Source: Gordonibacter urolithinfaciens (GTDB lineage Bacteria; Actinomycetota; Coriobacteriia; Coriobacteriales; Eggerthellaceae). From it: DNA of 64,000 nt. A model generated the notes under the pieces. It was not told where the DNA came from, did no database searches, and saw nothing but the letters and a program-made list of their open reading frames with translations. Location of the stretch: assembly GCF_900199375.1 (NCBI RefSeq), contig NZ_LT900217.1:2914001-2978000 (forward strand). Direction: 5' to 3'. Positions 1 through 64,000 of the stretch are shown here, piece after piece (the stretch's first letter is position 1; every line of letters begins with the position of its first letter). The position numbers and the translations under genes are program-made.

Positions 1-56
1 CCACGGGCAAGTCGCAGGAGCTGGCGACGTCCGGCTCGTCGGGGCGAACGGACTAG
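1..56 (+). CDS. C-terminal end of an upstream gene (partial)
   Basis: An open frame enters from the window edge and stops at TAG 54-56, giving a short Gly/Ser/Thr-rich tail. Only about 17 residues are visible, so the product cannot be identified from sequence. Fifteen bases separate the stop from the rodA start, so the two are probably co-transcribed. In many bacteria rodA follows mrdA (penicillin-binding protein 2), and PBPs often end in Ser/Gly-rich tails, so PBP2 is the best guess by context only. Confidence 0.45.
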   Translation, partial: TGKSQELATSGSSGRTD

Positions 57-70
57 GAAGGGAGGCAGCC

Positions 71-1306
71 ATGGCCCAGCCGCCGCAGATAAACTCGGTG
101 AGGACGCCCGACAAGGCCGTCGTCGATGCCACGCGCTCGCGCCGTTTCCCCTCGCTCAACCTGCCGCTCGTCGTGGTGGTGGCGCTGCTCGCAGGCTACG
201 GCCTCGTCGTGGTGTACTCGGCCGTGTACGGCGACCCCGACTACAGCTTCCCGCGCCAGGCAGCCTTGGTGGCGGCGGGCGCCGTGGTCATGATCGTGCT
301 CTGGCGCTTCGACTACCGGCGCCTGTCCGAGTTCACCACGCTGTTCCTCATCGTGAACGTGGTGCTCATCCTCTCGCCGCACATCCCCGGCTTGGGAACC
401 GATGCGGGCATGGGCTCCCAGTCGTGGATCAAGATGGGCCCGCTCCCGCAGGTCCAGCCCGGCGAGTTCGCGAAGATCACCGTCATCCTGCTGGACGCGA
501 GCGTCATGGCGCGCTACGGCGGCAGGCTCGACGATCTGCGCGAGTACCTCAAGGCGCTCGGCATCATGCTCATCCCGTTTCTGTGCATCATGACGCAGCC
601 CGACCTGGGCACGGGCCTCGTGTACCTGTTCATCGGCGCGGTGGCGCTCGTGGTGGGCGGCGCGCGGCCGAAGTTCCTGCTGGTCACGCTAGCTGCCGGC
701 ATCGTGGCCGTGGCCTGCGTGTTCGCGCTCGACGAGGTGCTGGCCGTGCGCAACGCCGACGGCACCGTGGAGTACAAGCTGCTCAAGAACTACCAGCGCG
801 CCCGCCTGCTCGTGTTCCTCGACCCCGAGCTCGATCCCACAGGTGACGGCTACAACCTGAAGCAGGCGCAGATAGCCATCGGGTCGGGCGGCCTGTTCGG
901 CCAGGGCTACATGCAGGGATCCCAGCATGCGCTGGGAATACTGCCCGAGGCGCCCACCGACTTCATCTTCTGCGTGCTGGCCGAGGAACTCGGGTTTTTC
1001 GGTGTAGTGGTGCTGCTGGGGCTGTACCTCGCGCTCGTTTTGGTAAGCTTCCGCATAGCCGGCTCGGCCGGCGACTTGTTCGGCCTGCTCATCGTTATGT
1101 GCGTGGTGGGCATGTGGCTGTTCCAGATACTTGAGAACATTGGCATGACCTGCGGGCTCATGCCTATCACGGGCATACCCCTGCCGTTCATGAGCTACGG
1201 TTCGACGGGCACGATCATGAACTTCATCATGCTGGGGCTCGTAGGCTCGGTATGGGCCCACAACACTGCGACCGGGAAGAAGGGCAGCTATGCAGATACC
1301 CGTTGA
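71..1306 (+). CDS. rodA: RodA, SEDS-family peptidoglycan glycosyltransferase of the elongasome
   Basis: A polytopic membrane protein of 411 residues, the usual RodA length. It polymerises glycan strands from lipid II during cell elongation, working with PBP2. Visible SEDS signatures are NYQRARLLVFLDPE near residue 240, the GSGGLFGQG and PTDFIFCVLAEELGF stretch near 275-310, and PLPFMSYG near 374, which are RodA-like rather than FtsW-like. About ten hydrophobic segments are present. The first 35 residues are charged and cytoplasmic. ATG 71 follows GGGAGG with good spacing. The gene overlaps the next one by 17 bp, so translation is probably coupled. The upstream partial gene may be its PBP2 partner. 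Confidence 0.93.
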   Translation: MAQPPQINSVRTPDKAVVDATRSRRFPSLNLPLVVVVALLAGYGLVVVYSAVYGDPDYSFPRQAALVAAGAVVMIVLWRFDYRRLSEFTTLFLIVNVVLILSPHIPGLGTDAGMGSQSWIKMGPLPQVQPGEFAKITVILLDASVMARYGGRLDDLREYLKALGIMLIPFLCIMTQPDLGTGLVYLFIGAVALVVGGARPKFLLVTLAAGIVAVACVFALDEVLAVRNADGTVEYKLLKNYQRARLLVFLDPELDPTGDGYNLKQAQIAIGSGGLFGQGYMQGSQHALGILPEAPTDFIFCVLAEELGFFGVVVLLGLYLALVLVSFRIAGSAGDLFGLLIVMCVVGMWLFQILENIGMTCGLMPITGIPLPFMSYGSTGTIMNFIMLGLVGSVWAHNTATGKKGSYADTR

Positions 1307-2546
1307 CGTGAAGGCCGTCATCGACGAGGCGACGAACATCGACGAGGCGCGGCAGACGCCGCTATCGGTGAGCGTGTACATCGACGAGAGCGCCCCCGGC
1401 GACGTCGTCGCGCGGGTGCGCGGCGCGTTCGCCAGCGCGAGCCCGCATGCGCGGGTGTCGCTGATGTACTTGGACGGGCGTCCGTTCGCGCCGTATGCCG
1501 GCGACGACATGGCCGTCATCGTGGCAGGCTTCTCCGACCAGGTGGGAGCCTATGCCGATGAGCTGCGCGCCGCAGGCGTGCCCGTCATGGTTGCCACCAC
1601 CATGCCCTCGCTCGTGGCCGAGATCGCGCAGTCGCAAGGCCATCCCATCCCGCATGCCGACGTGGTGGCGCCCGATGCGCCGGGGCGCGGGGGGCGCCTG
1701 CTGCCCGCCCGCACGGACGGCGCGGCGCCCGTGGCCGCCGCCGAGCCGTACGTGCTCGACGAGCACGCCGCCGCCTCGCTCGACCGCCGTATGGGCGAGT
1801 GGATCATCGCCGCCTGCCATGACAAGCGCCTGGCGTTCGCGTTGGCGTTCCCGTTCGTGCGCCGTCCGCTGTCCGTGGACGCCGTGAACGCAACGGCCAT
1901 GCAGAACGCCGGCGTCGGCCTCGTGGTGTTCATTCCCGGCGCCGACCTGCCCATCATGACGCTGAACCAGGCGAAGATGCTGCTCCAGATAGCCGCCGCG
2001 TACGGCGAGCCCATGAGCATGGAGCGCGTGAAGGAGCTGGCTGCCGTCGTGGGCGGCGCATTCGCGCTGCGCTCGGTGGCACGCCAAGTGGTGGCGTTCG
2101 TGCCCGCGCTCGGCTGGGCCGTGAAGGCTGCCATCGGCTACACGGGCACCCAGGCCATGGGCCGCGCCGCCATCGAGTACTTCGAGGAGGGCGGCAGCAT
2201 GGCGGGCCTCGCCGGGGTGGTGGTCCGGGCCCGCGACAAAGCCGTCGAGCTGGCCGAGGACGCCCGCGAGACCGTGTGCGGCGAGCCTTCTCCCGCGCCG
2301 GCCCATGCTGCGGCGCCTGTGCGGGGCGGCGGTCGCGTGGCCGATGCCGCGCGCTCGGCCGCGACGAGGGTGGCCGGCGTCGCGCGCAGCGCCGCCGGGT
2401 CGGCCGTGCCGTTCGCCTCGTCGGTCGTGCAGGCCGGCGCCCAGGCTGCCGGTGTGGAAGCGCCTGCGGCGGCCCGGAGCGCCGCGCGCTCGGTGGCCGG
2501 CGCCGCGCGCTCGCGTCTCAAGGTCACGCGTCCCTCCGCGCACTAG
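1290..2546 (+). CDS. DUF697-type membrane-associated protein, alanine-rich
   Basis: 418 residues of unknown function. Residues about 25-120 look like a small alpha/beta domain (VSVYIDES, MAVIVAGF, VPVMVATT), reminiscent of a nucleotide- or regulator-type fold without a P-loop. Residues about 218-300 (LNQAKMLLQIAAAYG, VGGAFALRSVARQVVAFVPALGWAVKAAIGYTGT) match the pattern of the DUF697 (YcjF-like) domain, which carries hydrophobic hairpins. The last 100 residues are a low-complexity Ala/Arg/Ser tail. It overlaps the rodA end, which suggests a role near the cell-wall elongation machinery. The domain call is from memory of the family; the role is inference from location. Confidence 0.7.
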   Translation: MQIPVDVKAVIDEATNIDEARQTPLSVSVYIDESAPGDVVARVRGAFASASPHARVSLMYLDGRPFAPYAGDDMAVIVAGFSDQVGAYADELRAAGVPVMVATTMPSLVAEIAQSQGHPIPHADVVAPDAPGRGGRLLPARTDGAAPVAAAEPYVLDEHAAASLDRRMGEWIIAACHDKRLAFALAFPFVRRPLSVDAVNATAMQNAGVGLVVFIPGADLPIMTLNQAKMLLQIAAAYGEPMSMERVKELAAVVGGAFALRSVARQVVAFVPALGWAVKAAIGYTGTQAMGRAAIEYFEEGGSMAGLAGVVVRARDKAVELAEDARETVCGEPSPAPAHAAAPVRGGGRVADAARSAATRVAGVARSAAGSAVPFASSVVQAGAQAAGVEAPAAARSAARSVAGAARSRLKVTRPSAH

Positions 2547-2577
2547 CGCGCTTCCCAACGAAAGAAGGTCGAATCCA

Positions 2578-4542
2578 ATGACGGATCTCTGGCCGCGCCT
2601 CGAGGCGCTGCTCGGCGATGCGGAGCGTCCCGCGCGCTACATCAACCGCGAATGGGGATGCGTGTACAAGCCCGACGCGGACTTCCGCTTCTGCATGGTC
2701 TATCCCGACACCTACGAGCTGGGGCAGGCGAACCAGGCCGTGCGCATCCTCGTGAACGCGGTGAACGCAGTGGACGGCATGGCCGCCGAGCGCGCGTTCC
2801 TGCCGGCGCCGACGCTCTGCGACACCATGCGCGCCGAGGGCCTGCCGCTGTTCTCCATCGAGAGCTGCGCTCCCGTGGCCGAGTTCGACGCGGTGGGCAT
2901 CACGCTGCCGCACGAGCTGGCTGCCACGAACGTGCTGGAGACGCTCGACCTGGCCGGTATCCCGCTGCGTGCCGACGCGCGCGGCGAGGGCGACCCGCTG
3001 GTGCTGGGCGGGGGCCCCTGCGCGTTCAACCCCGAGCCGTACGCGCCGTTCTTCGACGCCTTCAGCATCGGCGAGGGGGAGGAAGCCGTGCCCGAGGCGC
3101 TCGCGCTCGTCAGGCGCCTGCGCGCCGAGGGCGCGCCGCGCGCGGCCATCCTGCGGGCGCTTGCCCACGAACCGGGCTGGTACGTGCCGTCGCTCTACCG
3201 CTGGCGCAGCGAGCCCGAGGCCCAGGAAGCGGGCTCGTGGATCGAGCCCCTCGAGGAGGGCCTTCCGGTGCGCATAGAGAAGCGCCTGTTCGGGGGCTTT
3301 GCGGAAAGCCCTGGCTGGGAGCCGTGCATCGTGCCGTTCACCGAGGTGGTGCACGATCGCCTGAACGTGGAGGTGCTGCGCGGGTGCGCCCGCGGTTGCC
3401 GCTTCTGCCAGGCGGGCATGATGTACCGCCCCGTGCGCGAGCGCTCGGCCGACAACGTGGTGGCGTCCACGCTGGCGGGGCTCGCCGCGACGGGCTACGA
3501 CGAGGTGAGCCTGACGTCGCTCTCGTCGACGGACCACTCCCAGATCGCGGACATCCTCACGCGCCTCAACCATGCCTGCGACGGCAAGGGCGTGCGGATT
3601 TCGGTGCCCTCGCAGCGCCTGGACGCGTTCGGCGTGGACATGGCGGGTTTGGTGGCGGGCCAGAAGAAGGGCGGACTCACGTTCGCGCCCGAGGCCGGCA
3701 CGCAGCGCCTGCGCGACGTCATCAACAAGAACGTGACCGAGGAGGATCTGTTCGGCGCCCTGGACGCGGCGTTCGCGGCCGGATGGCGGCGCGTCAAGCT
3801 GTACTTCATGATAGGCCTGCCCACCGAGACGGACGACGACATCAAGGGCATTGCGAGCCTGGCGAGCCGTGCCTACGACCGCGCGAAAGCCGCCGTGCCG
3901 CCCGAGCAGCGGGGCAACGTGCGCGTGAGCGTGTCGTGCGCGCTCTTCGTTCCGAAGGCCCAGACGCCGTTCCAGTGGGACGGGCAGATAACGCCCGAGG
4001 AGGCGCTGCGTCGCGTGGGCATCCTGCGTCGCAGCGTGAAGTACAAGGCCGTTGACGTGCACTGGCACGATCCGGCCACGAGCTTCGTGGAGGCGGTCAT
4101 GAGCCGCGCGGGCCGCGAGGCGGCGGCGTGGGTCGAGGCCGCCTGGCGGCGCGGCGCTCGCTTCGACGCCTGGACGGAGTGCTTCGACGGCGAGGCGTGG
4201 CGGGCGGCTGCCGACGAGACGGGCGTCGACCCCGAGGCCATCGCGCAGACGGGCTACCCGACGGACCGCGTCATGCCGTGGGAGCATATCTCCACGGGCG
4301 TGTCCCCGCGCTTCCTCGCACGGGAGCGCCGCCTGGCCGACGAGGGCCGCACGACGCCGGACTGCACGTTCGGCCGGTGCTCGGCGTGCGGCGCCTGCCC
4401 CGCGCTCGGGGCCGACAACGAGCTGGCCGCGCCGCGCACGGCGCCCGCCGCCCTGCAGCGTGCCGCGGGCGAGCCTGCCGGAGGAGGCCGCGATGAGGCC
4501 GCGCCTGCGACCGCCGAAGGTAAGGAGGCTTCCCGTGGCTGA
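2578..4542 (+). CDS. TIGR03960-family B12-binding-like radical SAM protein
   Basis: 654 residues. The radical SAM cluster motif CARGCRFC is at residues 270-277, preceded by a cobalamin-binding-like N-terminal domain (YPDTYELGQANQ, LGGGPCAFNPEP, DAFSIGEGEEAV). A C-terminal Cys-rich segment (CTFGRCSACGACP) may hold another metal site. The family is usually found beside or fused to TIGR03936, as here; its substrate is unknown. ATG 2578 is chosen because the family conservation starts there and it lies 31 nt after the previous stop; a longer frame upstream overlaps the DUF697 gene and reads Arg/Pro-rich shadow sequence. It ends 8 bp inside the next gene. Confidence 0.85.
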   Translation: MTDLWPRLEALLGDAERPARYINREWGCVYKPDADFRFCMVYPDTYELGQANQAVRILVNAVNAVDGMAAERAFLPAPTLCDTMRAEGLPLFSIESCAPVAEFDAVGITLPHELAATNVLETLDLAGIPLRADARGEGDPLVLGGGPCAFNPEPYAPFFDAFSIGEGEEAVPEALALVRRLRAEGAPRAAILRALAHEPGWYVPSLYRWRSEPEAQEAGSWIEPLEEGLPVRIEKRLFGGFAESPGWEPCIVPFTEVVHDRLNVEVLRGCARGCRFCQAGMMYRPVRERSADNVVASTLAGLAATGYDEVSLTSLSSTDHSQIADILTRLNHACDGKGVRISVPSQRLDAFGVDMAGLVAGQKKGGLTFAPEAGTQRLRDVINKNVTEEDLFGALDAAFAAGWRRVKLYFMIGLPTETDDDIKGIASLASRAYDRAKAAVPPEQRGNVRVSVSCALFVPKAQTPFQWDGQITPEEALRRVGILRRSVKYKAVDVHWHDPATSFVEAVMSRAGREAAAWVEAAWRRGARFDAWTECFDGEAWRAAADETGVDPEAIAQTGYPTDRVMPWEHISTGVSPRFLARERRLADEGRTTPDCTFGRCSACGACPALGADNELAAPRTAPAALQRAAGEPAGGGRDEAAPATAEGKEASRG

Positions 4543-5254
4543 TCCTCGCAACTTCCGCCTGCGCGTTGAGTTCTGCAAGCAGGGGCGCCTGGCGCTGCTG
4601 AGCCACCTCGAGGTGGCCCGTGCGCTCGAGCGCGCCGTGCGGCGCGCCGGTTTGCCGTTCGCCATCAGCCAGGGCTTCTCGCCCCACATGAAGATCGCCT
4701 TCGGGGCCGCCCTGCCCGTGGGCGTGGGAGGGCTGCACGAGGTGTTCGACCTGCAGCTTACGCGCTACGTGCCGCCCGAGCGGGCGCTCGAGGCGCTCCA
4801 GGCGGCCAGCGCCCCCGATCTCATGGCGAAGGAATGCCGCTACATCGAGGCTTCCGCACCCGCCGCCTCCGTCGCGTACCCGCTGAGCACGTACCGCGCG
4901 CTGCTGTCGTGCGCGCCCGCCGCGCTGCCCGTGCCCGACGAGATAACCGTCGTGCGCAAGAAGAAGGAGAAGGTTCTGCGCACGGCCGGCTTCCTCGTAG
5001 GCGGCATCGAGCTTGCCGGCGCCGTGGCAACGTTCACCCTCGAGGCGAAGCCCACGGGCTCCCTGCGCCCCGACGTGCTGCTGCGCGCCTGCGTGGACGC
5101 GTACAACGCCGCGGAGGCGGATATGCCCGCAGGCAGCGCTGCGGCGGATGCGGTGGCCGGCGGCCTTCCGGAGGGCGGCCTCTCCGCCGAGCCCTGCGCG
5201 CCGGGCGAGCGCCTGCGCATCGTCACCCTCACGCGCATCGAGCAACGCGCCTGA
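4535..5254 (+). CDS. TIGR03936 / DUF2344 family protein, partner of the radical SAM protein
   Basis: 239 residues. The N-terminal pattern FCKQGRLALLSHLEVARALERAVRRAGLPFAISQGFSPH is typical of TIGR03936, a family that is often fused to the C-terminus of TIGR03960 proteins; the split form is seen here. GTG 4535 is chosen over upstream codons because AAGGAGG at 4522-4528 sits at ideal spacing and because it overlaps the preceding stop by 8 bp, a sign of translational coupling. The function is unknown. The family name and its partner association are established; any link with tRNA or cell-wall chemistry would be speculation. Confidence 0.82.
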   Translation: MADPRNFRLRVEFCKQGRLALLSHLEVARALERAVRRAGLPFAISQGFSPHMKIAFGAALPVGVGGLHEVFDLQLTRYVPPERALEALQAASAPDLMAKECRYIEASAPAASVAYPLSTYRALLSCAPAALPVPDEITVVRKKKEKVLRTAGFLVGGIELAGAVATFTLEAKPTGSLRPDVLLRACVDAYNAAEADMPAGSAAADAVAGGLPEGGLSAEPCAPGERLRIVTLTRIEQRA

Positions 5255-5328
5255 CACGCTGCTCGATGGGGGGAGGCAGGGGGCCGTATCGAAAGCCCTA
5301 AAACGCAGGCCCGTCATGGGATCGCCTC

Positions 5329-5404
5329 GTAGGCAAGGGCCCTGCCCCTGCCGCAGCCTGCGGGGCGGTCCCGCTTGCCGGCAAGGGAAGGGCCCTTGCC
5401 CTAC
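5329..5404. repeat. Long imperfect inverted repeat in a 277-bp gene-free stretch
   Basis: The arms GTAGGCAAGGGCCCT (5329-5343) and AGGGCCCTTGCCCTAC (5389-5404) are complementary with one bulged base. The loop holds a smaller hairpin (CCGCAG/CTGCGG). No T-run follows, so it is not a clear intrinsic terminator. It lies between the TIGR03936 gene and a small minus-strand ORF. The rest of 5255-5531 shows no gene. Confidence 0.5.
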
Positions 5405-5531
5405 GCCCAACCTGTTAGAAGCGGCGAGGCTAAGCTTTCGGTGCAGCCTCCGTTCCCGTTCCCTTTCTCGCTTTCGACCGCTTGCGGCGAAGCGGGGTTC
5501 TTCCGGCATCGACCGATGCCGCGGACGGCTA

Positions 5532-5711
5532 TCAAGCCCGGCAGTTAGAGCGGTCGGGCGCCTTCAGCTGCTTGAGCCACGCTTCGTAAGCCTCCTTGTC
5601 GCTGCGGCTGGGTATGCCGTCGCGCGACGGTCGCGCGACCTTCTTCCGCGGTTCGGGGATGGAGCCGTCTGCCGGTGCGGCGCCGGGCGAGGCGAGGGGC
5701 TTCTCCTTCAC
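5532..5711 (-). CDS. Small basic hypothetical protein (59 aa)
   Basis: A 59-residue, charged ORF with no membrane segment. The start is taken as GTG at 5711 because GAAAGGAAGG sits just upstream at usable spacing; the same frame stays open further upstream only by running through the antisense-like reading of the tRNA-Asp gene (residues LAQLVRAPACHVGG), which is not coding. The C-terminal third (KEAYEAWLKQLKAP) could form one amphipathic helix. I do not recognise the family. It lies directly downstream of the tRNA-Asp terminator on the same strand. Confidence 0.4.
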   Translation of the reverse strand: MKEKPLASPGAAPADGSIPEPRKKVARPSRDGIPSRSDKEAYEAWLKQLKAPDRSNCRA

Positions 5712-5879
5712 GGGGACCTTCCTTTCGGTTGCGAGTGCGCAGGCGCGCCGTAGGGCGCTTTTCCCCGAGTATAGTGAATGCGACCGGACGGAGGTATATG
5801 CCCAGAGGACTAATTCCAGCGCAACCCCATCCCGCGGCCGTATGGGCTGCCCGGAGGCGCCCCGGGGCATCGCCAACAG

Positions 5880-5913
5880 AAAAAGGCTCCGAGCGATTTC
5901 GCTCGGAGCCTTT
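5880..5913 (-). terminator. Intrinsic terminator of tRNA-Asp copy 1
   Basis: A perfect 11-bp stem GGCTCCGAGCG (5885-5895) and its complement (5900-5910) with a 4-nt loop, followed on the minus strand by five T residues. It lies about 10 nt beyond the tRNA 3' end. Confidence 0.85.
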
Positions 5914-5922
5914 GGGTTCGAA

Positions 5923-5999
<77 letters not shown>

Positions 6000-6016
6000 G
6001 TGAAGCAGTGGTGGTT

Positions 6017-6045
6017 ATTCTACCGGGTGTTGCCTTCTCGCGCAA
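6017..6045 (-). promoter_or_regulatory. Promoter of tRNA-Asp copy 1
   Basis: On the minus strand TTGCGC (6040-6045), a 17-nt spacer, then TAGAAT (6017-6022). The same boxes and spacing occur before copy 2, together with a conserved flanking GGTATTGCGC, so the duplicated unit included the promoter. Confidence 0.7.
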
Positions 6046-6072
6046 TACCCTAATCCAGACTTTTCGCCTCAA

Positions 6073-6099
6073 AGAAAAAACCCGCCGAAGGCGGGCTTT
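6073..6099 (-). terminator. Intrinsic terminator of tRNA-Asp copy 2
   Basis: Stem CCCGCC/GGCGGG with a 3-nt loop (6081-6095), followed on the minus strand by TTTTTT. It separates the two tRNA-Asp transcription units; its sequence differs from the copy 1 terminator. Confidence 0.85.
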
Positions 6100-6110
6100 C
6101 CAGATTCGAA

Positions 6111-6187
<77 letters not shown>

Positions 6188-6206
6188 GTGCTTTGCAGCG
6201 CGGATT

Positions 6207-6235
6207 ATTCTACCGGTAGCGCCCCTTCGGCGCAA
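6207..6235 (-). promoter_or_regulatory. Promoter of tRNA-Asp copy 2
   Basis: On the minus strand TTGCGC (6230-6235), 17 nt, TAGAAT (6207-6212), matching the copy 1 promoter. Confidence 0.7.
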
Positions 6236-6327
6236 TACCCTATTTTGAAATATTTCGGATCGCGATTCGGCCTTGCCGAGAGGGCGGCCGCGCGGCATCC
6301 GTGCAGGTTGTGTGTACGTGTAAACAA

Positions 6328-6371
6328 TTTAGAGTCTAAAATATAAATTATGCTAAGGTTTAGCAGCTAAA
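6328..6371 (+). promoter_or_regulatory. Two palindromic operators upstream of the MarR-ABC operon
   Basis: TTTAGA-G-TCTAAA (6328-6340) and TTTAGC-A-GCTAAA (6359-6371) are each perfect 6-bp palindromes with a 1-nt centre. Their centres are 31 bp apart, about three helical turns, so two dimers would sit on one face. The stretch between them is AT-rich (ATATAAATTATGC) and probably carries the -10 region. Placement directly before a MarR gene suggests autoregulation. Confidence 0.7.
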
Positions 6372-6398
6372 CTATAAGGAGCAGGGAAAGGAGACGCC

Positions 6399-6926
6399 GT
6401 GGACGAATCGTTCGCCGAGACGAAGCGCGAGCTGTACGAGCTCATGCAGCGCATGCGGCATGACCGCATCACCCCGCCCACGCCCGAAGGCGTGACGCCC
6501 TCCGAGGCGCGCACCATGATGACGGTGGCGATGCTGGAGGAGCACGGCGAGCCTATCAGGCCCGGTCGTGTGGCGGAGCTCTCGCACACGACCCCCAGCG
6601 CGCTGTCGCAGACGTTCAAGGCGCTCGAGGAGAAGGGCCTCATCGAGCGGCATCGCTCGGGAGATGATTACCGCGCCGTCACGGTGAACCTCACCGCCGA
6701 GGGGCGCCGGTTCGCCGCCGAGGGGCGCCGTATGCGCGACGAGCACATGGAGCAGGTCATGGCGTTCGTGGGCGAGGAGGACATGGCGCACCTCGTGCGC
6801 ATCCTCAAACGCGTCGTGGCGTTCCACGACCTCACGCACACGAGCGACGGGTCGGCGCCATGCCCCTTTGGCGCCGCGTCCTCTGTGCCGCGCGACCCCG
6901 AAGGAGGAGATGCCCCGTGCGCATAG
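6399..6926 (+). CDS. MarR-family transcriptional regulator
   Basis: 175 residues with a winged helix-turn-helix over residues about 35-105 (ARTMMTVAMLEEHG, RPGRVAELSHTTPSALSQTFKALEEKGLIERHRSGDDYRAVTVNLT). GTG 6399 follows AAAGGAG at good spacing. It is the first gene of an operon: its last 10 bp overlap the first ABC subunit. The usual role of such genes is repression of an exporter until a ligand binds; the paired palindromes upstream support autoregulation. The last 25 residues are Pro/Gly-rich and probably disordered. Confidence 0.88.
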   Translation: MDESFAETKRELYELMQRMRHDRITPPTPEGVTPSEARTMMTVAMLEEHGEPIRPGRVAELSHTTPSALSQTFKALEEKGLIERHRSGDDYRAVTVNLTAEGRRFAAEGRRMRDEHMEQVMAFVGEEDMAHLVRILKRVVAFHDLTHTSDGSAPCPFGAASSVPRDPEGGDAPCA

Positions 6927-9079
6927 TCCGCTACCTCAAGAACTCCAAGATCGCAGTCGTGCTCATCGTGTGCCTGCTCATCGTGCAGGCGTTCACCGAC
7001 CTGGCGCTGCCGAACTACACGTCCCAGATCGTGGACGTGGGCATCCAGCAGTCGGGCGTTGAGCACGCCGCCACCGAGGAGATGACCGCCCGCACCCACG
7101 ACCTCGTGGCCATGATGCTGCCGGAGGGCGACGAGAAGACGTTCGATGCCGCCTACGCCAAGACCGACCGGGGCACGTACAAGCTGAACGCCCAGGGCGA
7201 GAAGGAGCAGGCCGAGCTCGACCGCATGGTGTCTCTGCCGCTTGTGGCCATCCACTACTCCCATCAGGTTCCCGACCTCGACCTCGACCAGGCCCTGCAA
7301 GCCTACCAGGCGGGCGCCGTGCAGAAGCAGCAGATACTCGACATGCTGGACAAGGCGAAGGAGCAGATGGGCGACATGGGGGATTCCATCGTCGACCAGC
7401 AGGCCATCGCAGCCGCGCGCGCCGAGTACGAGCAGCTCGGCTACAACCTGTCCGATATCCAGATGCGCTACCTCGTGCGCATCGGCCTGACCATGCTGGG
7501 CCTCGCGGCCCTCGGCATGGCGGTGGCCATCCTCGTGGGCTTCCTCGCCTCCCGCACGGCCGCCAAGGTGGGCGCGACGCTGCGCGCGAAGCTGTTCCGG
7601 CGCGTCGTGTCGTTCTCGGACGCCGAGGTGCAGTCGTTCTCGGCCGCCTCGCTCATCACGCGCGGCACCAACGACGTGCAGCTCATCCAGATGGTCACCG
7701 TCATGCTGCTGCGCATGGTGCTGTACTCGCCCATCCTGGCCATCGGCGGCATCATCATGGTGTCGCGCACGAACCTGGCCATGAGCTGGATCATCGTGCT
7801 GGCCGTGGTGGTCATCGGCATCCTCATCGTCGTGCTCATGAAGGTGGCCATGCCCAAGTTCAAGATCATGCAGAAGCTCATCGACCGCGTGAACCTCGTT
7901 TCGCGCGAGATGCTCACGGGCCTGCCCGTCATCCGCGCGTTCGACCGCCAGCCCTTCGAGGAGCAGCGCTTCGACGAGGCCTCGACGCGCCTCATGAAGA
8001 CGCAGCTGTTCACGAACCGCGTCATGACGTTCATGATGCCGCTGATGATGCTCATCATGAACGGCGTGTCCGTGCTCATCGTGTGGGTGGGCGGCGGCTA
8101 CATCGACAACGGCACCATCCAGACGGGCGACCTCATCGCGTTCATCACCTACGCCATGGTCATCATCATGAGCTTCCTCATGATCGGCATGATCTCCATC
8201 ATGCTGCCGCGCGCCGACGTGGCCGCGCAGCGCGTGAACGAGGTGCTGGAGAAGCAGCCCACCATCTGCGACCCCGCGCCCGAGACGGCGCGCGACGCCG
8301 AGCTGGCCGGCCGCACGGGCGGCGCCCGCATCGTGTTCGACGACGTGAGCTTCAAGTACGGCGACTCGAAGGAATGCGTGCTGGAGAACCTGGACTTCGC
8401 CTGCGAGCCGGGGCAGACCACGGCCATCATCGGCTCCACCGGGTCGGGCAAGTCGACGGTGGTGAAGCTCATCGAGCGCTTCTACGACGTCACCTGCGGC
8501 TCCATCACCGTGGATGGCGTGGACGTCCGCGACGTGAGCCAGGAGGCGCTGCGCGCGCAGCTGGGCTACGTGCCGCAGAAGGCGTTCCTGTTCAGCGGCA
8601 CCATCCAATCGAACATCGCTTATTCGGACGAGGGCATGCCCGAGGAGCGCGTCGAGCTGGCGGCCCAGGTGGCCCAGGCATCGGACTTCATCGCCTCTAA
8701 GCCCGAGGGGCTCGACGCAGAGGTTTCGCAGGGCGGCACGAACGTGTCGGGGGGCCAGCGCCAGCGCCTGGCCATCGCCCGCGCGCTCGCCACCGAGGCC
8801 CGGGCGTACCTCTTCGACGACAGCTTCTCGGCGCTGGACTACAAGACCGACGCGGCGCTGCGCCAGGAGCTGCACACGCGCCTGGGCGGCAAGACGGTGG
8901 TCATCGTGGCCCAGCGCATCTCCACCATCCTGCACGCCGACAAGATCGTCGTGCTCGACGACGGCCGGATCGTCGGCCAGGGCACGCACGGCGAGCTCAT
9001 GGAGAGCTGCGAGGAGTACCGGGAGATAGCGATGTCGCAGCTCTCGGCCGAGGAACTGAACGGAGGTGATGCGGCATGA
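6917..9079 (+). CDS. ABC exporter subunit with degenerate nucleotide site (heterodimer partner 1)
   Basis: 720 residues: an N-terminal six-helix transmembrane domain followed by a nucleotide-binding domain. Walker A GSTGSGKST is at 506-514 and the signature VSGGQ at 610-614. Walker B reads YLFDD (631-635), with Asp where the catalytic Glu normally lies, and the H-loop His is replaced by Gln (about 666). That pair of changes is the mark of the degenerate site in heterodimeric exporters such as TM287/288 and LmrCD. An unusual feature is a long insert of roughly 110 residues between the first two membrane helices, predicted outside the membrane and charged. GTG 6917 follows AAGGAGG; the gene overlaps both neighbours. 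Confidence 0.9.
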   Translation: MRIVRYLKNSKIAVVLIVCLLIVQAFTDLALPNYTSQIVDVGIQQSGVEHAATEEMTARTHDLVAMMLPEGDEKTFDAAYAKTDRGTYKLNAQGEKEQAELDRMVSLPLVAIHYSHQVPDLDLDQALQAYQAGAVQKQQILDMLDKAKEQMGDMGDSIVDQQAIAAARAEYEQLGYNLSDIQMRYLVRIGLTMLGLAALGMAVAILVGFLASRTAAKVGATLRAKLFRRVVSFSDAEVQSFSAASLITRGTNDVQLIQMVTVMLLRMVLYSPILAIGGIIMVSRTNLAMSWIIVLAVVVIGILIVVLMKVAMPKFKIMQKLIDRVNLVSREMLTGLPVIRAFDRQPFEEQRFDEASTRLMKTQLFTNRVMTFMMPLMMLIMNGVSVLIVWVGGGYIDNGTIQTGDLIAFITYAMVIIMSFLMIGMISIMLPRADVAAQRVNEVLEKQPTICDPAPETARDAELAGRTGGARIVFDDVSFKYGDSKECVLENLDFACEPGQTTAIIGSTGSGKSTVVKLIERFYDVTCGSITVDGVDVRDVSQEALRAQLGYVPQKAFLFSGTIQSNIAYSDEGMPEERVELAAQVAQASDFIASKPEGLDAEVSQGGTNVSGGQRQRLAIARALATEARAYLFDDSFSALDYKTDAALRQELHTRLGGKTVVIVAQRISTILHADKIVVLDDGRIVGQGTHGELMESCEEYREIAMSQLSAEELNGGDAA

Positions 9080-10956
9080 GCGCTCAGGCGAATGGGGCGG
9101 CCACGCGCCGCCCGCTGCGCCGCGGCCCCATGGGCGGCCACGGGCCCGGCCACGGCATGATGCCCGGCGAGAAGGCCAAGGACTTCAAGGGCACGCTCAA
9201 GAAGATGATCGCCTTCATGGGCCGCTTCAAGGCGGCACTCGTGGTGGTGCTCGTGTTCGCCATCGGCTCCACGGTGTTCAACATCATCGGGCCGAAGGTG
9301 CTGTCCACGGCCACGACCGAGCTGTTCAACGGAATTGTGGCGAAGATCGACGGCTCGGGCGGCATCAACTTCGACGCCATCGCGCAGATCCTGCTGTTCA
9401 CGCTGGGGCTGTACCTGCTGTCCGCGGCCTGCTCGTTCGTGCAGGGCTGGATCATGTCGTCGGTGTCGCAGCGCACCAGCTACCAGCTGCGCCGCTCCAT
9501 CGCCGAGAAGATCGACCGCATGCCCATGGGCTACTTCGAGCGCAACTCGGTGGGCGACACGCTCTCGCGCATCACCAACGACGTGGACACGCTCGGGCAG
9601 AGCCTGAACCAGGGCGTCACGCAGCTCATCACGTCCGTCACCACCATCGTCGGCGTGCTCGTCATGATGCTGACCATCAACCCGCTCATGACGCTCATCA
9701 CCGTGGTCATCCTTCCGGTGTCGGTGGTGCTCATCATGGTGGTGGTGAAGCGCTCGCAGAAGTTCTTCCTGGCGCAGCAGCGCACGCTGGGCGAGATCAA
9801 CGGCCTGGTGGAGGAGACGTTCTCCGGCCACGCCATCGTGAAGGCGTTCAACCGTGAGGACGGCACGGTGGACAACTTCAACGAGACGAACGCGCGCCTG
9901 TACAATTCGGCGTGGAAGAGCCAGTTCTTCAGCGGCCTCATGCAGCCCATCATGAACTTCGTGGGCAACCTCGGCTACGTGGCCGTGGCCATCACCGGCA
10001 GCTTCCTGGCCGTGCAGGGCGTCATCACCGTGGGCGACATCCAGGCGTTCATCCAGTACGTGAAGAACTTCACGCAGCCCATAACGCAGCTCACGCAGGT
10101 GTCGAACGTGCTGCAGCAGATGGCCGCCGCCGCCGAGCGCATCTTCGAGTTCCTGGACGAGCCCGAGGAGGAGCCGGACCATGCGACGGTGACGTCTGGC
10201 GAGGTGGAGTGCGAGGTCGAGTTCGACCATGTTCATTTCGGCTACGATCCGGCCAAGCCCGTCATCGAGGACTTCTCGGCGCGCGTCACCGAGGGGCAGA
10301 CCGTGGCGCTCGTGGGCCCCACCGGCGCCGGCAAGACCACGATGGTGAAGCTGCTCATGCGCTTCTACGACGTGCAGTCGGGCTCGATCAAGATAGGCGG
10401 CCACGACATCCGCGACTTCGCGCGCGACGACTTGCGCTCGATGTTCGGCATGGTGCTGCAGGACACGTGGCTGTTCCACGGCACCATCCGCGACAACATC
10501 CGCTACGGCAAGCTGGACGCCACCGACGAGGAGGTGGAGGCGGCGGCGAAGGCGGCCTACGTGCACCACTTCATCCAGACGCTGCCTGCGGGCTTCGACA
10601 CCGAGATCAACGAGGACGCCAGCAACATCAGCCAGGGACAGCGCCAGCTGCTCACCATCGCGCGCGCCATCCTGGCCGACCGCCGCATGCTCATCCTGGA
10701 CGAGGCCACAAGCTCGGTGGACACGCGCACCGAGGAGCGCATCCAGAAGGCCATGGACAACCTCATGGCCGGGCGCACCTCGTTCGTCATCGCGCACCGC
10801 CTGTCCACCATCAAGAACGCGGACCTCATCCTCGTCATCCGCGACGGCGATATCGTGGAGCAGGGCACGCACGAGGAGCTGCTTCAACTTGGCGGTTTCT
10901 ACGCGGAGCTGTATAATTCACAGTTCGCTGAGACTATCGACGAGATCGAGGACTAG
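9076..10956 (+). CDS. ABC exporter subunit with canonical nucleotide site (heterodimer partner 2)
   Basis: 626 residues, the catalytic partner of the preceding gene. Six membrane helices are followed by Walker A GPTGAGKTT (414-422), the signature ISQGQ, Walker B LILDE with the catalytic Glu, and the H-loop IAHRLS with His intact. The first 30 residues are Gly/His/Pro-rich and cytoplasmic. It starts at ATG 9076 inside the previous stop (ATGA overlap), so the two subunits are probably made in equal amounts. The substrate cannot be read from sequence; multidrug or lipid-like export is usual for the family. Confidence 0.92.
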   Translation: MSAQANGAATRRPLRRGPMGGHGPGHGMMPGEKAKDFKGTLKKMIAFMGRFKAALVVVLVFAIGSTVFNIIGPKVLSTATTELFNGIVAKIDGSGGINFDAIAQILLFTLGLYLLSAACSFVQGWIMSSVSQRTSYQLRRSIAEKIDRMPMGYFERNSVGDTLSRITNDVDTLGQSLNQGVTQLITSVTTIVGVLVMMLTINPLMTLITVVILPVSVVLIMVVVKRSQKFFLAQQRTLGEINGLVEETFSGHAIVKAFNREDGTVDNFNETNARLYNSAWKSQFFSGLMQPIMNFVGNLGYVAVAITGSFLAVQGVITVGDIQAFIQYVKNFTQPITQLTQVSNVLQQMAAAAERIFEFLDEPEEEPDHATVTSGEVECEVEFDHVHFGYDPAKPVIEDFSARVTEGQTVALVGPTGAGKTTMVKLLMRFYDVQSGSIKIGGHDIRDFARDDLRSMFGMVLQDTWLFHGTIRDNIRYGKLDATDEEVEAAAKAAYVHHFIQTLPAGFDTEINEDASNISQGQRQLLTIARAILADRRMLILDEATSSVDTRTEERIQKAMDNLMAGRTSFVIAHRLSTIKNADLILVIRDGDIVEQGTHEELLQLGGFYAELYNSQFAETIDEIED

Positions 10957-10972
10957 CGCGACCGCGGGAGGG

Positions 10973-11002
10973 GCCCGGCCGCGCGCGGGCCCGCGGCCGG
11001 GC
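10973..11002 (+). terminator. Strong GC hairpin after the ABC operon
   Basis: A perfect 11-bp stem (GCCCGGCCGCG and its complement) with an 8-nt loop, 17 nt after the ABC stop. No T-run follows, so termination is plausible but not certain; it could also act on mRNA stability. Confidence 0.45.
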
Positions 11003-11040
11003 ATGCGGGCCGGACCTCGTCGCGACGATGAGGATGGCCT

Positions 11041-11793
11041 ATGTCCCGACCGGGGGAGACGAATACGGAAGAACACCAGGGCGACGGCGTGCCGTTCGCC
11101 GGCCCTGACACGGGCCGCGAGGGCACCGGGCCGGCGCGGCTCGCAGTGTTCGACTTCGACGGCACGAGCATCGAGGGCAACTCGCCCGTGCTGCTCGTGC
11201 AGCACCTCATGGAGCGCGGCATGCTGCGCAAGCGGGTGATCTTCCGCATCCTCTTGTGGGCGGCGGCCTACAAGCTGCGCCTGCCCCAGAACGAGAGCAA
11301 GGTGCGCAGCCTGGTGTTCACGGCGTTCGAAGGGCGATCGGCCGAGGAGGTGGACCGATTCCTGGCCGACTTCTACGACGAGCGCATCGCGCTTTTGTTC
11401 CGCCCCGAAGCCGATGCCGCCATGCGCGCCCATGCGGCGGCGGGCGACACGGTGGTGGTCATCTCGGCCACGTTCGAGCCCATCATCCTGCGCGCCATGG
11501 AGCACCATCCCTTCGCGTTCCAAATATCCACGCGCATGCGCAAGGCGCCCGACGGCACGTACACCCGCGAGGTGGAGGGCCTGCCCGTGGAGGGCGAGGA
11601 GAAGATAGCGGCCGTGCAGCGCTTCGGCGACAACCGCTTCGGGCCGGGGAACTGGGTGCTGGACAGCGCCTACGGCGACCACCACTCAGATCGCGCGGTG
11701 CTGGGCGCCGCCCGGCACGCCTTTGCCGTCGACCCCGACCGCCCGCTCGCCCGCACGGCCCGCGAGAAGGGCTGGACGGTTCTCGGCTGGTGA
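11041..11793 (+). CDS. HAD-superfamily IB phosphatase (SerB-like)
   Basis: 250 residues. The nucleophile motif DFDGTS is at residues 38-43, a motif II-like VVISATFEP lies near 142, and motif IV is seen as DSAYGDHHSD near 218, with Lys in EGEEK near 187. This is the HAD-IB arrangement of phosphoserine phosphatase and related phospholipid-acting enzymes. The family pattern of a hydrophobic helix after motif I (FRILLWAAAYKLRL) is present. The specific substrate is unknown. The Shine-Dalgarno sequence before ATG 11041 is weak. The first 30 residues are polar and probably disordered. Confidence 0.8.
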   Translation: MSRPGETNTEEHQGDGVPFAGPDTGREGTGPARLAVFDFDGTSIEGNSPVLLVQHLMERGMLRKRVIFRILLWAAAYKLRLPQNESKVRSLVFTAFEGRSAEEVDRFLADFYDERIALLFRPEADAAMRAHAAAGDTVVVISATFEPIILRAMEHHPFAFQISTRMRKAPDGTYTREVEGLPVEGEEKIAAVQRFGDNRFGPGNWVLDSAYGDHHSDRAVLGAARHAFAVDPDRPLARTAREKGWTVLGW

Positions 11794-11851
11794 GACAGGG
11801 GGACGGGGATGACGTCTCATTCGCTTGCGGCGGCATCCCCGTCCCCCTGTC
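11794..11851. repeat. 18-bp perfect inverted repeat directly after a stop codon
   Basis: GACAGGGGGACGGGGATG (11794-11811) and its exact complement (11834-11851) enclose 22 nt. It begins on the base after the HAD stop. The GGGGAC/GACAGG character resembles the REP hairpins at 46770-48671, though not their full core. It could work as a terminator or as a member of a second REP-like family. Confidence 0.65.
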
Positions 11852-11991
11852 CCATCCCTTTCCATCCCGTGACGTTTTGAGGTTTTTGCGGCGCGCCCTA
11901 TGCGCCTGCCCTCCAGTCCGGTAAAATGCGACTTGACCATATACAATTGCGCATCTGACAGGCGAAACATACTTGCGAAGGAGGTGGGTCC

Positions 11992-13623
11992 ATGTTCGAG
12001 AACGCTGACGCGAACAGCTCACCAAGCCAGAACGACGAATACGGCAACTCTGCCGCCGACTACCTGCACCGTGCCGCGCAAGCTTGCGCGGCGGGCGACG
12101 CGGTGCTGGGCATGCACCTGTACCTCGCCGCCTTCGAGAAGGGGGCGCACGGCGCCTACGCGCCCGACGACGAGGCCGTGGGGGGCCTCCGCCAGGCATG
12201 GGCCCTGGCTTGCAAGCTGAAAGAGCGCTCGCTTGCCGAGTACATCTTCGAGAAGCTGGAGCCCTATCTGGCCTCCGACGAGGTGGCCGCTTGCGCCGAG
12301 CAGCTGCAGCGCCTTGCGCTCGACAAGCTGGAGGAGTTCGGGCTGACGCGCGAGGACCTGGAGGACATGACCGACATGATCTCCCAGGACTTCCTCGGCA
12401 TCGATGCGCCGCGGCTCATGAAGGTGGAGCACGTCACGCTCCCGCGATCACCGCGTGCGGCGCTGCCCGACCCGGAGGAGGCGGAGGCTGCCGAGGCCGG
12501 GGACGATACGGCGAAGGCTGCCGAGAACGCCGGGGAAGCCGACAAGGACGCCGCAGCTTGGCGGCGCGAGGCGGGCGACACGAAGGGCGACCAGGGGAAG
12601 GGCGCATCTTCCGAGCATGCCTCGGCGCTCGCCCAGGCTGCCAAGGCGGTGGAGGACGCCATGGGCGCCGATGCCGACGCGCACGCCGTGGTGTCGGCGA
12701 TCGAGCGCATCTCTTACGCCGATATCGTCGGCTACAACGACGCGGTAGCGCTCATGCGCGACTTCGGTCTGGGAATGCAGGACGACCCCCAGTTCCAGAG
12801 CCTTGTGGAGCTGCTCAACGCGCGCCACGGCCTGGACCGCATGCCGGCTGCCGACGCGATACTCTTCCGCTCGCCCGCCCGCGAGGACGCGAACCGCTTC
12901 ATGGCGGCCACGCTCGGCGAGCTTGACATGCCGGCCATCCGCATGCGCATGGAGGAGAACCTCCAGGGCATGCCCGTGCTGTGCGTCATGGCGCAGGCCG
13001 ACAACCAGCCCCAGCTCAACGCCGCGCGCAACGCCTTCGAGGGGCCGGGCGTGCTCATGCTGGAGGACTTGGACCTGTGGGCGTCGCCCATGACCGAGGG
13101 CGGCGACGACTTCGGCGGCTTCGTGTTCTCCAGCCTGTCGCGCGGCGCGCGCGAGGCTATCGGCCTCGTCCGCTCGGCGGTGGAGAACCCGGACGTGTTC
13201 GTGCTGGCCTCGGCGGCGGAGGCGGGGGAGATCGACCCGTTCTTCTACGACCTGCTGGAGCCGCTGTCCATCGTGGACATCGACTATCCCACGCCGGAGG
13301 AGCGCGTGGACATCTGGATGGAGATCGCGCGCGAGCATCCGTCGCTGCGCGGCGTGAATCGGGTCGACCTCGTGCGTCTGTCCTCCGGCATGCCCCGCTA
13401 CGACATCTACATGGCGGCGCGCGAGGCCATCGAGGAAGCCTACAAGGCCAGCCTCGTGGCACGGCGCTACGTGCCCGTCACCGCAGACAACCTGTTCGAC
13501 AAGCTGGCGGCATACCAGCCGCTCGACTCGGACGAGTACCGTGCCCTCGAGGACGCCGTCGTGCGGGACTTCCGCCGCGACCTCGACCATCTCGACGATC
13601 TGCTGAAAGGAACCGAGGAGTAG
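11992..13623 (+). CDS. AAA-like protein with Walker B but no Walker A
   Basis: 543 residues. Residues 20-115 are helical and repeat-like (tetratricopeptide-like pattern). Residues about 155-215 are acidic, Ala/Glu-rich and probably disordered. The C-terminal half resembles an AAA+ module: GPGVLMLEDLDLW looks like Walker B near residue 350, and VDLVRLSSGMPRYDIYMAAREAIEEAY near 463-489 resembles the lid helices of FtsH-type AAA proteins. No GxxxxGK[ST] P-loop is visible, so it may not hydrolyse ATP. ATG 11992 follows AAGGAGG. The Rrf2 gene follows by 5 bp. The AAA call is inference from pattern; the function is unknown. Confidence 0.7.
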   Translation: MFENADANSSPSQNDEYGNSAADYLHRAAQACAAGDAVLGMHLYLAAFEKGAHGAYAPDDEAVGGLRQAWALACKLKERSLAEYIFEKLEPYLASDEVAACAEQLQRLALDKLEEFGLTREDLEDMTDMISQDFLGIDAPRLMKVEHVTLPRSPRAALPDPEEAEAAEAGDDTAKAAENAGEADKDAAAWRREAGDTKGDQGKGASSEHASALAQAAKAVEDAMGADADAHAVVSAIERISYADIVGYNDAVALMRDFGLGMQDDPQFQSLVELLNARHGLDRMPAADAILFRSPAREDANRFMAATLGELDMPAIRMRMEENLQGMPVLCVMAQADNQPQLNAARNAFEGPGVLMLEDLDLWASPMTEGGDDFGGFVFSSLSRGAREAIGLVRSAVENPDVFVLASAAEAGEIDPFFYDLLEPLSIVDIDYPTPEERVDIWMEIAREHPSLRGVNRVDLVRLSSGMPRYDIYMAAREAIEEAYKASLVARRYVPVTADNLFDKLAAYQPLDSDEYRALEDAVVRDFRRDLDHLDDLLKGTEE

Positions 13624-13628
13624 ACTTT

Positions 13629-14177
13629 ATGGATATCACGCGACGCTGCGATTACGCCTGCCGTATCCTCCGGGCCGCCTACAAGAGCGGCGACGCCTAC
13701 GTATCCGTGTCCGACATCGCCGAGGACGAGGACATACCCTACGCGTTCGCGCGCAGTATCCAGCACGACCTGGTGAAGGGAGGCCTCATAAAGACCGTGC
13801 GCGGCGCGCACGGCGGTCTCATACTCAACTGCGATCCGGCCGAGGTGACGCTGCTGGAAGTGCTGGAGGCCATCCAGGGGCCGGTGAGCATCTCGCTGTG
13901 CGCCCTGGATCCCGACTACTGCCAGAAGCAGCCGGAATGCGCCTACAACAAGGTGTGGCAGGGCGCGGACAGGCTGCTCAACGGCTACTTCGCATCCATC
14001 ACGCTCAAGGACCTGTTCGAACAGGGAGCCACCCATCCCGTGGTGGAGGGGGCCATGGGCGCGGGGGAGGCGCCCTCGCCGGACGTCGGCGCCGTCGTGC
14101 CCCGCGACGCGTCGGAGGCGCGGGCGAGCGCCTGCGCGTGCGCGCGCCGGACCTGCACGCAGGGCCCATGCCGCTGA
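13629..14177 (+). CDS. Rrf2-family regulator with three candidate cluster cysteines
   Basis: 182 residues. The N-terminus (MDITRRCDYACRILRAAYK, YVSVSDIAEDEDIPYAFARSIQHDLVKGGLIKTVRGAHGGL) is the Rrf2 winged helix. Cys91, Cys98 and Cys104 (spacing C-x6-C-x5-C) fall where IscR/NsrR-type proteins hold a [2Fe-2S] or [4Fe-4S] cluster, so redox or Fe-S sensing is likely. The tail after residue 140 is unusual: Ala/Pro-rich, ending in a Cys-rich stretch (ACACARRTCTQGPC). GAGGAG lies 8 nt before ATG 13629. The end overlaps the MutY-like gene by 10 bp. Confidence 0.85.
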   Translation: MDITRRCDYACRILRAAYKSGDAYVSVSDIAEDEDIPYAFARSIQHDLVKGGLIKTVRGAHGGLILNCDPAEVTLLEVLEAIQGPVSISLCALDPDYCQKQPECAYNKVWQGADRLLNGYFASITLKDLFEQGATHPVVEGAMGAGEAPSPDVGAVVPRDASEARASACACARRTCTQGPCR

Positions 14178-15043
14178 CGGACGGCCCGCGGCCCGCGTGG
14201 CCGCCCGCCGTGCCCGACCGCGAGGCGTTCACGGCGCTCGTGCGCGAGCGGGGGGCGGCTCTTTACCGCGACCTTCCGTGGCGCAACCTCGACGACCCCT
14301 ACGCCGTGCTCGTGTCCGAGATCATGCTCCAGCAGACGCAGGTGGCGCGCGTGGGGCGGTTCTGGGAGCGCTTCATGGCGCTGTTCCCCACGATCGACGC
14401 GCTTGCGTCGGCCGACACGTCCGACGTTCTGGCCCAGTGGCAGGGGCTCGGCTACAACCGCCGTGCCCTTGCGCTGAAGAGGACGGCCGACCTCTGCGCC
14501 GCCGAGCGCGGCGGTCAGCTGCCCTGCACGGCCGAGGAGCTGGTGCAGCTGCCCGGTATCGGCCCGGCCACGGCGGCCGGCGTCGTGGCGTTCGCCTTCG
14601 ACCGCCCCTCGCTCTACCTGGAGACGAACGTGCGCACGGTGTTCCTGCACGAGCTGTTCCCGAACCGCGAGGGCGTGAGGGATCGGGAGCTGGCTCCCCT
14701 CGTGGCGGACACGTGCCCCGAGGAGGGCGCCCGGGCATGGTATTACGCGCTTTTGGACTACGGTGCGCATCTGAAGACGCAGGTGGCGAACCCGTCGCGG
14801 CGCAGCGCCCACCATACGCGCCAGTCGGCCTTCGAGGGGTCGCGACGGCAGAAGCGCGCCGAGCTCGTGCGCATCGTGCTGGCTGCTCCGGGCATCGCCG
14901 TGCCGGAGCTGGCCGAGCGCCTGGACGCCTTCGAGCAGGCTGCCGGCCGCCCCTGCGTGGATGCGGACGTGTTCGACGGCATCGTCGCCGACCTGGTTTC
15001 CGAGGGCTTCTTCCGCCGGGAGGGCGACCTGCTCTTCGCTTAG
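14168..15043 (+). CDS. HhH-GPD DNA glycosylase, cluster-less MutY-like
   Basis: 291 residues. VSEIMLQQTQV holds the MutY-type catalytic Glu, and LPGIGPATAAGVVAFAF is the helix-hairpin-helix. Three features differ from classical MutY. The C-terminal [4Fe-4S] cysteines are absent, replaced by a basic segment (NPSRRSAHHTRQSAFEGSRRQKR). The position of the catalytic Asp reads ETN (LYLETNVRTV) in place of the DGN of E. coli MutY. The NUDIX-like C-terminal domain that reads 8-oxoG is missing, replaced by a short winged-helix-like end. It belongs to a family commonly labelled A/G-specific glycosylase, but its base specificity is uncertain. The start ATG overlaps the Rrf2 gene; its Shine-Dalgarno is weak. 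Confidence 0.8.
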   Translation: MPLTDGPRPAWPPAVPDREAFTALVRERGAALYRDLPWRNLDDPYAVLVSEIMLQQTQVARVGRFWERFMALFPTIDALASADTSDVLAQWQGLGYNRRALALKRTADLCAAERGGQLPCTAEELVQLPGIGPATAAGVVAFAFDRPSLYLETNVRTVFLHELFPNREGVRDRELAPLVADTCPEEGARAWYYALLDYGAHLKTQVANPSRRSAHHTRQSAFEGSRRQKRAELVRIVLAAPGIAVPELAERLDAFEQAAGRPCVDADVFDGIVADLVSEGFFRREGDLLFA

Positions 15044-15243
15044 GGGGCGGGGCGGCTATGGTCCGCGTCGACTGGGCGCCACGGGGCCGGTGTTTGCCAT
15101 AGCCTCTGTTCTCGTCCACGTCTCGGCAAGCTCCTGAGCAGGTGATAGAGCATATTACGCCTGATCAGGGAAGCGGACGAAAACGGAGGCTGCGGCATGG
15201 CGTTTCCCGTCTTGGCGGCGGAAACCTGTGCTAGAATATCCGA

Positions 15244-15342
15244 ATCCCGTGGGGGAGTAGTCGGCGCCGAAGGGTGCGGCTGCGTCAACATGCTGCTTCT
15301 TCTCGAAGCTGGCGCAACCTGAAACGACAAGACTCGCGGTGT
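15244..15342 (+). ncRNA. yybP-ykoY-type manganese riboswitch
   Basis: The hallmark GGGGAGTAG loop (15252-15260) is followed by the family-like GCGTCAAC segment and by ACAAGACT near the 3' end, and the two ends (ATCCCGTG and CGCGGTGT) can pair over 7 of 8 positions as P1. The element lies in front of mntP, a classical target of this Mn2+-sensing riboswitch. TAGAAT at 15232-15237 is a suitable -10 box just upstream. The family assignment rests on motifs and context; a covariance search was not possible. Confidence 0.72.
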
Positions 15343-15374
15343 GGCGCTCGACGCCGCACCGCTCGCTTCTGCAG

Positions 15375-15401
15375 CCGGTGCGCACGCGCCGGTGTTTTTT
15401 T
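15375..15401 (+). terminator. Intrinsic terminator in the mntP leader (riboswitch expression platform)
   Basis: CCGGTGC (15375-15381), loop GCAC, GCGCCGG (15386-15392), then TG and seven T residues. It lies between the aptamer and mntP, so it would stop transcription unless the ligand-bound RNA prevents it. The GC-rich stretch 15341-15370 could supply the competing strand. Confidence 0.78.
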
Positions 15402-15469
15402 GCCTGCAGCCCGGATCGGCGCTGCGGCGCGGCCAGGGGGATCGCGGAGAAGACGAGAGGAATACGACC

Positions 15470-16048
15470 ATGGGATTCGCGGAGCTGTTCTTGATCGCGG
15501 TGGGGCTGTCGATGGACGCCTTCGCCGTATCGGTGTGCAAGGGCCTGTGCATGAAGCGCCTGGACATGCGCCAGGCGCTGGTCATCGCGCTGTTCTTCGG
15601 CGGTTTCCAGGGACTTATGCCGCTCCTCGGCTGGGCGCTGGGGACGCAGTTCGAACGTTACATCACGCCGGTGGACCACTGGATTGCCTTCGGCCTGCTG
15701 GCGCTCATCGGCGGCAAGATGCTGTGGGACGCCTTCCATGAGGACGACGATGAGCTGTCCTGCCCTGCCGACGGCAGGCTCGACTTGCGGGAGCTCGTCA
15801 TGCTCGCCATCGCCACGAGCATCGACGCGCTCGCCGTGGGCATCACGTTCGCGTTCCTGCGCGTGGACATAGCCCTGTCCGTGGGGCTCATCGGCGCCAC
15901 CACGTTCGTGCTGGCTCTCGTGGGCGTGGCCGTGGGCCATCGCTTCGGCGCGCGCTACGAGAAAGCCGCCGCCATCGCCGGAGGCGTCGTCCTCGTCCTC
16001 ATCGGCACGAAGATCCTGCTGGAGCACCTGGGCATCCTGGCGCTCTAA
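15470..16048 (+). CDS. mntP: MntP manganese efflux pump
   Basis: 192 residues with six membrane helices. Two repeated motifs typical of the family are visible: GLSMDAFAVSV near residue 12 and ATSIDALAVGI near residue 115, whose Asp residues line the Mn2+ path. The protein exports Mn2+ across the cytoplasmic membrane. ATG 15470 is chosen because the family begins exactly with this hydrophobic segment and GAGAGGA precedes it. Expression is probably induced by Mn2+ through the leader riboswitch and terminator. It converges with pheA, 5 bp away. Confidence 0.93.
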   Translation: MGFAELFLIAVGLSMDAFAVSVCKGLCMKRLDMRQALVIALFFGGFQGLMPLLGWALGTQFERYITPVDHWIAFGLLALIGGKMLWDAFHEDDDELSCPADGRLDLRELVMLAIATSIDALAVGITFAFLRVDIALSVGLIGATTFVLALVGVAVGHRFGARYEKAAAIAGGVVLVLIGTKILLEHLGILAL

Positions 16049-16053
16049 CGCCC

Positions 16054-16905
16054 TTAATCCACGGGGTAGCTGCCGAGCACCTTCACCTCGCGCAGCTTCA
16101 GCCTCAGGCAGTTCAAGGCGGTCTGCACGGCCAGGGCGTTCGCGCTCTCCTCGAACTCGATGAAGAACATGTAGTCGCCCAGCTGCTGCTTGGTGGGACG
16201 CGACTGGATCATGGACAGGTCGATGCCCGCGTAGGCGAACTCCGACAGTATCATGTTGAGCGTGCCGGCGCGGTTCACCTGCAGGAACAGCGCGAGCGAG
16301 GTCTTGTAGCGCTCGCCGCGGAACACGGCGGGGTGGCCCTGGCGGCCGATGAGGGCGAACAGCGTCTGGTTGCCGAAATGGTCCTCGATGTCGCGCTCGG
16401 CCACGCGCGCGCCGTGCAGCTCGGCCGCGAAGGCGTTCGCGATGCCGGCCACGTGCACGTCCTCGGCGGCCATGCGCGCGCTCTCGGCGGTGGACGACGT
16501 GGTGATCGTCGCGCGCCCCGGCAGCCGCTCGGCCAGGAAGCGCCGGCACTGCGCGAGCCCCTGGGCGTGCGAGGCCACGCAGGTCACGTCCTCCAACTTC
16601 GCGTCGGGGTGCAGCACCAGGCAGTGGTGGATGTCGAGCACGTGCTCGCCCAGGATGGAGGCCTGGCTCTTGAACGCGAAGTTGTCGAGCGTGGCCGTGA
16701 CCGACCCCTCGAGCGAGTTCTCCTTCGCCACCACGCCGAACTCGCACTTGCCGCGGTCCACGGCGTCGAACACCTCGTCGAACGACGCGCATTCCAGAAG
16801 CGCGGGCTCGTCGATGCCGAGGCGCGCCGCGAAGGCGCGGGCGGCCTCGTGGGTGTAGGTGCCGGCGGGGCCGAGGTAGGCGAACACGGGTGCGGAGACG
16901 GGCAT
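16054..16905 (-). CDS. pheA: Prephenate dehydratase
   Basis: 283 residues, the length of a monofunctional enzyme without a chorismate mutase domain. The catalytic domain begins AYLGPAGTYTHEAA and carries FGVVAKENSLEGSV and the TSSTAESAR motif (about 147-157). Residues about 195-283 form an ACT domain with the IQSRP variant of the phenylalanine-binding ESRP motif, so feedback inhibition by Phe is expected. It converts prephenate to phenylpyruvate in phenylalanine synthesis. The ATG at 16905 has AAGGA upstream on the minus strand. It stands alone, facing mntP. Confidence 0.93.
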   Translation of the reverse strand: MPVSAPVFAYLGPAGTYTHEAARAFAARLGIDEPALLECASFDEVFDAVDRGKCEFGVVAKENSLEGSVTATLDNFAFKSQASILGEHVLDIHHCLVLHPDAKLEDVTCVASHAQGLAQCRRFLAERLPGRATITTSSTAESARMAAEDVHVAGIANAFAAELHGARVAERDIEDHFGNQTLFALIGRQGHPAVFRGERYKTSLALFLQVNRAGTLNMILSEFAYAGIDLSMIQSRPTKQQLGDYMFFIEFEESANALAVQTALNCLRLKLREVKVLGSYPVD

Positions 16906-17091
16906 GGGGTTGTCCTTCGGTCGATGCGGATGTGCCGGTCGCTTTGCGCGCCATCTTATGATATCCTTCCGAGCGGTGTTGCCCGAGGAGTGGGTCGCTT
17001 ATATGCAGGAATCCAACATTTCTCCTGTTTTTCGATGAGCGGCCTTGTATCGCACATGGTTCGAGGAGGTTGGCCCCGTTATGCGAGATTT

Positions 17092-17150
17092 TGCATAAAA
17101 TCGCGCCTAACCTGCATAAATCATGTTACGAGTAGAGGTATCTGTAACAT
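17092..17150 (+). promoter_or_regulatory. Repeated elements in the hydrogenase upstream region
   Basis: TGCATAAA occurs at 17092-17099 and 17113-17120, exactly 21 bp apart (two helical turns). Directly after it comes an inverted repeat ATGTTAC (17123-17129) / GTAACAT (17144-17150) with a 14-nt spacer, also 21 bp centre to centre. The region is AT-rich within a GC-rich genome and lies 120-180 bp before the hydrogenase start. The remaining part of the 364-bp gap 16906-17269 shows no gene. The binding protein is unknown. Confidence 0.5.
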
Positions 17151-17269
17151 TTTTGTACCATTTGCGGCCCAAACGTTGCGCTCGCGTAGACGCTAAGCCA
17201 CAAGAAACACTTCTCGGGGAAAATGCTAGCAGTGAATGTCAGACGAGAAGCACCTGAGGAGGTGTGCAC

Positions 17270-18553
17270 ATGGAAACAGAGGCCACGGTTTCAGAGTTTC
17301 AGGAGATGCTCTCCGCTCGCGGTGTGACGCGGCGGAGCTTCATGAAGCTTTGCGGCGCCGTTGCCGCGGCTGCCGGGCTGTCCCAGCTCGCCGCGCCGCA
17401 GATAGCGCAGGCCCTCGAGAAATCCGTGATCGGCGCTACGAAGGGGAAGCTCTACCCGGTCATCTGGATCGAAGGCGCGTCGTGCACGGGATGTACCGAG
17501 TCGTTCGCCCAGGTCGAGACGCCGGATCCCGCGAGCGTCGTGCTGGAGCTGATCTCGCTCAACTATTCGGAGACGCTTTCCGCGGCTGCGGGCTGGTCGA
17601 TGGAGGAAGCCAAGGAGCAGACGATCGAGGCCGGCAACTACATCCTCGTGTACGAGGGTGCCGTGCTGGAGGGTTGGGAAGGCCAGGCGCTGCGCGTGGC
17701 CGACAAGCCCGGCACGGAGCACCTGATCGAGGCTGCGGAGAAGGCCAACGCCGTGGTGGCGCTGGGTTCCTGCGCCGTCAACGGCGGGTGGATGGGCGCC
17801 CATCCGAACAGCTCGGGCGCGCTCGGCGTGCAGCAGTTCCTGGAGAAGGCGGGCATCGATGTGGATGTCATCAACATCCCCGGCTGCCCCGCGAACCCCG
17901 AGTGGCTCGTGTCCGTGCTCGTGGACGTGATCATGCTCGAGAAGCTGCCCCCGCTCACCAACGAGGGCAAGCCCGAGGGCATCTTCGGCCAGACGATCCA
18001 CGACAACTGCGAGCGTCGCGGCCATTTCGAGAACGGCGAGTTCGTCTACCAGTTCGGCTCCGAGGAGGAGGCCAAGGGGTACTGCCTGTACCCGCTCGGC
18101 TGCCGCGGGCCGCAGACGAAGTCCAACTGCGGCGTGACGCTGTGGAACAACCGCCGCAGCTGGTGCGTGCAGGCGGGTTCCCCCTGCATCGGCTGCTGCG
18201 AGGCTGCGCCGAACGATCCCGGCCACAACTGGGTCGAGGTCAACACCCCGTTCTACAAGCGCCATCGCGACCTGCGCATCGGCGATTGGATGGTTCAGCC
18301 CGGCACGATCGCGCTCGGCATCACGGGCATCCTGGCCGCCGCGCTCGTCGTGCACGGCTTCGGCATGAAGATCACGGGCCGCATGGACGGCGGCGCCGAC
18401 TTCGAGAAGGTCCGCGCCTGGGACAAGAACCACCCCGACAAGGCGATCGGGAAGTACGACCTCACGCGCGACGAGGCCAAGGCCGCGTGCGAGAAGAGCA
18501 GCCGCAACGCGAACGCGAAGGCTGTCGAATCCGATGAAGAAGAAGGGAGGTAA
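17270..18553 (+). CDS. NiFe hydrogenase small subunit, Tat-exported, membrane-anchored
   Basis: 427 residues. A twin-arginine signal TRRSFMK is at residues 20-26, followed by an Ala-rich hydrophobic stretch. GASCTGC (Cys72, Cys75) is the proximal cluster motif, with GSCAVNGG and GCPANPE next, and a Cys-rich C-terminal half (CLYPLGCRGP, CVQAGSPCIGCCEAA) holds the other Fe-S clusters. One transmembrane anchor (about 345-365) precedes a charged tail. The tail after the anchor, about 60 residues, is longer than usual. GAGGAGG at 17256-17262 fixes ATG 17270. It transfers electrons from the Ni-Fe site to the cytochrome b subunit. The set may belong to the Coriobacteria-type group 1 hydrogenases; that subgroup call is inference. 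Confidence 0.93.
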   Translation: METEATVSEFQEMLSARGVTRRSFMKLCGAVAAAAGLSQLAAPQIAQALEKSVIGATKGKLYPVIWIEGASCTGCTESFAQVETPDPASVVLELISLNYSETLSAAAGWSMEEAKEQTIEAGNYILVYEGAVLEGWEGQALRVADKPGTEHLIEAAEKANAVVALGSCAVNGGWMGAHPNSSGALGVQQFLEKAGIDVDVINIPGCPANPEWLVSVLVDVIMLEKLPPLTNEGKPEGIFGQTIHDNCERRGHFENGEFVYQFGSEEEAKGYCLYPLGCRGPQTKSNCGVTLWNNRRSWCVQAGSPCIGCCEAAPNDPGHNWVEVNTPFYKRHRDLRIGDWMVQPGTIALGITGILAAALVVHGFGMKITGRMDGGADFEKVRAWDKNHPDKAIGKYDLTRDEAKAACEKSSRNANAKAVESDEEEGR

Positions 18554-18559
18554 GCCTAC

Positions 18560-20206
18560 ATGACCCGTTCAGTTATCGACCCGATCACCCGCATCGAGGG
18601 CCACCTCCGCGTGGAGATGGAGGTCACCAACGGCAAGGTCTCCGACGCCTGGGTATCCGGCGGCTGCTTCCGCGGCATGGAGATGGTCGTGGAGAACCGC
18701 ACGCCCGAAGACGCCGCGCAGATCGTGCAGCGCATCTGCGGCGTGTGCCCGGTGTCGCATGCCCACTCGTCCGCCATCGCGGCCGAGAAGGCCTACGGCA
18801 TCAAGATCTCGAACAACGCGCGCATCATCCGCAACATCTTGGAAGGCGCCCAGTTCCTGCACAGCCACATCCTGTGGTTCTACAACCTGGCTGCGCTGGA
18901 CTACGTGAACCCGCTCAACGCCCTCAAGGCCGACGCGGCCGACGCCTACGACCTCGCCCAGGCCGCCGGCACGTCCACGAACAGCGACTTCGTGGCCCTG
19001 AAGGAGCGCCTGTCGAACTTCGCCGACAACGGCCAGCTGTCCATCTTCTCGGGCAACTGGTTCGACGCCGAGGACGGCACCGGCTACAAGCTGCCGCCCG
19101 AGCTCGACCTCATCTGCACGGCCCACTATTTGGAGGCGCTGCAGATGCAGGCCAAGGCCTCCCAGGTCTCTGCCATCATCGGCGGCAAGATGCCGCACGT
19201 CATGACGCTGATCCCGGGCGGCACGGCGTTCGTTCCCACCGACCAGAAGCTCGACGACCTCAAGTACCTCGTCGACGAGATCTACAACTGGGTCGAGGCC
19301 ACGATGATCCCCGACACGCTCGCCATCGCGCCGTACTACATCGACGCGCTCAACTGGGGCAAGGGCTGCGGCCGCTACGTGGCCTGGGGCGTATTCGAGA
19401 ACGAGAGCATGGAGCTCAAGGACCGCTACCTGCCCATGGGCGTCATCGACGACAAGCTCAACCTCTCCGACGTGAAGGAAGAGCTCATCACCGAGTACAT
19501 GGGCCACTCCTGGTACAGGGGCGAGGAGACCTACACCTCCCCGTACTTCGTCACCGAGCCCGAGTTCACCTCCTACGACGTGAACGACCGCTACACGTGG
19601 GTCAAGTGCCCCGCTTACGACGGCAAGCCCTACGAGGCCGGCGGCCTGTCCCGCATCCTCGCGGCGTACAAGCGCAACGTGCCGTTCATCGTGGAGCAGG
19701 TAGACGGCCTGCTGGAGGCGCTGGGCGCCCCCGGCCAGATCGGCGTGGCGCAGTCCACGCTCGGCCGCACCGCCGTCCGCCAGATCGAGACGCTCTACAT
19801 CGCCGGCCTCATGAAGGACTGGGTCGCCGAGCTCTGCGAGGCCGTGAAGAGCGGCGACAGCGAGTATTTCCGCGAGCCCGCCACCATCACCGGCTCCGGC
19901 ACCGGCTTCTGGGAGGCGCCGCGCGGCGCGCTCTACCACTCCGAGGAGGTCAAGGACGGCAAGATCACGGGCTATCAGATCATCATCCCGACCACCTGGA
20001 ACCTCGCGCCGAAGAACGCCAACGGCGAGAGCGGCCCGATGGAGCAGGCCCTCATCGGCAACCCGGTGGGCGACATCGAGAAGCCCATCAACGCGCTGCG
20101 CACGGTGCACAGCTTCGACCCCTGCACGGCGTGCGCGGTCCACATCACCGAGCCGGCGACGGGCAAGAGCTTCGAGACCGTCACGAGCCCTTGGGGGGTG
20201 AAGTAA
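18560..20206 (+). CDS. NiFe hydrogenase large (catalytic) subunit
   Basis: 548 residues. The two Ni-binding motifs are present: RICGVC with Cys60 and Cys63, and DPCTACAVH with Cys522 and Cys525. After His528 there is a 20-residue extension, which in this family is removed by a specific protease once Ni is inserted; a maturation protease is encoded at 24258-24914. The N-terminus ITRIEGHLRVE is the conserved large-subunit start. It has no own signal and would be carried across the membrane with the Tat-targeted small subunit. It lies 6 nt after the small subunit and 1 nt before the cytochrome gene. Confidence 0.95.
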   Translation: MTRSVIDPITRIEGHLRVEMEVTNGKVSDAWVSGGCFRGMEMVVENRTPEDAAQIVQRICGVCPVSHAHSSAIAAEKAYGIKISNNARIIRNILEGAQFLHSHILWFYNLAALDYVNPLNALKADAADAYDLAQAAGTSTNSDFVALKERLSNFADNGQLSIFSGNWFDAEDGTGYKLPPELDLICTAHYLEALQMQAKASQVSAIIGGKMPHVMTLIPGGTAFVPTDQKLDDLKYLVDEIYNWVEATMIPDTLAIAPYYIDALNWGKGCGRYVAWGVFENESMELKDRYLPMGVIDDKLNLSDVKEELITEYMGHSWYRGEETYTSPYFVTEPEFTSYDVNDRYTWVKCPAYDGKPYEAGGLSRILAAYKRNVPFIVEQVDGLLEALGAPGQIGVAQSTLGRTAVRQIETLYIAGLMKDWVAELCEAVKSGDSEYFREPATITGSGTGFWEAPRGALYHSEEVKDGKITGYQIIIPTTWNLAPKNANGESGPMEQALIGNPVGDIEKPINALRTVHSFDPCTACAVHITEPATGKSFETVTSPWGVK

Positions 20207-20207
20207 C

Positions 20208-20906
20208 ATGGCGCACTTGGCACACTACCGCGAAGCGCATCCGATGCCCTTCGTCATCACGCACTGGATCAACCTCGTCTGCATGATCCTGCTGATCGTC
20301 ACGGGCTTCAGCATTCACTTCCCGTTCTGGCCCGCGTTCATGGGCATCGCCCGCGGCGTGCACGTGTTCTGCGGTTTCATCCTGTTCATCAACTGCATCG
20401 TCCGCGTGATCATGGCCTTCTTCGTGAAGTCCTCGCCGGACGGCGGCACGCGCTACCAGGTCACGGACTACAAGACCTGGCTGCCCCAGGCCGACAACCG
20501 CCACCAGCTGGGCGCGTGGATCAAGTACTACCTGTTCCTGAAGAAGGACCACCCGCTGGGCGCCAAGCTGGGCGTTCCGCAGAAGATCAGCTACCTGGCC
20601 ATCCCCATCCTCATCATCCTGATGTTCTACACGGGCCTGGCCCTGTGGGCTCCCACGATGAACATGGGCTTCTTCGCGGCCGGCACGGATCTGGTGGGCG
20701 GCCTCATGTCGATGCGCATCATCCACTACTTCATGATGTACGTCTTCATCTGCTTCATGTTCATCCATATCTACCTGGCGAACATCGAGGGCATCTCCCC
20801 GACGCTGCTCATGTTCTTCTGGAAGGAGCATGGCGGACTCGTGTACGATCCCGAGCACCACACGATCGTGGGCGACGACGACCTGCATCACGGCGAGAAG
20901 GCGTAA
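20208..20906 (+). CDS. Hydrogenase cytochrome b subunit (HyaC-like)
   Basis: 232 residues with four or five membrane helices. Histidines in membrane segments (THWINLVCMILLIVTGF, ARGVHVFCGFILF, MRIIHYFMMYVFICFMFIHIYL) are the expected haem b ligands. It takes electrons from the small subunit and passes them to the quinone pool, so the complex probably oxidises H2 at the outer face. It begins 1 nt after the large subunit stop and is the last gene before a clear terminator. Confidence 0.9.
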   Translation: MAHLAHYREAHPMPFVITHWINLVCMILLIVTGFSIHFPFWPAFMGIARGVHVFCGFILFINCIVRVIMAFFVKSSPDGGTRYQVTDYKTWLPQADNRHQLGAWIKYYLFLKKDHPLGAKLGVPQKISYLAIPILIILMFYTGLALWAPTMNMGFFAAGTDLVGGLMSMRIIHYFMMYVFICFMFIHIYLANIEGISPTLLMFFWKEHGGLVYDPEHHTIVGDDDLHHGEKA

Positions 20907-20943
20907 GCGCTCGGCATTCGCCCCGCGCATCGCGTCTCCATGA

Positions 20944-20980
20944 GGGAGGGGACCTGGGAAACCGGGTCTCCTCCCTTTTT
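20944..20980 (+). terminator. Intrinsic terminator of the hydrogenase operon
   Basis: An 11-bp stem (20944-20954 with 20965-20975, one G-T pair) and a T-run at 20976-20980, 38 nt after the cytochrome stop. It shows that the AraC and later genes are separate units. Confidence 0.88.
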
Positions 20981-21084
20981 CGCGGGCGGAGAGGCGTGCG
21001 CCGTCTGCCGGGCGTGCAATAACGTACAAGCGCCGCGGCGCATGCATCGACTATACTGTGCCTTTGCGAAAGGAGAGCAGGCAT

Positions 21085-22074
21085 ATGCGATGCGAAGGCG
21101 GGCGGACCGGGGGTCCGCAGGCGGCGGAGGAGCCGCGGGGCATGGACGCGCGCGAGGTGCGGGCGCTCGCACGCCCCGACGGGTCCTTCGTGGAGGTGTG
21201 CTCGCTGGCCGGGAACATCCGGGCGTTCCCGAACCACCTGCACGACCATTACGTGGTGGGAGCCCTGTACGCCAGCCGCCGCGCGCTCGCCATCAGCGCC
21301 CGCGAGCTTCACGTGCTGGAGCCCGGCGACGTGTTCCTGGTCAACCCCGGCGACCCCCATGCCTGCGACCCGCTCGACGACGAGCCGTTCGCGTACCGCT
21401 GCGCGAACGTGCCGGTGGCCGCGATGGCCGCGCTTGCCGGGCCGGACGGGGGACCGGCGGACGTGCCCGAGCGCGCCCGCGCCACGGGAGGCGCGCCGAC
21501 TGCCGAGGTCGGGGCCGTTGCGGGCCCGTCCGGACGGGCCGCGGACGGTTCGGCACCCGCCGCGCCCGCGCCACGGTTCGCCGTTCCCGTGCTGCGGGAT
21601 CCCGCGCTGTTCGAGCGGGCGGACGCGTTCTTCAAGCGGGGAGCGCACGAGGGAGCACCGGCGCTCGACGAGCTCGACGGTTTGCTGCGCGCCCTTCTCG
21701 ACGCGGCCGACGCGGCGGCCGGCGGCGCGCGGGCGTATGCTGAGCCGGGAGGCCCCGTGGCCGCCGCACGGGCGTTCGTGGATAAGCGCTACGCCGAGCG
21801 CATCGCGCTCGAGGACCTGGCGGCCGTCGCGCGCACGAGCCGCTATGCGCTCGTGCGCGCCTTCAAGAGGGAGCTGGGCATCACGCCGGGCCGCTATATC
21901 GCGGCCGTGCGCGTCATGCACGCGAAGAGCCTGCTGGAGCAGGGCTGCACGCCCGTAGAGGCCGCCGGCCTCGCAGGCTTCGCAGACCAGGCCCATCTCG
22001 GGCGCGTGTTCCGCAACGTGACGGGGCTCACGCCGGCGCGCTACCGCGCCGCCTGCGCGGGGGATGCCTCATGA
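21085..22074 (+). CDS. AraC-family transcriptional regulator
   Basis: 329 residues. The N-terminus is a cupin-type sensor (FPNHLHDHYVVGALYASRRALAISARELHVLEPGDVFLVNPGDPHAC). A low-complexity Ala/Gly/Pro insert of about 50 residues follows. The C-terminus carries the double helix-turn-helix (RYAERIALEDLAAVARTSRYALVRAFKRELGITPGRYIAAVRV, then AAGLAGFADQAHLGRVFRNVTGLTPARYR). AAAGGAG at 21069-21075 selects ATG 21085. The stop overlaps the following EamA gene by 4 bp, so it probably regulates that exporter. The inducer is unknown. Confidence 0.9.
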   Translation: MRCEGGRTGGPQAAEEPRGMDAREVRALARPDGSFVEVCSLAGNIRAFPNHLHDHYVVGALYASRRALAISARELHVLEPGDVFLVNPGDPHACDPLDDEPFAYRCANVPVAAMAALAGPDGGPADVPERARATGGAPTAEVGAVAGPSGRAADGSAPAAPAPRFAVPVLRDPALFERADAFFKRGAHEGAPALDELDGLLRALLDAADAAAGGARAYAEPGGPVAAARAFVDKRYAERIALEDLAAVARTSRYALVRAFKRELGITPGRYIAAVRVMHAKSLLEQGCTPVEAAGLAGFADQAHLGRVFRNVTGLTPARYRAACAGDAS

Positions 22075-23096
22075 GCGCGCGCGAGGCGGCGAAGGTCGCG
22101 CGGGCGGCCGGAGGGTCGGCGGCGCGCGGGCACCTGTTCGCGCTCTTCACCGTGGCGGTGTGGGGCACGACGTTCGTGGCCACGAAAGTGCTGCTCGTGG
22201 ACTTCGCGCCCATCGAGATACTGTTCTACCGCTTCCTCATAGGGTTCTTGGTGCTGTGGGCGTGCCGTCCTCGCCATGTGAGGCTGGGCGGCTGGCGCGA
22301 GGAGGCGCTCGTAGCGGCGGCCGGCCTCACGGGCGTGGTGCTGTACTTCCTGTTCGAGAACATCGCGCTCACCTACACCACGGCCAGCAACGTGGGCGTG
22401 ATCGTGGCGGTGAACCCGTTCTTCACGGCGCTGCTGTCCTCGGCGCTGCTGCGCGACGAGAAGCTGCACCCGGTGTTCTTCGCCGGGTTCGCGCTTGCCA
22501 TGGCGGGCATCGTGCTCATCAGCTGGGAGGGGCTGGGCACGGGCGGCGTGGTGGGCGACGCGCTTGCGGTGGCGGCCGCGGCCGTGTGGGCGTTCTACGC
22601 CGTGCTCACCCGCAAGCTTTCGCTGCTGTGCGACGACACCATCCAGATGACGAAGCGCACGTTCGCCTGGGGCCTCGTGCTCATGGTGCCGGCGCTGTTC
22701 CTGCTGGACTTCCAGTTCGGCATCGAGCGGTTCGCCGATCCGGTTGCGGCCGCGAACATGCTGTTCCTGGGCGTGGGCGCGTCGGCGGCGTGCTTCGCCA
22801 CGTGGGGCATCGCCGTGAAGCTTCTGGGCGCCGTGAAGACGAGCGCCTACATCTACCTCGTGCCGGTGATCACGGTTGCGGCGTCGGTGCTGGTGCTGGG
22901 CGAGCCGCTCACGCCGCAGATCTGCGTCGGCGTCGTGCTGACCTGCGCCGGGCTCGTGCTGTCCGAGCGAGGCAAGGGCGCGCCGCCCGCGGAGGCCGCA
23001 GCGTGCGGGGACGGCTGCGCGGGCGCGGCGGGCGCGGAGGCCGCGGGTGGCGCTGGAGTCCACGGCTGCGAGGAGGCTGCGCCCGACCGGCGCTAG
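22071..23096 (+). CDS. EamA/DMT-family transporter
   Basis: 341 residues with ten membrane helices in two EamA repeats (first repeat near LFTVAVWGTTFVATKVLLVDFAPIEILFYRFLIGF). Members export amino acids or other small metabolites; the substrate is not readable here. The start ATG overlaps the AraC stop (ATGA). The last 40 residues are Ala/Gly/Cys-containing and cytoplasmic. The 3' end overlaps the FMN reductase gene by 4 bp tail to tail. Confidence 0.87.
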   Translation: MSAREAAKVARAAGGSAARGHLFALFTVAVWGTTFVATKVLLVDFAPIEILFYRFLIGFLVLWACRPRHVRLGGWREEALVAAAGLTGVVLYFLFENIALTYTTASNVGVIVAVNPFFTALLSSALLRDEKLHPVFFAGFALAMAGIVLISWEGLGTGGVVGDALAVAAAAVWAFYAVLTRKLSLLCDDTIQMTKRTFAWGLVLMVPALFLLDFQFGIERFADPVAAANMLFLGVGASAACFATWGIAVKLLGAVKTSAYIYLVPVITVAASVLVLGEPLTPQICVGVVLTCAGLVLSERGKGAPPAEAAACGDGCAGAAGAEAAGGAGVHGCEEAAPDRR

Positions 23097-23653
23097 AGGC
23101 CCTCGCGCTCGATGAAGCGCACGAACGCCCGCGCCTGCCGCTCCAGGTAGGGTGCCGAGGAGTCCAGCGCGAGCACGCCGTCTGCGGCCTGGGTGGCAAT
23201 GTGGGGGATGGCCAGGCGCGGCTGGTTCATGATCCGCGCATCCAGGAAGCTGAGCACGCCCACGAACTGCTCCTGCGCATGCGCCGCCCCGCTCATGCCG
23301 ATGCTGGCGCCGGCCAGCGCCACGGGCTTGCCGGCCAGCACCTGGCCCTCGGCCTCGCTCACAGGGCGCGAGAGCCAGTCGATCAGGTTCTTCAGCGGGC
23401 CGGGGATGGCGTGGTTGTACTCGGGGCTGAACAGCCACAGCCCGTCGGCGCGCTTGACCTCGTCGCGGACGCGCGCCACGGCGCCGGGCGCAGGGTGCTC
23501 GATATCCTGGTTCATGAGCGGGACGTCGTCCCAAGCGAGCAGCCGGAAGCCTGCTTCGGGGTGCAGCCTGCCCAGCGCAGCCCCCGCGGCCTCGGCGAGC
23601 TGGCGGTTGTAGCTTCCCTGCCGAAGCGATCCGGCGATGGCGAGTATGTCCAT
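23093..23653 (-). CDS. NADPH-dependent FMN reductase
   Basis: 186 residues with a flavodoxin-like fold. The phosphate-binding loop GSLRQGSYN is at residues 8-16, and SPEYNHAIPGPLKNLIDW is the signature of the NADPH-FMN reductase family. It would reduce FMN or quinone-like compounds in the cytoplasm using NADPH. ATG 23653 has GAGAGG upstream. It is a single-gene unit converging on the EamA gene. An AT-rich promoter-like stretch lies at 23670-23700. Confidence 0.9.
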   Translation of the reverse strand: MDILAIAGSLRQGSYNRQLAEAAGAALGRLHPEAGFRLLAWDDVPLMNQDIEHPAPGAVARVRDEVKRADGLWLFSPEYNHAIPGPLKNLIDWLSRPVSEAEGQVLAGKPVALAGASIGMSGAAHAQEQFVGVLSFLDARIMNQPRLAIPHIATQAADGVLALDSSAPYLERQARAFVRFIEREGL

Positions 23654-23829
23654 GAGGTGCCTCTCGATCCATTAATGTTATCATCTTGGTGTCATATGAT
23701 AGCACGTTTGACATGTCGCGGCTTGGATTGGCGTTGAACCGTCACGGAAAACCGCTTGGCCCCCTGCGCCTTCTGCAGGCGACGGCTTCGCTATAATAGG
23801 CGGCGATCACGAGAGCGAAGGAGATATCG

Positions 23830-24258
23830 GTGGCTGAATTGACGGACCAGCAGATCGCACGGGAAGAGAAGTTCCTGGAGGGTATACCGCGCCTCAACGT
23901 GGGTGCGCTGTTCCTTCCGCCCATCTGGGGGCCGGCTCATGGCATGTGGGCGGCGCTCCTGTTCTATCCCATCTGGCTGTTCGCGGACAACACGTTCTAC
24001 GCGGCATGGACGGAGCGCACGCCGCTTGCGCTCATCGTGGCGGCAGCCGTTTTCGTGACGCTCACGGCGGGCACGGTGGCCTTCTCCCTCATCGGGCAGC
24101 CCTTCGCCGCGCATCGCGCCGCCTCGCGCGGCGTGGAGAAGGATGCGTACTTGCGCCGTCAGCGCGTATGGGCTGCGGTGAGCGTGGTCGCGGGTTGCGT
24201 CATGATCGCCGGGGCCACTTACTACAACCTGGCCATCCGCCCGACGTTGGGGGCGTGA
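23830..24258 (+). CDS. Hypothetical membrane protein beside the hydrogenase protease
   Basis: 142 residues with three hydrophobic segments (about 32-55, 70-92 and 113-135). The N-terminal part IPRLNVGALFLPPIWGPAHGMWAALLFYPIWLF is a conserved-looking segment with a buried Pro-Pro and a His. I do not recognise the family. GTG 23830 follows AAGGAG. Its stop overlaps the possible ATG of the protease gene, so the two are probably an operon. Confidence 0.75.
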   Translation: MAELTDQQIAREEKFLEGIPRLNVGALFLPPIWGPAHGMWAALLFYPIWLFADNTFYAAWTERTPLALIVAAAVFVTLTAGTVAFSLIGQPFAAHRAASRGVEKDAYLRRQRVWAAVSVVAGCVMIAGATYYNLAIRPTLGA

Positions 24259-24914
24259 TGGGCATGGGGGAGGAGCATGCCGCGGGCGGCGCGGTCGCGA
24301 CGGGCGCGCCGGAGGACGGCCTGTTGCCCGACGAGCGTGCGGCTGCGAGCGCATCGGAAGGAAGCGCCCAGGTTCGCGGCGGCGCCGCGGGCGCGCCGGA
24401 GGGCGGCGCTGTGCGGCGCATCGGGGTGTTCTGCGTGGGGAACAAGCTCATGCTGGACGACGGGCTGGGCACCGCCGTGTACGAGGAGCTGGTAGAGCGC
24501 TACGAGGCGCCCGGCAACGTGGAGTTCTTCGACGTGGGTTGCCTGAGCATGGATATGCTGCCGTACGTGCGCGACTTCGACGTGCTCCTCACCGTGGACG
24601 CGGTAGACGGCACGGACGCCGAGCCGGGCACCGTGTTCCGCTTCGAGCCCGACGCCATGGCGCGCCACTCGGGTGCCACGGCATCGCTGCACGACTTGAA
24701 GCTCGTCGACCTGTTCGACGCCGCCACGCTGCTGGGCTACGAGGCCGAGGGCCTGTGCCTGGGCATGCAGGTGGAGAACCCTTCGCCGGCCGTGATGACG
24801 GTGGGCCTCACGCCGAAGGTGGCCGCCGCGCTGCCCCTCCTGGTGGAGACGGTGGCGGGCGAGCTTGCGCGACTGGGCTCGCCGCTTGTCCCGCGCGCGG
24901 GTGCAGCCGGATAA
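24258..24914 (+). CDS. Hydrogenase maturation protease (HyaD/HycI family)
   Basis: The conserved domain begins at VRRIGVFCVGNKLMLDDGLG and continues VEFFDVGCLSMDMLPYVRDFDVLLTVDAV, which has the Asp/Asp Ni-sensing pattern of [NiFe] hydrogenase endopeptidases (M52). Its expected job is removal of the 20-residue tail of the large subunit at 18560-20206, about 4 kb upstream. The start is uncertain: ATG 24258 gives 218 residues with a 50-residue Ala/Gly-rich extension unlike the family, while GTG 24411, preceded by GGAGGG at 7-nt spacing, gives 168 residues, the usual size. I list the longer form because it overlaps the previous stop, but the shorter is quite possible. Confidence 0.85.
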   Translation: MGMGEEHAAGGAVATGAPEDGLLPDERAAASASEGSAQVRGGAAGAPEGGAVRRIGVFCVGNKLMLDDGLGTAVYEELVERYEAPGNVEFFDVGCLSMDMLPYVRDFDVLLTVDAVDGTDAEPGTVFRFEPDAMARHSGATASLHDLKLVDLFDAATLLGYEAEGLCLGMQVENPSPAVMTVGLTPKVAAALPLLVETVAGELARLGSPLVPRAGAAG

Positions 24915-25138
24915 GGACGGCTTCGTAACGGCACGGTTTCAACGCAGCCAACGTTCCGTGAAGCGCCTTTACAGGGAGCCGACGCCGCTGGTAGCATGCT
25001 GACCTCGTGAGGACGGCCCTTTATGGAGGCAACCCCGTAATGCCCCGCGCGGCCCTTCGGCCGCCCTTGGTGCGGCGCCGATGCGTCGCGGCCTCCTCCT
25101 CCCGTTCCAGAGAGCCAGCAAGAGGAGTGCCGAGCACC

Positions 25139-26131
25139 GTGCCGAACCCCAGCGAAGAGACCGACTACCTGCGTGCCATGCCCGTGCCGTTCGCCGTCGT
25201 CAAGACCATCCCCGACGAGGAGGGGCGCACCGTCGACCTGGTGTTCGCCTATGTAAACGATGCCGCCATCGCCTTGGCAGGCTGCGCGCGCGAGGTGCTC
25301 GTGGGCTCGTCGGTGTTCGATGCCTGCCCCGATGTTGCGCGCTGCATGCTGGGAGTGCTGGACGACACGGCGCGCACGGGCGCCGCGCAGTACTTCACCT
25401 GCCGCAGCGTTTCCGGCGACCGTTACTTCTCCGTGCGTTCCTACCGCCCCCGCGAGGGCTTCTGCGCCTGCGTGCTCCAGGACGTTACCGAGCAGGCTCT
25501 GCTGGACCGCCGATTGCGCGAGGAGCGTCGTCTCCTGGAGCGCCAGGCCATGCGCGATCCGCTGACCGGCCTGTACCATGTGCGGCAGGGCAGGCGCCTC
25601 GTGGAGGGCGCCCTTGCCGAACCGCGCTGGGAGGGTGCGTGCAGCGCGCTGTTCATGTTCGATGTGGACGACTTCAAGAAGGTGAACGACGAGCACGGGC
25701 ACCACCGCGGCGACGACGTGCTGCGCGGGTTCGCCCAGCTGCTGGAGCAGTCGTTCCGGCGTACCGACATCGTGTTCCGCGCGGGCGGCGACGAGTTCTC
25801 CGCGTTCGTGGCCGACATCCCGTGCGCCTGCGTGGCCGAGCGGATATGCTTCGACGTCATCGCGGGCGTCGAGCGGCTCTCGGCCGAGGGCGTGCCGGTG
25901 AGCGTGAGCATCGGCGCTGCCGTGGGGAGGCCCGGCTGGTCGTACGAGTCGTACTACCGCGTGGCCGACCAGGCGCTGTACCGCATCAAGCGCACGGGGA
26001 AGAGCGCGTACCGCGTGGCCGTAATGGACGGCCCCGCCGCCCCCGCGTCGGCCCTGTCCGGGGCGCCCGAGCGCCGCAGCCTGCGGCGCTCCGCGCGGAA
26101 AGGGGCGCCGCGTACCCAGCCTGCGGCCTGA
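25139..26131 (+). CDS. PAS-like sensor diguanylate cyclase (GGDEF)
   Basis: 330 residues. Residues about 10-125 form a PAS-like sensor (AMPVPFAVVKTI, VFAYVNDAAIALAGCAREVLVGSSVFD). A coiled linker leads to a GGDEF domain with DPLTGLYHVRQG, FMFDVDDFKKVNDEHGH and an intact GGDEF near residue 217, so synthesis of cyclic di-GMP is likely. No membrane helix is visible, so the signal is cytoplasmic. GTG 25139 is preferred because AGAGGAG precedes it; GTG 25127 and GTG 25007 in the same frame would add an Arg/Pro-rich stretch. The C-terminal 40 residues are low-complexity. It ends 15 bp from the convergent EAL gene. Confidence 0.85.
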   Translation: MPNPSEETDYLRAMPVPFAVVKTIPDEEGRTVDLVFAYVNDAAIALAGCAREVLVGSSVFDACPDVARCMLGVLDDTARTGAAQYFTCRSVSGDRYFSVRSYRPREGFCACVLQDVTEQALLDRRLREERRLLERQAMRDPLTGLYHVRQGRRLVEGALAEPRWEGACSALFMFDVDDFKKVNDEHGHHRGDDVLRGFAQLLEQSFRRTDIVFRAGGDEFSAFVADIPCACVAERICFDVIAGVERLSAEGVPVSVSIGAAVGRPGWSYESYYRVADQALYRIKRTGKSAYRVAVMDGPAAPASALSGAPERRSLRRSARKGAPRTQPAA

Positions 26132-26146
26132 CCTGCGCGGGGCCGG

Positions 26147-27838
26147 TCAGGCCTCTTGCTTTCCGGGGCCGCCCGCGCCCAGGAAGCGCTCCTCGAACTG
26201 CCCGGCGGTCAGCGGGCGCGAAACGAGGAATCCCTGCACGCTGTCTGCACCGATGGCGCGCACGGTGTCCAGCTCGGTTCGCTCCTCAACCCCCTCCACC
26301 GTCACCTCGATGTCCACGCTATGGCAGAGATCGATGACGGCGTCGATGGACGCGCGGTTGAACGACTCGGCATGGATGTTCTTGATGAACAGCCGATCGA
26401 TCTTAACGATGTCGGCCGGCGACTGCGACAGCAGGCCGAGCGAGGAGTACCCCGTGCCGAAGTCGTCCATGGCCAGGCGTATGCCGATGGCGCGCAGCCG
26501 GTCGAACGTCGCGCGCAGCGCCTCCAGGTCGGTGACGAAGTAGCTCTCCGTCATCTCCAGCACGATACGGCTCGGCTTGGTGCCGGCCTCGACCAGGGCA
26601 TGCTCCACGAACGGCACGAAGTCGGCCTCGAGCAGCTGCAGGTAGGAGATGTTCACGTTCATGATGAAGTCGGGCTGGACGAGGTCCCATGCCGCGCACT
26701 GCCGGACGGCCTGCTGGAACACCCAGCGGCCCACGGCGCCGATGAGGCCGTAGGACTCCAGCACGGGGATGAACTCGGCCGGGCTCACGCTGCCGAACTC
26801 GTCTGCGCTCCAGCGCAGCAGCGCCTCGGCGCCGACGATGCGCAGCGTGTCGGCGTCCACGAGCGGCTGGTAGTGCAAGGGGAAGCCCCGCATGCCGTCC
26901 ATGACGGACGCCTGCAGGCGGTCGCTGAGCTCCAGGCGGCGCAGCTTCTCCCTCGACATGTCCGACGAGAAGAACGACACGGTGTTCTTGCCGCGGTGCT
27001 TGCTCTCCTCCAGCGCGCTCTCGGCATGCTTGATGAGGTCGAGCCCCGTGGAGCCGTCCTCGCCGACCATGGCGATGCCGCCGGACACCGTGCAGAAGTA
27101 CGGCACGCCCTCGATGGCCTGCTGGCGGTTGGCGAAGGCGTGCACGGTGCGGTACAGGTCCTCCATGGCGCCGCGGTCGGCATCGTCGAGCACGACCGCG
27201 AACTCGTCGCCGTCGAAGCGGAACGCCGAGGCGTTCTCGGGCAGCAGGCGCTGGAGCGTCTGCGCGAACTGGCGCAGCACGCCGTTGCCGAACGAGTGGT
27301 CGTTGAGCGAGTTGATGCGCGAGAAGTCGTCGAGCCCCAAAAGCAGGACGCCGCCCGAGGGGCGCTCGTGGGCGAGCAGGCGGTCGAGCACCTGCAGGCA
27401 CTTGCCGTGCATGAACAGGCCCGTGGTGGCGTCCACCTTGCCCTTGCGCTCCAAGCTGGTGACGGCGCCCGAGAACAGCACGGGCGCGCCGTCGTCGTGC
27501 ATGAGCAGCCCGCGGCATACGATCCAGATGTACTCGCCCTTGCGGTTGCGCACCTGGTACTCCAGGTCGTGCTCGTCGGTCTTGCCGCAGAGCATGTCGT
27601 CGATGGATTCGTCGAAGCTCTGGCGGTCGCGCTCAAGTATGAGCTCGCGCCATCGGGGAATGAGCCCCTCGAACACGCGTCCGGGCAGGTCGAAGTCGTG
27701 CAGCATGTTCTCGGACACGAGCGCCATGTCCGTTTTCATGTCGATGATGTAAAGGTAGTCGTCCGTGCTGTACGCTATGGCATCGTAGAACAGGCGCGGA
27801 TCGAGGTCGAAGGAGTTCAGCGCTTCATTCGCGTCCAT
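26147..27838 (-). CDS. PAS-GGDEF-EAL protein, probable c-di-GMP phosphodiesterase
   Basis: 563 residues. A PAS domain (about 20-130, YLYIIDMKTDMALVSENM, EYIWIVCRGLLMHDDGAPVLFSGAVTSLERKGKVD) is followed by a GGDEF domain whose motif reads DGDEF, and by an EAL domain with EALLRW, MNVNISY, LEMTESYF, DDFGTGYSSL and VEGVEE. The EAL metal and catalytic residues look complete, so c-di-GMP breakdown is the likely activity; the altered GGDEF motif suggests regulation instead of synthesis. It has no membrane segment. ATG 27838 has a poor Shine-Dalgarno sequence. Placement tail to tail with a cyclase gives an opposing pair. Confidence 0.9.
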   Translation of the reverse strand: MDANEALNSFDLDPRLFYDAIAYSTDDYLYIIDMKTDMALVSENMLHDFDLPGRVFEGLIPRWRELILERDRQSFDESIDDMLCGKTDEHDLEYQVRNRKGEYIWIVCRGLLMHDDGAPVLFSGAVTSLERKGKVDATTGLFMHGKCLQVLDRLLAHERPSGGVLLLGLDDFSRINSLNDHSFGNGVLRQFAQTLQRLLPENASAFRFDGDEFAVVLDDADRGAMEDLYRTVHAFANRQQAIEGVPYFCTVSGGIAMVGEDGSTGLDLIKHAESALEESKHRGKNTVSFFSSDMSREKLRRLELSDRLQASVMDGMRGFPLHYQPLVDADTLRIVGAEALLRWSADEFGSVSPAEFIPVLESYGLIGAVGRWVFQQAVRQCAAWDLVQPDFIMNVNISYLQLLEADFVPFVEHALVEAGTKPSRIVLEMTESYFVTDLEALRATFDRLRAIGIRLAMDDFGTGYSSLGLLSQSPADIVKIDRLFIKNIHAESFNRASIDAVIDLCHSVDIEVTVEGVEERTELDTVRAIGADSVQGFLVSRPLTAGQFEERFLGAGGPGKQEA

Positions 27839-28134
27839 GCAGGGCTACCTCGCGTCTTGTTGACGGGCATTCAAATTAACGTTGATCGTATTGTAAGGTC
27901 AATCGGCCTTCTCGGCGAGCAGAAAACGCAAGGAGAGGGGTTTTCGGCAGGCTGCGGCCGGCCCGGGCGCCGGTGCGCGGGGTCCGGCGGGCTCGGCCGT
28001 GGCGGTTGCGTGACGAAACGCCTGCGGTTGCGCCACAACGGCTGCGCGCGGCTCTGGAGCGCGGGCGGCGCGGTTATGGTGTTCCGAAAAGCCGTGGCCC
28101 GCGTTCGCGCGCGGCCGAGAAGGAGCCTTCCGCC

Positions 28135-28557
28135 ATGCGAATCAACACGATCAGCGCCTACGAGACCACTGCCGAGAAGTTCTTCGGCGCCTTGGAGTCA
28201 TGGGACGTCGACCTGCTGCTGGACACGCGCTTGAAGAACACGAACCAGCTGGCAGGCTTCACCAAGAAGAACGACCTGGCGTACTTCGTGCCGAAGCTCC
28301 TGCACGCCGACTACGTGCACGACAAGCTGTTCGCCCCGGCGCCCACCATGCTCGAGCGCTACCTGCACGGCAACATCGGCTGGGACGCCTACGCCGACGC
28401 CTATCGCGAGGACATCCGCGAGCGCGAGGCCGTGCCGCAGTTCTACGACCGTTACGGCGAGTACAAAAGCGTCTGCCTCCTGGGCACCGCCACCCACAAG
28501 CGCCGCAGCCACGTCGAGGTGCTCCAGCAGATGCTCGAGGCCGCGACGAAGGGCTAG
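28135..28557 (+). CDS. DUF488-like protein
   Basis: 140 residues. The layout NTISAYETTAEKFFGALESWDVDLLLDTRLK, LHADYVHDKLF and YKSVCLLGTATHKRRSHVE follows the DUF488 pattern, in which a Cys and a basic tail sit near the C-terminus. The function is unknown. GAGAAGGAG stands before ATG 28135. It stands alone; the preceding 296 bp (27839-28134) and following 274 bp contain no other gene. Confidence 0.75.
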   Translation: MRINTISAYETTAEKFFGALESWDVDLLLDTRLKNTNQLAGFTKKNDLAYFVPKLLHADYVHDKLFAPAPTMLERYLHGNIGWDAYADAYREDIREREAVPQFYDRYGEYKSVCLLGTATHKRRSHVEVLQQMLEAATKG

Positions 28558-28773
28558 CGCCCTCGCTTCGCCGGCATCGGGCGCCCGCTTTCACGCCGCC
28601 TGCGCCTGGTCTTGCGCCGAGCCAGCCTTGCCATCCGCCGAGCGGTGATTCCGTCAGCGCGTGCGATCCACGCACTTCGGGCCCGCTTCCTGCGAGACCG
28701 TCTCAAGCCCTGCTCTTCCCGTTTCCCTATGCCGATGCTCCATGGGAAGCATCGGTACGGTTGTTGGGTCTCC

Positions 28774-28801
28774 TTGCAAAACTAGCAATTGCTAGTATAA
28801 T
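28774..28801 (+). promoter_or_regulatory. TetR promoter with a perfect 16-bp palindromic operator
   Basis: TTGCAA (28774-28779), 16 nt, TATAAT (28796-28801). The spacer is filled by ACTAGCAATTGCTAGT (28781-28796), a perfect palindrome. Further CTAG half-sites follow at 28802-28817. A dimeric repressor bound here would block RNA polymerase, so autoregulation by the adjacent TetR protein is likely. Confidence 0.8.
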
Positions 28802-28831
28802 AGCTAGCGCACACTAGTTTTAGGAGGATAC

Positions 28832-29473
28832 GTGAGGAGCAGGGACACGAAAGGGCGAATCGTCGAGGCGGCGTTCGGGTTGTTCGCGGAGCAGGGGTAC
28901 CATGCCGTTTCCGTGCGCGACATCGCGGCGGCGGTGGGTGTCAAGGACGCGTCGCTCTACAACCATTTCCCGGGCAAGCAGGCCATCTTCGACGCGGTGC
29001 TGGCCGCGCAGCTCGAGCGCACGCGCGCGGTGTTCGCGGAGCAGGGCGTCATGACCGCGCCGGTCGAGGACCCCGCCGGGTACGCCGGTGCGTTCGAGGA
29101 GACGGAGCGGCGGGTGCTGGCGGGGTTCCGGCACTTCTTCGCGGACGGGGACATGGTCCGGCTGCGCCGGCTGCTGGCCGCAAGCCGGTACGCCGACGCC
29201 CACGCTGCGGAGGCGTTCCGCTTCGTGTTCGTGGAGCAGCCCCTGGCCATCCAGCGCGCGGTGTTCGAGCACCTGATGGCCATCGGGCAGTTCGCACTCG
29301 ACGACGCCCAGGCCCTCGCGCGCGAGTTCTACGGGCCGGTGTTCCTGCTGCTGCTCTCGGACGTTCCCTGGGAGGACGCGGAGCCGCTCATACGCGACCA
29401 CCTGGGACGGTTCTTCTCTGCACATGCGATCGGGGCACCTGCGGGCGCTGCGGCGGAAGGAGGCGCGCGATGA
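28832..29473 (+). CDS. TetR-family transcriptional regulator
   Basis: 213 residues. The helix-turn-helix is at about 10-55 (GRIVEAAFGLFAEQGYHAVSVRDIAAAVGVKDASLYNHFPGKQAIFDAVL). The C-terminal ligand domain is helical and not specific. GTG 28832 follows TAGGAGG. It overlaps the flavodoxin gene by 4 bp (ATGA), so the regulator and flavodoxin form one operon under the palindromic promoter. Confidence 0.9.
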   Translation: MRSRDTKGRIVEAAFGLFAEQGYHAVSVRDIAAAVGVKDASLYNHFPGKQAIFDAVLAAQLERTRAVFAEQGVMTAPVEDPAGYAGAFEETERRVLAGFRHFFADGDMVRLRRLLAASRYADAHAAEAFRFVFVEQPLAIQRAVFEHLMAIGQFALDDAQALAREFYGPVFLLLLSDVPWEDAEPLIRDHLGRFFSAHAIGAPAGAAAEGGAR

Positions 29474-30024
29474 GCGCCATCGTGGTGTACGCGTCGCAGA
29501 CAGGGTTCACGCGCCGGTACGCGGAATGGATCGCAGAGGAGCTGGGCTGCGAGGCCGTGCCGGTGGAGCGGGCTGACGCGATAGATGCAGGCGCGTGCGA
29601 CGTGGTCGTGTTCGGCGGCTGGTTCCATGCGGGCGGCCTGGTGGGGAAGAAGTGGCTCGCGCGCACCCGGGCAGCGCACCCGGGCACCCCCTTCGTCGCG
29701 TTCGCCGTGGGCGCGACGCCGCCGGAGTGGACCGACATGGTGGACGAGGCGATGGCGCGGGAGTTTCCCTCGCCGGAGCTCGACGGCGTGGAGCGGTTCT
29801 ACCTGCGCGGCGGGTTCGCCTACGAGAGGCTGAGCCTGCCGAACAAGCTGGCCATTAAGATGTTCTTCAAGATGCAGGAGAAGCAGGCGGCCACCGACCC
29901 ACGCGCCGCCGAGATGCTCTCGGGGATGCGCGGCGGCTTCGACGGCACCGACCGCGCCGCCATCGCGCCGGTGGTCGCCCGGGTGCGCGAGCTGGCGGCC
30001 GCGGCCGGCCAGCCGCCGGCCTGA
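29470..30024 (+). CDS. Flavodoxin-domain protein
   Basis: 184 residues. The FMN phosphate loop SQTGFTRRYAEW is at about 9-20, and the second strand VVVFGGWFHAGGLVGKKW matches the flavodoxin-like oxidoreductase family related to HemG-type proteins. It is longer than a carrier flavodoxin, so an enzymatic role is possible. It is co-transcribed with the TetR gene. The physiological partner is unknown. Confidence 0.85.
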   Translation: MSAIVVYASQTGFTRRYAEWIAEELGCEAVPVERADAIDAGACDVVVFGGWFHAGGLVGKKWLARTRAAHPGTPFVAFAVGATPPEWTDMVDEAMAREFPSPELDGVERFYLRGGFAYERLSLPNKLAIKMFFKMQEKQAATDPRAAEMLSGMRGGFDGTDRAAIAPVVARVRELAAAAGQPPA

Positions 30025-30072
30025 CGGGTGCTCGGCCGGCCCGTCGCCGACCGCTTGCCGAGCCGGATGCGC

Positions 30073-30672
30073 CTAGCGGCGAGGGTGCGCGGCGGGATGC
30101 CGCATGAGGCCGTGCTCGGTGCACCAGGTGTAGAGCGTGCCGCCGGGCAGGTGCGGCAGGCGCGCCTCGCCGCCCTGCTCGGGGTACAGCTTCTCCACGG
30201 CCAGGCTGTCGTAGCCCACGACGGCGGCGAAGCCCAGGCTGTGGGCCTTCTCCATGGGATGGTCGAACGTGAGGTACCAGTCGCCCTCTGCGTCCTCCAC
30301 CCGCACGGCGTGCACGTCGTCGGCGGCTTGCACGGGCAGCGGCCCGAGCTTCCTGCCGCAGCAGGAGACGTCGGCGTCCCCCGTGGTGGTGATGATGTTC
30401 TCGCAGGAAGGGCAAACGCGGAATGCCGTGCGCCTCATAGTGCCTCCTTGGAGCTCGTCGGGGGAGAGGCTGCCTGCCAAAAGCGCCTCGACGGTGGCGC
30501 CCAGCTCTTCGGCGAGCGCGGGCAAAAGCGACACGTCGGGGCAGCCGCCCCCGCGCTCCCACTTCGACACGGCCTTGTCGCCCACGCCCACGAGCTGCGT
30601 CAGCTGGAGCTGCGTGAGCCCGCGCTCCTCCCGCAGGCTGCGGATGAGCTCGCCGGTGCGTCTGATGTCCAT
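30073..30672 (-). CDS. XRE regulator fused to a desulfoferrodoxin-like domain
   Basis: 199 residues. Residues 5-62 are an XRE helix-turn-helix (GELIRSLREERGLTQLQLTQLVGVGDKAVSKWERG). Then comes a Cys-rich ribbon (RVCPSCENIITTTGDADVSCCGRKL) and a region whose spacing FDHPMEKAHSLGFAAVV, LYPEQGGEARLP, YTWCTEHGL recalls the Fe-binding domain of superoxide reductases, where His and Cys ligands bind iron. The fusion suggests a metal- or redox-sensing regulator. ATG 30672 follows AGGAGGA. It converges on the flavodoxin gene, 48 bp away. Confidence 0.8.
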   Translation of the reverse strand: MDIRRTGELIRSLREERGLTQLQLTQLVGVGDKAVSKWERGGGCPDVSLLPALAEELGATVEALLAGSLSPDELQGGTMRRTAFRVCPSCENIITTTGDADVSCCGRKLGPLPVQAADDVHAVRVEDAEGDWYLTFDHPMEKAHSLGFAAVVGYDSLAVEKLYPEQGGEARLPHLPGGTLYTWCTEHGLMRHPAAHPRR

Positions 30673-30818
30673 GGTTCTCCTCCTGGTTCGGTTTCGCGTG
30701 CCGTCCCACGATACCCGTGCGCGGCGGCGCGCGCAATGAACGCTCCGTAGAGTGCGGTCGGCGAAGGCGTGGTCCGTCTGCCGGGCTAGAACGAGGGCCT
30801 CGGGCAGCTCGACGGTGC

Positions 30819-30858
30819 GGCTCCTTTGCGCAGGCTCACGGCCCCGCGCAAAGGAGCC
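30819..30858. repeat. 13-bp perfect inverted repeat downstream of carD
   Basis: GGCTCCTTTGCGC (30819-30831) and GCGCAAAGGAGCC (30846-30858) with a 14-nt loop. It lies 33 bp beyond the carD stop and could act as a terminator on either strand, although no T-run follows. Confidence 0.5.
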
Positions 30859-30891
30859 GCGAGTATGGCAGGCCCCGTTCCCGGAGATGCG

Positions 30892-31431
30892 TCAGCGGCG
30901 GCGCGCCTCGGCCTTCTTCACGCGATCGACGAGGAAGTCGCGCACGCCGTCGCGCTCGATGCCCAGCGACACGGACAGCTCGTCGCACAGCAGGTTCTCG
31001 GCCAGGTCGAAGTACTTCTTGTCCGTGGCGGTGATCTGGCGGCCGGCGCCGGAACGGCGCACGGTGCGCTCGTGCACGGACTTCATGATGGGCACGAGGT
31101 CCTGCGGCGAGAACGTCTTGAGGCGCTTGTCGTACTCCTCCTTCAGGCGCCGCTCCAGCAGCGTGGGCGTGTTCGCACCCGGCTTCAGGACGTCCTCGTC
31201 GATGGTCTGCGCGTCGGCGATGGAATCGATGAGCGCGAGCGCCTCCTTGCGCGACATGGCGGGGCGCAGCGCGGGCGGCTCGGCCTCGGGGACGGCTACG
31301 AAGAGCTTGAGGGAGTTCTCGAACAGCGCGTGCAGCTCGAAGTAGTCCCGGCTCTCGAAGTACGCCTCGCGCACGGCGGCCACCTTGCAGACGTGATGGC
31401 GGTAGACGACGATGTCTCCGGGGGAAACCAT
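30892..31431 (-). CDS. CarD-family transcription regulator
   Basis: 179 residues. The N-terminal MVSPGDIVVYRHHVCKVAAVREAYFESRDYFELHALFENSLKLFVAV is the RNA-polymerase-interacting Tudor-like domain shared by CarD and the Mfd RID. The rest is helical (MSRKEALALIDSIAD, LLERRLKEEYDKRLKTFSPQDLVPIMKSVHERT, DKKYFDLAENLLCDELSVSLG), as expected for a CarD-type DNA-binding domain. It would stabilise RNA polymerase at promoters. AGGAGG sits before ATG 31431; the frame is open upstream but only over non-conserved sequence. Confidence 0.87.
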   Translation of the reverse strand: MVSPGDIVVYRHHVCKVAAVREAYFESRDYFELHALFENSLKLFVAVPEAEPPALRPAMSRKEALALIDSIADAQTIDEDVLKPGANTPTLLERRLKEEYDKRLKTFSPQDLVPIMKSVHERTVRRSGAGRQITATDKKYFDLAENLLCDELSVSLGIERDGVRDFLVDRVKKAEARRR

Positions 31432-31606
31432 GGCGACCTCCTGGTCTGATTGGGTGGGGAAACGGTTGCGCGATTCCATCGCGTCAGAAGGACGGCGCAG
31501 ATCAGCATGGCTATTGTACCAATTTTGGCGCCGATGGCGCCCGCGTGCGATCGGCGAACGGTCGCGGCGACGAAGAGCTTTCCTGCCAGGCGCGCGGAGA
31601 AGGGCC

Positions 31607-32281
31607 CTACTCCCCCTTGCCCTCCACCGCGCCGGCGGGGCAGGCGTGGTAGCAGTTGCCGCACTCGTCGCAGCGCTCGCCCAGGATGGCATAGGGCTCG
31701 CCGGGCACGATGGCCTTGAACGAGCAGCCCGCGAGGCAGGTGCCGCAGGCGATGCAGTCGTCCGTGATCCGCAGGCCCGGCTCCTCGTACGCGTCGCCGC
31801 CGAACGCGAAGCGCTCGCGGTGGAGCTTATGGTCGCGGTTGACCATGGCGTAGTCGTAGTCGTACAGCTCGCCGTGGAAGCGGTGCAGCACGAACACGCG
31901 CGTCTCGGGGTACTTGGCGATGTCGTACACGGCCACGTTGAAGTTGCGGTCGTGCGGGGCTTTGGCCTCGACTTCGGCCATCGATAGTTCGCGCACCTCG
32001 CCGGCCACGCGCATCTGGTAGCCGGGCTTGAACAGGGGCAGGTTGTTCTCGTCGAACACGACCTTGGCCTCCGTGCGCTCTCCGTTCACGGCCAGCCGCC
32101 CGCTCTGTTTAAGCTGGCGGTAGAACGGCTTCACGTCCATGGTGCGCAGGTAGAGCCCCTCGTCGTCGTAGGCGAAGAAGTGGGCGATGCGCGCCTCCAC
32201 GCCGCCGTGCCCGTCGGGCGTGGCGAAGCTGCAGCAGCCGATCTCGTCGAAACGGTCGAAAACTTCCTTCATGGTGAGCAT
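31607..32281 (-). CDS. PNPOx-like flavin domain fused to a 2[4Fe-4S] ferredoxin domain
   Basis: 224 residues. Residues 1-150 follow the pyridoxamine-phosphate-oxidase-like split barrel (MKEVFDRFDEIGCCSFATPDG, EGLYLRTMDVKPFYRQLKQSGRLAVNG), which usually binds FMN, F420 or haem. Residues about 172-218 hold two cluster motifs, CIACGTCLAGC and CDECGNCYHAC. Such fusions are probable flavin-dependent redox enzymes fed by ferredoxin-type electrons; the substrate is unknown. It lies 22 bp after the ATP-grasp gene, so it is probably the last gene of the marR-ABC operon. Carbon flow through this operon is discussed under findings. Confidence 0.87.
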   Translation of the reverse strand: MLTMKEVFDRFDEIGCCSFATPDGHGGVEARIAHFFAYDDEGLYLRTMDVKPFYRQLKQSGRLAVNGERTEAKVVFDENNLPLFKPGYQMRVAGEVRELSMAEVEAKAPHDRNFNVAVYDIAKYPETRVFVLHRFHGELYDYDYAMVNRDHKLHRERFAFGGDAYEEPGLRITDDCIACGTCLAGCSFKAIVPGEPYAILGERCDECGNCYHACPAGAVEGKGE

Positions 32282-32303
32282 GGGCCGGGTCCTTTCTCGC
32301 AGG

Positions 32304-33160
32304 TCAGTTCGTGGGCAGGGCGCGCCAGCGGCGGGCGATGGCCTCGGCGTGGGCGCGCATGAGGTCCATCCCCAAAAGCTCGGTGCAGTCCTCGGAGACG
32401 TTCGACACGGAGTTCGCGTCGATGATGCAGGGGCCGCGGCCGCACTCGATGACGTCGAAGCTGCCCAGCTCGATGGACAGCACGGCGGCGGCCCGCTCCG
32501 CGGCGTCGGTGATTTCGCGGGGAACGTCGGGGTAGGCGGCGTAGGTGGAGCCGAAGCGGTAGGCCGACAGGCCGTTGTCCGCCACGGAGCGCTTCACCAC
32601 GAGCGCGCACGCGCCGTCCACCACCTCGATGCGCGTGAGGAAGCCGCGCGCCGGCTCCACGTACTCCTCGGCGATGAACGCGATGGCGGGGGCCCCGGCC
32701 AAGAACGACCGGGCCTCGTCGGCGCTGCGCGCGATGGCGGTGCAGGTGGTGCGGCCGCCGCAGTTCGGCTTGAGCACGCAGGGGTAGGAGAGTGATGCGG
32801 GGTCGACGTCCTTTGGAATCGCGCAGGCGTAGACGGCGGGCGTGACGAGGCCGGCCGCGGCCAGCGTCTCGGTCGCAAGGCGCTTGTCGACCTCGAAGAA
32901 GTGGGCGCGCGCCGGGTTCACCAGCGGGATGCCGCGCTCCTCGGCCGTGCGCGCGAGGAGCGCCATGCGCTTAAGCGAGGCCGTGTGCCCGCGGAACCGG
33001 GCGCTCGCGAACACGCGGCTGACCAGCATCTCACAGGCGAGCGCCGCCTGCATGCTCGCCGCGTCCTCCATGTCCAGCAGAAGCGCGGGCGCCCCGCACG
33101 CCTCCAGCTCGGCCGCCAGCTTATGGTCGGACCACTCGTCCGACTCGTACAGCACGCCTA

Positions 33161-33164
<4 letters not shown>
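32304..33164 (-). CDS. ATP-grasp ligase in an amino-acid ABC transporter operon
   Basis: 286 residues. An N-terminal alpha/beta domain is followed by an ATP-grasp core: [39 protein letters not shown] (ATP-binding Lys), IAEEYV, and a metal-binding end IIDANSVSN. Members ligate a carboxylate to an amine with ATP. ATG 33164 is chosen because it overlaps the ATPase stop (ATGA) and has ATGGAGC upstream; ATG 33176 is an alternative. The neighbours are an importer for polar amino acids and a PNPOx-ferredoxin protein. The substrate is unknown, and RimK-like or D-Ala-D-Ala-like activities cannot be separated here. Confidence 0.83.
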
Positions 33165-33887
<723 letters not shown>

Positions 33888-33898
<11 letters not shown>

Positions 33899-34685
33899 AG
33901 CCGAACCTCTTCTCGAAGCGCTTGCTCACGAACATGATGGGCAGCGTGAGGCACAGGTACAGCCCGCCCAGCAGCAGGAAGCCGCCGAAGAAGTTGTAGT
34001 TGGTGGCCGTGATCTCGCGGATGGTCTGCGTGAGCTCGATGACCGCGATGACCGACAGGAGCGACGAGTCCTTCACGATGGTGGCGAACTGCCCGGTGAG
34101 CGCCGGCAGCGTGCGCGCCACCAGCTGAGGCAGCACCACGTGGCGCACGGTCTGCGCGCGCGTGAAGCCCACGGCGCGGGCGGCCTCCAGCTGGCTCTCG
34201 TCGATGGACAGCAGGCTGCCGCGCACGATCTCGGCGATGTAGGCGCCGGCGAACACGGACAGGATGACGACGCCCGCCACCACCTTGTTGTCGATGCCCC
34301 ACGCCGTGCCGATGATGTAGTAGAACAGGTAGATCTGCACGAGCAGCGGCGTGCCGCGCACGAGCTTCACGTACAGGTCGCACAGGTAGCGCACGGGTAG
34401 CACGCGCGCGCTCTGACCCAGGGCCACGGGCACCCCGATGGCCATGCTGGCCACGAGGCTGGCCGCCGAGAGCTCCACCGTGAGCAGGAAGCCGCTGCCG
34501 ATGCGGTCGCGGTACTGCCCCACGAAGTCGAAGTTCAGCGTGATGCCGGTCATGCCGAGCGAGACCCAGAATACGGCAATCACGGCGACGCAGACCAAAA
34601 GGTAGTTCGCCGCGGCCTTGAGCGGCGGCGTTTCCTGGCGGGGCGCCGCCGTGAACGGGCGGGCGAGCGGTGAGGGTGCTTTCAA
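33888..34685 (-). CDS. Amino-acid ABC transporter permease (HisM/GlnP-like)
   Basis: 265 residues. After a cytoplasmic Pro-rich start there are five membrane helices. The EAA loop is seen as EAARAVGFTRAQTVRHVVLPQLVARTLPALTGQF, and GSGFLLTVELSAASLVASMAIGVPVAL and LVRGTPLLVQIYLFYY are the family hallmarks. The gene lies 34 bp after the solute-binding protein. It probably forms a homodimeric pore in the cytoplasmic membrane. Confidence 0.93.
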
Positions 34686-34719
34686 CGGGCGCCTTTCTCG
34701 CGGCGGTCGGACGGCGCGG

Positions 34720-35598
34720 CTACTCGAAGTCGAAGAACCACTTGAAGCCCAGCTCGTCGAAGGCGGCCTTCTCGCTGGCCAGGTACTTCTCGGTCAGGCG
34801 GTCGAACTCGCCCGAGGCCTTCGACTGGGCGATGAACTCGTTCAGCTGGCCCAGCAGCTCGTCGTTGCCCTTGGCCACGGCGATGCCCCACGACTCGGGG
34901 TCCTGGAACGGGATGAACACGGCCTCGGTGGTGTCGGGGTTCTTCTGGTTGTTGCGGTAGATGGTCAGCTGGTCGTACAGGAAGCCGTCGGCCTTGCCCT
35001 GCACGACCTCGGTCACGCAGGCGCTCTCGTCGGCCAGGCGCACGACCTCGGCTTCGGTAAGGTTCTTCGTGGCGAACACGTCGCCGGTGGAGCCGGTCTT
35101 CACGGCCACCTTCCTGCCGGCCTGGTTCAAGTCGTCGATGCTGCCGATGCCCGACTGGGCGTTGGCCAGGATGGCCAGCTGCGCCATGGCGTAGGGGTCG
35201 GAGAAGTCCACCGACTCCTTGCGGGCGTCCGTGATGGTGATGGACGACATGAGGCAGTCGGCCTTGCCGGTCTGCACCATGGGGATGAGGCCGTCGAACG
35301 CGGTGTTCTCGATGACCACGTCGTAGCCGTACGCCGCGCCGAAGTCCTTCATGAAGTCCACGGACACGCCGCTGGGGTTGCCGGCGTCGTCCTTCGTCTC
35401 GAACGGGGGATAGGCCAGCTCCATGGCCACGGTCAGCGTCTTGTCGGCGCCGTCGCCTGCGGGCGCGGCGTCGTTCGAGCCTTCGGTGCCGCCGTTCGAC
35501 GAGCAGGCGGTCAGGGCGAGGAGCGCCGCCGCGGCGAGCGCGAGGGCGGCGAGGGCCGCGCGCAGGCGGCGCGGGCGGGTGGGGGCGGTGGTGTTCAT
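34720..35598 (-). CDS. Solute-binding lipoprotein of an amino-acid ABC transporter
   Basis: 292 residues. The signal peptide ends in the lipobox LTAC, so the mature protein is anchored by a diacylglyceryl Cys, followed by a Gly/Ser/Asp linker. The binding domain carries TVAMELAYPPFETKDDAGNPSGVSVDFMKDFG and the second-half signature GKADCLMSSITITDARKESVDFSDPY of the family 3 (polar amino acid) binding proteins. GGAGG precedes ATG 35598; the start overlaps the MarR stop by 4 bp. The ligand could be a basic or polar amino acid. Confidence 0.93.
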   Translation of the reverse strand: MNTTAPTRPRRLRAALAALALAAAALLALTACSSNGGTEGSNDAAPAGDGADKTLTVAMELAYPPFETKDDAGNPSGVSVDFMKDFGAAYGYDVVIENTAFDGLIPMVQTGKADCLMSSITITDARKESVDFSDPYAMAQLAILANAQSGIGSIDDLNQAGRKVAVKTGSTGDVFATKNLTEAEVVRLADESACVTEVVQGKADGFLYDQLTIYRNNQKNPDTTEAVFIPFQDPESWGIAVAKGNDELLGQLNEFIAQSKASGEFDRLTEKYLASEKAAFDELGFKWFFDFE

Positions 35599-36038
35599 GC
35601 GTGTTCTCCCTCCAGAGCGGTTTCGAAGTTCTCCTGCATCGTGCGAAGCGCGCGGTCGAGCGCCTCCAGCTCGCCGTCGTCCAGGCCGCGGCACTGCACG
35701 TCGGCGAGCGCGTCCGAGATGGACTCGAAGGCGGGCTGCAGCCCTCGCCCGCGCTCGGTGAGCGCGACGAGCGTCACGCGCTTGTCCTCGGGCAGCTTCG
35801 CCGTGGACACGTAGCCGCCGGCCGCGAGCTTCCTCACGAGGGCGGTGACGGTGGACGGGTCGCGGCCGATGCGCTGGGCCAGCTCGCTCATGGGCAGCTC
35901 TCCGTGTGCGAACAGCTGCACGAGGATGTCGCCGTGCGAGGGCGCGATGCCCGCGAGGCCGTACTGCTCGAGCTGCTCCAGGAGGAAGCGGTTCGCCAGG
36001 CCGAGCGTCCGGGCCAGCTGGTTGACGGTTCCGCGCAA
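35595..36038 (-). CDS. MarR-family regulator of the ABC/ATP-grasp operon
   Basis: 147 residues with a winged helix core (HGDILVQLFAHGELPMSELAQRIGRDPSTVTALVRKLAAGGYVSTAKLPEDKRVTLVALTERG). The start is TTG 36038, with AAAGGAG at 6-nt spacing on the minus strand. Its promoter, 35-63 bp upstream, contains a perfect palindrome between the -35 and -10 boxes, so self-repression is likely. It is the first gene of a six-gene operon: regulator, binding protein, permease, ATPase, ATP-grasp, PNPOx-ferredoxin. Confidence 0.9.
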   Translation of the reverse strand: MRGTVNQLARTLGLANRFLLEQLEQYGLAGIAPSHGDILVQLFAHGELPMSELAQRIGRDPSTVTALVRKLAAGGYVSTAKLPEDKRVTLVALTERGRGLQPAFESISDALADVQCRGLDDGELEALDRALRTMQENFETALEGEHA

Positions 36039-36072
36039 GGCGGGCTCCTTTCGATGCGTCGGATGCTCGGAG

Positions 36073-36101
36073 ATTATACTTTGACGTCAAAGTAATGTCA
36101 A
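36073..36101 (-). promoter_or_regulatory. Consensus sigma-70 promoter with a perfect palindromic operator
   Basis: On the minus strand TTGACA (36096-36101), 17 nt, TATAAT (36073-36078): both boxes match the consensus exactly. The palindrome ACTTTGACGTCAAAGT (36078-36093) fills the spacer and overlaps the -10 box. Such a strong promoter would need tight repression, most simply by the MarR protein encoded next. Confidence 0.85.
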
Positions 36102-36190
36102 AGGACCCGCTCGGACGCCCGGCCACGCCCGTGTGAAAACCCTAGTAAAAGTGTAGCAATTATGGTGCGCGCCGTCTTTTCCCGTGGCGG

Positions 36191-36219
36191 TTGACTTGGA
36201 GCAGGCTCCGGGGTATATG
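36191..36219 (+). promoter_or_regulatory. Promoter of the carboxymuconolactone-decarboxylase-like gene
   Basis: TTGACT (36191-36196), 17 nt, TATATG (36214-36219). The spacer includes the dyad GGAGC-AG-GCTCC, a possible operator. It lies about 100 bp before the gene and diverges from the marR promoter. Confidence 0.55.
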
Positions 36220-36317
36220 CTGCTGCCATAACCAGAGACGGCGGCGGCGCGCCCGGCCGCCCGCGGGAGGCCGAGGCCGCCTGCGGGGCCGGGGCCGCCG
36301 CGGAAAAGGAGCATGCC

Positions 36318-37115
36318 ATGACCCCCCGGATCACCGAGGCCGCACGGGCGTACCGCGAGAAGCTGTACCCCGGAAGCGCGGCCACCCTGTACGAGACCGA
36401 CCCCGAGTTCGTGGAGCTGTTCGCCAACTTCGCGTTCGACGAGGTGGTGAACGCCGAGGGCGCCGGCGGCGACCTTGACGACCGCACGCGCTTCCTGGCC
36501 ATCCTATCCGCGCTGATCGGCTGCCAGGGCGTCGAGGCGTTCAAGGCGCTCGCGCCGGCCGCGCTCGAGGTGGGCGTGACGTCCGTCGAGCTGAAGGAGC
36601 TGGTGTACCAGTCGATGGCCTATGTGGGCTTCGGGCGTATGCTGCCTTTCTTGCTGGCGGCGAACGAGGTGCTGTGCGAGCGCGGCGAGAGCCTGCCGCT
36701 TCCGCCCCAGGGCACGACGACGCGCGAGAGCCGCCGCGCGGCCGGCAACGACCTGCAGGTGGAGCTGTTCGGCGAGGGCCTGCGCGCGGCATGGGAGCGC
36801 GGGCCCGAGGACCGGCGCCCGGTGAGCGCGTGGCTGGCCGGCAACTGCTTCGGCGACTGGTACACCCGCGGCGGCCTGGGGCTGGCCGAGCGCGAGCTGG
36901 CGACGCTCGTGCTGCTGGCCGCGCAGGGCGGCTGCGAGCCCCAGCTTGCCGCCCATGCGCTGGGCAACCTGCGCGCGGGCAACGGCAGGGAGCTGCTGGC
37001 GGGCGCCGTGGCGCAGTGCGTACCCTACATAGGCTACCCGCGCGTGCTGAACGCGCTCGCCTGCATCGACGAGGCTGCCGAGCGCTTCGCAGCCGAGGGG
37101 GAGGCGGGCGCGTAG
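36318..37115 (+). CDS. Tandem carboxymuconolactone decarboxylase (AhpD-like) protein
   Basis: 265 residues with two CMD-like domains. The first covers about 40-125 (DRTRFLAILSALIGCQGVEAFKALAPAALEVGVTSVELKELVYQSMAYVGFGRMLPFLLAANEVL), the second about 160-255 (ERELATLVLLAAQGGCEPQLAAHALGNL, QCVPYIGYPRVLNALACIDEA). The usual CxxxH or CxxC redox pair is only partly present, so a thiol-peroxidase partner role is not certain. ATG 36318 has AAAAGGAG upstream. It converges with the aldo/keto reductase gene. Confidence 0.82.
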   Translation: MTPRITEAARAYREKLYPGSAATLYETDPEFVELFANFAFDEVVNAEGAGGDLDDRTRFLAILSALIGCQGVEAFKALAPAALEVGVTSVELKELVYQSMAYVGFGRMLPFLLAANEVLCERGESLPLPPQGTTTRESRRAAGNDLQVELFGEGLRAAWERGPEDRRPVSAWLAGNCFGDWYTRGGLGLAERELATLVLLAAQGGCEPQLAAHALGNLRAGNGRELLAGAVAQCVPYIGYPRVLNALACIDEAAERFAAEGEAGA

Positions 37116-37138
37116 GGCGCCCGCGGTGGGCGGGGCCG

Positions 37139-38281
37139 CTACGCGAACAGCGCGGCGGCCTTCTCCATGCGCTCGGCCACCGGCACGCCGAAGGGGCAGC
37201 GCGGCTCGCATGCCCGGCAGGCGATGCAGTCGGCGGCCGCGGCGTCGAGCGACCCGTAATGGGCGCGCACGCCGGCGGGGACCTCGTCCTGCATCGTGGC
37301 CAGGTCGTAGAACTTGTTCACGAGCGCGATGTCGATGCCGGACGGGCAGGGCGCGCAGTGCCCGCAGTACGTGCACTGGCCGAAGTAGGCGTGCCTCGGG
37401 GCGCCGGCCAACACGCTCGCGTAGTCCTTCGCCGCGTCGTCGGCGGTCTCGTAGGCGCAGGCGTCGGCCACGTGGGACGGCTCGCCGAAACCGGCCATGA
37501 TGCTGGCCACGGCGGGGCGCGTGAGCGCGTAGTGGATGCACTGCACGGGCGTCATCGCCACGCCGAACGGCGACGCCTCGGCGCTGAACAGGCGGCCTCC
37601 GGCATAGCCCTTCATGACGGTGAGGCCCACGCCCTCGCGCTCGCAGAGCGCGTAGAGCTCTGCCCGCGCCGGGTCCATGCCGCCCAGCTCGTCGGCGTAG
37701 TCGAACGTGAACGCATCGTCGAGGCTGGCCGTGGCGGGCAGGAGGTCGAAGGCGGGGTTCACGCTGAACATGATGGCCTCCACCTCGCCGGAGAGCGCCG
37801 CGCGGCGCGCCACCTCGGGCGCGTGGGTGGACAGGCCGATATGCCCGATCGTTCCCGCCTCCTTGAGCGCGCGCACGTAGGCGATGAACTCGCCGGCCAT
37901 GATGGCCTCGAACTCCTCCACGTCGTCCACGTAGTGGATCATGCCGAGCTCCACGTGGTCGGTTCCCAGGCGCGCGAGCAGGTCCTCGAACGCGGGGCGT
38001 ACCGCGTCGAGGTCGCGCGTGCGCGTGTACTGGCCGTTCTGCCAAGTGGAGCCGATGTGCCCCTGGATGATCCAGCGGTCGCGCTCTCCCGCGATGGCGG
38101 CGCCCAGGTTGCTGCGCACCTCGGGCTCGGCCATCCAGCAGTCCAGGATGTTGATGCCTGACGCGGCGCACGCATCCGCCACGGCCTTCACCTCGGCCGC
38201 CGTCTTCTTCTCCATCCACTCGGCCCCGAAGCCGATCTCGCTCACCTCAAGGCCGGTGCGGCCCAGTTCCCGATAGCGCAT
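37139..38281 (-). CDS. Aldo/keto reductase relative with a 4Fe-4S domain, catalytic residues altered
   Basis: 380 residues. The N-terminal MRYRELGRTGLEVSEIGFGAEW and the barrel layout are AKR-like, and the C-terminus carries two cluster motifs, CTYCGHCAPCPSGID and CIACRACEPRCPFG. The expected catalytic Tyr after the conserved Asp is missing (NILDCWMAEPEVR), and the Lys strand reads WIIQGHIGS, without Lys; the His (MIHYVDD) remains. It may therefore not be a standard AKR but an Fe-S enzyme using the same scaffold. GGGGGAAACC precedes ATG 38281. Confidence 0.82.
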   Translation of the reverse strand: MRYRELGRTGLEVSEIGFGAEWMEKKTAAEVKAVADACAASGINILDCWMAEPEVRSNLGAAIAGERDRWIIQGHIGSTWQNGQYTRTRDLDAVRPAFEDLLARLGTDHVELGMIHYVDDVEEFEAIMAGEFIAYVRALKEAGTIGHIGLSTHAPEVARRAALSGEVEAIMFSVNPAFDLLPATASLDDAFTFDYADELGGMDPARAELYALCEREGVGLTVMKGYAGGRLFSAEASPFGVAMTPVQCIHYALTRPAVASIMAGFGEPSHVADACAYETADDAAKDYASVLAGAPRHAYFGQCTYCGHCAPCPSGIDIALVNKFYDLATMQDEVPAGVRAHYGSLDAAAADCIACRACEPRCPFGVPVAERMEKAAALFA

Positions 38282-38350
38282 GGTTTCCCCCTTGCTCGTT
38301 TCTCCGTACGTCGACGATACCGCCGAGTGCGCCTGCATGCGAGCGCGCGG

Positions 38351-40815
38351 CTACCTTCCGAGCGCCCGGCGCAGGCAGGCGGCCGTGGCGCCCTCGCCGT
38401 GTGCGGCGAGCTCGGCGGGGGTTCCCGCGAACACGAGGCGGCCGCCGCGCTCGCCTCCCTCGGGGCCGAGGTCGACCACCCAGTCGCTCGCGCACAGCAC
38501 CCGATGGTCGTGCTCCACCGCCACGACCGTGTTGCCGGCGTCGACCAGGCGGTCGAGCAGCGCGAGGAAGTGCTCCACGTCCTGCGGGTGCAGGCCGCGC
38601 GTGGGCTCGTCCAGCAGGTAGAGCGTGCGCCCGCGGCCGCCGCCGAGGAGTTCCCGCGCCAGCTTCAGCCGCTGGCCCTCGCCGCCCGAGAGCGTGGTGA
38701 GCGGACGTCCCAGCTCCAGGTAGCCCAGGCCCACGTCGGACAGGAGGCCGAGCGCGCGGGCGATCTTGGGGCGGGCGGAGAAGACGTCCCGGGCCTCGTC
38801 CACCGACAGCGCCAGCACGTCGGCGATGGAGCGCCCGTCGAGCGTGGCCTCCAGCACCTCGTCGTGGAAGCGCCGGCCGTGGCAGGCAGGGCAGGGGGCC
38901 TGCACGTCTTGGAAGAACAGCAGGTTGCTCGTGACGGTGCCCATGCCCTCGCACGTCTCGCAGCGGCCGCCGGGCGTGTTGAACGAGAACGCCTTGGCCG
39001 CGAGCCCGCGCGAGCGCGCCTCCGGGGAGGCGGCGAAGGCCGCGCGGACGGGCGCCCACACGTCTGTGTACGTGGCCACGTTCGAGCGCTTCATGCGCGC
39101 GATGGGCGCCTGCCCCACGGCGACGATGCGGTCGAGGTGTGCGCAGCCGGACACGGCGTTCTCGGGGCCGCGCGCATCGCCGCGGGCCAGGATGTCGAAC
39201 ACGAGCGTGGACTTGCCCGAGCCGGACGGGCCCGTCACCGCCACGAGGCACCCGGCGGGGATGTCCGCATCCAGATGGTCGAGGTTGAACCGGGTGGCGT
39301 TGCGCAGCTCGATCGGAGCGCCCTGGGGCGCGCGCGGCGCCGCCTTGGGCGCGAGCGGGCGCGCGAGGAAGCGTCCCGTGGCGGAGTCGGGCGCGGCCGC
39401 GAGGTCGGCGAGCGACCCCTCGGCCACCACGCGCCCGCCGTGCGCGCCCGCGCCGGGGCCCAGGTCCACCAGGTGGTCGGCCGCGCGCATGACGTCCGGG
39501 TCGTGCTCGATGACGAGCACGGTGTTGCCCAGGTCGCGCAGGCGCCGCAGGATGCCCACGAGGCCCTCCGTGTCGCGGGGGTGGAGCCCCGCGGTGGGCT
39601 CGTCCAGGATGTAGACGACGCCGGAGAGCTCCGAGTCCAGCACGGCGGACAGGCGCAGCCGCTGCAGCTCGCCGCCCGAGAGCGTGGCGGTTGCGCGGTC
39701 GAGCGTCAGGTAGTCCAGGCCCACGGCCCCGATGCGCGCGAGCTTCGTCTCCATGTCCAGCAGGTAGTCCTTTACCACCGCGCGGCGCGGCCCATCCAGC
39801 TGCGTGCCCACCCGGCGCACCCACGCCGCGAGCTCGCGCAGCGACCGGCCCGCCAGCTGGGGCAGCCGCGTGCCCGCCACGACCACGTCGCGGCCCCGCG
39901 GGCCCAGGCGCTCGCCGCCGCAGGCGGGGCAGGGGGTGCGCATGACGAAAGCGCGCACGCCCTTCGCGTCGGGCCCCTGCTCGCCCAGGCGGCGCATGAG
40001 CAGCGGCACCACGCCTCGAAGCGCCCGTCGGCCACCTTCCGGGGCGGCTCGACCTGCGGCAACGCGCGTTCGAGCGCGGGCGCCTCGGACCCCTCGTACA
40101 AGAGCGCCTTCTGCAGCGCGTCGAACGATTCCACGGGCACGTGCGCAGGGTCGGGCAGGCCGAAATGCCGGCACGCCGCGCGGAACACGCCTATCTGGTG
40201 TTCCCGGTACCTCGCCTGCCAGAAGGCCACGGCGCCGTCCTCGAGCGAGAGGGACTCGTCCACGGCGGCTGCGCGGTCCACCGCGAGCACGTCGCCCATG
40301 CCCTCGCATGCGGGGCAGGCGCCCTCGCGCGTGTTGAACGAGAACTCCGTGCGCGTGACCTTGTCCATGCGCTCGCCGCACGAGGGGCAGAACTGGTACA
40401 CGCGGAAGTCGTCGCCCACGCGCTCCGTCTCCTCTGCGCAGTCGGCCGCGCAGAGCATCTGGCCGCAGTGCGGGCAGGGGTACTCGCCCAGCTTCTCGAA
40501 CACCATGCGCAGCGCCGTGTACACGTCGGTCGCCGTGCCCACGGTGGAGCGCGGGTTGCGGTTCGCGCCGTCCTGCAGGATGGCGATGGCAGGGGAGGCG
40601 CCCCGCACGCGCTCGACGGCGGGCTTGGGGATGCCCTGCATCGAGAGGGCCTCCAGGTGCAGGCGCTGGCATTCGGTGGCCAGCACATCCACGAGCAGGG
40701 TGGACTTGCCCGAGCCCGACACGCCCGTGAACACGGTGATCTTGTTTTTGGGGATGGCGAGCGTGACGTCGCGCAGGTTGCCCTCGCGCGCGCCGACGAT
40801 GGTGAGGGTATCCAA
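38351..40815 (-). pseudogene. UvrA-like ATPase (UvrA2 type), interrupted by a one-base frameshift
   Basis: The product reads as one UvrA-type protein of about 821 residues only if one base is restored near 40011-40020. The first part (TTG start 40815, MDTLTIVGAREGNLRDV, GVSGSGKSTLLVDVL, CPHCGQMLCAAD, CPSCGERM) runs to ADGRFEA; the rest (VVPLLMRRLGEQG, LSGGELQRLRLSAVLDS, YILDEPTAGLHPRDTEG, GPSGSGKSTLVFDIL, LSGGEGQRLKLARELLG) lies one frame over. Length 2465 bp is one short of a multiple of three, and GAGGCGTGG would read GAGGGCGTGG in a working copy. The short UvrA2-like class lacks classical UvrB interaction parts and is tied to resistance or auxiliary repair. A sequencing error is equally possible. 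Confidence 0.85.
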
Positions 40816-40851
40816 AAGGGGTCCTTTCGCCGAAGGGGAGTCGGGGGAACC

Positions 40852-41514
40852 CTACACCTTGCCGCAGCTGGGGCACAGGTCGCAGACGAAGCACTCGCCG
40901 CACTTCGGGCTGCGCGCGATGCACGTCTCGCGGCCAAAGAGCACCCACTGGTGGTTGATGGGCCCCCAGTATTCCCGCGGGTAGAGCTTGAGCAGCGCCG
41001 TCTCGGTTTTCGCCGGCGTGTCGGCGGAGGGGCCCGCGAACTTCAGCCGGTGCGCGATGCGGAACACGTGCGTGTCCACCGCGATGCCCTCCACGATGCC
41101 GAACGCCTCGTTGAGCACCACGTTCGCTGTCTTGCGGCCCACGCCCGGCAGCTTCTGCAGCTCGTCGATGTCGCGCGGGATCTCGCCTGCGTAGTCGGCC
41201 ACCACCATCTGGGCGCACTTGATGACGTTCGCCGCCTTCGTGTGGAAAAAGCCGATGGTGCGGATGATGTCCTCCACGTCGCGCACGTCGGCGGAGGCGA
41301 GGTCGGCCGGCGTGGGGTAGCGCTCCCACAGCTTGGGCGTCACCTTGTTCACGCCCTTGTCGGTGGTCTGCGCGGACAGCAGCACGGCGATGGTCAGGCG
41401 GAACGGGTCGCCCCAGTAGTGCAGCGCGCACTCGGCGGCCGGGTAGTGCTCGTTCATGCGGCGCGCCACCTCGAGCGCGCGCTCCCGCTTGGCGGTCATG
41501 GTCTCGCGCGGCAT
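40852..41514 (-). CDS. nth: Endonuclease III
   Basis: 220 residues. LLSAQTTDKGVNKVTPKLW is the family start, and LPGVGRKTANVVLNEAFG is the helix-hairpin-helix with the catalytic Lys. Asp in VDTHVFRIAHRL is the catalytic Asp, and the C-terminal C-x6-C-x2-C-x5-C cluster motif is intact. It removes oxidised pyrimidines and cleaves the strand. AGGAGA lies before ATG 41514. It lies 36 bp upstream of the UvrA-like gene on the same strand, a likely repair operon. Confidence 0.95.
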   Translation of the reverse strand: MPRETMTAKRERALEVARRMNEHYPAAECALHYWGDPFRLTIAVLLSAQTTDKGVNKVTPKLWERYPTPADLASADVRDVEDIIRTIGFFHTKAANVIKCAQMVVADYAGEIPRDIDELQKLPGVGRKTANVVLNEAFGIVEGIAVDTHVFRIAHRLKFAGPSADTPAKTETALLKLYPREYWGPINHQWVLFGRETCIARSPKCGECFVCDLCPSCGKV

Positions 41515-41777
41515 AGGGTCTCCTGTCGGCTAGCGTGCGGACGGTTTCGCCTCCCAGTATAGCGAAATTCGCGGGCGCGTTGCCGCCATACGGGGAGGCG
41601 AAGGCAACCCGTGGCGATGAAAGGCGAACCCCGTGGCGGCGATGTTGGCGGTGGGGGGATATCGGGATGATCCCATGCGGCGATAGCCGGGAGCGTGGCT
41701 TCTGGTTGCCGCGCGCGCGGTATCCGAGGCGTAGAATCCTCCTTCGCCTCGATACAGCGCCGAAAAGCATTCCGAAA

Positions 41778-41923
41778 GTCACCGTTTTAGCCGCTGTGAA
41801 GGCTTCTCGCGCGCCCGGACTCTGATTTCGACGGCGGATTGGTTGCCCCTTGCCGTTTGCGCAGGTCGCGAACCGCAGCCCCTTATTGCCGCCGAAACGC
41901 TTCACAGCGGCCAAAACGGTGAC
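41778..41923. repeat. Long inverted repeat in the 668-bp gap between nth and mfd
   Basis: GTCACCGTTTTAGCCGCTGTGAAG (split as 12+12: GTCACCGTTTTA GCCGCTGTGAAG, 41778-41801) pairs with 41900-41923 over 24 bp with one mismatch. Both arms enclose 98 nt that partly fold again (TTCGACGGCGG with CCGCCGAA). The gap 41515-42182 shows no convincing gene. The element could be a mobile MITE-like repeat or a structured RNA. Confidence 0.6.
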
Positions 41924-42074
41924 CGGGGGCCCTTGAATACGGAAGGGATCTCCGGAACGTGTGCCTCCGGAACGTGCGCCGGATACTCCGCTCTTTCGAT
42001 GCGCTGGCGCGCTCCGCCTGCCTGTGGTTTCTCCTTCATGCGCGCCTTCGGGCATCGTGCAGGGCGTCCTCGGG

Positions 42075-42083
42075 TGGTAGAAT
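42075..42083 (+). promoter_or_regulatory. Extended -10 promoter of mfd
   Basis: TGG-TAGAAT (42075-42083) is an extended -10 element about 100 bp before the mfd start. No good -35 box is visible. Confidence 0.4.
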
Positions 42084-42182
42084 CGTCTGCGCTGTTCGCG
42101 CCTGCGCGGGCGGCAGGCAGAAACCTTGCACGAGGCCGCGATCGCGGCTTTTCGTGCTGTTCGCATACGGATAGGACACGCT

Positions 42183-45100
42183 ATGCTCATCGACTCATTG
42201 ACGTTCGCCCTGGAGAAATCGGGTTGCCTCGACGCGTTCTGGGGCAAGCTCGACGAGGGGCATGACGGCACGCTCGGCGTGGCCTCGTCGGCGCGGCCGT
42301 TCCTCGTGGCGGCGCGGTTCGCGCACAAGCCGCAGACGACGCTCGTCGTGGTGGCGGGCGAGGACGCGGCCATCGCGTTCGCGCGCCAGGTGGCGGCGTA
42401 CCTGGGCGACGAGCGCGTCATGCGCTTCCCCGAGCGCGCCGACTACCCGTGGGGCGGCAAGCCGGGCGACCCGGCCCAGGCGGCGCGCCGCATGGAGGCC
42501 GTGCATGCGCTGGCCTCCGGCCGCGAGGCCGTGGTGGTGGCGAGCGCCCGCGCGCTCGTGCGCGCGCTGCCGCCGGCGGGGTCGAGCGTGCACCTGCCGC
42601 TTGTGTTCGAGGCCGGCCGCGAGCTGGCGGACATGGAGGGCGCGAAGGCGGCGGGCGTAGCCGAGTTCGGGGGCGTGGCGCGGGCCCTGGAGGAGCGCGG
42701 CTACCAGAACACCGGAGAGCTGGACGGCCCCGGCACGTTCGCCGTGCGCGGCGGCACCCTGGACGTGTTCCCCGGCAACCTGGTGTACCCGGTGAGGCTC
42801 GACTTCTTCGGCGACGAGCTGGACGAGATCCGCCGCATCGTGCCAACCACCGGGCAGACCATCGCCGCGCTGCCCCGCGCCGACGTGTACCCCGTCGTGG
42901 AGTTCGCGGCCTCGAGGGCCGCGCTCGCCCGCGCGCGTCAGAAGCTTGAGCGGCCCGCCGAGACGAACGCCGCGCTGCGCGACGTGCTGGAGAGGCTGGA
43001 CGGCGGCCTGCGCGAGGGCGGCTCGGACGTGCTTTTGCCCTACCTGTACAAGACCACCTCCACGCTCGGCGACTACGTGCGCCCCGGCGCCCTTTCGGTG
43101 CTGGTGGAGCCGCGCTCGCTCTTCGACGACATGACGCATGCCTACGACGACCTGGCGGGACGGTCGAAGGGGATGGGCATCGCGCTCGAGGGCCTCTACG
43201 CCGAGCCCGCCGGCGTGAGCTTCGGCGACGGCCAGCGGGCCACGTACGTGTCCATCATGCGCGTGGGCGGGCAGATAGACGACGAGCTGCCGGTCAAGCG
43301 CGTGGAGGTGGCGGGACACCCCGACAAGCTGTACGGCCGCTTGCGGACGCTCGTGGACGGCGGCTACACGGTGGTGTTCAGCGCTCCGAACTTCCGCGCC
43401 CGCCAGGACATGAAGCTGGCCTTCGTGGACCAGGGCCTGCCCATCCAGGAGACGTTGGATTCCGACGTTCTCCCGAACGCCGGAGCTGCCGACGCCGCGG
43501 AAACCCTCGCCGACCCTGCGAACGACCGTCGGGATGGGGAAACCGCCGGCGCGGCCAAGCGCCGGCTGCGGCGAGGCGTGGTGAACGTGGTGGACGTGGA
43601 CGTGCCGCTCGGCATGATCATCCCGAAGGCGAAGCTCGCGCTCGTGAGCGTGTCGGACACGCAGGGGGCGTCCGCGGCGCGCCCGAGCCGGCACATCGAC
43701 GTCACGGACATCACGTTCCCCTACAAGCCGGGCGACTACGTGGTGCATGCCGCGCACGGCGTGGCGCACTTCAAGGAGCTCGTGCGCCGCGACGTGGACG
43801 GCACGGCCCGCGACTACCTGCTGCTGGAGTACGCCGAGGGCGACAAGCTCTACGTGCCGGTGGAGCAGCTCGACCGCGTCACGCGCTACGTGGGCCCCGA
43901 GGGTGCTTCCCCGCGCCTCACGCGCCTGAACACGGCCGACTGGTCGCGCGCCATGAAGAAGGCCCGCGCGGCCACGAAGAAGCTGGCGTTCGACCTGGTG
44001 GACGTGTACACGCGCCGCGCCACCGTGCAGGGCTACCGCTTCGGTCCCGACACGCCGGCCCAGCGCGAGATGGAGGAGGCGTTCCCCTACCAGGAGACGC
44101 CCGACCAGCTCTCCGCCATCGCCGACGTGAAGGCCGACATGCAGTCCGCCAAGCCCATGGACCGGCTCGTGTGCGGCGACGTGGGCTTCGGCAAGACCGA
44201 GGTGGCCATCCGTGCCGCGTTCAAGGCCACGCAGGACTCCAAGCAGGTCATGGTGCTCTGTCCCACCACCATCCTCGCGCAGCAGCACTTCACGAACTTC
44301 AAGGAGCGCTGCGAGCCCTTCGGCGTGCGCGTGGAGGTGCTCTCGCGCTTCCGCACACCTGCCCAGCAGGCCGAGGCGCTGCGCGGGTTCCAAGAGGGCG
44401 ACGTGGACATTCTCGTGGGCACGCACCGGCTGCTGTCGCGTGACGTGAACCCGCACGACCTGGGGCTCGTGATCATCGACGAGGAGCAGCGCTTCGGCGT
44501 GGGCCACAAGGAGCAGCTGAAGAACCTGCGCGAGTCCATCGACGTGCTCACGCTCTCGGCCACGCCCATACCGCGCACCATGCAGATGAGCCTGTCGGGC
44601 GTGCGCGACATGAGCCTCATCCTCACGCCGCCCGACGAGCGCCGCCCCGTCGAGGTGCACGTGGGCGAGTGGGACCCCGACCTGGTGAGCGCTGCCATCC
44701 GCCGCGAGCTGGCGCGCGGCGGGCAGGTGTACTACGTGTCCAACCGCGTGCGCACCATGGAGGAGGCCGTGGGTCGCGTGGCGGCGGCCGCCGGCGAGGC
44801 GCGCGTGGGCGTGGCGCACGGGCAGATGTCGAAGGAGGAGCTCGAGCGCGTGATGGAGGATTTCAGTGCCGGCGAGCTGGATGTGCTCGTGGCCACCACC
44901 ATCATCGAGAGCGGCATCGACAACCCGCACACGAACACGCTCATCATCGAGGACTCGCAGCGCTACGGCCTGGCGCAGATGTACCAGCTGAAGGGCCGCG
45001 TGGGCCGCTCGTCCACGCAGGCCTACGCCTACTTCATGTTCCCCGAGCACGTGAGCCTGACCGAGGAGGCCCAGGCGCGCCTCACCGCGCTGGACGAGCA

Positions 45101-45728
45101 CACCGACCTGGGCAGCGGCATGCGCATCGCCATGCGCGACCTGGAGATACGCGGAGCCGGCAGCCTCATGGGCGCCGAGCAGTCGGGCAACATGTCCGCG
45201 GTGGGCTTCGACCTGTTCGCGCAGATGCTCGCGCAGGCTGTGAGCGCCACGCGCGAAGGCGACCTCAAGGCCATGGACCAGCTGCCGCCCGCGCTCTCCG
45301 ACATCACGGTGAACGTGCCGGGGCACACCTACCTGCCCGAGGACTATGTGCCCGACGCCGACGAGCGGGTGCTGTGGTACCGCAAGATCGCGAGCGCCGC
45401 CACCGGGCAGGCCGTGGAGGACGTGGCGACGGACCTCGCCGCCAAGCGCCCCGACATGCCGCAGGCCGCGAGGAACCTGCTGGAGAAGGCGCGCATCAAG
45501 GCCTACGCGAACGAGCGGCATATCCGCACCGTGTCGGTGACGGGCGGCCGCCTGGTGGTGGAGCCCATCGACGTGTCGCGCGACCAGATGACGAAGCTGC
45601 GCCGTGCGGGCGGCCGCTACTTGGCCGACAAGCGCAAGCTGCAGCTGCCGCTGCGCTACTTCAAGCTGGACGAAGGCGACAACCTGCTCGCGCCGGTGTT
45701 CGCGTTCCTGAAGGAGCTGGCGGGATGA
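42183..45728 (+). CDS. mfd: Transcription-repair coupling factor Mfd
   Basis: 1181 residues, near the usual 1150. UvrB-like domain at the N-terminus (FAVRGGTLDVFPGNLVYPVRLDFFGDELDEIRRI), RNA-polymerase interaction domain (KPGDYVVHAAHGVAHFKEL), then the RecG-like motor: Walker A GDVGFGKTE near 663, DEEQRFGVGHKEQLK, SATPIPRTMQMSL, and QLKGRVGRS; the C-terminal TRCF domain follows. Mfd pushes stalled RNA polymerase off lesions and recruits UvrA. A low-complexity acidic insert of about 30 residues near 435-465 is unusual. ATG 42183 is chosen over the upstream frame, which lacks family conservation. Confidence 0.95.
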   Translation: MLIDSLTFALEKSGCLDAFWGKLDEGHDGTLGVASSARPFLVAARFAHKPQTTLVVVAGEDAAIAFARQVAAYLGDERVMRFPERADYPWGGKPGDPAQAARRMEAVHALASGREAVVVASARALVRALPPAGSSVHLPLVFEAGRELADMEGAKAAGVAEFGGVARALEERGYQNTGELDGPGTFAVRGGTLDVFPGNLVYPVRLDFFGDELDEIRRIVPTTGQTIAALPRADVYPVVEFAASRAALARARQKLERPAETNAALRDVLERLDGGLREGGSDVLLPYLYKTTSTLGDYVRPGALSVLVEPRSLFDDMTHAYDDLAGRSKGMGIALEGLYAEPAGVSFGDGQRATYVSIMRVGGQIDDELPVKRVEVAGHPDKLYGRLRTLVDGGYTVVFSAPNFRARQDMKLAFVDQGLPIQETLDSDVLPNAGAADAAETLADPANDRRDGETAGAAKRRLRRGVVNVVDVDVPLGMIIPKAKLALVSVSDTQGASAARPSRHIDVTDITFPYKPGDYVVHAAHGVAHFKELVRRDVDGTARDYLLLEYAEGDKLYVPVEQLDRVTRYVGPEGASPRLTRLNTADWSRAMKKARAATKKLAFDLVDVYTRRATVQGYRFGPDTPAQREMEEAFPYQETPDQLSAIADVKADMQSAKPMDRLVCGDVGFGKTEVAIRAAFKATQDSKQVMVLCPTTILAQQHFTNFKERCEPFGVRVEVLSRFRTPAQQAEALRGFQEGDVDILVGTHRLLSRDVNPHDLGLVIIDEEQRFGVGHKEQLKNLRESIDVLTLSATPIPRTMQMSLSGVRDMSLILTPPDERRPVEVHVGEWDPDLVSAAIRRELARGGQVYYVSNRVRTMEEAVGRVAAAAGEARVGVAHGQMSKEELERVMEDFSAGELDVLVATTIIESGIDNPHTNTLIIEDSQRYGLAQMYQLKGRVGRSSTQAYAYFMFPEHVSLTEEAQARLTALDEHTDLGSGMRIAMRDLEIRGAGSLMGAEQSGNMSAVGFDLFAQMLAQAVSATREGDLKAMDQLPPALSDITVNVPGHTYLPEDYVPDADERVLWYRKIASAATGQAVEDVATDLAAKRPDMPQAARNLLEKARIKAYANERHIRTVSVTGGRLVVEPIDVSRDQMTKLRRAGGRYLADKRKLQLPLRYFKLDEGDNLLAPVFAFLKELAG

Positions 45729-45739
45729 GGAGACGAACG

Positions 45740-46759
45740 ATGAACGGGGGCGAGACGGCAGGGCCCGTCCCTGGTGCGAGCGTGCGCGCGGGGGAGGCCT
45801 TCTTCCGGCGACGGTTCTGGCGGGGGATCGCCTGCGCGCTCGTGGGCGCGGGGCTCTGGGGCTTCTCGGGGGCGTGTGCGCAGTTCTTGCTGTCGAACTA
45901 CGACATAACGCCCCCGTTCGTCACGGCGGTGCGCATGCTGGGGGCGGGCCTGCTGTTCCTCGTCGTGCTCGCGGTGCGCCAACGCGAGCGGCTGGCCGCG
46001 ATGCTGGCCGACCGGCGCACGCTCGGGCGCCTCGCGGTGTTCGGCGCGGTGGGCCTGTACCTCTGCCAGATCACGTACGCCATCGTCATCGACTACACGA
46101 ACGCGGGCACGGCCACGGTGCTGCAGTGCACGGGCATCGCGTTCGTCATGCTGTTCACGTGCGTCGTCGGGCGGAAGCTGCCGCGGGCGAAGGAGCTCGT
46201 CGGCCTGGTTGCGGCCATGTTCGCCACCTGGCTCATCGCCACGCAGGGCGACCCGTCGGCGCTCTCGCTGCCGTTGCCGGGGCTTGTGTGGGGCATCGCG
46301 AACGGGCTGTCGGTGGCGTTCTACATCATGTACCCGAAGAAGCTGTTCGCCGAATGGGGCAGCTTCGCGGTCACGGGAATCGGCATGCTCGTGGGCGGCG
46401 TCGCGGCTGCGCTCGTGTGGCTGGCGGGCGGGGTCGCGGGTGGCGCGGGGCTCGCGCTGCCCACGCTCGACGCGGCGGGATTCCTTGTGTTCGGGCTGAT
46501 CATCGTCGTGGGTACGTTCGCCGCGTTCGCGCTGTACCTACACGGCGTGTCCATCGTGGGCTCGGTGAAGGGGAGCCTGCTCGGCGCCATCGAGCCGGTG
46601 AGCGCCACGGCGTTCTCGGCCCTGTGGCTGGGAACCGCGTTCTCGGGAGCCGACTGGGCGGGCTTCGTGCTCATGATAGCCATGATCTTCCTGGTCACGG
46701 GCGAGAAGCCGCAGCCGCAGGCAGAAGCGCCCTGCGAGGGCGATTCCTCCCCCACATGA
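45740..46759 (+). CDS. EamA/DMT-family transporter
   Basis: 339 residues with ten hydrophobic helices in two repeats (ALVGAGLWGFSGACAQFLLSNYDITPPFVTAVRMLGAGLLFL, VVGTFAAFALYLHGVSIVGSVKGSLLGAIEPVSATAFSALWLGT). ATG 45740 follows GAGGAGA; an ATG at 45725 overlapping the mfd stop is an alternative. It follows mfd by 11 bp. The stop codon lies inside the first REP copy at 46755-46794. The substrate is unknown. Confidence 0.87.
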   Translation: MNGGETAGPVPGASVRAGEAFFRRRFWRGIACALVGAGLWGFSGACAQFLLSNYDITPPFVTAVRMLGAGLLFLVVLAVRQRERLAAMLADRRTLGRLAVFGAVGLYLCQITYAIVIDYTNAGTATVLQCTGIAFVMLFTCVVGRKLPRAKELVGLVAAMFATWLIATQGDPSALSLPLPGLVWGIANGLSVAFYIMYPKKLFAEWGSFAVTGIGMLVGGVAAALVWLAGGVAGGAGLALPTLDAAGFLVFGLIIVVGTFAAFALYLHGVSIVGSVKGSLLGAIEPVSATAFSALWLGTAFSGADWAGFVLMIAMIFLVTGEKPQPQAEAPCEGDSSPT

Positions 46760-46794
46760 CAAGGGGACATGACAAGGGGACAGGTACCTTGTCA
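46755..46794. repeat. REP element 1 with tandem ATGACAAGGGGAC
   Basis: Core TGACAAGG (46770-46777), a 9-nt loop, CCTTGTCA (46787-46794) forms a hairpin. It is preceded by a tandem copy of ATGACAAGGGGAC (46755-46767 and 46769-46781). The element starts at the stop codon of the EamA gene. It is the exact inverse of the element at 48647-48671. Confidence 0.85.
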
Positions 46795-46851
46795 TGTTTC
46801 AGGAACAGAAGTCGAAGGAAGCGCGCTGGACGGCGCAGAAGGGGAGGCGTA

Positions 46852-47841
46852 ATGAAAAAGGAGCGCCGACGATACCTCGAGTCGTGCGAGGTGTCGCGGC
46901 TCGTCCGCTACGAGCTGGGCGGCGTGGAGCAGAAGGTGACGCTGGAGGGCCGGCGCGCGGACGCGCCCGTGGTGATCTTCCTGCACGGTGGGCCCGGCTC
47001 GCCGTTGCCCGTCTCGGTGGGCACGCGCGGCATGTTCCCGGACCTCGCGGACCGCTACGTGCTGGCAGCATGGGACCAGTTGGGGTGCGGCGCGAACCGC
47101 TGCCGGCTGGGCGACGACGCGTGCATCGATCGCTACGTGGACATGACGCTCGACCTCGTGCGCGCGGTGCGGCGCGACTTCCCCAGCAACGAGGTGAACC
47201 TGCTCGGCGTGTCCTGGGGCTCCATCCTGGCGGCGCGCGCGGCCGCGCGCGAGCCGGGGCTCGTCGACCATGTGGTCACGTACGGGCAGGTGCTCAAGCA
47301 GCTCGGCTTCAACGACGAGGTGTTCGAGGCGCTCGAGCGCTCGGCGATGCCGGAGAAGCTCAAAGGCGAGCTGCGCGCGATCAGAGGGTCGGGCGCGCGC
47401 AACCTCGAGTCGGGCATGCGGCTGGCCGGCTGGGTGCGGAAGTACACCGAGGGCTACCAGGCGCAGGGCGACGGCATGATGCCGGTGGGAGCGTTCGTGC
47501 GCGGCATGCTGGAGAGCCCCGACTACACGCTGCGCGACCTCGTGGCGGCCGTGTCGAACGACTTCTCGAAAAGCGAGCGCCTGTTCGCGGAGATCTTCGC
47601 CGTCGACCTCTCCGACGAGCTCGCGAACATGCGCGTGCCGTACCTCATCGTGCAGGGAGAGACGGACATCGTCACGTCCACCCGTACCATCCGCGCGTTC
47701 GTCACGGAATGCGGCAACCCCAACCTGCGCTACGCCGAGGCCCCGCGCAGCGGGCACATGCCCGGCACGACCGGCATGAACCTCCTGTTCGAGCATCTGT
47801 CCAACTTCGTGACAAAGGGACAGGTTCCTTGTCATAAATAG
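46852..47841 (+). CDS. Alpha/beta hydrolase, proline-iminopeptidase-like
   Basis: 329 residues. FLHGGPGSPLP (oxyanion region) is near residue 41, GVSWGS with the nucleophilic Ser near 122, an acid in VQGETD near 266, and a His in RSGHMPG near 303, a complete catalytic triad layout. GGGGAGG precedes ATG 46852. The last 12 residues (FVTKGQVPCHK) are encoded by a REP copy at 47810-47834, so the natural C-terminus was probably altered by REP insertion. The peptide or ester substrate is unknown. Confidence 0.83.
   Translation: MKKERRRYLESCEVSRLVRYELGGVEQKVTLEGRRADAPVVIFLHGGPGSPLPVSVGTRGMFPDLADRYVLAAWDQLGCGANRCRLGDDACIDRYVDMTLDLVRAVRRDFPSNEVNLLGVSWGSILAARAAAREPGLVDHVVTYGQVLKQLGFNDEVFEALERSAMPEKLKGELRAIRGSGARNLESGMRLAGWVRKYTEGYQAQGDGMMPVGAFVRGMLESPDYTLRDLVAAVSNDFSKSERLFAEIFAVDLSDELANMRVPYLIVQGETDIVTSTRTIRAFVTECGNPNLRYAEAPRSGHMPGTTGMNLLFEHLSNFVTKGQVPCHK
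47810..47834. repeat. REP element 2, within the end of the hydrolase gene
   Basis: TGACAAAGG-N8-TTCCTTGTCA: same core as REP 1 with small changes, in the same orientation. It sits 20 bp before the RAYT start codon and overlaps the coding end of the alpha/beta hydrolase. Confidence 0.82.
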
Positions 47842-47854
47842 AGAGGGAGTCGAG

Positions 47855-48634
47855 ATGCGTACACCGAGAAAACAATGCGAATCCAATGTGTACCATGTGG
47901 TGGCAAGGGGTACAGCACGTCAATTGATCTTCGAAAACGACCCCGACCGTACGTTCTTTCTTCGGCTTCTATCGGAAAAAGCCCATGAGACGAATTGTAC
48001 GATCTACGCGTGGTGCCTTATGGGAAACCATGTTCATGTGCTTGTGAGAGCTCCCATGGAAGATGTTTCGCGGTTCTTCAAATTGGTGTGCGGAAACTAT
48101 GCTCAGGCGTTCAATGTGCGGAATGGGCGCACGGGGCATCTGTTCCAAGAGAGGTTCAAAAGCGAGCCTGTTTCGGACGATTCCTATTTTCAGACAGTGG
48201 TGCGATACATTCACATGAATCCCGAGAAGGCCGGTTTGGCTTCGTGTGCTCAATATCGCTGGAGTAGCTTCAGCGAATATATCGCTTCCAAGCGTTCGCT
48301 GGTGTTGTGCGATACGGACTACGTCTTGGATATTTTTGGCGGCATTGAAGAGTTCATGCGTTTCCATCAGGTAAAAGATGACAATGCGGTTTGCTTGGAC
48401 GCGGACGCGGCGGGGAAGACGAGGCCCATGCGCGACGAAGAGGCGCTTGCCCTTGTGCAGCGGATACTCGAAGAGGTGGATCTTGCTGATTCGAGACCTG
48501 CTGACTTAAAGACGGTCGAAAAGAAGCGCAGAGACGATGCGATTAGAAGAATGAGCAAAGCTGGCTTGTCGATAAGGCAGATAGAGCGTTTAACGGGGAT
48601 CGGTCGCGGTGCGATTCAATATGTGCTTCGATAA
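47855..48634 (+). CDS. REP-associated tyrosine transposase (RAYT, Y1_Tnp family)
   Basis: 259 residues. HxH at 59-61 (GNHVHVL) and the catalytic Tyr at 118 (VVRYIHMNPEKAGL) give the Y1 nuclease core, with the family motifs YHVVARG and HLFQERFKSEPV. A C-terminal segment (KAGLSIRQIERLTGIGRGAIQYVLR) is a helix-turn-helix. Codon use and base composition are clearly richer in A and T than in neighbouring genes, which suggests transfer. REP hairpins lie at its 5' side (two direct) and 3' side (one inverted), the arrangement expected for a RAYT that mobilises REP sequences. GAGAGGGAG precedes ATG 47855. Confidence 0.9.
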   Translation: MRTPRKQCESNVYHVVARGTARQLIFENDPDRTFFLRLLSEKAHETNCTIYAWCLMGNHVHVLVRAPMEDVSRFFKLVCGNYAQAFNVRNGRTGHLFQERFKSEPVSDDSYFQTVVRYIHMNPEKAGLASCAQYRWSSFSEYIASKRSLVLCDTDYVLDIFGGIEEFMRFHQVKDDNAVCLDADAAGKTRPMRDEEALALVQRILEEVDLADSRPADLKTVEKKRRDDAIRRMSKAGLSIRQIERLTGIGRGAIQYVLR

Positions 48635-48646
48635 GTAGCGTATTTA

Positions 48647-48671
48647 TGACAAGGTACCTGTCCCCTTGTCA
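48647..48671. repeat. REP element 3, inverted, downstream of RAYT
   Basis: TGACAAGG-N9-CCTTGTCA, the exact reverse complement of the REP 1 core, 12 bp after the RAYT stop. A GTAG occurs 8 nt before it, but this is not conserved at REP 1. Confidence 0.85.
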
Positions 48672-48725
48672 GGTTCGCCGCGGTACAATGGCGGGGTGCC
48701 TACACGGGATGGAAAGGATGTGTCG

Positions 48726-49265
48726 ATGGGGTTCGACGCTTTGATCGTGATCGACATGCAGGAGGCCCTCGTAGGGCGGCGACCTTGCGGGGCGGATGAG
48801 ACGGTGGACGCGATCGCGAGGCTTGTCGGCGCGTGCCGCGCGAGCGGCGTGCCGGTCTTGCACGTGCGCCATGACGGCGGGCCCGGCGACGAGCTTGAGG
48901 CGGGCACGGACGGCTGGCGGATCTGCGCGCCGCTTGCGCCACAGGAAGGCGAGCCCGTGTTCGACAAGCGTTTCAACAGCGCGTTTCGTCGGACGGGGCT
49001 GCAAGCGCACCTCGAGCGCCGCGGCCTGCGCCGTTTGCTGATGTGCGGCATGCAGACGGAGTTCTGCTTCGACGCGTCGGTCAAGGTGGCTTTCGAGCTG
49101 GGCTTCGACGTGACGGTGCCGAGGGGTGCGGTGACGACGTTCGACTCCGCGTTCGCGCCGGGAGGAGAGCTGACGGCGTATTTCGAGGACTGCATCTGGG
49201 ACGGCCGCTATGCGCGGGTGGTTCCGCTGGAAGAGGCGCTGGGCGCGATCGAGCGCGGCGCGTGA
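48726..49265 (+). CDS. Isochorismatase-like cysteine hydrolase
   Basis: 179 residues. ALIVIDMQ carries the catalytic Asp, FDKRFNSAF the Lys, and CGMQTEFCFDAS the nucleophilic Cys, the three residues of this hydrolase family (nicotinamidase / isochorismatase-like). AAAGGA precedes ATG 48726 at 7-nt spacing. It is 13 bp from the dipeptidase gene, with GAGGAGGG between them, so they form an operon. The substrate is not clear from sequence. Confidence 0.88.
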   Translation: MGFDALIVIDMQEALVGRRPCGADETVDAIARLVGACRASGVPVLHVRHDGGPGDELEAGTDGWRICAPLAPQEGEPVFDKRFNSAFRRTGLQAHLERRGLRRLLMCGMQTEFCFDASVKVAFELGFDVTVPRGAVTTFDSAFAPGGELTAYFEDCIWDGRYARVVPLEEALGAIERGA

Positions 49266-49278
49266 GAGGAGGGCGGCC

Positions 49279-50382
49279 GTGGGGCTGTTCATGACGTTGG
49301 AGGACGCGTCGGCCGAGGAGGCGGCGCTGCTGCGTGAGGGCGTGCTGCCCGAGGCGGCGCCGGGCGAGGCGGCCGAGGGACGCCTGCGGGTGTTCGACCT
49401 GCACTGCGACACGCTCGATAGGCTGGCGTTCCATGGCGACCCGTCGGTGCCGGGCGGGTTCGCCGCGCACGACGCGCGCATCCCGGCGGCGCGCATGTCC
49501 TCGCTCGCCGACAACGACGCGCACGTCTCGCTCGAGCGCACGGCTGGGTACGCCTGGTGCCAGTGCTTCGCGGCGTTCGTCCCCGACGAGGCGCGCGGCG
49601 ATGCGGCTTGGGCGCTGTTCGAGCGCGTGCGGCGCGTATGGGAGCGCGAGCTGGAGCGCTGCAGCGACAAGCTCGCGCGGGCTCGCTCCATGGCCGACGT
49701 GGACGCGGCCCTCGCGGCGGGCAAGACGGCGGGGCTCTTCACGGTGGAGGGCGCATCCTTCCTGGAGGACGACGCGGCCGCCGAAGGGCGCCTCGACGCG
49801 CTCGCCGAGGCGGGCGTGCGCATGGTCACGCTCACGTGGAACGGGCGCAACGCGCTCGGCAGCGGCAACGAGACGGCCGACGGGCTCACCGGCTTCGGCC
49901 GCTCCTGCGTGCGCGAGCTGGAGCTGCGCGGCATCGCGGTGGACGTGTCGCACCTGAACGACGCGGGCTTCAAGGACGTGTGCGCGACCGCGACGCGGCC
50001 CTTCGCCGCCTCGCACTCCAACGCGCGCGCCGTGTGCGGGCACCCGCGCAACCTCGCCGACTGGCAGCTGTGCGAGCTGGCCGACGCGGGCGGCGTCGCG
50101 GGACTCAACTTCTGCCGCGACTTCCTGTCCGAGACGCACGCCGACCCGACCCCCGACGACGTGCTGCGCCACGTGGACCGCATGCTCGAGGCGGCGGGCG
50201 AGGACGTGCTCGCGCTCGGCAGCGACTACGATGGCTGCGACGTGCCCAGCTGGCTCGACCCGTGCGACCAGGCAGGCGGCCTGCATGCGCTCATCGCGAG
50301 CCGGTTCGGCGAGGCTGTGGCCGACAAGGCGTTCTTCGGCAATGCCCGCGCGTTCTTCGAACGGCTGGAGGGGCAGGTCTAA
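49279..50382 (+). CDS. Peptidase M19 (membrane dipeptidase family)
   Basis: 367 residues. Metal ligands of the family are visible: HCD in FDLHCDTLDRL, Glu in FTVEGAS, His in DVSHLND and ASHSNAR, and Asp in GSDYDGCD. It should hydrolyse dipeptides with two zinc ions. There is no signal peptide or membrane anchor, so it acts in the cytoplasm. GTG 49279 follows GAGGAGGG. Confidence 0.9.
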   Translation: MGLFMTLEDASAEEAALLREGVLPEAAPGEAAEGRLRVFDLHCDTLDRLAFHGDPSVPGGFAAHDARIPAARMSSLADNDAHVSLERTAGYAWCQCFAAFVPDEARGDAAWALFERVRRVWERELERCSDKLARARSMADVDAALAAGKTAGLFTVEGASFLEDDAAAEGRLDALAEAGVRMVTLTWNGRNALGSGNETADGLTGFGRSCVRELELRGIAVDVSHLNDAGFKDVCATATRPFAASHSNARAVCGHPRNLADWQLCELADAGGVAGLNFCRDFLSETHADPTPDDVLRHVDRMLEAAGEDVLALGSDYDGCDVPSWLDPCDQAGGLHALIASRFGEAVADKAFFGNARAFFERLEGQV

Positions 50383-50925
50383 TACAAGCAACGAGGTCAT
50401 GGACAAGATTGCACCTTGTGGCTGGATATTGTCGGCCTTCGAGCCTGTACGGCGAAGAAATGGTTGGGTACTGTTTATAATGCCTTTTCAAATTAATGTG
50501 AAATTGAGAATAATATAGTGGCGGTTACGCGATACTGTGCATAAGCTCGAATCTCGTCCATGGTGCTCGGCGTGCGAGGAGGAGGCCGGCGCTGCAGCGA
50601 AGCCGACGCACCGCAGGGAGGGGAGGAGCGGGCGCTTGAGAGTGCGGAGCGGGAGGGCGAATCCCAAGGGAACGAGAGCGGGAGAACATGCGCTGCAGAA
50701 GAGCGAGGCCTGCGTGAGAACGGGAGCTGTGCGCGAACAGGAGCCCGAAGGGAACGATAGCGCCCGAGAGTGCGAAAACCCCAAGGAAAGGGGAGCTGCG
50801 GGCGGGTCGCCCTCCGATACCTCGTGGGCGTTCTGTGAGCTCTGTTGACGTGAATCCGATATCGGACTTAAATGCCACAGGTACGAAATCGGACTTGCGA
50901 ATCGAACAACGGAGGGCGAACCGAC
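50383..50925. other. 543-bp gene-free region with repeats and a possible transcript
   Basis: No ORF here looks coding; the open frames are Arg/Glu- or Ser/Pro-rich and have no family pattern. An AT-rich stretch with TATAAT at 50476-50481 could be a promoter. AAGGGAACGAGAGCG (50666-50680) returns as AAGGGAACGATAGCG (50748-50762), and GAGAGTGCG occurs at 50638-50646 and 50766-50774. It may encode a small RNA or be a decayed element. Confidence 0.4.
50845..50873 (+). promoter_or_regulatory. Promoter/operator of the MarR-MATE operon
   Basis: TTGACG (50845-50850), 17 nt, TTAAAT (50868-50873). The spacer holds TCCGATATCGGA (50855-50866), a perfect palindrome. The half-site ATCGGACTT appears here (50861-50869) and again at 50888-50896, 27 bp further on. 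Confidence 0.65.
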
Positions 50926-51381
50926 ATGGACGCACGGACGGCGCACGCCAACCGCGAATACAACAACCTTTACCGGCTCGGCAACGAGCTCTACCATAAT
51001 GTGGCCGTGAGGATGGGGCTGTCGGACAGCGCGTTCGACATCCTGTACGCCCTCGACGGCTTAGGCGACGGCTGCCTCCAGAAGGACGTGTGCACCGCAT
51101 CGGGCCTGTCGAAGCAGACGGTGAACACCTCGGTGCATAAGCTCGAGCGCGCAGGTTACGTGGAGCTGCGCGTGGAGCACGGGCGCGGCACCCACCTCCA
51201 TCTGACCGAGGCGGGACGCGTTCTGGTGACCGAGCGCATACGACCGGTGGCGAGGGCCGAAGAGGCCGCTTTCGCCGCCATGGCCCCTGGGGAGTGCGAG
51301 GAGCTTCTGCGCCTGTCGCGCGTCTACCTCGAGCACCTGCGCGGGCTGGTGGACGCCCTACCGTATCCGGAGAGGAGGTGA
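50926..51381 (+). CDS. MarR-family regulator
   Basis: 151 residues. The winged helix covers about 30-95 (SDSAFDILYALDGLGDGCLQKDVCTASGLSKQTVNTSVHKLERAGYVELRVEHGRGTHLHLTEAG). GGAGGG precedes ATG 50926. The MATE gene begins 5 bp after its stop, and a palindromic operator lies upstream, so it probably represses the MATE pump until a ligand appears. Confidence 0.9.
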   Translation: MDARTAHANREYNNLYRLGNELYHNVAVRMGLSDSAFDILYALDGLGDGCLQKDVCTASGLSKQTVNTSVHKLERAGYVELRVEHGRGTHLHLTEAGRVLVTERIRPVARAEEAAFAAMAPGECEELLRLSRVYLEHLRGLVDALPYPERR

Positions 51382-51386
51382 GCGGC

Positions 51387-52718
51387 GTGGCCATCAAGCT
51401 GTCGGACCACTTCACTTACGGCCGGCTCGTGCGCTTCGCGCTGCCGTCTATCGCCATGATGATATTCACGTCCATCTACAGCGTGGTGGACGGCCTGTTC
51501 GTATCGAACTTCGCGGGCAAGGAGGCGCTCGCCGCCGTGAACCTGGTGTTCCCATTGGCCATGGGGCTGGGGTCGGTGGGCTTCATGCTGGGCACGGGCG
51601 GCGCGGCGCTCGTGGCGAAGACCATGGGCGAGGGTGAGGCCGTGCGGGCGAACCGCCTGTTCAGCTTCATCGCGCTCGCCGCAGTGGCGTCCGGCATCCT
51701 TCTGGCCGCCGTCGGCGCGGTCGTGCTCGAGTCGGTGCTCGCGGCGCTCGGCGCGCAGGGCTCGCTCATGGAGCAGGGCCTCGTGTACGGGCGAATCCTC
51801 GTGGTGGCGCTGCCGCTGTTCATCGTGCAGAACGTGTTTCTGAGCTTCTTCATTGCGGCCGAGAAGCCGCAGATGGGCCTCGCGGTGACGGTGGCCGGCG
51901 GCGTGACGAACATCGTGCTGGACTATATGTTCATCGCGGTGCTTGGCTGGGGTATTGTCGGCGCCGCGCTCGCCACCGCGGCGGGCCAGTTCTTGGCGGC
52001 GGCGGTGTCGGCTGTGTTCTTCGCCCGCAGCAAGACGAGCCGCCTGCGCTTCACCCGCCCGCTCGCGGACTTCCGCGCGCTCGGCAAGACCTGCGTGAAC
52101 GGCTCGTCCGAGCTCATGACCGAGGTGGCCGCGTCGGTGGTGAGCATGCTGTACAACTACCAGCTCATGATGATAGCCGGCGCGGACGGGGTGGCGGCCT
52201 ACGGCGTGATCATGTACGTGAACTTCATCTTCACGGCGGTGTTCTTCGGTTTCGCCATGGGCACGGGGCCGGTGGTGAGCTACCATTACGGCGCAAAGAA
52301 CCAACCGGAGCTCAAGGGCCTGTTCAAGAAGAGCATGCTGCTGGTGGGCGGCACAGGTGCGGCCATGTTCGCCGCCTCGCAGCTGCTCGCTGCGCCGCTC
52401 GTGGGCGTGTTCGTGGGCTACGACGCCGAACTTGCCGCCATGACGCTGCACGGGTTCCGCATCTATGCGGTGGCGTTCCTCGTGTGCGGGTTCAACATCT
52501 ACGGCTCGGCGTTCTTCACGGCGCTCAACAACGGCAAGGTGTCGGCGCTCATCAGCTTCATGCGCACGCTCGTGTTCGAGACGTCCACGGTCATGCTGCT
52601 GCCCATCGTGTGGGGCATAGACGGCGTGTGGAGCGCCATCATCGTGGCGGAGGCCTGCGCGCTCGTGCTGACGACCGCCTTCCTCGTGGGGCTGCGCAAG
52701 CCCTACGGCTACGCGTAA
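51387..52718 (+). CDS. MATE-family efflux transporter
   Basis: 443 residues and twelve membrane helices in two repeats (FALPSIAMMIFTSIYSVVDGLFVSNFAGKEALAAVNLVFPLAMG, YNYQLMMIAGADGVAAYGVIMYVNFIFTAVFFGFAMGTGPVVSYHYGAKN). It exports cationic compounds in exchange for protons or sodium. GTG 51387 follows GAGGAGG at 8-nt spacing; GTG 51378 is an alternative. It is translationally close to the MarR gene. Confidence 0.9.
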   Translation: MAIKLSDHFTYGRLVRFALPSIAMMIFTSIYSVVDGLFVSNFAGKEALAAVNLVFPLAMGLGSVGFMLGTGGAALVAKTMGEGEAVRANRLFSFIALAAVASGILLAAVGAVVLESVLAALGAQGSLMEQGLVYGRILVVALPLFIVQNVFLSFFIAAEKPQMGLAVTVAGGVTNIVLDYMFIAVLGWGIVGAALATAAGQFLAAAVSAVFFARSKTSRLRFTRPLADFRALGKTCVNGSSELMTEVAASVVSMLYNYQLMMIAGADGVAAYGVIMYVNFIFTAVFFGFAMGTGPVVSYHYGAKNQPELKGLFKKSMLLVGGTGAAMFAASQLLAAPLVGVFVGYDAELAAMTLHGFRIYAVAFLVCGFNIYGSAFFTALNNGKVSALISFMRTLVFETSTVMLLPIVWGIDGVWSAIIVAEACALVLTTAFLVGLRKPYGYA

Positions 52719-53124
52719 GAGGCGTGCGAGCCAGGGCCGGCAGGTAGGAGCGGGGATGCCGGGTGCGTGCGCGTGGCGGCGCGGGCTCCCGTGCGGACTT
52801 CCGCGTTGCCTCTCCGGTTCGGCCCTCGGCTGTATTGACGGGCCGGGTTGAGGCCCCGGTAGCCAAGGCGGTTGCCCGAGGGCGCCTGCTGCCCGCCTTC
52901 CACAGCAGGGAAAGGCGATAGACTTGGCAGGCGCCCGGCTGTGCAGGGCGCCCTTTGCGTATAATGGCGGCATGGCTGCATGCTGCCCCTGACGTACCGG
53001 AGGTGCTTGGGCGGCGCGGATGCGCGGCCGTCCGGACGTGCCTGGCGGTGGGGCCGGGCGCGGAAGGCGCCTTGGGGGGCCGAGGCGGCGGGCGATGTCC
53101 CGAGCAGGAGAGGGGAATACGGGG
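52719..53124. other. 406-bp gap before the LuxR membrane regulator
   Basis: No gene is seen. A TATAAT box lies at 52960-52965, followed by a leader of about 150 bp. Hairpins CCGGGTTGAGGCCCCGG and other GC dyads occur, without a match to a riboswitch known to me. Confidence 0.4.
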
Positions 53125-54675
53125 ATGAAGGGGTTGACGGGCGGTTTCCCGCTGCGGTGCTGCATCGCGCTGGCCGCGCTTGCGACGAACGCGCTGGTCC
53201 TCAACCTGTTCGTGGTGCCTTCTACGGGCTCGTACCCTTCATACGGCGGCTTCGCCGCAGCCCTCGCCGCCGTCCTTGCCTACGCCGCGCTGCTCGCAGT
53301 CGCGGCCCGGAGGCCGAACGCCCTGCGGCATCCGTCGGTGCCGTGGGCTGCGCTCGCCCTCTTCTGCGCGGGCTCGGCGCTTGTGGCGGCGGGGTACCGG
53401 GGCGAGTCGACGACGGCCTCGCTCGCGGGGTGGTTGCTTGCATCGCTCGCCACGGCGTGGCTCGTGGTCTTGACGGGGCTCGCGCTCGCGCATTTCTCGC
53501 CCCGGACCGCCTTCGCGGCGATTCCGGCGGCGTACGCCGCCGTGTACGTGGCCGCATCGGCCTTGGTGCCGTTCGTGGAGTCGCTGCGCGCGGCCCGCTT
53601 GGCGCTGCTCGCGCTCTACGTGCTCACCTTCCTTGCCGCGTTTGCCTGCGCCGTGCGCCCGGGGCGTGCCGCACTTGCCGTCTTCGCTGACGGGGGAGGC
53701 GGCGCGGCGGCCCGGCCCGCGGCATCGGACGGTTACCCGCCGGCCTGCTCGAAGGCCGGCGGGCCGCCCAAGGCGGTGCTGTTCGCCGTGCTGATCGCGC
53801 TTGGCCTGGTGAGCGGCTACACCGCCTTCGTCGTGTTCGGCTCGCGCGAGAGCGCCGGCGTGAGCTTCGTGGCGATGGCGGCCGCGATGCTGGCCGTGAT
53901 CGTGGCGTCGCGTTTCTCGAAAAGCCGCACGGACGTGGTGTTTCACTTCGGGCTGCTGCTCGTGCTGGCCGGGCTCTTGGTGGTGCCGTTCGTGGCGCAG
54001 GCGTCCAGCGGCGAGCGCGTGGCCCTGATCCACGTGTCGAACACGCTGCTGGCGGCCGGATCGGAGTGCTTCGCCATGCTCGTGTGGATCGTGCTGGCGG
54101 CGCGCGCCGCCAGCCGCCCGGCCGAGGCGCTGGCCTTGCAGGCAGGCGGGCGGATGGCCGTGGCCCTCGGCATGCTGGGCGGCCTGGTGCTGGGGACGGT
54201 GGCCTCCTCGTTCTCTGCAGTGAGCCCGCTCGTGCCCGACGTGGTGGCCGTGGGGTTCGCGTTCGCCCTCGTGGCCTACGCGCTGGTGGGGTTGCGGCGC
54301 TTCAGCTTCGAGGATGCGCTTTCAGGCGGCGAGGGAGCCCTGCCCGGTTCGGTGCCCGGGCCGGCCCCGGCTGTGGGCGCTCCGGGCACCGGGAGCTTGG
54401 CGGCCGCCTCGGAGGCCGCTCTCCCCGGCGACGGGACGCGCGCCGCCATCGAGCGGAGCTGCGGGGCGCTGGCCCGCAAAGGCGGCCTCACCGGCCGCGA
54501 GACCGAGATCCTCGCAATGCTCGCACGCGGCCGCAGCGCTCCCTTCATAGCCCAGGAGCTGGTTATCTCGCCGAACACGGTCAAGACGCATGTGAAGCAC
54601 ATCTACGCGAAGCTCGGCGCCCACTCCCAACAGGAGATCATCGATCTTGTGGACGGTCAGTGCGCCGCCGAGTAG
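53125..54675 (+). CDS. LuxR-type regulator with a multi-pass membrane domain
   Basis: 516 residues. About twelve hydrophobic helices (residues 10-400) are followed by a variable Gly/Pro linker and a C-terminal LuxR helix-turn-helix (GLTGRETEILAMLARGRSAPFIAQELVISPNTVKTHVKHIYAKLGAHSQQEIIDLVDGQ, about 455-513). Such genes are numerous in Eggerthellaceae and usually control a neighbouring enzyme operon, but no such neighbour is obvious here. ATG 53125 is chosen because it follows an AGGAG-type site; ATG 53095 is an alternative. The signal it senses through the membrane is unknown. Confidence 0.87.
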   Translation: MKGLTGGFPLRCCIALAALATNALVLNLFVVPSTGSYPSYGGFAAALAAVLAYAALLAVAARRPNALRHPSVPWAALALFCAGSALVAAGYRGESTTASLAGWLLASLATAWLVVLTGLALAHFSPRTAFAAIPAAYAAVYVAASALVPFVESLRAARLALLALYVLTFLAAFACAVRPGRAALAVFADGGGGAAARPAASDGYPPACSKAGGPPKAVLFAVLIALGLVSGYTAFVVFGSRESAGVSFVAMAAAMLAVIVASRFSKSRTDVVFHFGLLLVLAGLLVVPFVAQASSGERVALIHVSNTLLAAGSECFAMLVWIVLAARAASRPAEALALQAGGRMAVALGMLGGLVLGTVASSFSAVSPLVPDVVAVGFAFALVAYALVGLRRFSFEDALSGGEGALPGSVPGPAPAVGAPGTGSLAAASEAALPGDGTRAAIERSCGALARKGGLTGRETEILAMLARGRSAPFIAQELVISPNTVKTHVKHIYAKLGAHSQQEIIDLVDGQCAAE

Positions 54676-54756
54676 CGGGGCGCTGGCAGCGTCCTCGGCC
54701 TGCGCCCCGGACGTGCCCCGGTGTTGCCGAGGGGGCGGAACCGACAGCCACGGGCG

Positions 54757-55158
54757 CTAGCGGTAGCAGGTAGCGGTCATCCTCGCGACGTCCTTGCCCA
54801 GGTCGTCTTTGACGGTCACGGTGTAGAAGCCCAGATGACGGCCCGGCTTGTCGCAGACGGACGTGGCGGTGAGCTTCGCGCCCTTCGTCGCGCGCAGGAA
54901 GCTGATGTTCGAGTCCACGGACACGGTGGGCTCCTCGCCGATATTGCACGAGATGGCCAGCGCGAAGTCCGCCAGCGTGAAGATGGCGCCGCCCATGACG
55001 TTGCCCATGGCGTTGCGGTGGATGTCGCCCAGCTCCATCTCGCACACCGCACGGCCCCGCCCGCCCTCCACGACGCGGCACCCGGCCGCCTGGGTGGCGA
55101 ACCGGTCGTTGGCGAACACGGCCTCTATCTGGTCGCGGGTGGGGTTGTCGGGCAGCAT
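54757..55158 (-). CDS. PaaI-type hotdog thioesterase
   Basis: 133 residues with the hotdog layout HRNAMGNVMGGAIFTLADFALAISCN and VDSNISFLRATKGAKLTATS. It would release acyl groups from CoA thioesters. ATG 55158 is chosen because AAAGGA precedes it at 7-nt spacing; ATG 55176 would put that site inside the coding region. It lies on the minus strand beside a membrane protein gene without an operon link. Confidence 0.88.
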   Translation of the reverse strand: MLPDNPTRDQIEAVFANDRFATQAAGCRVVEGGRGRAVCEMELGDIHRNAMGNVMGGAIFTLADFALAISCNIGEEPTVSVDSNISFLRATKGAKLTATSVCDKPGRHLGFYTVTVKDDLGKDVARMTATCYR

Positions 55159-55234
55159 GGGCGGGTCCTTTCGCATGGGTTCCGGTCGGGCGCTGAGAAG
55201 GCCCCTCGCAGGGCCTTGGAAGGCGGAGGGGGGA

Positions 55235-56362
55235 CTACTGTGCCGGGACGGCGGTGGCGGCGTAGAGCTCCAGCCAGTCGCCGTCCTTCACGGTGACGGT
55301 TTGCGAGCCGCCGCGCACCACGTACTTCTCGTCGGTGATGGAGCCGCTGCCGAAGGCCAGGTCCCTCATCACGAACGCCCCGCACTCGTTGTCGGCCTCG
55401 GCTGCCGCCTCGGGCTCGATGGTGACGGTGTAGGTTCCGGCGGGGATGTCCTCGCCCACGCGGTAGAGCCCGCTGCGGTAGGGTGCGGCAGGCTCGAAGG
55501 CGGCGTCGGAGGCGGGGTACAGGCGCAGGCCGTCGGGAGCGTCCCAGGCGAACACCGCGCCCTCCTCGAGCTCCACGAAGTAGTTGCCGAAGTACGTGAC
55601 GCCGTAGTCCACCTCGTAGCGCGCGTCCGAGGTGGGGCCGAACACCACGTAGTCGGCCTCGTCTGCAGGATCTCCCTCCACGAAGTAGAGCCCAGGCTCG
55701 AGGTCCTTGCCGGCGCCCACCTCGTAGACGCCCGGCGTGTGCTTGCCGTCGACGGTCCGGCCGTCCGACAGGTCGAGCATGTCCTTGATGTAGTCGATGC
55801 TGAAGTCGACGTCCGCGCCGTCGTAGCCGTCGGAATCGCCGTAGCCGTACCGGTAACCGTCGTCGGACCCGTACCCGTAGCTGTTGTGGTAGCCGCCGTA
55901 GCGGCCGTCGGCCACTTCGGAGACGATGGCGCATGCCGTGCAGCTCACGCACCCGCCGATACCCAGCACGAAGACGAGCAGGCACCCTGCGAGCACCCAG
56001 GGCCATGCCTTGCGCTTCGGTTGACCGGGGGATGCCGCGGGGTAAGGCTGCCCCGGGTACGGTGGGCAGGGCGGCTGCTGGCCGGCGCCGTAGGGCGGGT
56101 ACGGCGGCTGCTGGCCGCCGGGCTGCTGCGGCGGTGGCGGGTACGCCCCGTAGGGCTGTGCAGGCTGCTTCGGCTGCTGCGGCTGCCCGTACGGCTGCGC
56201 GGGCGGGCACGTGCCGGCGGGCGCGTAGGGCTCTGCGGCGGAACCCGGCAGCGGAGGCCGCTTGTAGGGCGCGGGCACGGGCGGCGGCCCGGCAGGCTCG
56301 GATGATCCGGCAGAGCCGGGCTCGGGCGGATCGCAGGGGTTCTGGCGCTCGGGATCGGTCAT
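55235..56362 (-). CDS. Proline-rich membrane-anchored protein of unknown function
   Basis: 375 residues. Residues 1-115 are Pro/Gln/Tyr-rich (PYGQPQQPKQPAQPYGAYPPPPQ) and cytoplasmic. One membrane helix (WPWVLAGCLLVFVLGIGGCVSCTACAI, about 120-147) follows, then a Gly/Tyr/Asp-rich linker. The external domain (about 180-375) has two similar beta-rich repeats, TPGVYEVGAGKDLEPGLYFVEGD and RSGLYRVGEDIPAGTYTVTIEPE, a pattern I do not assign. AAGGAG precedes ATG 56362. The layout is that of Gram-positive surface proteins with an exposed sensor or binding domain. Confidence 0.75.
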   Translation of the reverse strand: MTDPERQNPCDPPEPGSAGSSEPAGPPPVPAPYKRPPLPGSAAEPYAPAGTCPPAQPYGQPQQPKQPAQPYGAYPPPPQQPGGQQPPYPPYGAGQQPPCPPYPGQPYPAASPGQPKRKAWPWVLAGCLLVFVLGIGGCVSCTACAIVSEVADGRYGGYHNSYGYGSDDGYRYGYGDSDGYDGADVDFSIDYIKDMLDLSDGRTVDGKHTPGVYEVGAGKDLEPGLYFVEGDPADEADYVVFGPTSDARYEVDYGVTYFGNYFVELEEGAVFAWDAPDGLRLYPASDAAFEPAAPYRSGLYRVGEDIPAGTYTVTIEPEAAAEADNECGAFVMRDLAFGSGSITDEKYVVRGGSQTVTVKDGDWLELYAATAVPAQ

Positions 56363-56437
56363 GGGAGGCTCCTTGCCTGTTGCGGTCCCGCCTATCTTAG
56401 CACAGCCGCTTGCGGCGGTTTTTCGCCCGCACAGAGA

Positions 56438-57568
56438 TTACAGGCTGGTTTCGTCCTCGGCGGGCAGCAGCGTCTCGGCCGTCGTCTCCACCAGCTCCAC
56501 CGCACCTTCCGGGCAGGCGCCGACGCACAGGCCGCAGCCGATGCAGTAGCGCGCGTCGTAGGCGAGCGTCCCGTCGGCCGGGTCGGGGCGACGCGCGCCC
56601 GTGGGGCAGACCGCTGCGCAGGAGAGCGTATCCGTGCAGAGCGCGCAGTCGGTCTCTGACAGCACAAGCGGCACGCGCGCGGCGATGCCCGGGTCGCGCT
56701 CGAGCGCTTCCAACAGCATCTGGCGCTTCGGCTGCATCGTCCTCTTCGTGAGGCCCTCCGGCACGAAGTCGTTGAACTCGGTGCCGTTGCCCAGGTTCAG
56801 CCGTGCCAGCGCCCGCGCGCGCTCGCGGCGCTCGTAGAACTCCTGCAGCACCTCGGAGTTGCGCAGGCGGCGCTTGCCGCTGGCAATGTCGCCCACCTCG
56901 CCCACGAGGTTCGAAAATGCGCTGCGCCGGTCGACCCCTGACGGGTCCGCCAGGTCGCGCAATAGGTTCTCCTTCTCGGGGATGACGTCGGAGAAGCCCA
57001 CGGAACGCCCGCTCCACTCCTCGGCCGTCTCCACGGCGTGGGCGTACAAGAGCTCGCCCATCTCGCCGGCGCGTGCGCAGTCGGTGCAGTAGGACAGGTC
57101 GGCCGCTATCGTCACGTCGATGCCCTCGGCCAGCACGAGCGTCCAGAACTCGGGCGACAGGCACGCCAGGCAGGGCAGCACCACGACGTTCGCCGCCGGC
57201 TCCAGGCCGGGGAACACGTTCTCCTTGCAGGTGAGCACCGCGCGCTCGCCGCGCAGGGCTATGCGGCGGATGCGGGCGTGCAGGTCGGCCATCGTGACGC
57301 GCGTCGACGAGAACGCGTCGCACACGCCCAGGCAGATGCCGCAGCGCGTGCAGGCATCCCCGTCGATGACGGGGGCTCCGGCCTCGGCGAACGACACGGC
57401 CCCGTGCGGGCAGGCCAGCGCGCACCGCTCGCAGTCGGCCCCGTGCGCGCGCAGGCAGAAGTCCCTCAACACCACGATGCGCTGCGGCCGCTCGGAGCCG
57501 TCCGCAGCGCCGGACGGCTCCTGCTCGGGCGGGAGCCCTGTTTCCTGCCTGTCGGGGGCGTCAGCCAC
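56438..57568 (-). CDS. Polyferredoxin-type Fe-S protein
   Basis: 376 residues with about four [4Fe-4S] motifs: CERCALACPHGAV, CTRCGICLGVCDAF, CAAVCPTGARRP and CIGCGLCVGACPEGAV. The middle (about 110-250) has additional Cys (CLACLSPEFW, CTDCARAG) and could bind another cofactor. It is probably a cytoplasmic electron carrier or part of a larger oxidoreductase. It starts at GTG 57568, 8 bp inside gltX, with GGAGG in the end of gltX, so the two are coupled in translation. Confidence 0.83.
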   Translation of the reverse strand: MADAPDRQETGLPPEQEPSGAADGSERPQRIVVLRDFCLRAHGADCERCALACPHGAVSFAEAGAPVIDGDACTRCGICLGVCDAFSSTRVTMADLHARIRRIALRGERAVLTCKENVFPGLEPAANVVVLPCLACLSPEFWTLVLAEGIDVTIAADLSYCTDCARAGEMGELLYAHAVETAEEWSGRSVGFSDVIPEKENLLRDLADPSGVDRRSAFSNLVGEVGDIASGKRRLRNSEVLQEFYERRERARALARLNLGNGTEFNDFVPEGLTKRTMQPKRQMLLEALERDPGIAARVPLVLSETDCALCTDTLSCAAVCPTGARRPDPADGTLAYDARYCIGCGLCVGACPEGAVELVETTAETLLPAEDETSL

Positions 57569-59135
57569 CGAACACCTCCGCGGCCACCTTGTCGATGCGC
57601 GCCAGCACGTCCTCTCGGGGCAGAAGCTCGATGCTCTCGAACAGGGGCGGCGACACCATGTTGCCGCACACGGCCACGCGAAGCGGCTGGAGCAGGAGCT
57701 TCGGCTTGATCTCCAGGCGCTCGCCCTCGGCGCGGCACGCCTCTTCCAGCGCCTCGGCGTCCCATTCCACGCCCTCGTCGGCCAGCACGCCGCGGCAGGC
57801 GGCCAGCGCCTCGTCGGCGCGCGCGCCCTCCTTCTTCAGCACCTTGCTCACGCTCTTCTCGTCGAGCTGCACGTTTCGGCCCCAGAACATGAAGGCCAGC
57901 TTGTCCACGGCCTCGTCCAGGCGCGTCAGGCGCTCGGAGACGAGCGGGTACAAATCGCAGTACCACACGGCGCGCTCCTGCACGTCGGCGAGCGCGGACT
58001 CGATGGCCGCGCCGTCGAAGGCGGCCTCGCGCGCCTCGGGATCGATGGGCGTGCCGGCGGCCACGGCGCTGCCGAGGATGTTCGCCTGCGCGAGCCACAG
58101 CAGCGACGAGCGCACCCAGGCGTTCGGCCCCATGTCCTTGATGTACTGGCCGTTCATCCAGTCGAGCTTCGTCTCGTCGAACACGGCGTCCTTCTTGGTC
58201 ACGCGCTCCAGGCTGAACTTCTCGCACAGCGTCTCGCGGTCGATGAGGGTGGTCTCGCCGTCGAGCGACCAGCCCAGAAGCGCGAGGAAGTTCACCATGG
58301 CGTCGGGCAGGTAGCCGCGCTCGCAGAACTCCTCCACGCTCGCCGCGCCGTGGCGCTTCGAGAGCTTCTTGCCGTCGGGGCCCAGGATCATCGACAGGTG
58401 CGCGAACACGGGCACGTCGAATCCGAGCGCCTCGTAGATGAGGATCTGGCGCGGGGTGTTGGACAGGTGGTCGTCGCCGCGGATGACGTGCGTGATGCCC
58501 ATGTTCGCGTCGTCGCACACCACGGCGAAGTTGTAGGTGGGGCTTCCGTCGGTGCGCACGACGATCATGTCGTCCATCACCTCGGCCGGGAAGCTCACGT
58601 GGCCGTACACGGCGTCGTCGAACTCGATGGCGCCGCGGCCCTCGGGCACGCGCAGGCGCCACACGTGGGGCTCGCCGGCCTCGATGCGCGCGGCCGCCTC
58701 GGCGGGGTCGAGGTCGCGGCAGGTGCGGTCGTAGCCCGCGTAGCCGCCCTCGCTCTCCTCGGCCGCGGCGCGCTTGGCGTCGAGCTCCTCCTTCGTGCAG
58801 AAGCAGGGGTAGACGCTCCCGCGCTCGCGCAGGCGCTCGAGCGCCTCGGCGTAGGTGTCCGTGCGCTGCGTTTGGAAGTAGGGGCCTGCCTGCCCGCCCA
58901 CCTCGGGGCCTTCGTCCCAGTCGAGCCCCAGCCATTTCATGGCGTTCAAGATGACCTGCACGTTCTCCTCGGTGGAGCGCTCGGGGTCGGTGTCCTCGAT
59001 GCGCAGGATGAAGTCGCCTCCCATGGCGCGCGCGAACGCCCAGTTGTAGATGGCCGTGCGGGCGCCGCCCACGTGCAGGCGGCCGGTAGGGGAAGGCGCG
59101 AAGCGCACGCGCACGTTCTTCTTCTCTTCACTCAT
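57561..59135 (-). CDS. gltX: Glutamyl-tRNA synthetase
   Basis: 524 residues. The HIGH-like motif is in RFAPSPTGRLHVGGARTAIYNW and the KMSKS motif in PDGKKLSKRHGAASVEEF; RIEDTDPERSTEENVQ is the conserved glutamate-binding region. It charges tRNA with glutamate. ATG 59135 is the family start; a GTG at 59153 would add six residues without conservation. Translation of the downstream polyferredoxin gene is coupled to its end. Confidence 0.96.
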   Translation of the reverse strand: MSEEKKNVRVRFAPSPTGRLHVGGARTAIYNWAFARAMGGDFILRIEDTDPERSTEENVQVILNAMKWLGLDWDEGPEVGGQAGPYFQTQRTDTYAEALERLRERGSVYPCFCTKEELDAKRAAAEESEGGYAGYDRTCRDLDPAEAAARIEAGEPHVWRLRVPEGRGAIEFDDAVYGHVSFPAEVMDDMIVVRTDGSPTYNFAVVCDDANMGITHVIRGDDHLSNTPRQILIYEALGFDVPVFAHLSMILGPDGKKLSKRHGAASVEEFCERGYLPDAMVNFLALLGWSLDGETTLIDRETLCEKFSLERVTKKDAVFDETKLDWMNGQYIKDMGPNAWVRSSLLWLAQANILGSAVAAGTPIDPEAREAAFDGAAIESALADVQERAVWYCDLYPLVSERLTRLDEAVDKLAFMFWGRNVQLDEKSVSKVLKKEGARADEALAACRGVLADEGVEWDAEALEEACRAEGERLEIKPKLLLQPLRVAVCGNMVSPPLFESIELLPREDVLARIDKVAAEVFGG

Positions 59136-59193
59136 GGTTGCGATGATCCTCACGTTCGGTCACTGGTTGTCTAGTCGTCGATAGACTTGCGAA

Positions 59194-59303
59194 GGCCTGT
59201 CTAAGGGGCGTGCCGCGCGCAGTTCCGCACGAACCGAAGCATCCTGCGGATGCTTCGTGCGAGCCCAGGACTGTTCGAGCACGGCATGTCCCTTAGACAG
59301 GCC
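59194..59303. repeat. Nested inverted repeat between gltX and the DUF1461 gene
   Basis: The outer arms 59194-59215 and 59282-59303 (GGCCTGTCTAAGGG...) pair over about 20 of 22 bases. Inside is a second hairpin (GAAGCATCC-TGC-GGATGCTTC). The right arm includes the TAA stop of the DUF1461 gene. It may end transcription of that gene or be a dispersed repeat. Confidence 0.6.
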
Positions 59304-60108
59304 GGCGGCGGAGCGTCGCGCCGACGACGATAGCCAGTATAGACAAGACGAGGGTAGTCGCAAACCAGATACCGGCCATGCCCATCCAAAAATCAAGCGG
59401 GTACATGCCAATGAGAAGCGAATCGTAGGAGAACGTCCAATTGCCCTGGGGGAACAGCACCGCGTGGAAGGCGGCGAACAGGCCGTTGAAGTCGAGGGCG
59501 GCCCACGCGCCGAGCGCCGCGAACGCCGCGATGAGGACGGCGGGCGCAACGACGAGCGCGGTGCCCGCGAGGCGACGCTCGTGGCGCACGAGCAGATAGG
59601 CGAGGGCGGCTGCGGTGAGCGCCGCCACGCCCCAGAGCAGGGGAACGGCGGTTCGCACGAGGACGTTGCAGTCGTCCAGGTGGGAGAGCGCGTCGCCGTC
59701 CAGCGCGTAGGCGTCGTCCACGGCGGCCAGCCGATCGAGCGCGGCTTGGGGGGAGGAGCCGTCCGCGTCTGCGGCGACCGCCTTGCGGGCCTCGGCCGAC
59801 CAGCGCCCGCGGACGGGGGAGCCCTCTGCGCTCGCCTCGCGCGCGGCGTCCAGGATGGCGGCGGCTATGCGGTCGCGCGCACCGTCCTCGCCATCGGCGC
59901 CGCGGCCGTAGTCGTCCACGGTGAACCCGCGGGTCTCCACGGCGAGCGCCGTCAGCTGCCCGTCGGCGTAGGGCGATTCCGCGTCGTTCGCGGTGGCCTG
60001 CGCGAGGATCTGGGTGGAGGCGGGCAGCGTGCATGCGCCGAACCCCGCCGCGAACAGCGTCACCGCCAGCGCCATGGCGGCAACCGCCGCCGCTACCTTG
60101 TCGGCCAT
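59293..60108 (-). CDS. DUF1461 / TIGR01906 integral membrane protein
   Basis: 271 residues with five membrane helices. The conserved end LDFNGLFAAFHAVLFPQGNWTFSYDSLLIGMYPLDFWMGM matches TIGR01906. The function is unknown. ATG 60108 follows GAGGAGG. It ends inside the inverted repeat at 59194-59303. Confidence 0.82.
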   Translation of the reverse strand: MADKVAAAVAAMALAVTLFAAGFGACTLPASTQILAQATANDAESPYADGQLTALAVETRGFTVDDYGRGADGEDGARDRIAAAILDAAREASAEGSPVRGRWSAEARKAVAADADGSSPQAALDRLAAVDDAYALDGDALSHLDDCNVLVRTAVPLLWGVAALTAAALAYLLVRHERRLAGTALVVAPAVLIAAFAALGAWAALDFNGLFAAFHAVLFPQGNWTFSYDSLLIGMYPLDFWMGMAGIWFATTLVLSILAIVVGATLRRRPV

Positions 60109-60229
60109 CGGCCGTCCTCCTCGCCCTCTCGCGTCCCCGCGCATCCTCGGCGGCATCCCGTGCCCAGCCTGCCGTGCCGTCCTGCCCGCTTGCCGGGCCG
60201 CACCCCCGTGCGGCCCGGCGCCGATACCG

Positions 60230-61600
60230 TCAGCCCCTGTCCACCCAGATGGTGGCCGCCGTCATGCCCTGCTTGTCCTTCGAGATCGTGGGCTGCGGCC
60301 CCAGGCGGCTGAACACGCCCATGAACTCGCCGTCGTACAGGTACAAGCCGTTCAGGTTGTTGTACGGCCGGGGGTCGAAGGGCACCTCGTCGTCCGGCAG
60401 CGCGTCGATGCCCGTGTCGGGCGGCAGCGTCTCGGTCTTGAAGGGGCGGATGTAGCGCTGCACGATGAACGGGTGGCCGGCGCGGCCGTTCGCGAAGCGG
60501 TCGATGAGCCGCTCCCATTCCTCCTGCGTCACGGACTCGCCGGCGTACACGTCGTCGGCGCCGTAGTGGTCGGTGGGCTTGATGATCCACTCGCAGCGGT
60601 TCTCGCGGATCTGCGGCAGGTTCACGTGCTCGTCGTCCAAGAAGGCGGTCAGGGGCACGGTCTCCTCCACGAACGAGATCTCGTCGGCGTCCAGAAACGC
60701 GGTCGTGCGCTCGTCGAACAGCACGCTGAACAGCTGCTTGTCGTGCACGATGTGCCCGGCGAAGCTGCCGATGAGCGCCACCTTGGCCGCGCGCACGGCG
60801 TCGATGAGCTGCTGCGACTCGTCCCAGTGGTCGATGACGTCGTTCGTCACGCAGCGCCGCCAGATGGCGTCGATGCGCCGGCCCTCCCCGTCGCGCAGCA
60901 CCTCGCCGTCGAAGCGCAGGTCGCGCACGTCGGCCACCACGCAATCCGCGCCGCGCCGGCGGAACAGGTCGGCGTAGATGTGGAACTCGTCCACCACGCC
61001 GTTCTCCAGGTAGTCGCAGATGGCGATGCGCGGGCTCTCCACCCGGCGCTCGTAGGTTGCGTAGATGTCCAGGAACTTGTCGACCCAGCTCTCGAACAGC
61101 TCGCAGCCCTCCACGTGGTGGCGGTTCGCGAACTCCTCGAACGTCTTCGACTGCGCCACCGACGTGGTGATCTCGCGGTTCTCGTTCATACCCGACGAGC
61201 CGTCGGCGTTGAACTCGCAGAACTTCATCCGGCCGTCGTCCTCGTTCAGGAACGTGTCCACGCGTGCGAACGGAAGCACCGCGTCGTAGCCGCGCGGCAG
61301 GCAGATGAGCTCCTCGAGGCGCGGGTCGAAGTCGAAGGCGCGGCGGTAGTCGGGGTCCGCCAGGTAGTGCTCGATGACCTTGACGAGGATGCGGTGGGCG
61401 GTCTCGGCCGTCTCCTTCATGATGCGGTACGTTCCCGCATCGAACAGGCGGGGCACGAAGCTGGCGGTCACTACCTGGTGGTGCACGATGGCCGTGGAGC
61501 CCTGCAGGTACTGGTAGGCGGCGCGGCGGCCGGGCACGTCGCCCTGCAGCGATTCCATGATGGCGAAGTACTCGCGGGTGTAGTCGGCGTTGTACGACAT
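60230..61600 (-). CDS. Glutathionylspermidine-synthase-like ATP-grasp protein
   Basis: 456 residues. KFCEFNADGSSGMNENREITTS and the C-terminal WIIKPTDHYGADDVYAG, PFIVQRYI and NLNGLYLYDGEFMGVFSRLG resemble the circularly permuted ATP-grasp family of glutathionylspermidine synthase relatives. It would join an amine to a carboxylate using ATP. ATG 61600 has a weak GGAAAAGAG site. It diverges from metK. The substrates are unknown. Confidence 0.8.
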   Translation of the reverse strand: MSYNADYTREYFAIMESLQGDVPGRRAAYQYLQGSTAIVHHQVVTASFVPRLFDAGTYRIMKETAETAHRILVKVIEHYLADPDYRRAFDFDPRLEELICLPRGYDAVLPFARVDTFLNEDDGRMKFCEFNADGSSGMNENREITTSVAQSKTFEEFANRHHVEGCELFESWVDKFLDIYATYERRVESPRIAICDYLENGVVDEFHIYADLFRRRGADCVVADVRDLRFDGEVLRDGEGRRIDAIWRRCVTNDVIDHWDESQQLIDAVRAAKVALIGSFAGHIVHDKQLFSVLFDERTTAFLDADEISFVEETVPLTAFLDDEHVNLPQIRENRCEWIIKPTDHYGADDVYAGESVTQEEWERLIDRFANGRAGHPFIVQRYIRPFKTETLPPDTGIDALPDDEVPFDPRPYNNLNGLYLYDGEFMGVFSRLGPQPTISKDKQGMTAATIWVDRG

Positions 61601-61688
61601 AGGCGCTCTTTTCCGTCGGTTGGAGGCAGTGAATCGCCTGCCATCTTACCACGAGCGCCGCGCGCCGGCGACGCTGCGCGCGCGGGCG

Positions 61689-61789
61689 TAGAATAGTCGT
61701 GATTTGCCGGATGACTCGGCCTTCACGACCCGAGGTGTGCTAACCTTGGACGGAGATAAACCAGGCGCCTCGCGGGGAAGCGGGGCGCC
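61689..61789 (+). promoter_or_regulatory. Structured leader of metK
   Basis: TAGAAT (61689-61694) is a -10 box. Downstream, CGAGGT can pair with ACCTTG, while CCTTGG can pair with CCAGG after an ACGGAGATAAA loop; the two helices share bases and exclude one another. A strong hairpin (GGCGCCTCGC, GGGGAA loop, GCGGGGCGCC; 61764-61789) lies just before the Shine-Dalgarno region. This suggests regulation, but it does not match a SAM riboswitch class that I recognise. Confidence 0.5.
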
Positions 61790-61816
61790 GTGTACGTATG
61801 AGGAGAATGGGGAACC

Positions 61817-63082
61817 ATGTCCGACACGCATGCATCGTATCTGTTCACGTCCGAGTCCGTCACCGAGGGGCATCCCGACAAGGTGTGCGACCAGATATCG
61901 GACGCCGTGCTCGACGCGATCCTGGCCAAGGAGATAGAGCTTGCGGCCCAGGGCTACGTGGCTCCCAACGGCTGCCCGGCCGACCCGGCGCAGGTGCGGT
62001 GCGCCTGCGAGACCTTGGCCACCACGGGCATGGTCATGGTCACGGGCGAGATACGCACGCAGGCCTACGTGGACGTCCCCGGCATCGTGCGCGAGGTGCT
62101 CTCCGACATCGGCTACAACCGCGCCAAGTTCGGCTTCGACTGCGACACGTGCGGCGTGCTCAACGCCATCCACGAGCAGAGCCCCGACATCGCGCAGGGC
62201 GTCGACGAGAGCTGGGAGGCCCAGCACGGCCTGGCCGGCGACGACCCCTACGAGCGCATCGGCGCGGGCGACCAGGGCATGATGTTCGGCTACGCCTGCG
62301 ACGAGACGCCCACGCTCATGCCCATGCCCATCTACCTTGCGCACCGCCTGGCCGAGCGCCTGTCGGCCGTGCGCAAGGACGCCACGCTGCCCTATCTGCG
62401 CCCCGACGGCAAGACGCAGGTGTCCGTGCGCTACGAAGACGGCCGCCCGATGTGCGTGGAGAAGGTGGTCGTGTCCACGCAGCACGCCGAGAGCGTCTCC
62501 CACGACGAGCTGCGCGCCGCCATCGTGGAGCACGTGGTGCGCCCCGTGCTGGAGGCCGAGGGGGTGGAGCTTGCCGAGGACGCCGAGATACACGTGAACC
62601 CCACCGGCCGCTTCGTCATAGGCGGGCCCATGGGCGATGCGGGCCTCACCGGCCGCAAGATCATCGTTGACTCCTACGGCGGCATGGGCCGCCACGGCGG
62701 CGGCGCGTTCTCCGGCAAGGACTGCACGAAGGTGGACCGCTCGGGCGCCTACGCGGCGCGCTGGGTGGCGAAGAACGTGGTGGCGGCCGGGCTCGCCGCG
62801 CGCTGCGAGATCCAGCTCGCCTACGCCATCGGCATGGCGCGGCCGGTGTCGGTGATGATCGACACGTTCGGCACGAACAAGGTGGACGAGGCCGCCATCG
62901 AGCGCGCGGTGGGCGAGGTGTTCGACCTGCGCCCGGGCGCCATCATCGACGAGCTGGACCTGCGCCGCCCCATCTACCGCTTGACCGCCGCCTACGGCCA
63001 CTTCGGCCGCGAGCTGCCCGAGTTCACCTGGGAGCGCACCGACAAGGCCGACGAGTTGCGGAAGGCATGCGGGCTGGGGTAG
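61817..63082 (+). CDS. metK: S-adenosylmethionine synthetase
   Basis: 421 residues. [42 protein letters not shown], and [23 protein letters not shown] are the MAT signature motifs. It makes S-adenosylmethionine from methionine and ATP. GAGGAG precedes ATG 61817. An intrinsic terminator follows at 63129-63163. Confidence 0.96.
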
Positions 63083-63128
63083 GGGGCCGCTCGGGCGTTC
63101 CGAGCATCCCGAGCGTCCCGTTCGCCGA

Positions 63129-63163
63129 ACACCCGCCGAACATGCCCGCGGCGGGTGTTTTTT
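63129..63163 (+). terminator. Intrinsic terminator of metK
   Basis: ACACCCGCC (63129-63137) and GGCGGGTGT (63150-63158) form a 9-bp stem followed by T residues to 63163. Confidence 0.85.
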
Positions 63164-63186
63164 GTTCCGTTATTCTGCAAATAAGG

Positions 63187-63215
63187 GAACAAACGTTCCT
63201 TATTTATGCTATGAT
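63187..63215 (+). promoter_or_regulatory. LexA-type SOS box over an extended -10 promoter
   Basis: GAAC-AAAC-GTTC (63187-63198) fits the GAACNNNNGTTC box bound by LexA of Gram-positive bacteria. It lies in the -35 region of TGC-TATGAT (63207-63215). The box also sits inside a larger dyad (AATAAGG / CCTTATT). Control of the following dinD-like gene by DNA damage is therefore likely. Confidence 0.78.
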
Positions 63216-63414
63216 GCTGCTATCGAAAGAGCCAGTGCGGATGCTTCCCCTCGGCCGGCGAACGGCCTCGCAAGGGATGCCCATAGATGGCGGCGGTCTC
63301 CGCGTCGCCCGCACCACGTCCGCAAGATCCTCTCAACAGACGGAGCCTGCCTGCGGGCCGTCGGCGCGCGGTCGCGGCCGCCTGAGCGGCGAGGGCGGGA
63401 AAGGGGGGACGTTC

Positions 63415-64000
63415 ATGGAGCGGTACGACATCGAGAAGCGCAAGCTGACGCTGGACGACCTGGCGCACACCGACGCGGAAAGCGGCGTCGAGTTCTGGTA
63501 CGCGCGCGACATCATGGGGTTTCTGGGATATACCCAGTGGCGGAACTTCGAGGCGGCGGTTAAGAAGGCGATGGTCTCGACCGAAAGCAGCAAAACCGCA
63601 GGTGAACATCATTTTGCTGGCTGTCAGCAAAATGGTCGAGCTCGGCAGCGGGTCCAAGCGCAAGGTCAAGGACTACAAGCTCACGCGCTACGCCTGCTAC
63701 CTCATCGCGCAGAACGGCGACCCGCGCAAGGAGGAGATCGCCTTCGCGCAGAGCTACTTCGCGCTGCAGACGCGCAAGCAGGAGCTCATCGAGGAGCGGA
63801 TGCGAGCGCTTGCGCGCATCGCGATCCGCGGGCAGCTCACCGAGGCGGAGAAGGAGCTCTCGCGCATCGCTTACGAGCGGGGCGTCGACGGCGCGGGCTT
63901 CGCGCGCATCCGCTCCAAGGGGGATGCGGCGCTATTCGGCGGCCACACGACGGCCGATATGAAGAAGCGGCTGGGCGTCAAAGGGTCGAGGCCCCTTGCG
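63415..64000 (+). pseudogene. DinD-like DNA-damage-inducible protein, frameshifted and cut by the window end
   Basis: ATG 63415, after AAAGGGGGG, opens MERYDIEKRKLTLDDLAH, GVEFWYARDIMGFLGYTQWRNFEAAVKKA and reaches HHFA. From there the family continues in the next frame (AVSKMVELGSGSKRKVKDYKLTRYACYLIAQNGDPRKEEIAFAQSYFALQTRKQEL). GCTGGCTGTC at about 63616-63625 carries one G too many; without it the two parts join exactly. The protein family is tied to the SOS response, and the LexA box upstream fits. A sequencing error or a real inactivation cannot be separated here. The 3' end lies beyond the window. Confidence 0.85.

Follow-up and report, generated by a model that had tools for sequence, protein, structure and literature searches.

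A putative TIRtron in Gordonibacter urolithinfaciens: an HUH transposase bracketed by its cognate inverted hairpin

Layout of the locus

The window analysed here, a 64-kb stretch of the genome of the gut bacterium G. urolithinfaciens, contains a Y1/HUH transposase, hereafter RAYT1, and a resident alpha/beta-hydrolase gene accompanied by three copies of one hairpin (Table 1). The hairpin TGACAAGG-N9-CCTTGTCA is exact in copy 1 and inverted in copy 3, with a chance expectation of 0.00 in 100 shuffles, and these two copies are exact inverses of each other, as stated in the initial annotation. That annotation further described two direct copies and one inverted copy flanking the transposase. Three copies do occur, but the second direct one is imperfect, reading TGACAAAGGGACAGGTTCCTTGTCA with two changes relative to copy 1, one of which breaks a stem pair. 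Moreover, RAYT1 is bracketed by copies 2 and 3 alone (31-nt arms, 94%), whereas copy 1 is separated from it by the hydrolase gene and lies about 1 kb away. Copy 2 overlaps the 3′ end of the hydrolase gene and codes for its last residues (VTKGQVPCHK), the last ~10 codons being rewritten, and the upstream EamA gene is now ended by a TGA stop codon located inside the duplicated hairpin arm.

The loops of copies 1 and 3 contain GGGGACAG, which equals the GGGGWSAS motif, while inspection of the sequence at the three hairpins (46770, 47810 and 48647) found no GTAG (GT[AG]G) foot. An Rfam search of the window returned two tRNAs and nothing else; the hairpins therefore correspond to no known RNA family.

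Table 1. Features of the RAYT1 locus (positions within the window).
Feature	Position	Strand	Remarks
Partial tandem repeat of hairpin left arm (ACATGACAAGGGG)	46754..46766	+	Direct repeat; tail compared with sister species
First hairpin (copy 1), class C with GGGGACAGGT loop	46770..46794	+	8-bp stem, 9-nt loop
Resident alpha/beta-hydrolase gene, 329 aa, outside the element	46852..47841	+	89% identical orthologue in sister species G061
Second hairpin (copy 2), imperfect; serves as left terminal inverted repeat (arm spanning 47810-47840) of RAYT1	47810..47834	+	
RAYT1, Y1/HUH transposase, 259 aa	47855..48634	+	NHVH (58-61), Y118 in YIHMNP, C-terminal helix-turn-helix
Third hairpin (copy 3), matching copy 1 exactly when inverted; serves as right terminal inverted repeat (arm spanning 48641-48671) of RAYT1	48647..48671	-	

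Recent arrival of RAYT1

RAYT1 and all three hairpins are absent from this locus in the sister species (G061), which also lacks class C, the hairpin class of the locus. A comparison of the sites revealed no counterpart of copy 1 at the same place, this copy being present only together with RAYT1. In the sister species, the hydrolase orthologue stands beside the same EamA gene, and its homology covers residues 1-320 only, ending where copy 2 supplies the last codons; on the right side, homology restarts at 48672, directly behind copy 3. Since the sister species carries ~1.75 kb of other genes where RAYT1 stands, either the event was a replacement or a replacement came after it.

The RAYT1 gene has a GC content of 50.8%, compared with 68.6% for the window, and represents its lowest-GC 780-nt stretch, with a GC3 of 57 against 84-93 in neighbouring genes. 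The module had been described as AT-richer than its surroundings, which holds for the transposase gene but not for the hydrolase (68.4% GC). Missing from the sister species and residing in the AT-richest stretch of the window, RAYT1 is thus, as judged from these comparisons, a recent acquisition and not a long-domesticated gene. The term domesticated, originally applied to RAYT1, finds no support here for a gene that has no counterpart in the sister species and is compositionally foreign. It better suits two further RAYT-type genes of the host, RAYT2 and RAYT3, because both occupy the same sites in the two species. Copy 1 would most simply be a hairpin dispersed by RAYT1 itself.

Transposases and hairpin classes of the host genome

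Pattern searches were extended to the complete host genome (3.29 Mb). The class C hairpin found no match outside the locus, even when 3 mismatches were allowed, so that its three copies all lie within 2 kb. RAYT2 and RAYT3 occur in one copy each, are paralogues with 35-38% identity, and are bracketed by their own inverted hairpins, of class B (GACAAGGGGACGGTTCTCTTGTC) and class A (GACACGGGGACGGGGATGATGTC), respectively. Each of the three host transposases is accordingly associated with a private hairpin class, and the three classes share the formula GACA-N-GGGGAC-RG-N6-TGTC. A slightly looser version of this formula gave 45 genome matches against 1 for the reversed control, mostly arranged as inverted doublets.

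Classes A and B are dispersed as inverted doublets of ~105 nt resembling REPINs, that is, inverted pairs with conserved spacing. The spacer measures 43-45 nt (44±1) in 12 long doublets, mostly with different sequences, while short doublets have spacers of ~15-20 nt. A doublet is predicted to form a single long hairpin (-48 kcal/mol, z -12.8), and the arms within one doublet are more alike than those of different doublets (0.89 vs 0.78). Many hairpin copies are located directly behind stop codons. Copy numbers here are in the tens, against the hundreds reportedly reached by the REPIN/RAYT families of Pseudomonas fluorescens SBW25.

Whole doublets evidently move, as the doublet of L036/L130 recurs at another place in the sister species (L109, 94% over 105 nt) and is thus present at two sites there. 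Clean empty sites for the dispersed doublets were sought in the sister species, and the compared sites were rearranged around the element; no target-site duplication could therefore be defined. A 27-nt direct repeat around RAYT2 (L005) was considered as a target duplication and discarded, being suggestive at most, since the sister species keeps one side only.

Protein features and classification

The HxH motif at residues 59-61 and Tyr118, reported in the initial annotation, were confirmed and are invariant in alignments of 16 and of 28 relatives; in the latter, the invariant residues are H59, H61, Y118 and N122. The class 2 Y---NP signature is present as Y118-IHM-NP. An AlphaFold model of RAYT1 (pLDDT 89) found its best match among solved structures in 4er8, the complex of Escherichia coli TnpA-REP with a REP hairpin (E 4e-7; E 3e-4 in another search), and displayed an extra C-terminal helix bundle of the helix-turn-helix (HTH) type (helices 223-258). 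The conserved stretch GLSxRQIxRLTGIGRG belongs to this C-terminal HTH region. HTH_23/HTH_28/HTH_7 were weakly matched by several members, and RAYT1 itself had no Pfam HTH match.

A recent arrival with foreign composition and hairpins at both ends would also be expected of an ordinary autonomous IS200/IS605-family insertion sequence caught after a recent jump, and members such as IS608 and ISDra2 share the HUH-Y1 catalytic core and hairpin ends. Nevertheless, their protein is short and devoid of an HTH, their hairpins are subterminal and not inverted in this manner, and the elements multiply as a unit. Here, in contrast, one gene copy is present per genome, the paralogues are only distantly related, and the hairpins, which are inverted, are also scattered apart from the gene. 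Furthermore, the IS200-type genes of the family form a separate, high-scoring Pfam group unreached by phmmer with RAYT1, and the NCBIfam IS200 model (NF033573) scored RAYT1 at 24 bits, far below its cut-off of 55. An insertion sequence of this type is thus a very improbable explanation.

RAYT-like genes with GGGGWSAS inverted repeats were named TIRYT, and the corresponding elements TIRtrons, by Di Nocera et al. (2013; PMC3733652), who found dispersed TIR dimers, moderately abundant, in a small number of genomes. Of the 26 TIRYTs, 20 were placed by Quentin et al. (2018; PMC6006769) in TnpAY1 subclass 2.1, characterised by a C-terminal HTH (HTH_23/HTH_28/Bac_DnaA_C); it is the second largest subclass (14.9% of strains) and was equated by these authors with group 1 in the RAYT scheme of Bertels et al. 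(2017). The Y---NP signature, the C-terminal HTH and the GGGGWSAS terminal inverted repeats are all found in RAYT1. By these features, the element fits the TIRYT/TnpAY1 subclass 2.1 branch and not the canonical GTAG-REP RAYTs of subclasses 2.2, 2.4 and 2.5.

The initial annotation had recognised the layout of a RAYT with its REP family. This holds insofar as a RAYT-like, single-copy HUH transposase is accompanied by cognate hairpins, but these are not of the GTAG kind and the hairpin is not repeated in the genome. A domesticated RAYT of the canonical type found in Pseudomonas and E. coli, accompanied by a family of GTAG-tagged REPs, would account for the HUH/Y1 fold closest to E. coli TnpA-REP and for the match to the NCBIfam model REP_Tyr_transpos. 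It would also parallel P. fluorescens SBW25, where three single-copy transposases are likewise associated with three private families of inverted doublets dispersed intergenically (Bertels and Rainey, 2011; PMC3116915), although that system involves another RAYT group and another hairpin, the GTAG REP. However, the NCBIfam score of 71 is below the curated 80, the GTAG foot is missing, the C-terminal HTH and the GGGGACAG loop are marks of subclass 2.1/TIRYT (PMC6006769; PMC3733652), and class C is not repeated in its own genome, which together make a canonical RAYT very improbable.

The assignment to TIRYTs agrees with several points in the available text of Di Nocera et al. (2013; PMC3733652): a RAYT-like gene between GGGGWSAS terminal inverted repeats, self-complementarity of some TIRs, a moderate dispersal of TIR dimers in certain genomes and, in Koribacter, the coexistence within a single genome of several TIRYTs whose TIRs differ. 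The constant loop with a drifting stem, the loop-transposase co-phylogeny and the spacer inversion described below do not appear in that text, which makes no mention of Actinobacteria, Coriobacteriia or Firmicutes. The locus shares with subclass 2.1 the class 2 Y---NP signature and a long protein with a C-terminal HTH, but REP-like sequences were not found beside subclass 2.1 genes by Quentin et al. (2018; PMC6006769), whereas most of the relatives considered here have a hairpin pair. No Eggerthella literature was retrieved with the term "REP-associated", and neither Eggerthella nor "Coriobacteri" is mentioned in the retrieved papers that use the term TIRYT. Given the features listed above and these literature searches, the element can be regarded as a new member of a kind that is known, though only thinly described, and that seems undescribed in this lineage.

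Hairpin copy number and presence of the transposase

The distribution of the hairpin was assessed in 199 genomes of the order. Strict class C hairpins occurred in three of them, with 2 copies in the host, 46 in G181 and 108 in G200, and none in the other 196. The transposases of G181 and G200 are 49% and 51% identical to RAYT1, and both lie between exact class C repeats. In the remaining close relatives (G094, G048 and G001), the loops differ and class C is absent. The probability that all three class C genomes fall among the six best-matching ones is 1.5e-5, with the cut at six chosen after the list had been seen. Because of this post hoc choice, and because the two host copies are copy 1 and the flanking repeat at the locus itself, the weight of the result rests on G181 and G200. 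The proposal that hairpin copy number follows the presence of the transposase is thus upheld for the cognate enzyme, class C being found in these genomes only together with class C-flanked transposases. An occurrence of the hairpin at this locus only, which the initial annotation named as counting against a REP family, does apply within the host genome, but class C is dispersed in G181 and G200, as are classes A and B in the host.

Mere presence of a RAYT-type gene was a poor predictor of the pooled pattern GACA..GGGGACRG..TGTC, which mixes unrelated loop classes: in a hand count of 60 genomes of the family, at least four hairpins were present in 7 of 25 genomes with such a gene and in 6 of 35 without. 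One complete genome (G029) harbours 7 hairpins and no Y1 gene, and no transposase remnant was found between the two hairpins inspected there. Dispersed hairpins probably outlive their transposase.

Flanking hairpins and loop types in relatives

A scan of named genomes yielded 510 relatives; 80 loci, belonging to Coriobacteriia, Clostridia and Bacilli, were retained, and the flanks of 79 were examined. An inverted repeat was located within ~300 bp of both ends in 62 of these 79 relatives from Coriobacteriia and Bacillota (score at least 15, shuffled controls at most 13), while within the family flanking inverted hairpins were identified for 26 of 43 transposases. These counts suggest that cognate hairpins accompany most subclass 2.1 members in Coriobacteriia and Bacillota. 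Within groups, the loop core does not vary, reading GGGGACGGTTCT in Bacillota and GGGGACAGGT, GGGGACGGGG or GGGACAGTCCC in Coriobacteriia. The stems, with 43 distinct arms among the 62, vary yet remain complementary, with a mean pairing length of 6.5 nt for own arms and of 4.0 nt for swapped ones.

Loop type follows the transposase tree, requiring 18 changes as opposed to 33.5 in shuffled data (minimum 27, 500 shuffles); within Coriobacteriia only, 15 changes were counted against 20.4 (minimum 15). RAYT1, RAYT2 and RAYT3 fall in three separate parts of the tree, each with its own loop type.

These data bear on a reading in which the dispersed hairpins would be palindromes with a regulatory or structural role in the host, unrelated to a transposase that merely sits near one of them. 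Hairpins in genomes devoid of any RAYT and the many copies directly behind stop codons, as terminators would be, are in line with it. The same private hairpin on both flanks of most relatives, the agreement between loop type and tree, and the restriction of class C to genomes with class C transposases among the 199 argue against it, and host palindromes unrelated to the transposase are hardly credible.

Proposed mechanism

In all likelihood, the locus is a recently acquired TIRtron, in which an HUH transposase of subclass 2.1 (RAYT group 1, "TIRYT") is bracketed by its cognate inverted hairpin, with predicted loop-specific recognition, cleavage and copying of the hairpin. The constant loop combined with a drifting but complementary stem implies that the enzyme would read the sequence of the loop but only the shape of the stem. 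It would recognise one hairpin strand through the constant GGGGAC-RG loop core, and the stem need only be complementary. By analogy with TnpA-REP and IS608, the hairpin would be read as single-stranded DNA, and Tyr118 would cut beside it once a replication fork had exposed it. New copies of the hairpin, either single or in the form of inverted doublets, would then be placed between genes, immediately downstream of a coding sequence. The uniform spacing of 44 nt suggests joint binding of two hairpins, perhaps by a dimer. Each transposase would serve its own loop type only; RAYT1 may so far have yielded one extra hairpin, copy 1, and RAYT2 and RAYT3 the dispersed doublet families.

The system offers a readable rule, consisting of a constant loop core, a free but complementary stem and a loop type matched to the enzyme, which can be framed as a testable recognition code. 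G181 and G200, with their 46 and 108 copies, provide natural cognate pairs, while the host genome by itself constitutes a natural series from the newly arrived RAYT1, with one extra hairpin, to the established RAYT2 and RAYT3.

Spacer orientation in doublets common to both species

Seven doublets with recognisable spacers are common to the host and the sister species. The spacer has the same orientation in five. In the other two, which have collinear flanks, precisely the segment between the arms is flipped: L012/L124 (0.84 inverted, 0.33 direct) and L026/L122 (0.97 inverted, 0.31 direct). Host replication slippage across inverted repeats could invert a spacer without any transposase, and an assembly error in the sister species may also be involved. 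Active reworking of doublets in place by the transposases, through flips of the 44-nt spacer, replacement of whole doublets and changes in one arm appearing in the other, is considered rather doubtful; if true, subclass 2.1 enzymes would carry out site-specific inversion or exchange of a fixed 44-nt cassette. Two more common sites hold unrelated doublets, with another class or another spacer (L042/L117 and L150/L136).

Hairpins and doublets in the two Gordonibacter species

Doublets, in which an inverted pair of hairpins encloses a spacer, differed between the host genome and its sister species in two ways. At two sites, represented by the host stretches L012 and L026 and their sister counterparts L124 and L122, respectively, the 44-nt spacer between the hairpins was inverted while the flanks remained collinear. 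At two further intergenic sites shared by both species (L042/L117 and L150/L136), the doublets of the two species belonged to different classes or had unrelated spacers, pointing to recurrent insertion or in-place replacement. The two hairpins flanking RAYT3, another Y1 transposase of the host (L006, around 1055 and 1962), had their stem and core letters altered in concert relative to the sister stretch L107, with GAGACA..TGTCTC becoming GTGACA..TGTCAC. Where the gene of RAYT1, the transposase of the window, would stand, the sister species (G061, L103 2494-3700) holds approximately 1.75 kb of other sequence; read by eye, a nucleotidyltransferase-like gene there overlaps the hydrolase stop codon, with more genes behind it.

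Many hairpins are immediately preceded by the stop codon of the upstream gene or themselves supply it, and on the outer side of many the left arm is partially repeated in tandem, between one and three times, as if by slippage or repeated processing.

Locations of hairpin-associated features and tRNA genes
Feature	Location	Strand	Source
Hairpins at or forming a stop codon	L026, L036, L038, L006; window 46754-46766 and 47810-47841		
Tandem partial left-arm copies	window 46754-46779; L005 1018-1045; L023, L027, L040		
Two tRNA genes	window 5926-5999 and 6114-6187	(-)	Rfam

Hairpin families in other genomes

Large families of class C hairpins, the type associated with RAYT1, were present in two genomes from another family of the same order (108 copies in G200 and 46 in G181), some of them in tandem arrays (e.g., G200:C2:7862, 7917). 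The complete genome G029 contained seven hairpins of the same general type without a Y1 transposase gene, possibly relics remaining after loss of the transposase.

tRNA genes in the window

The two neighbouring tRNA genes of the window received equal Rfam scores.
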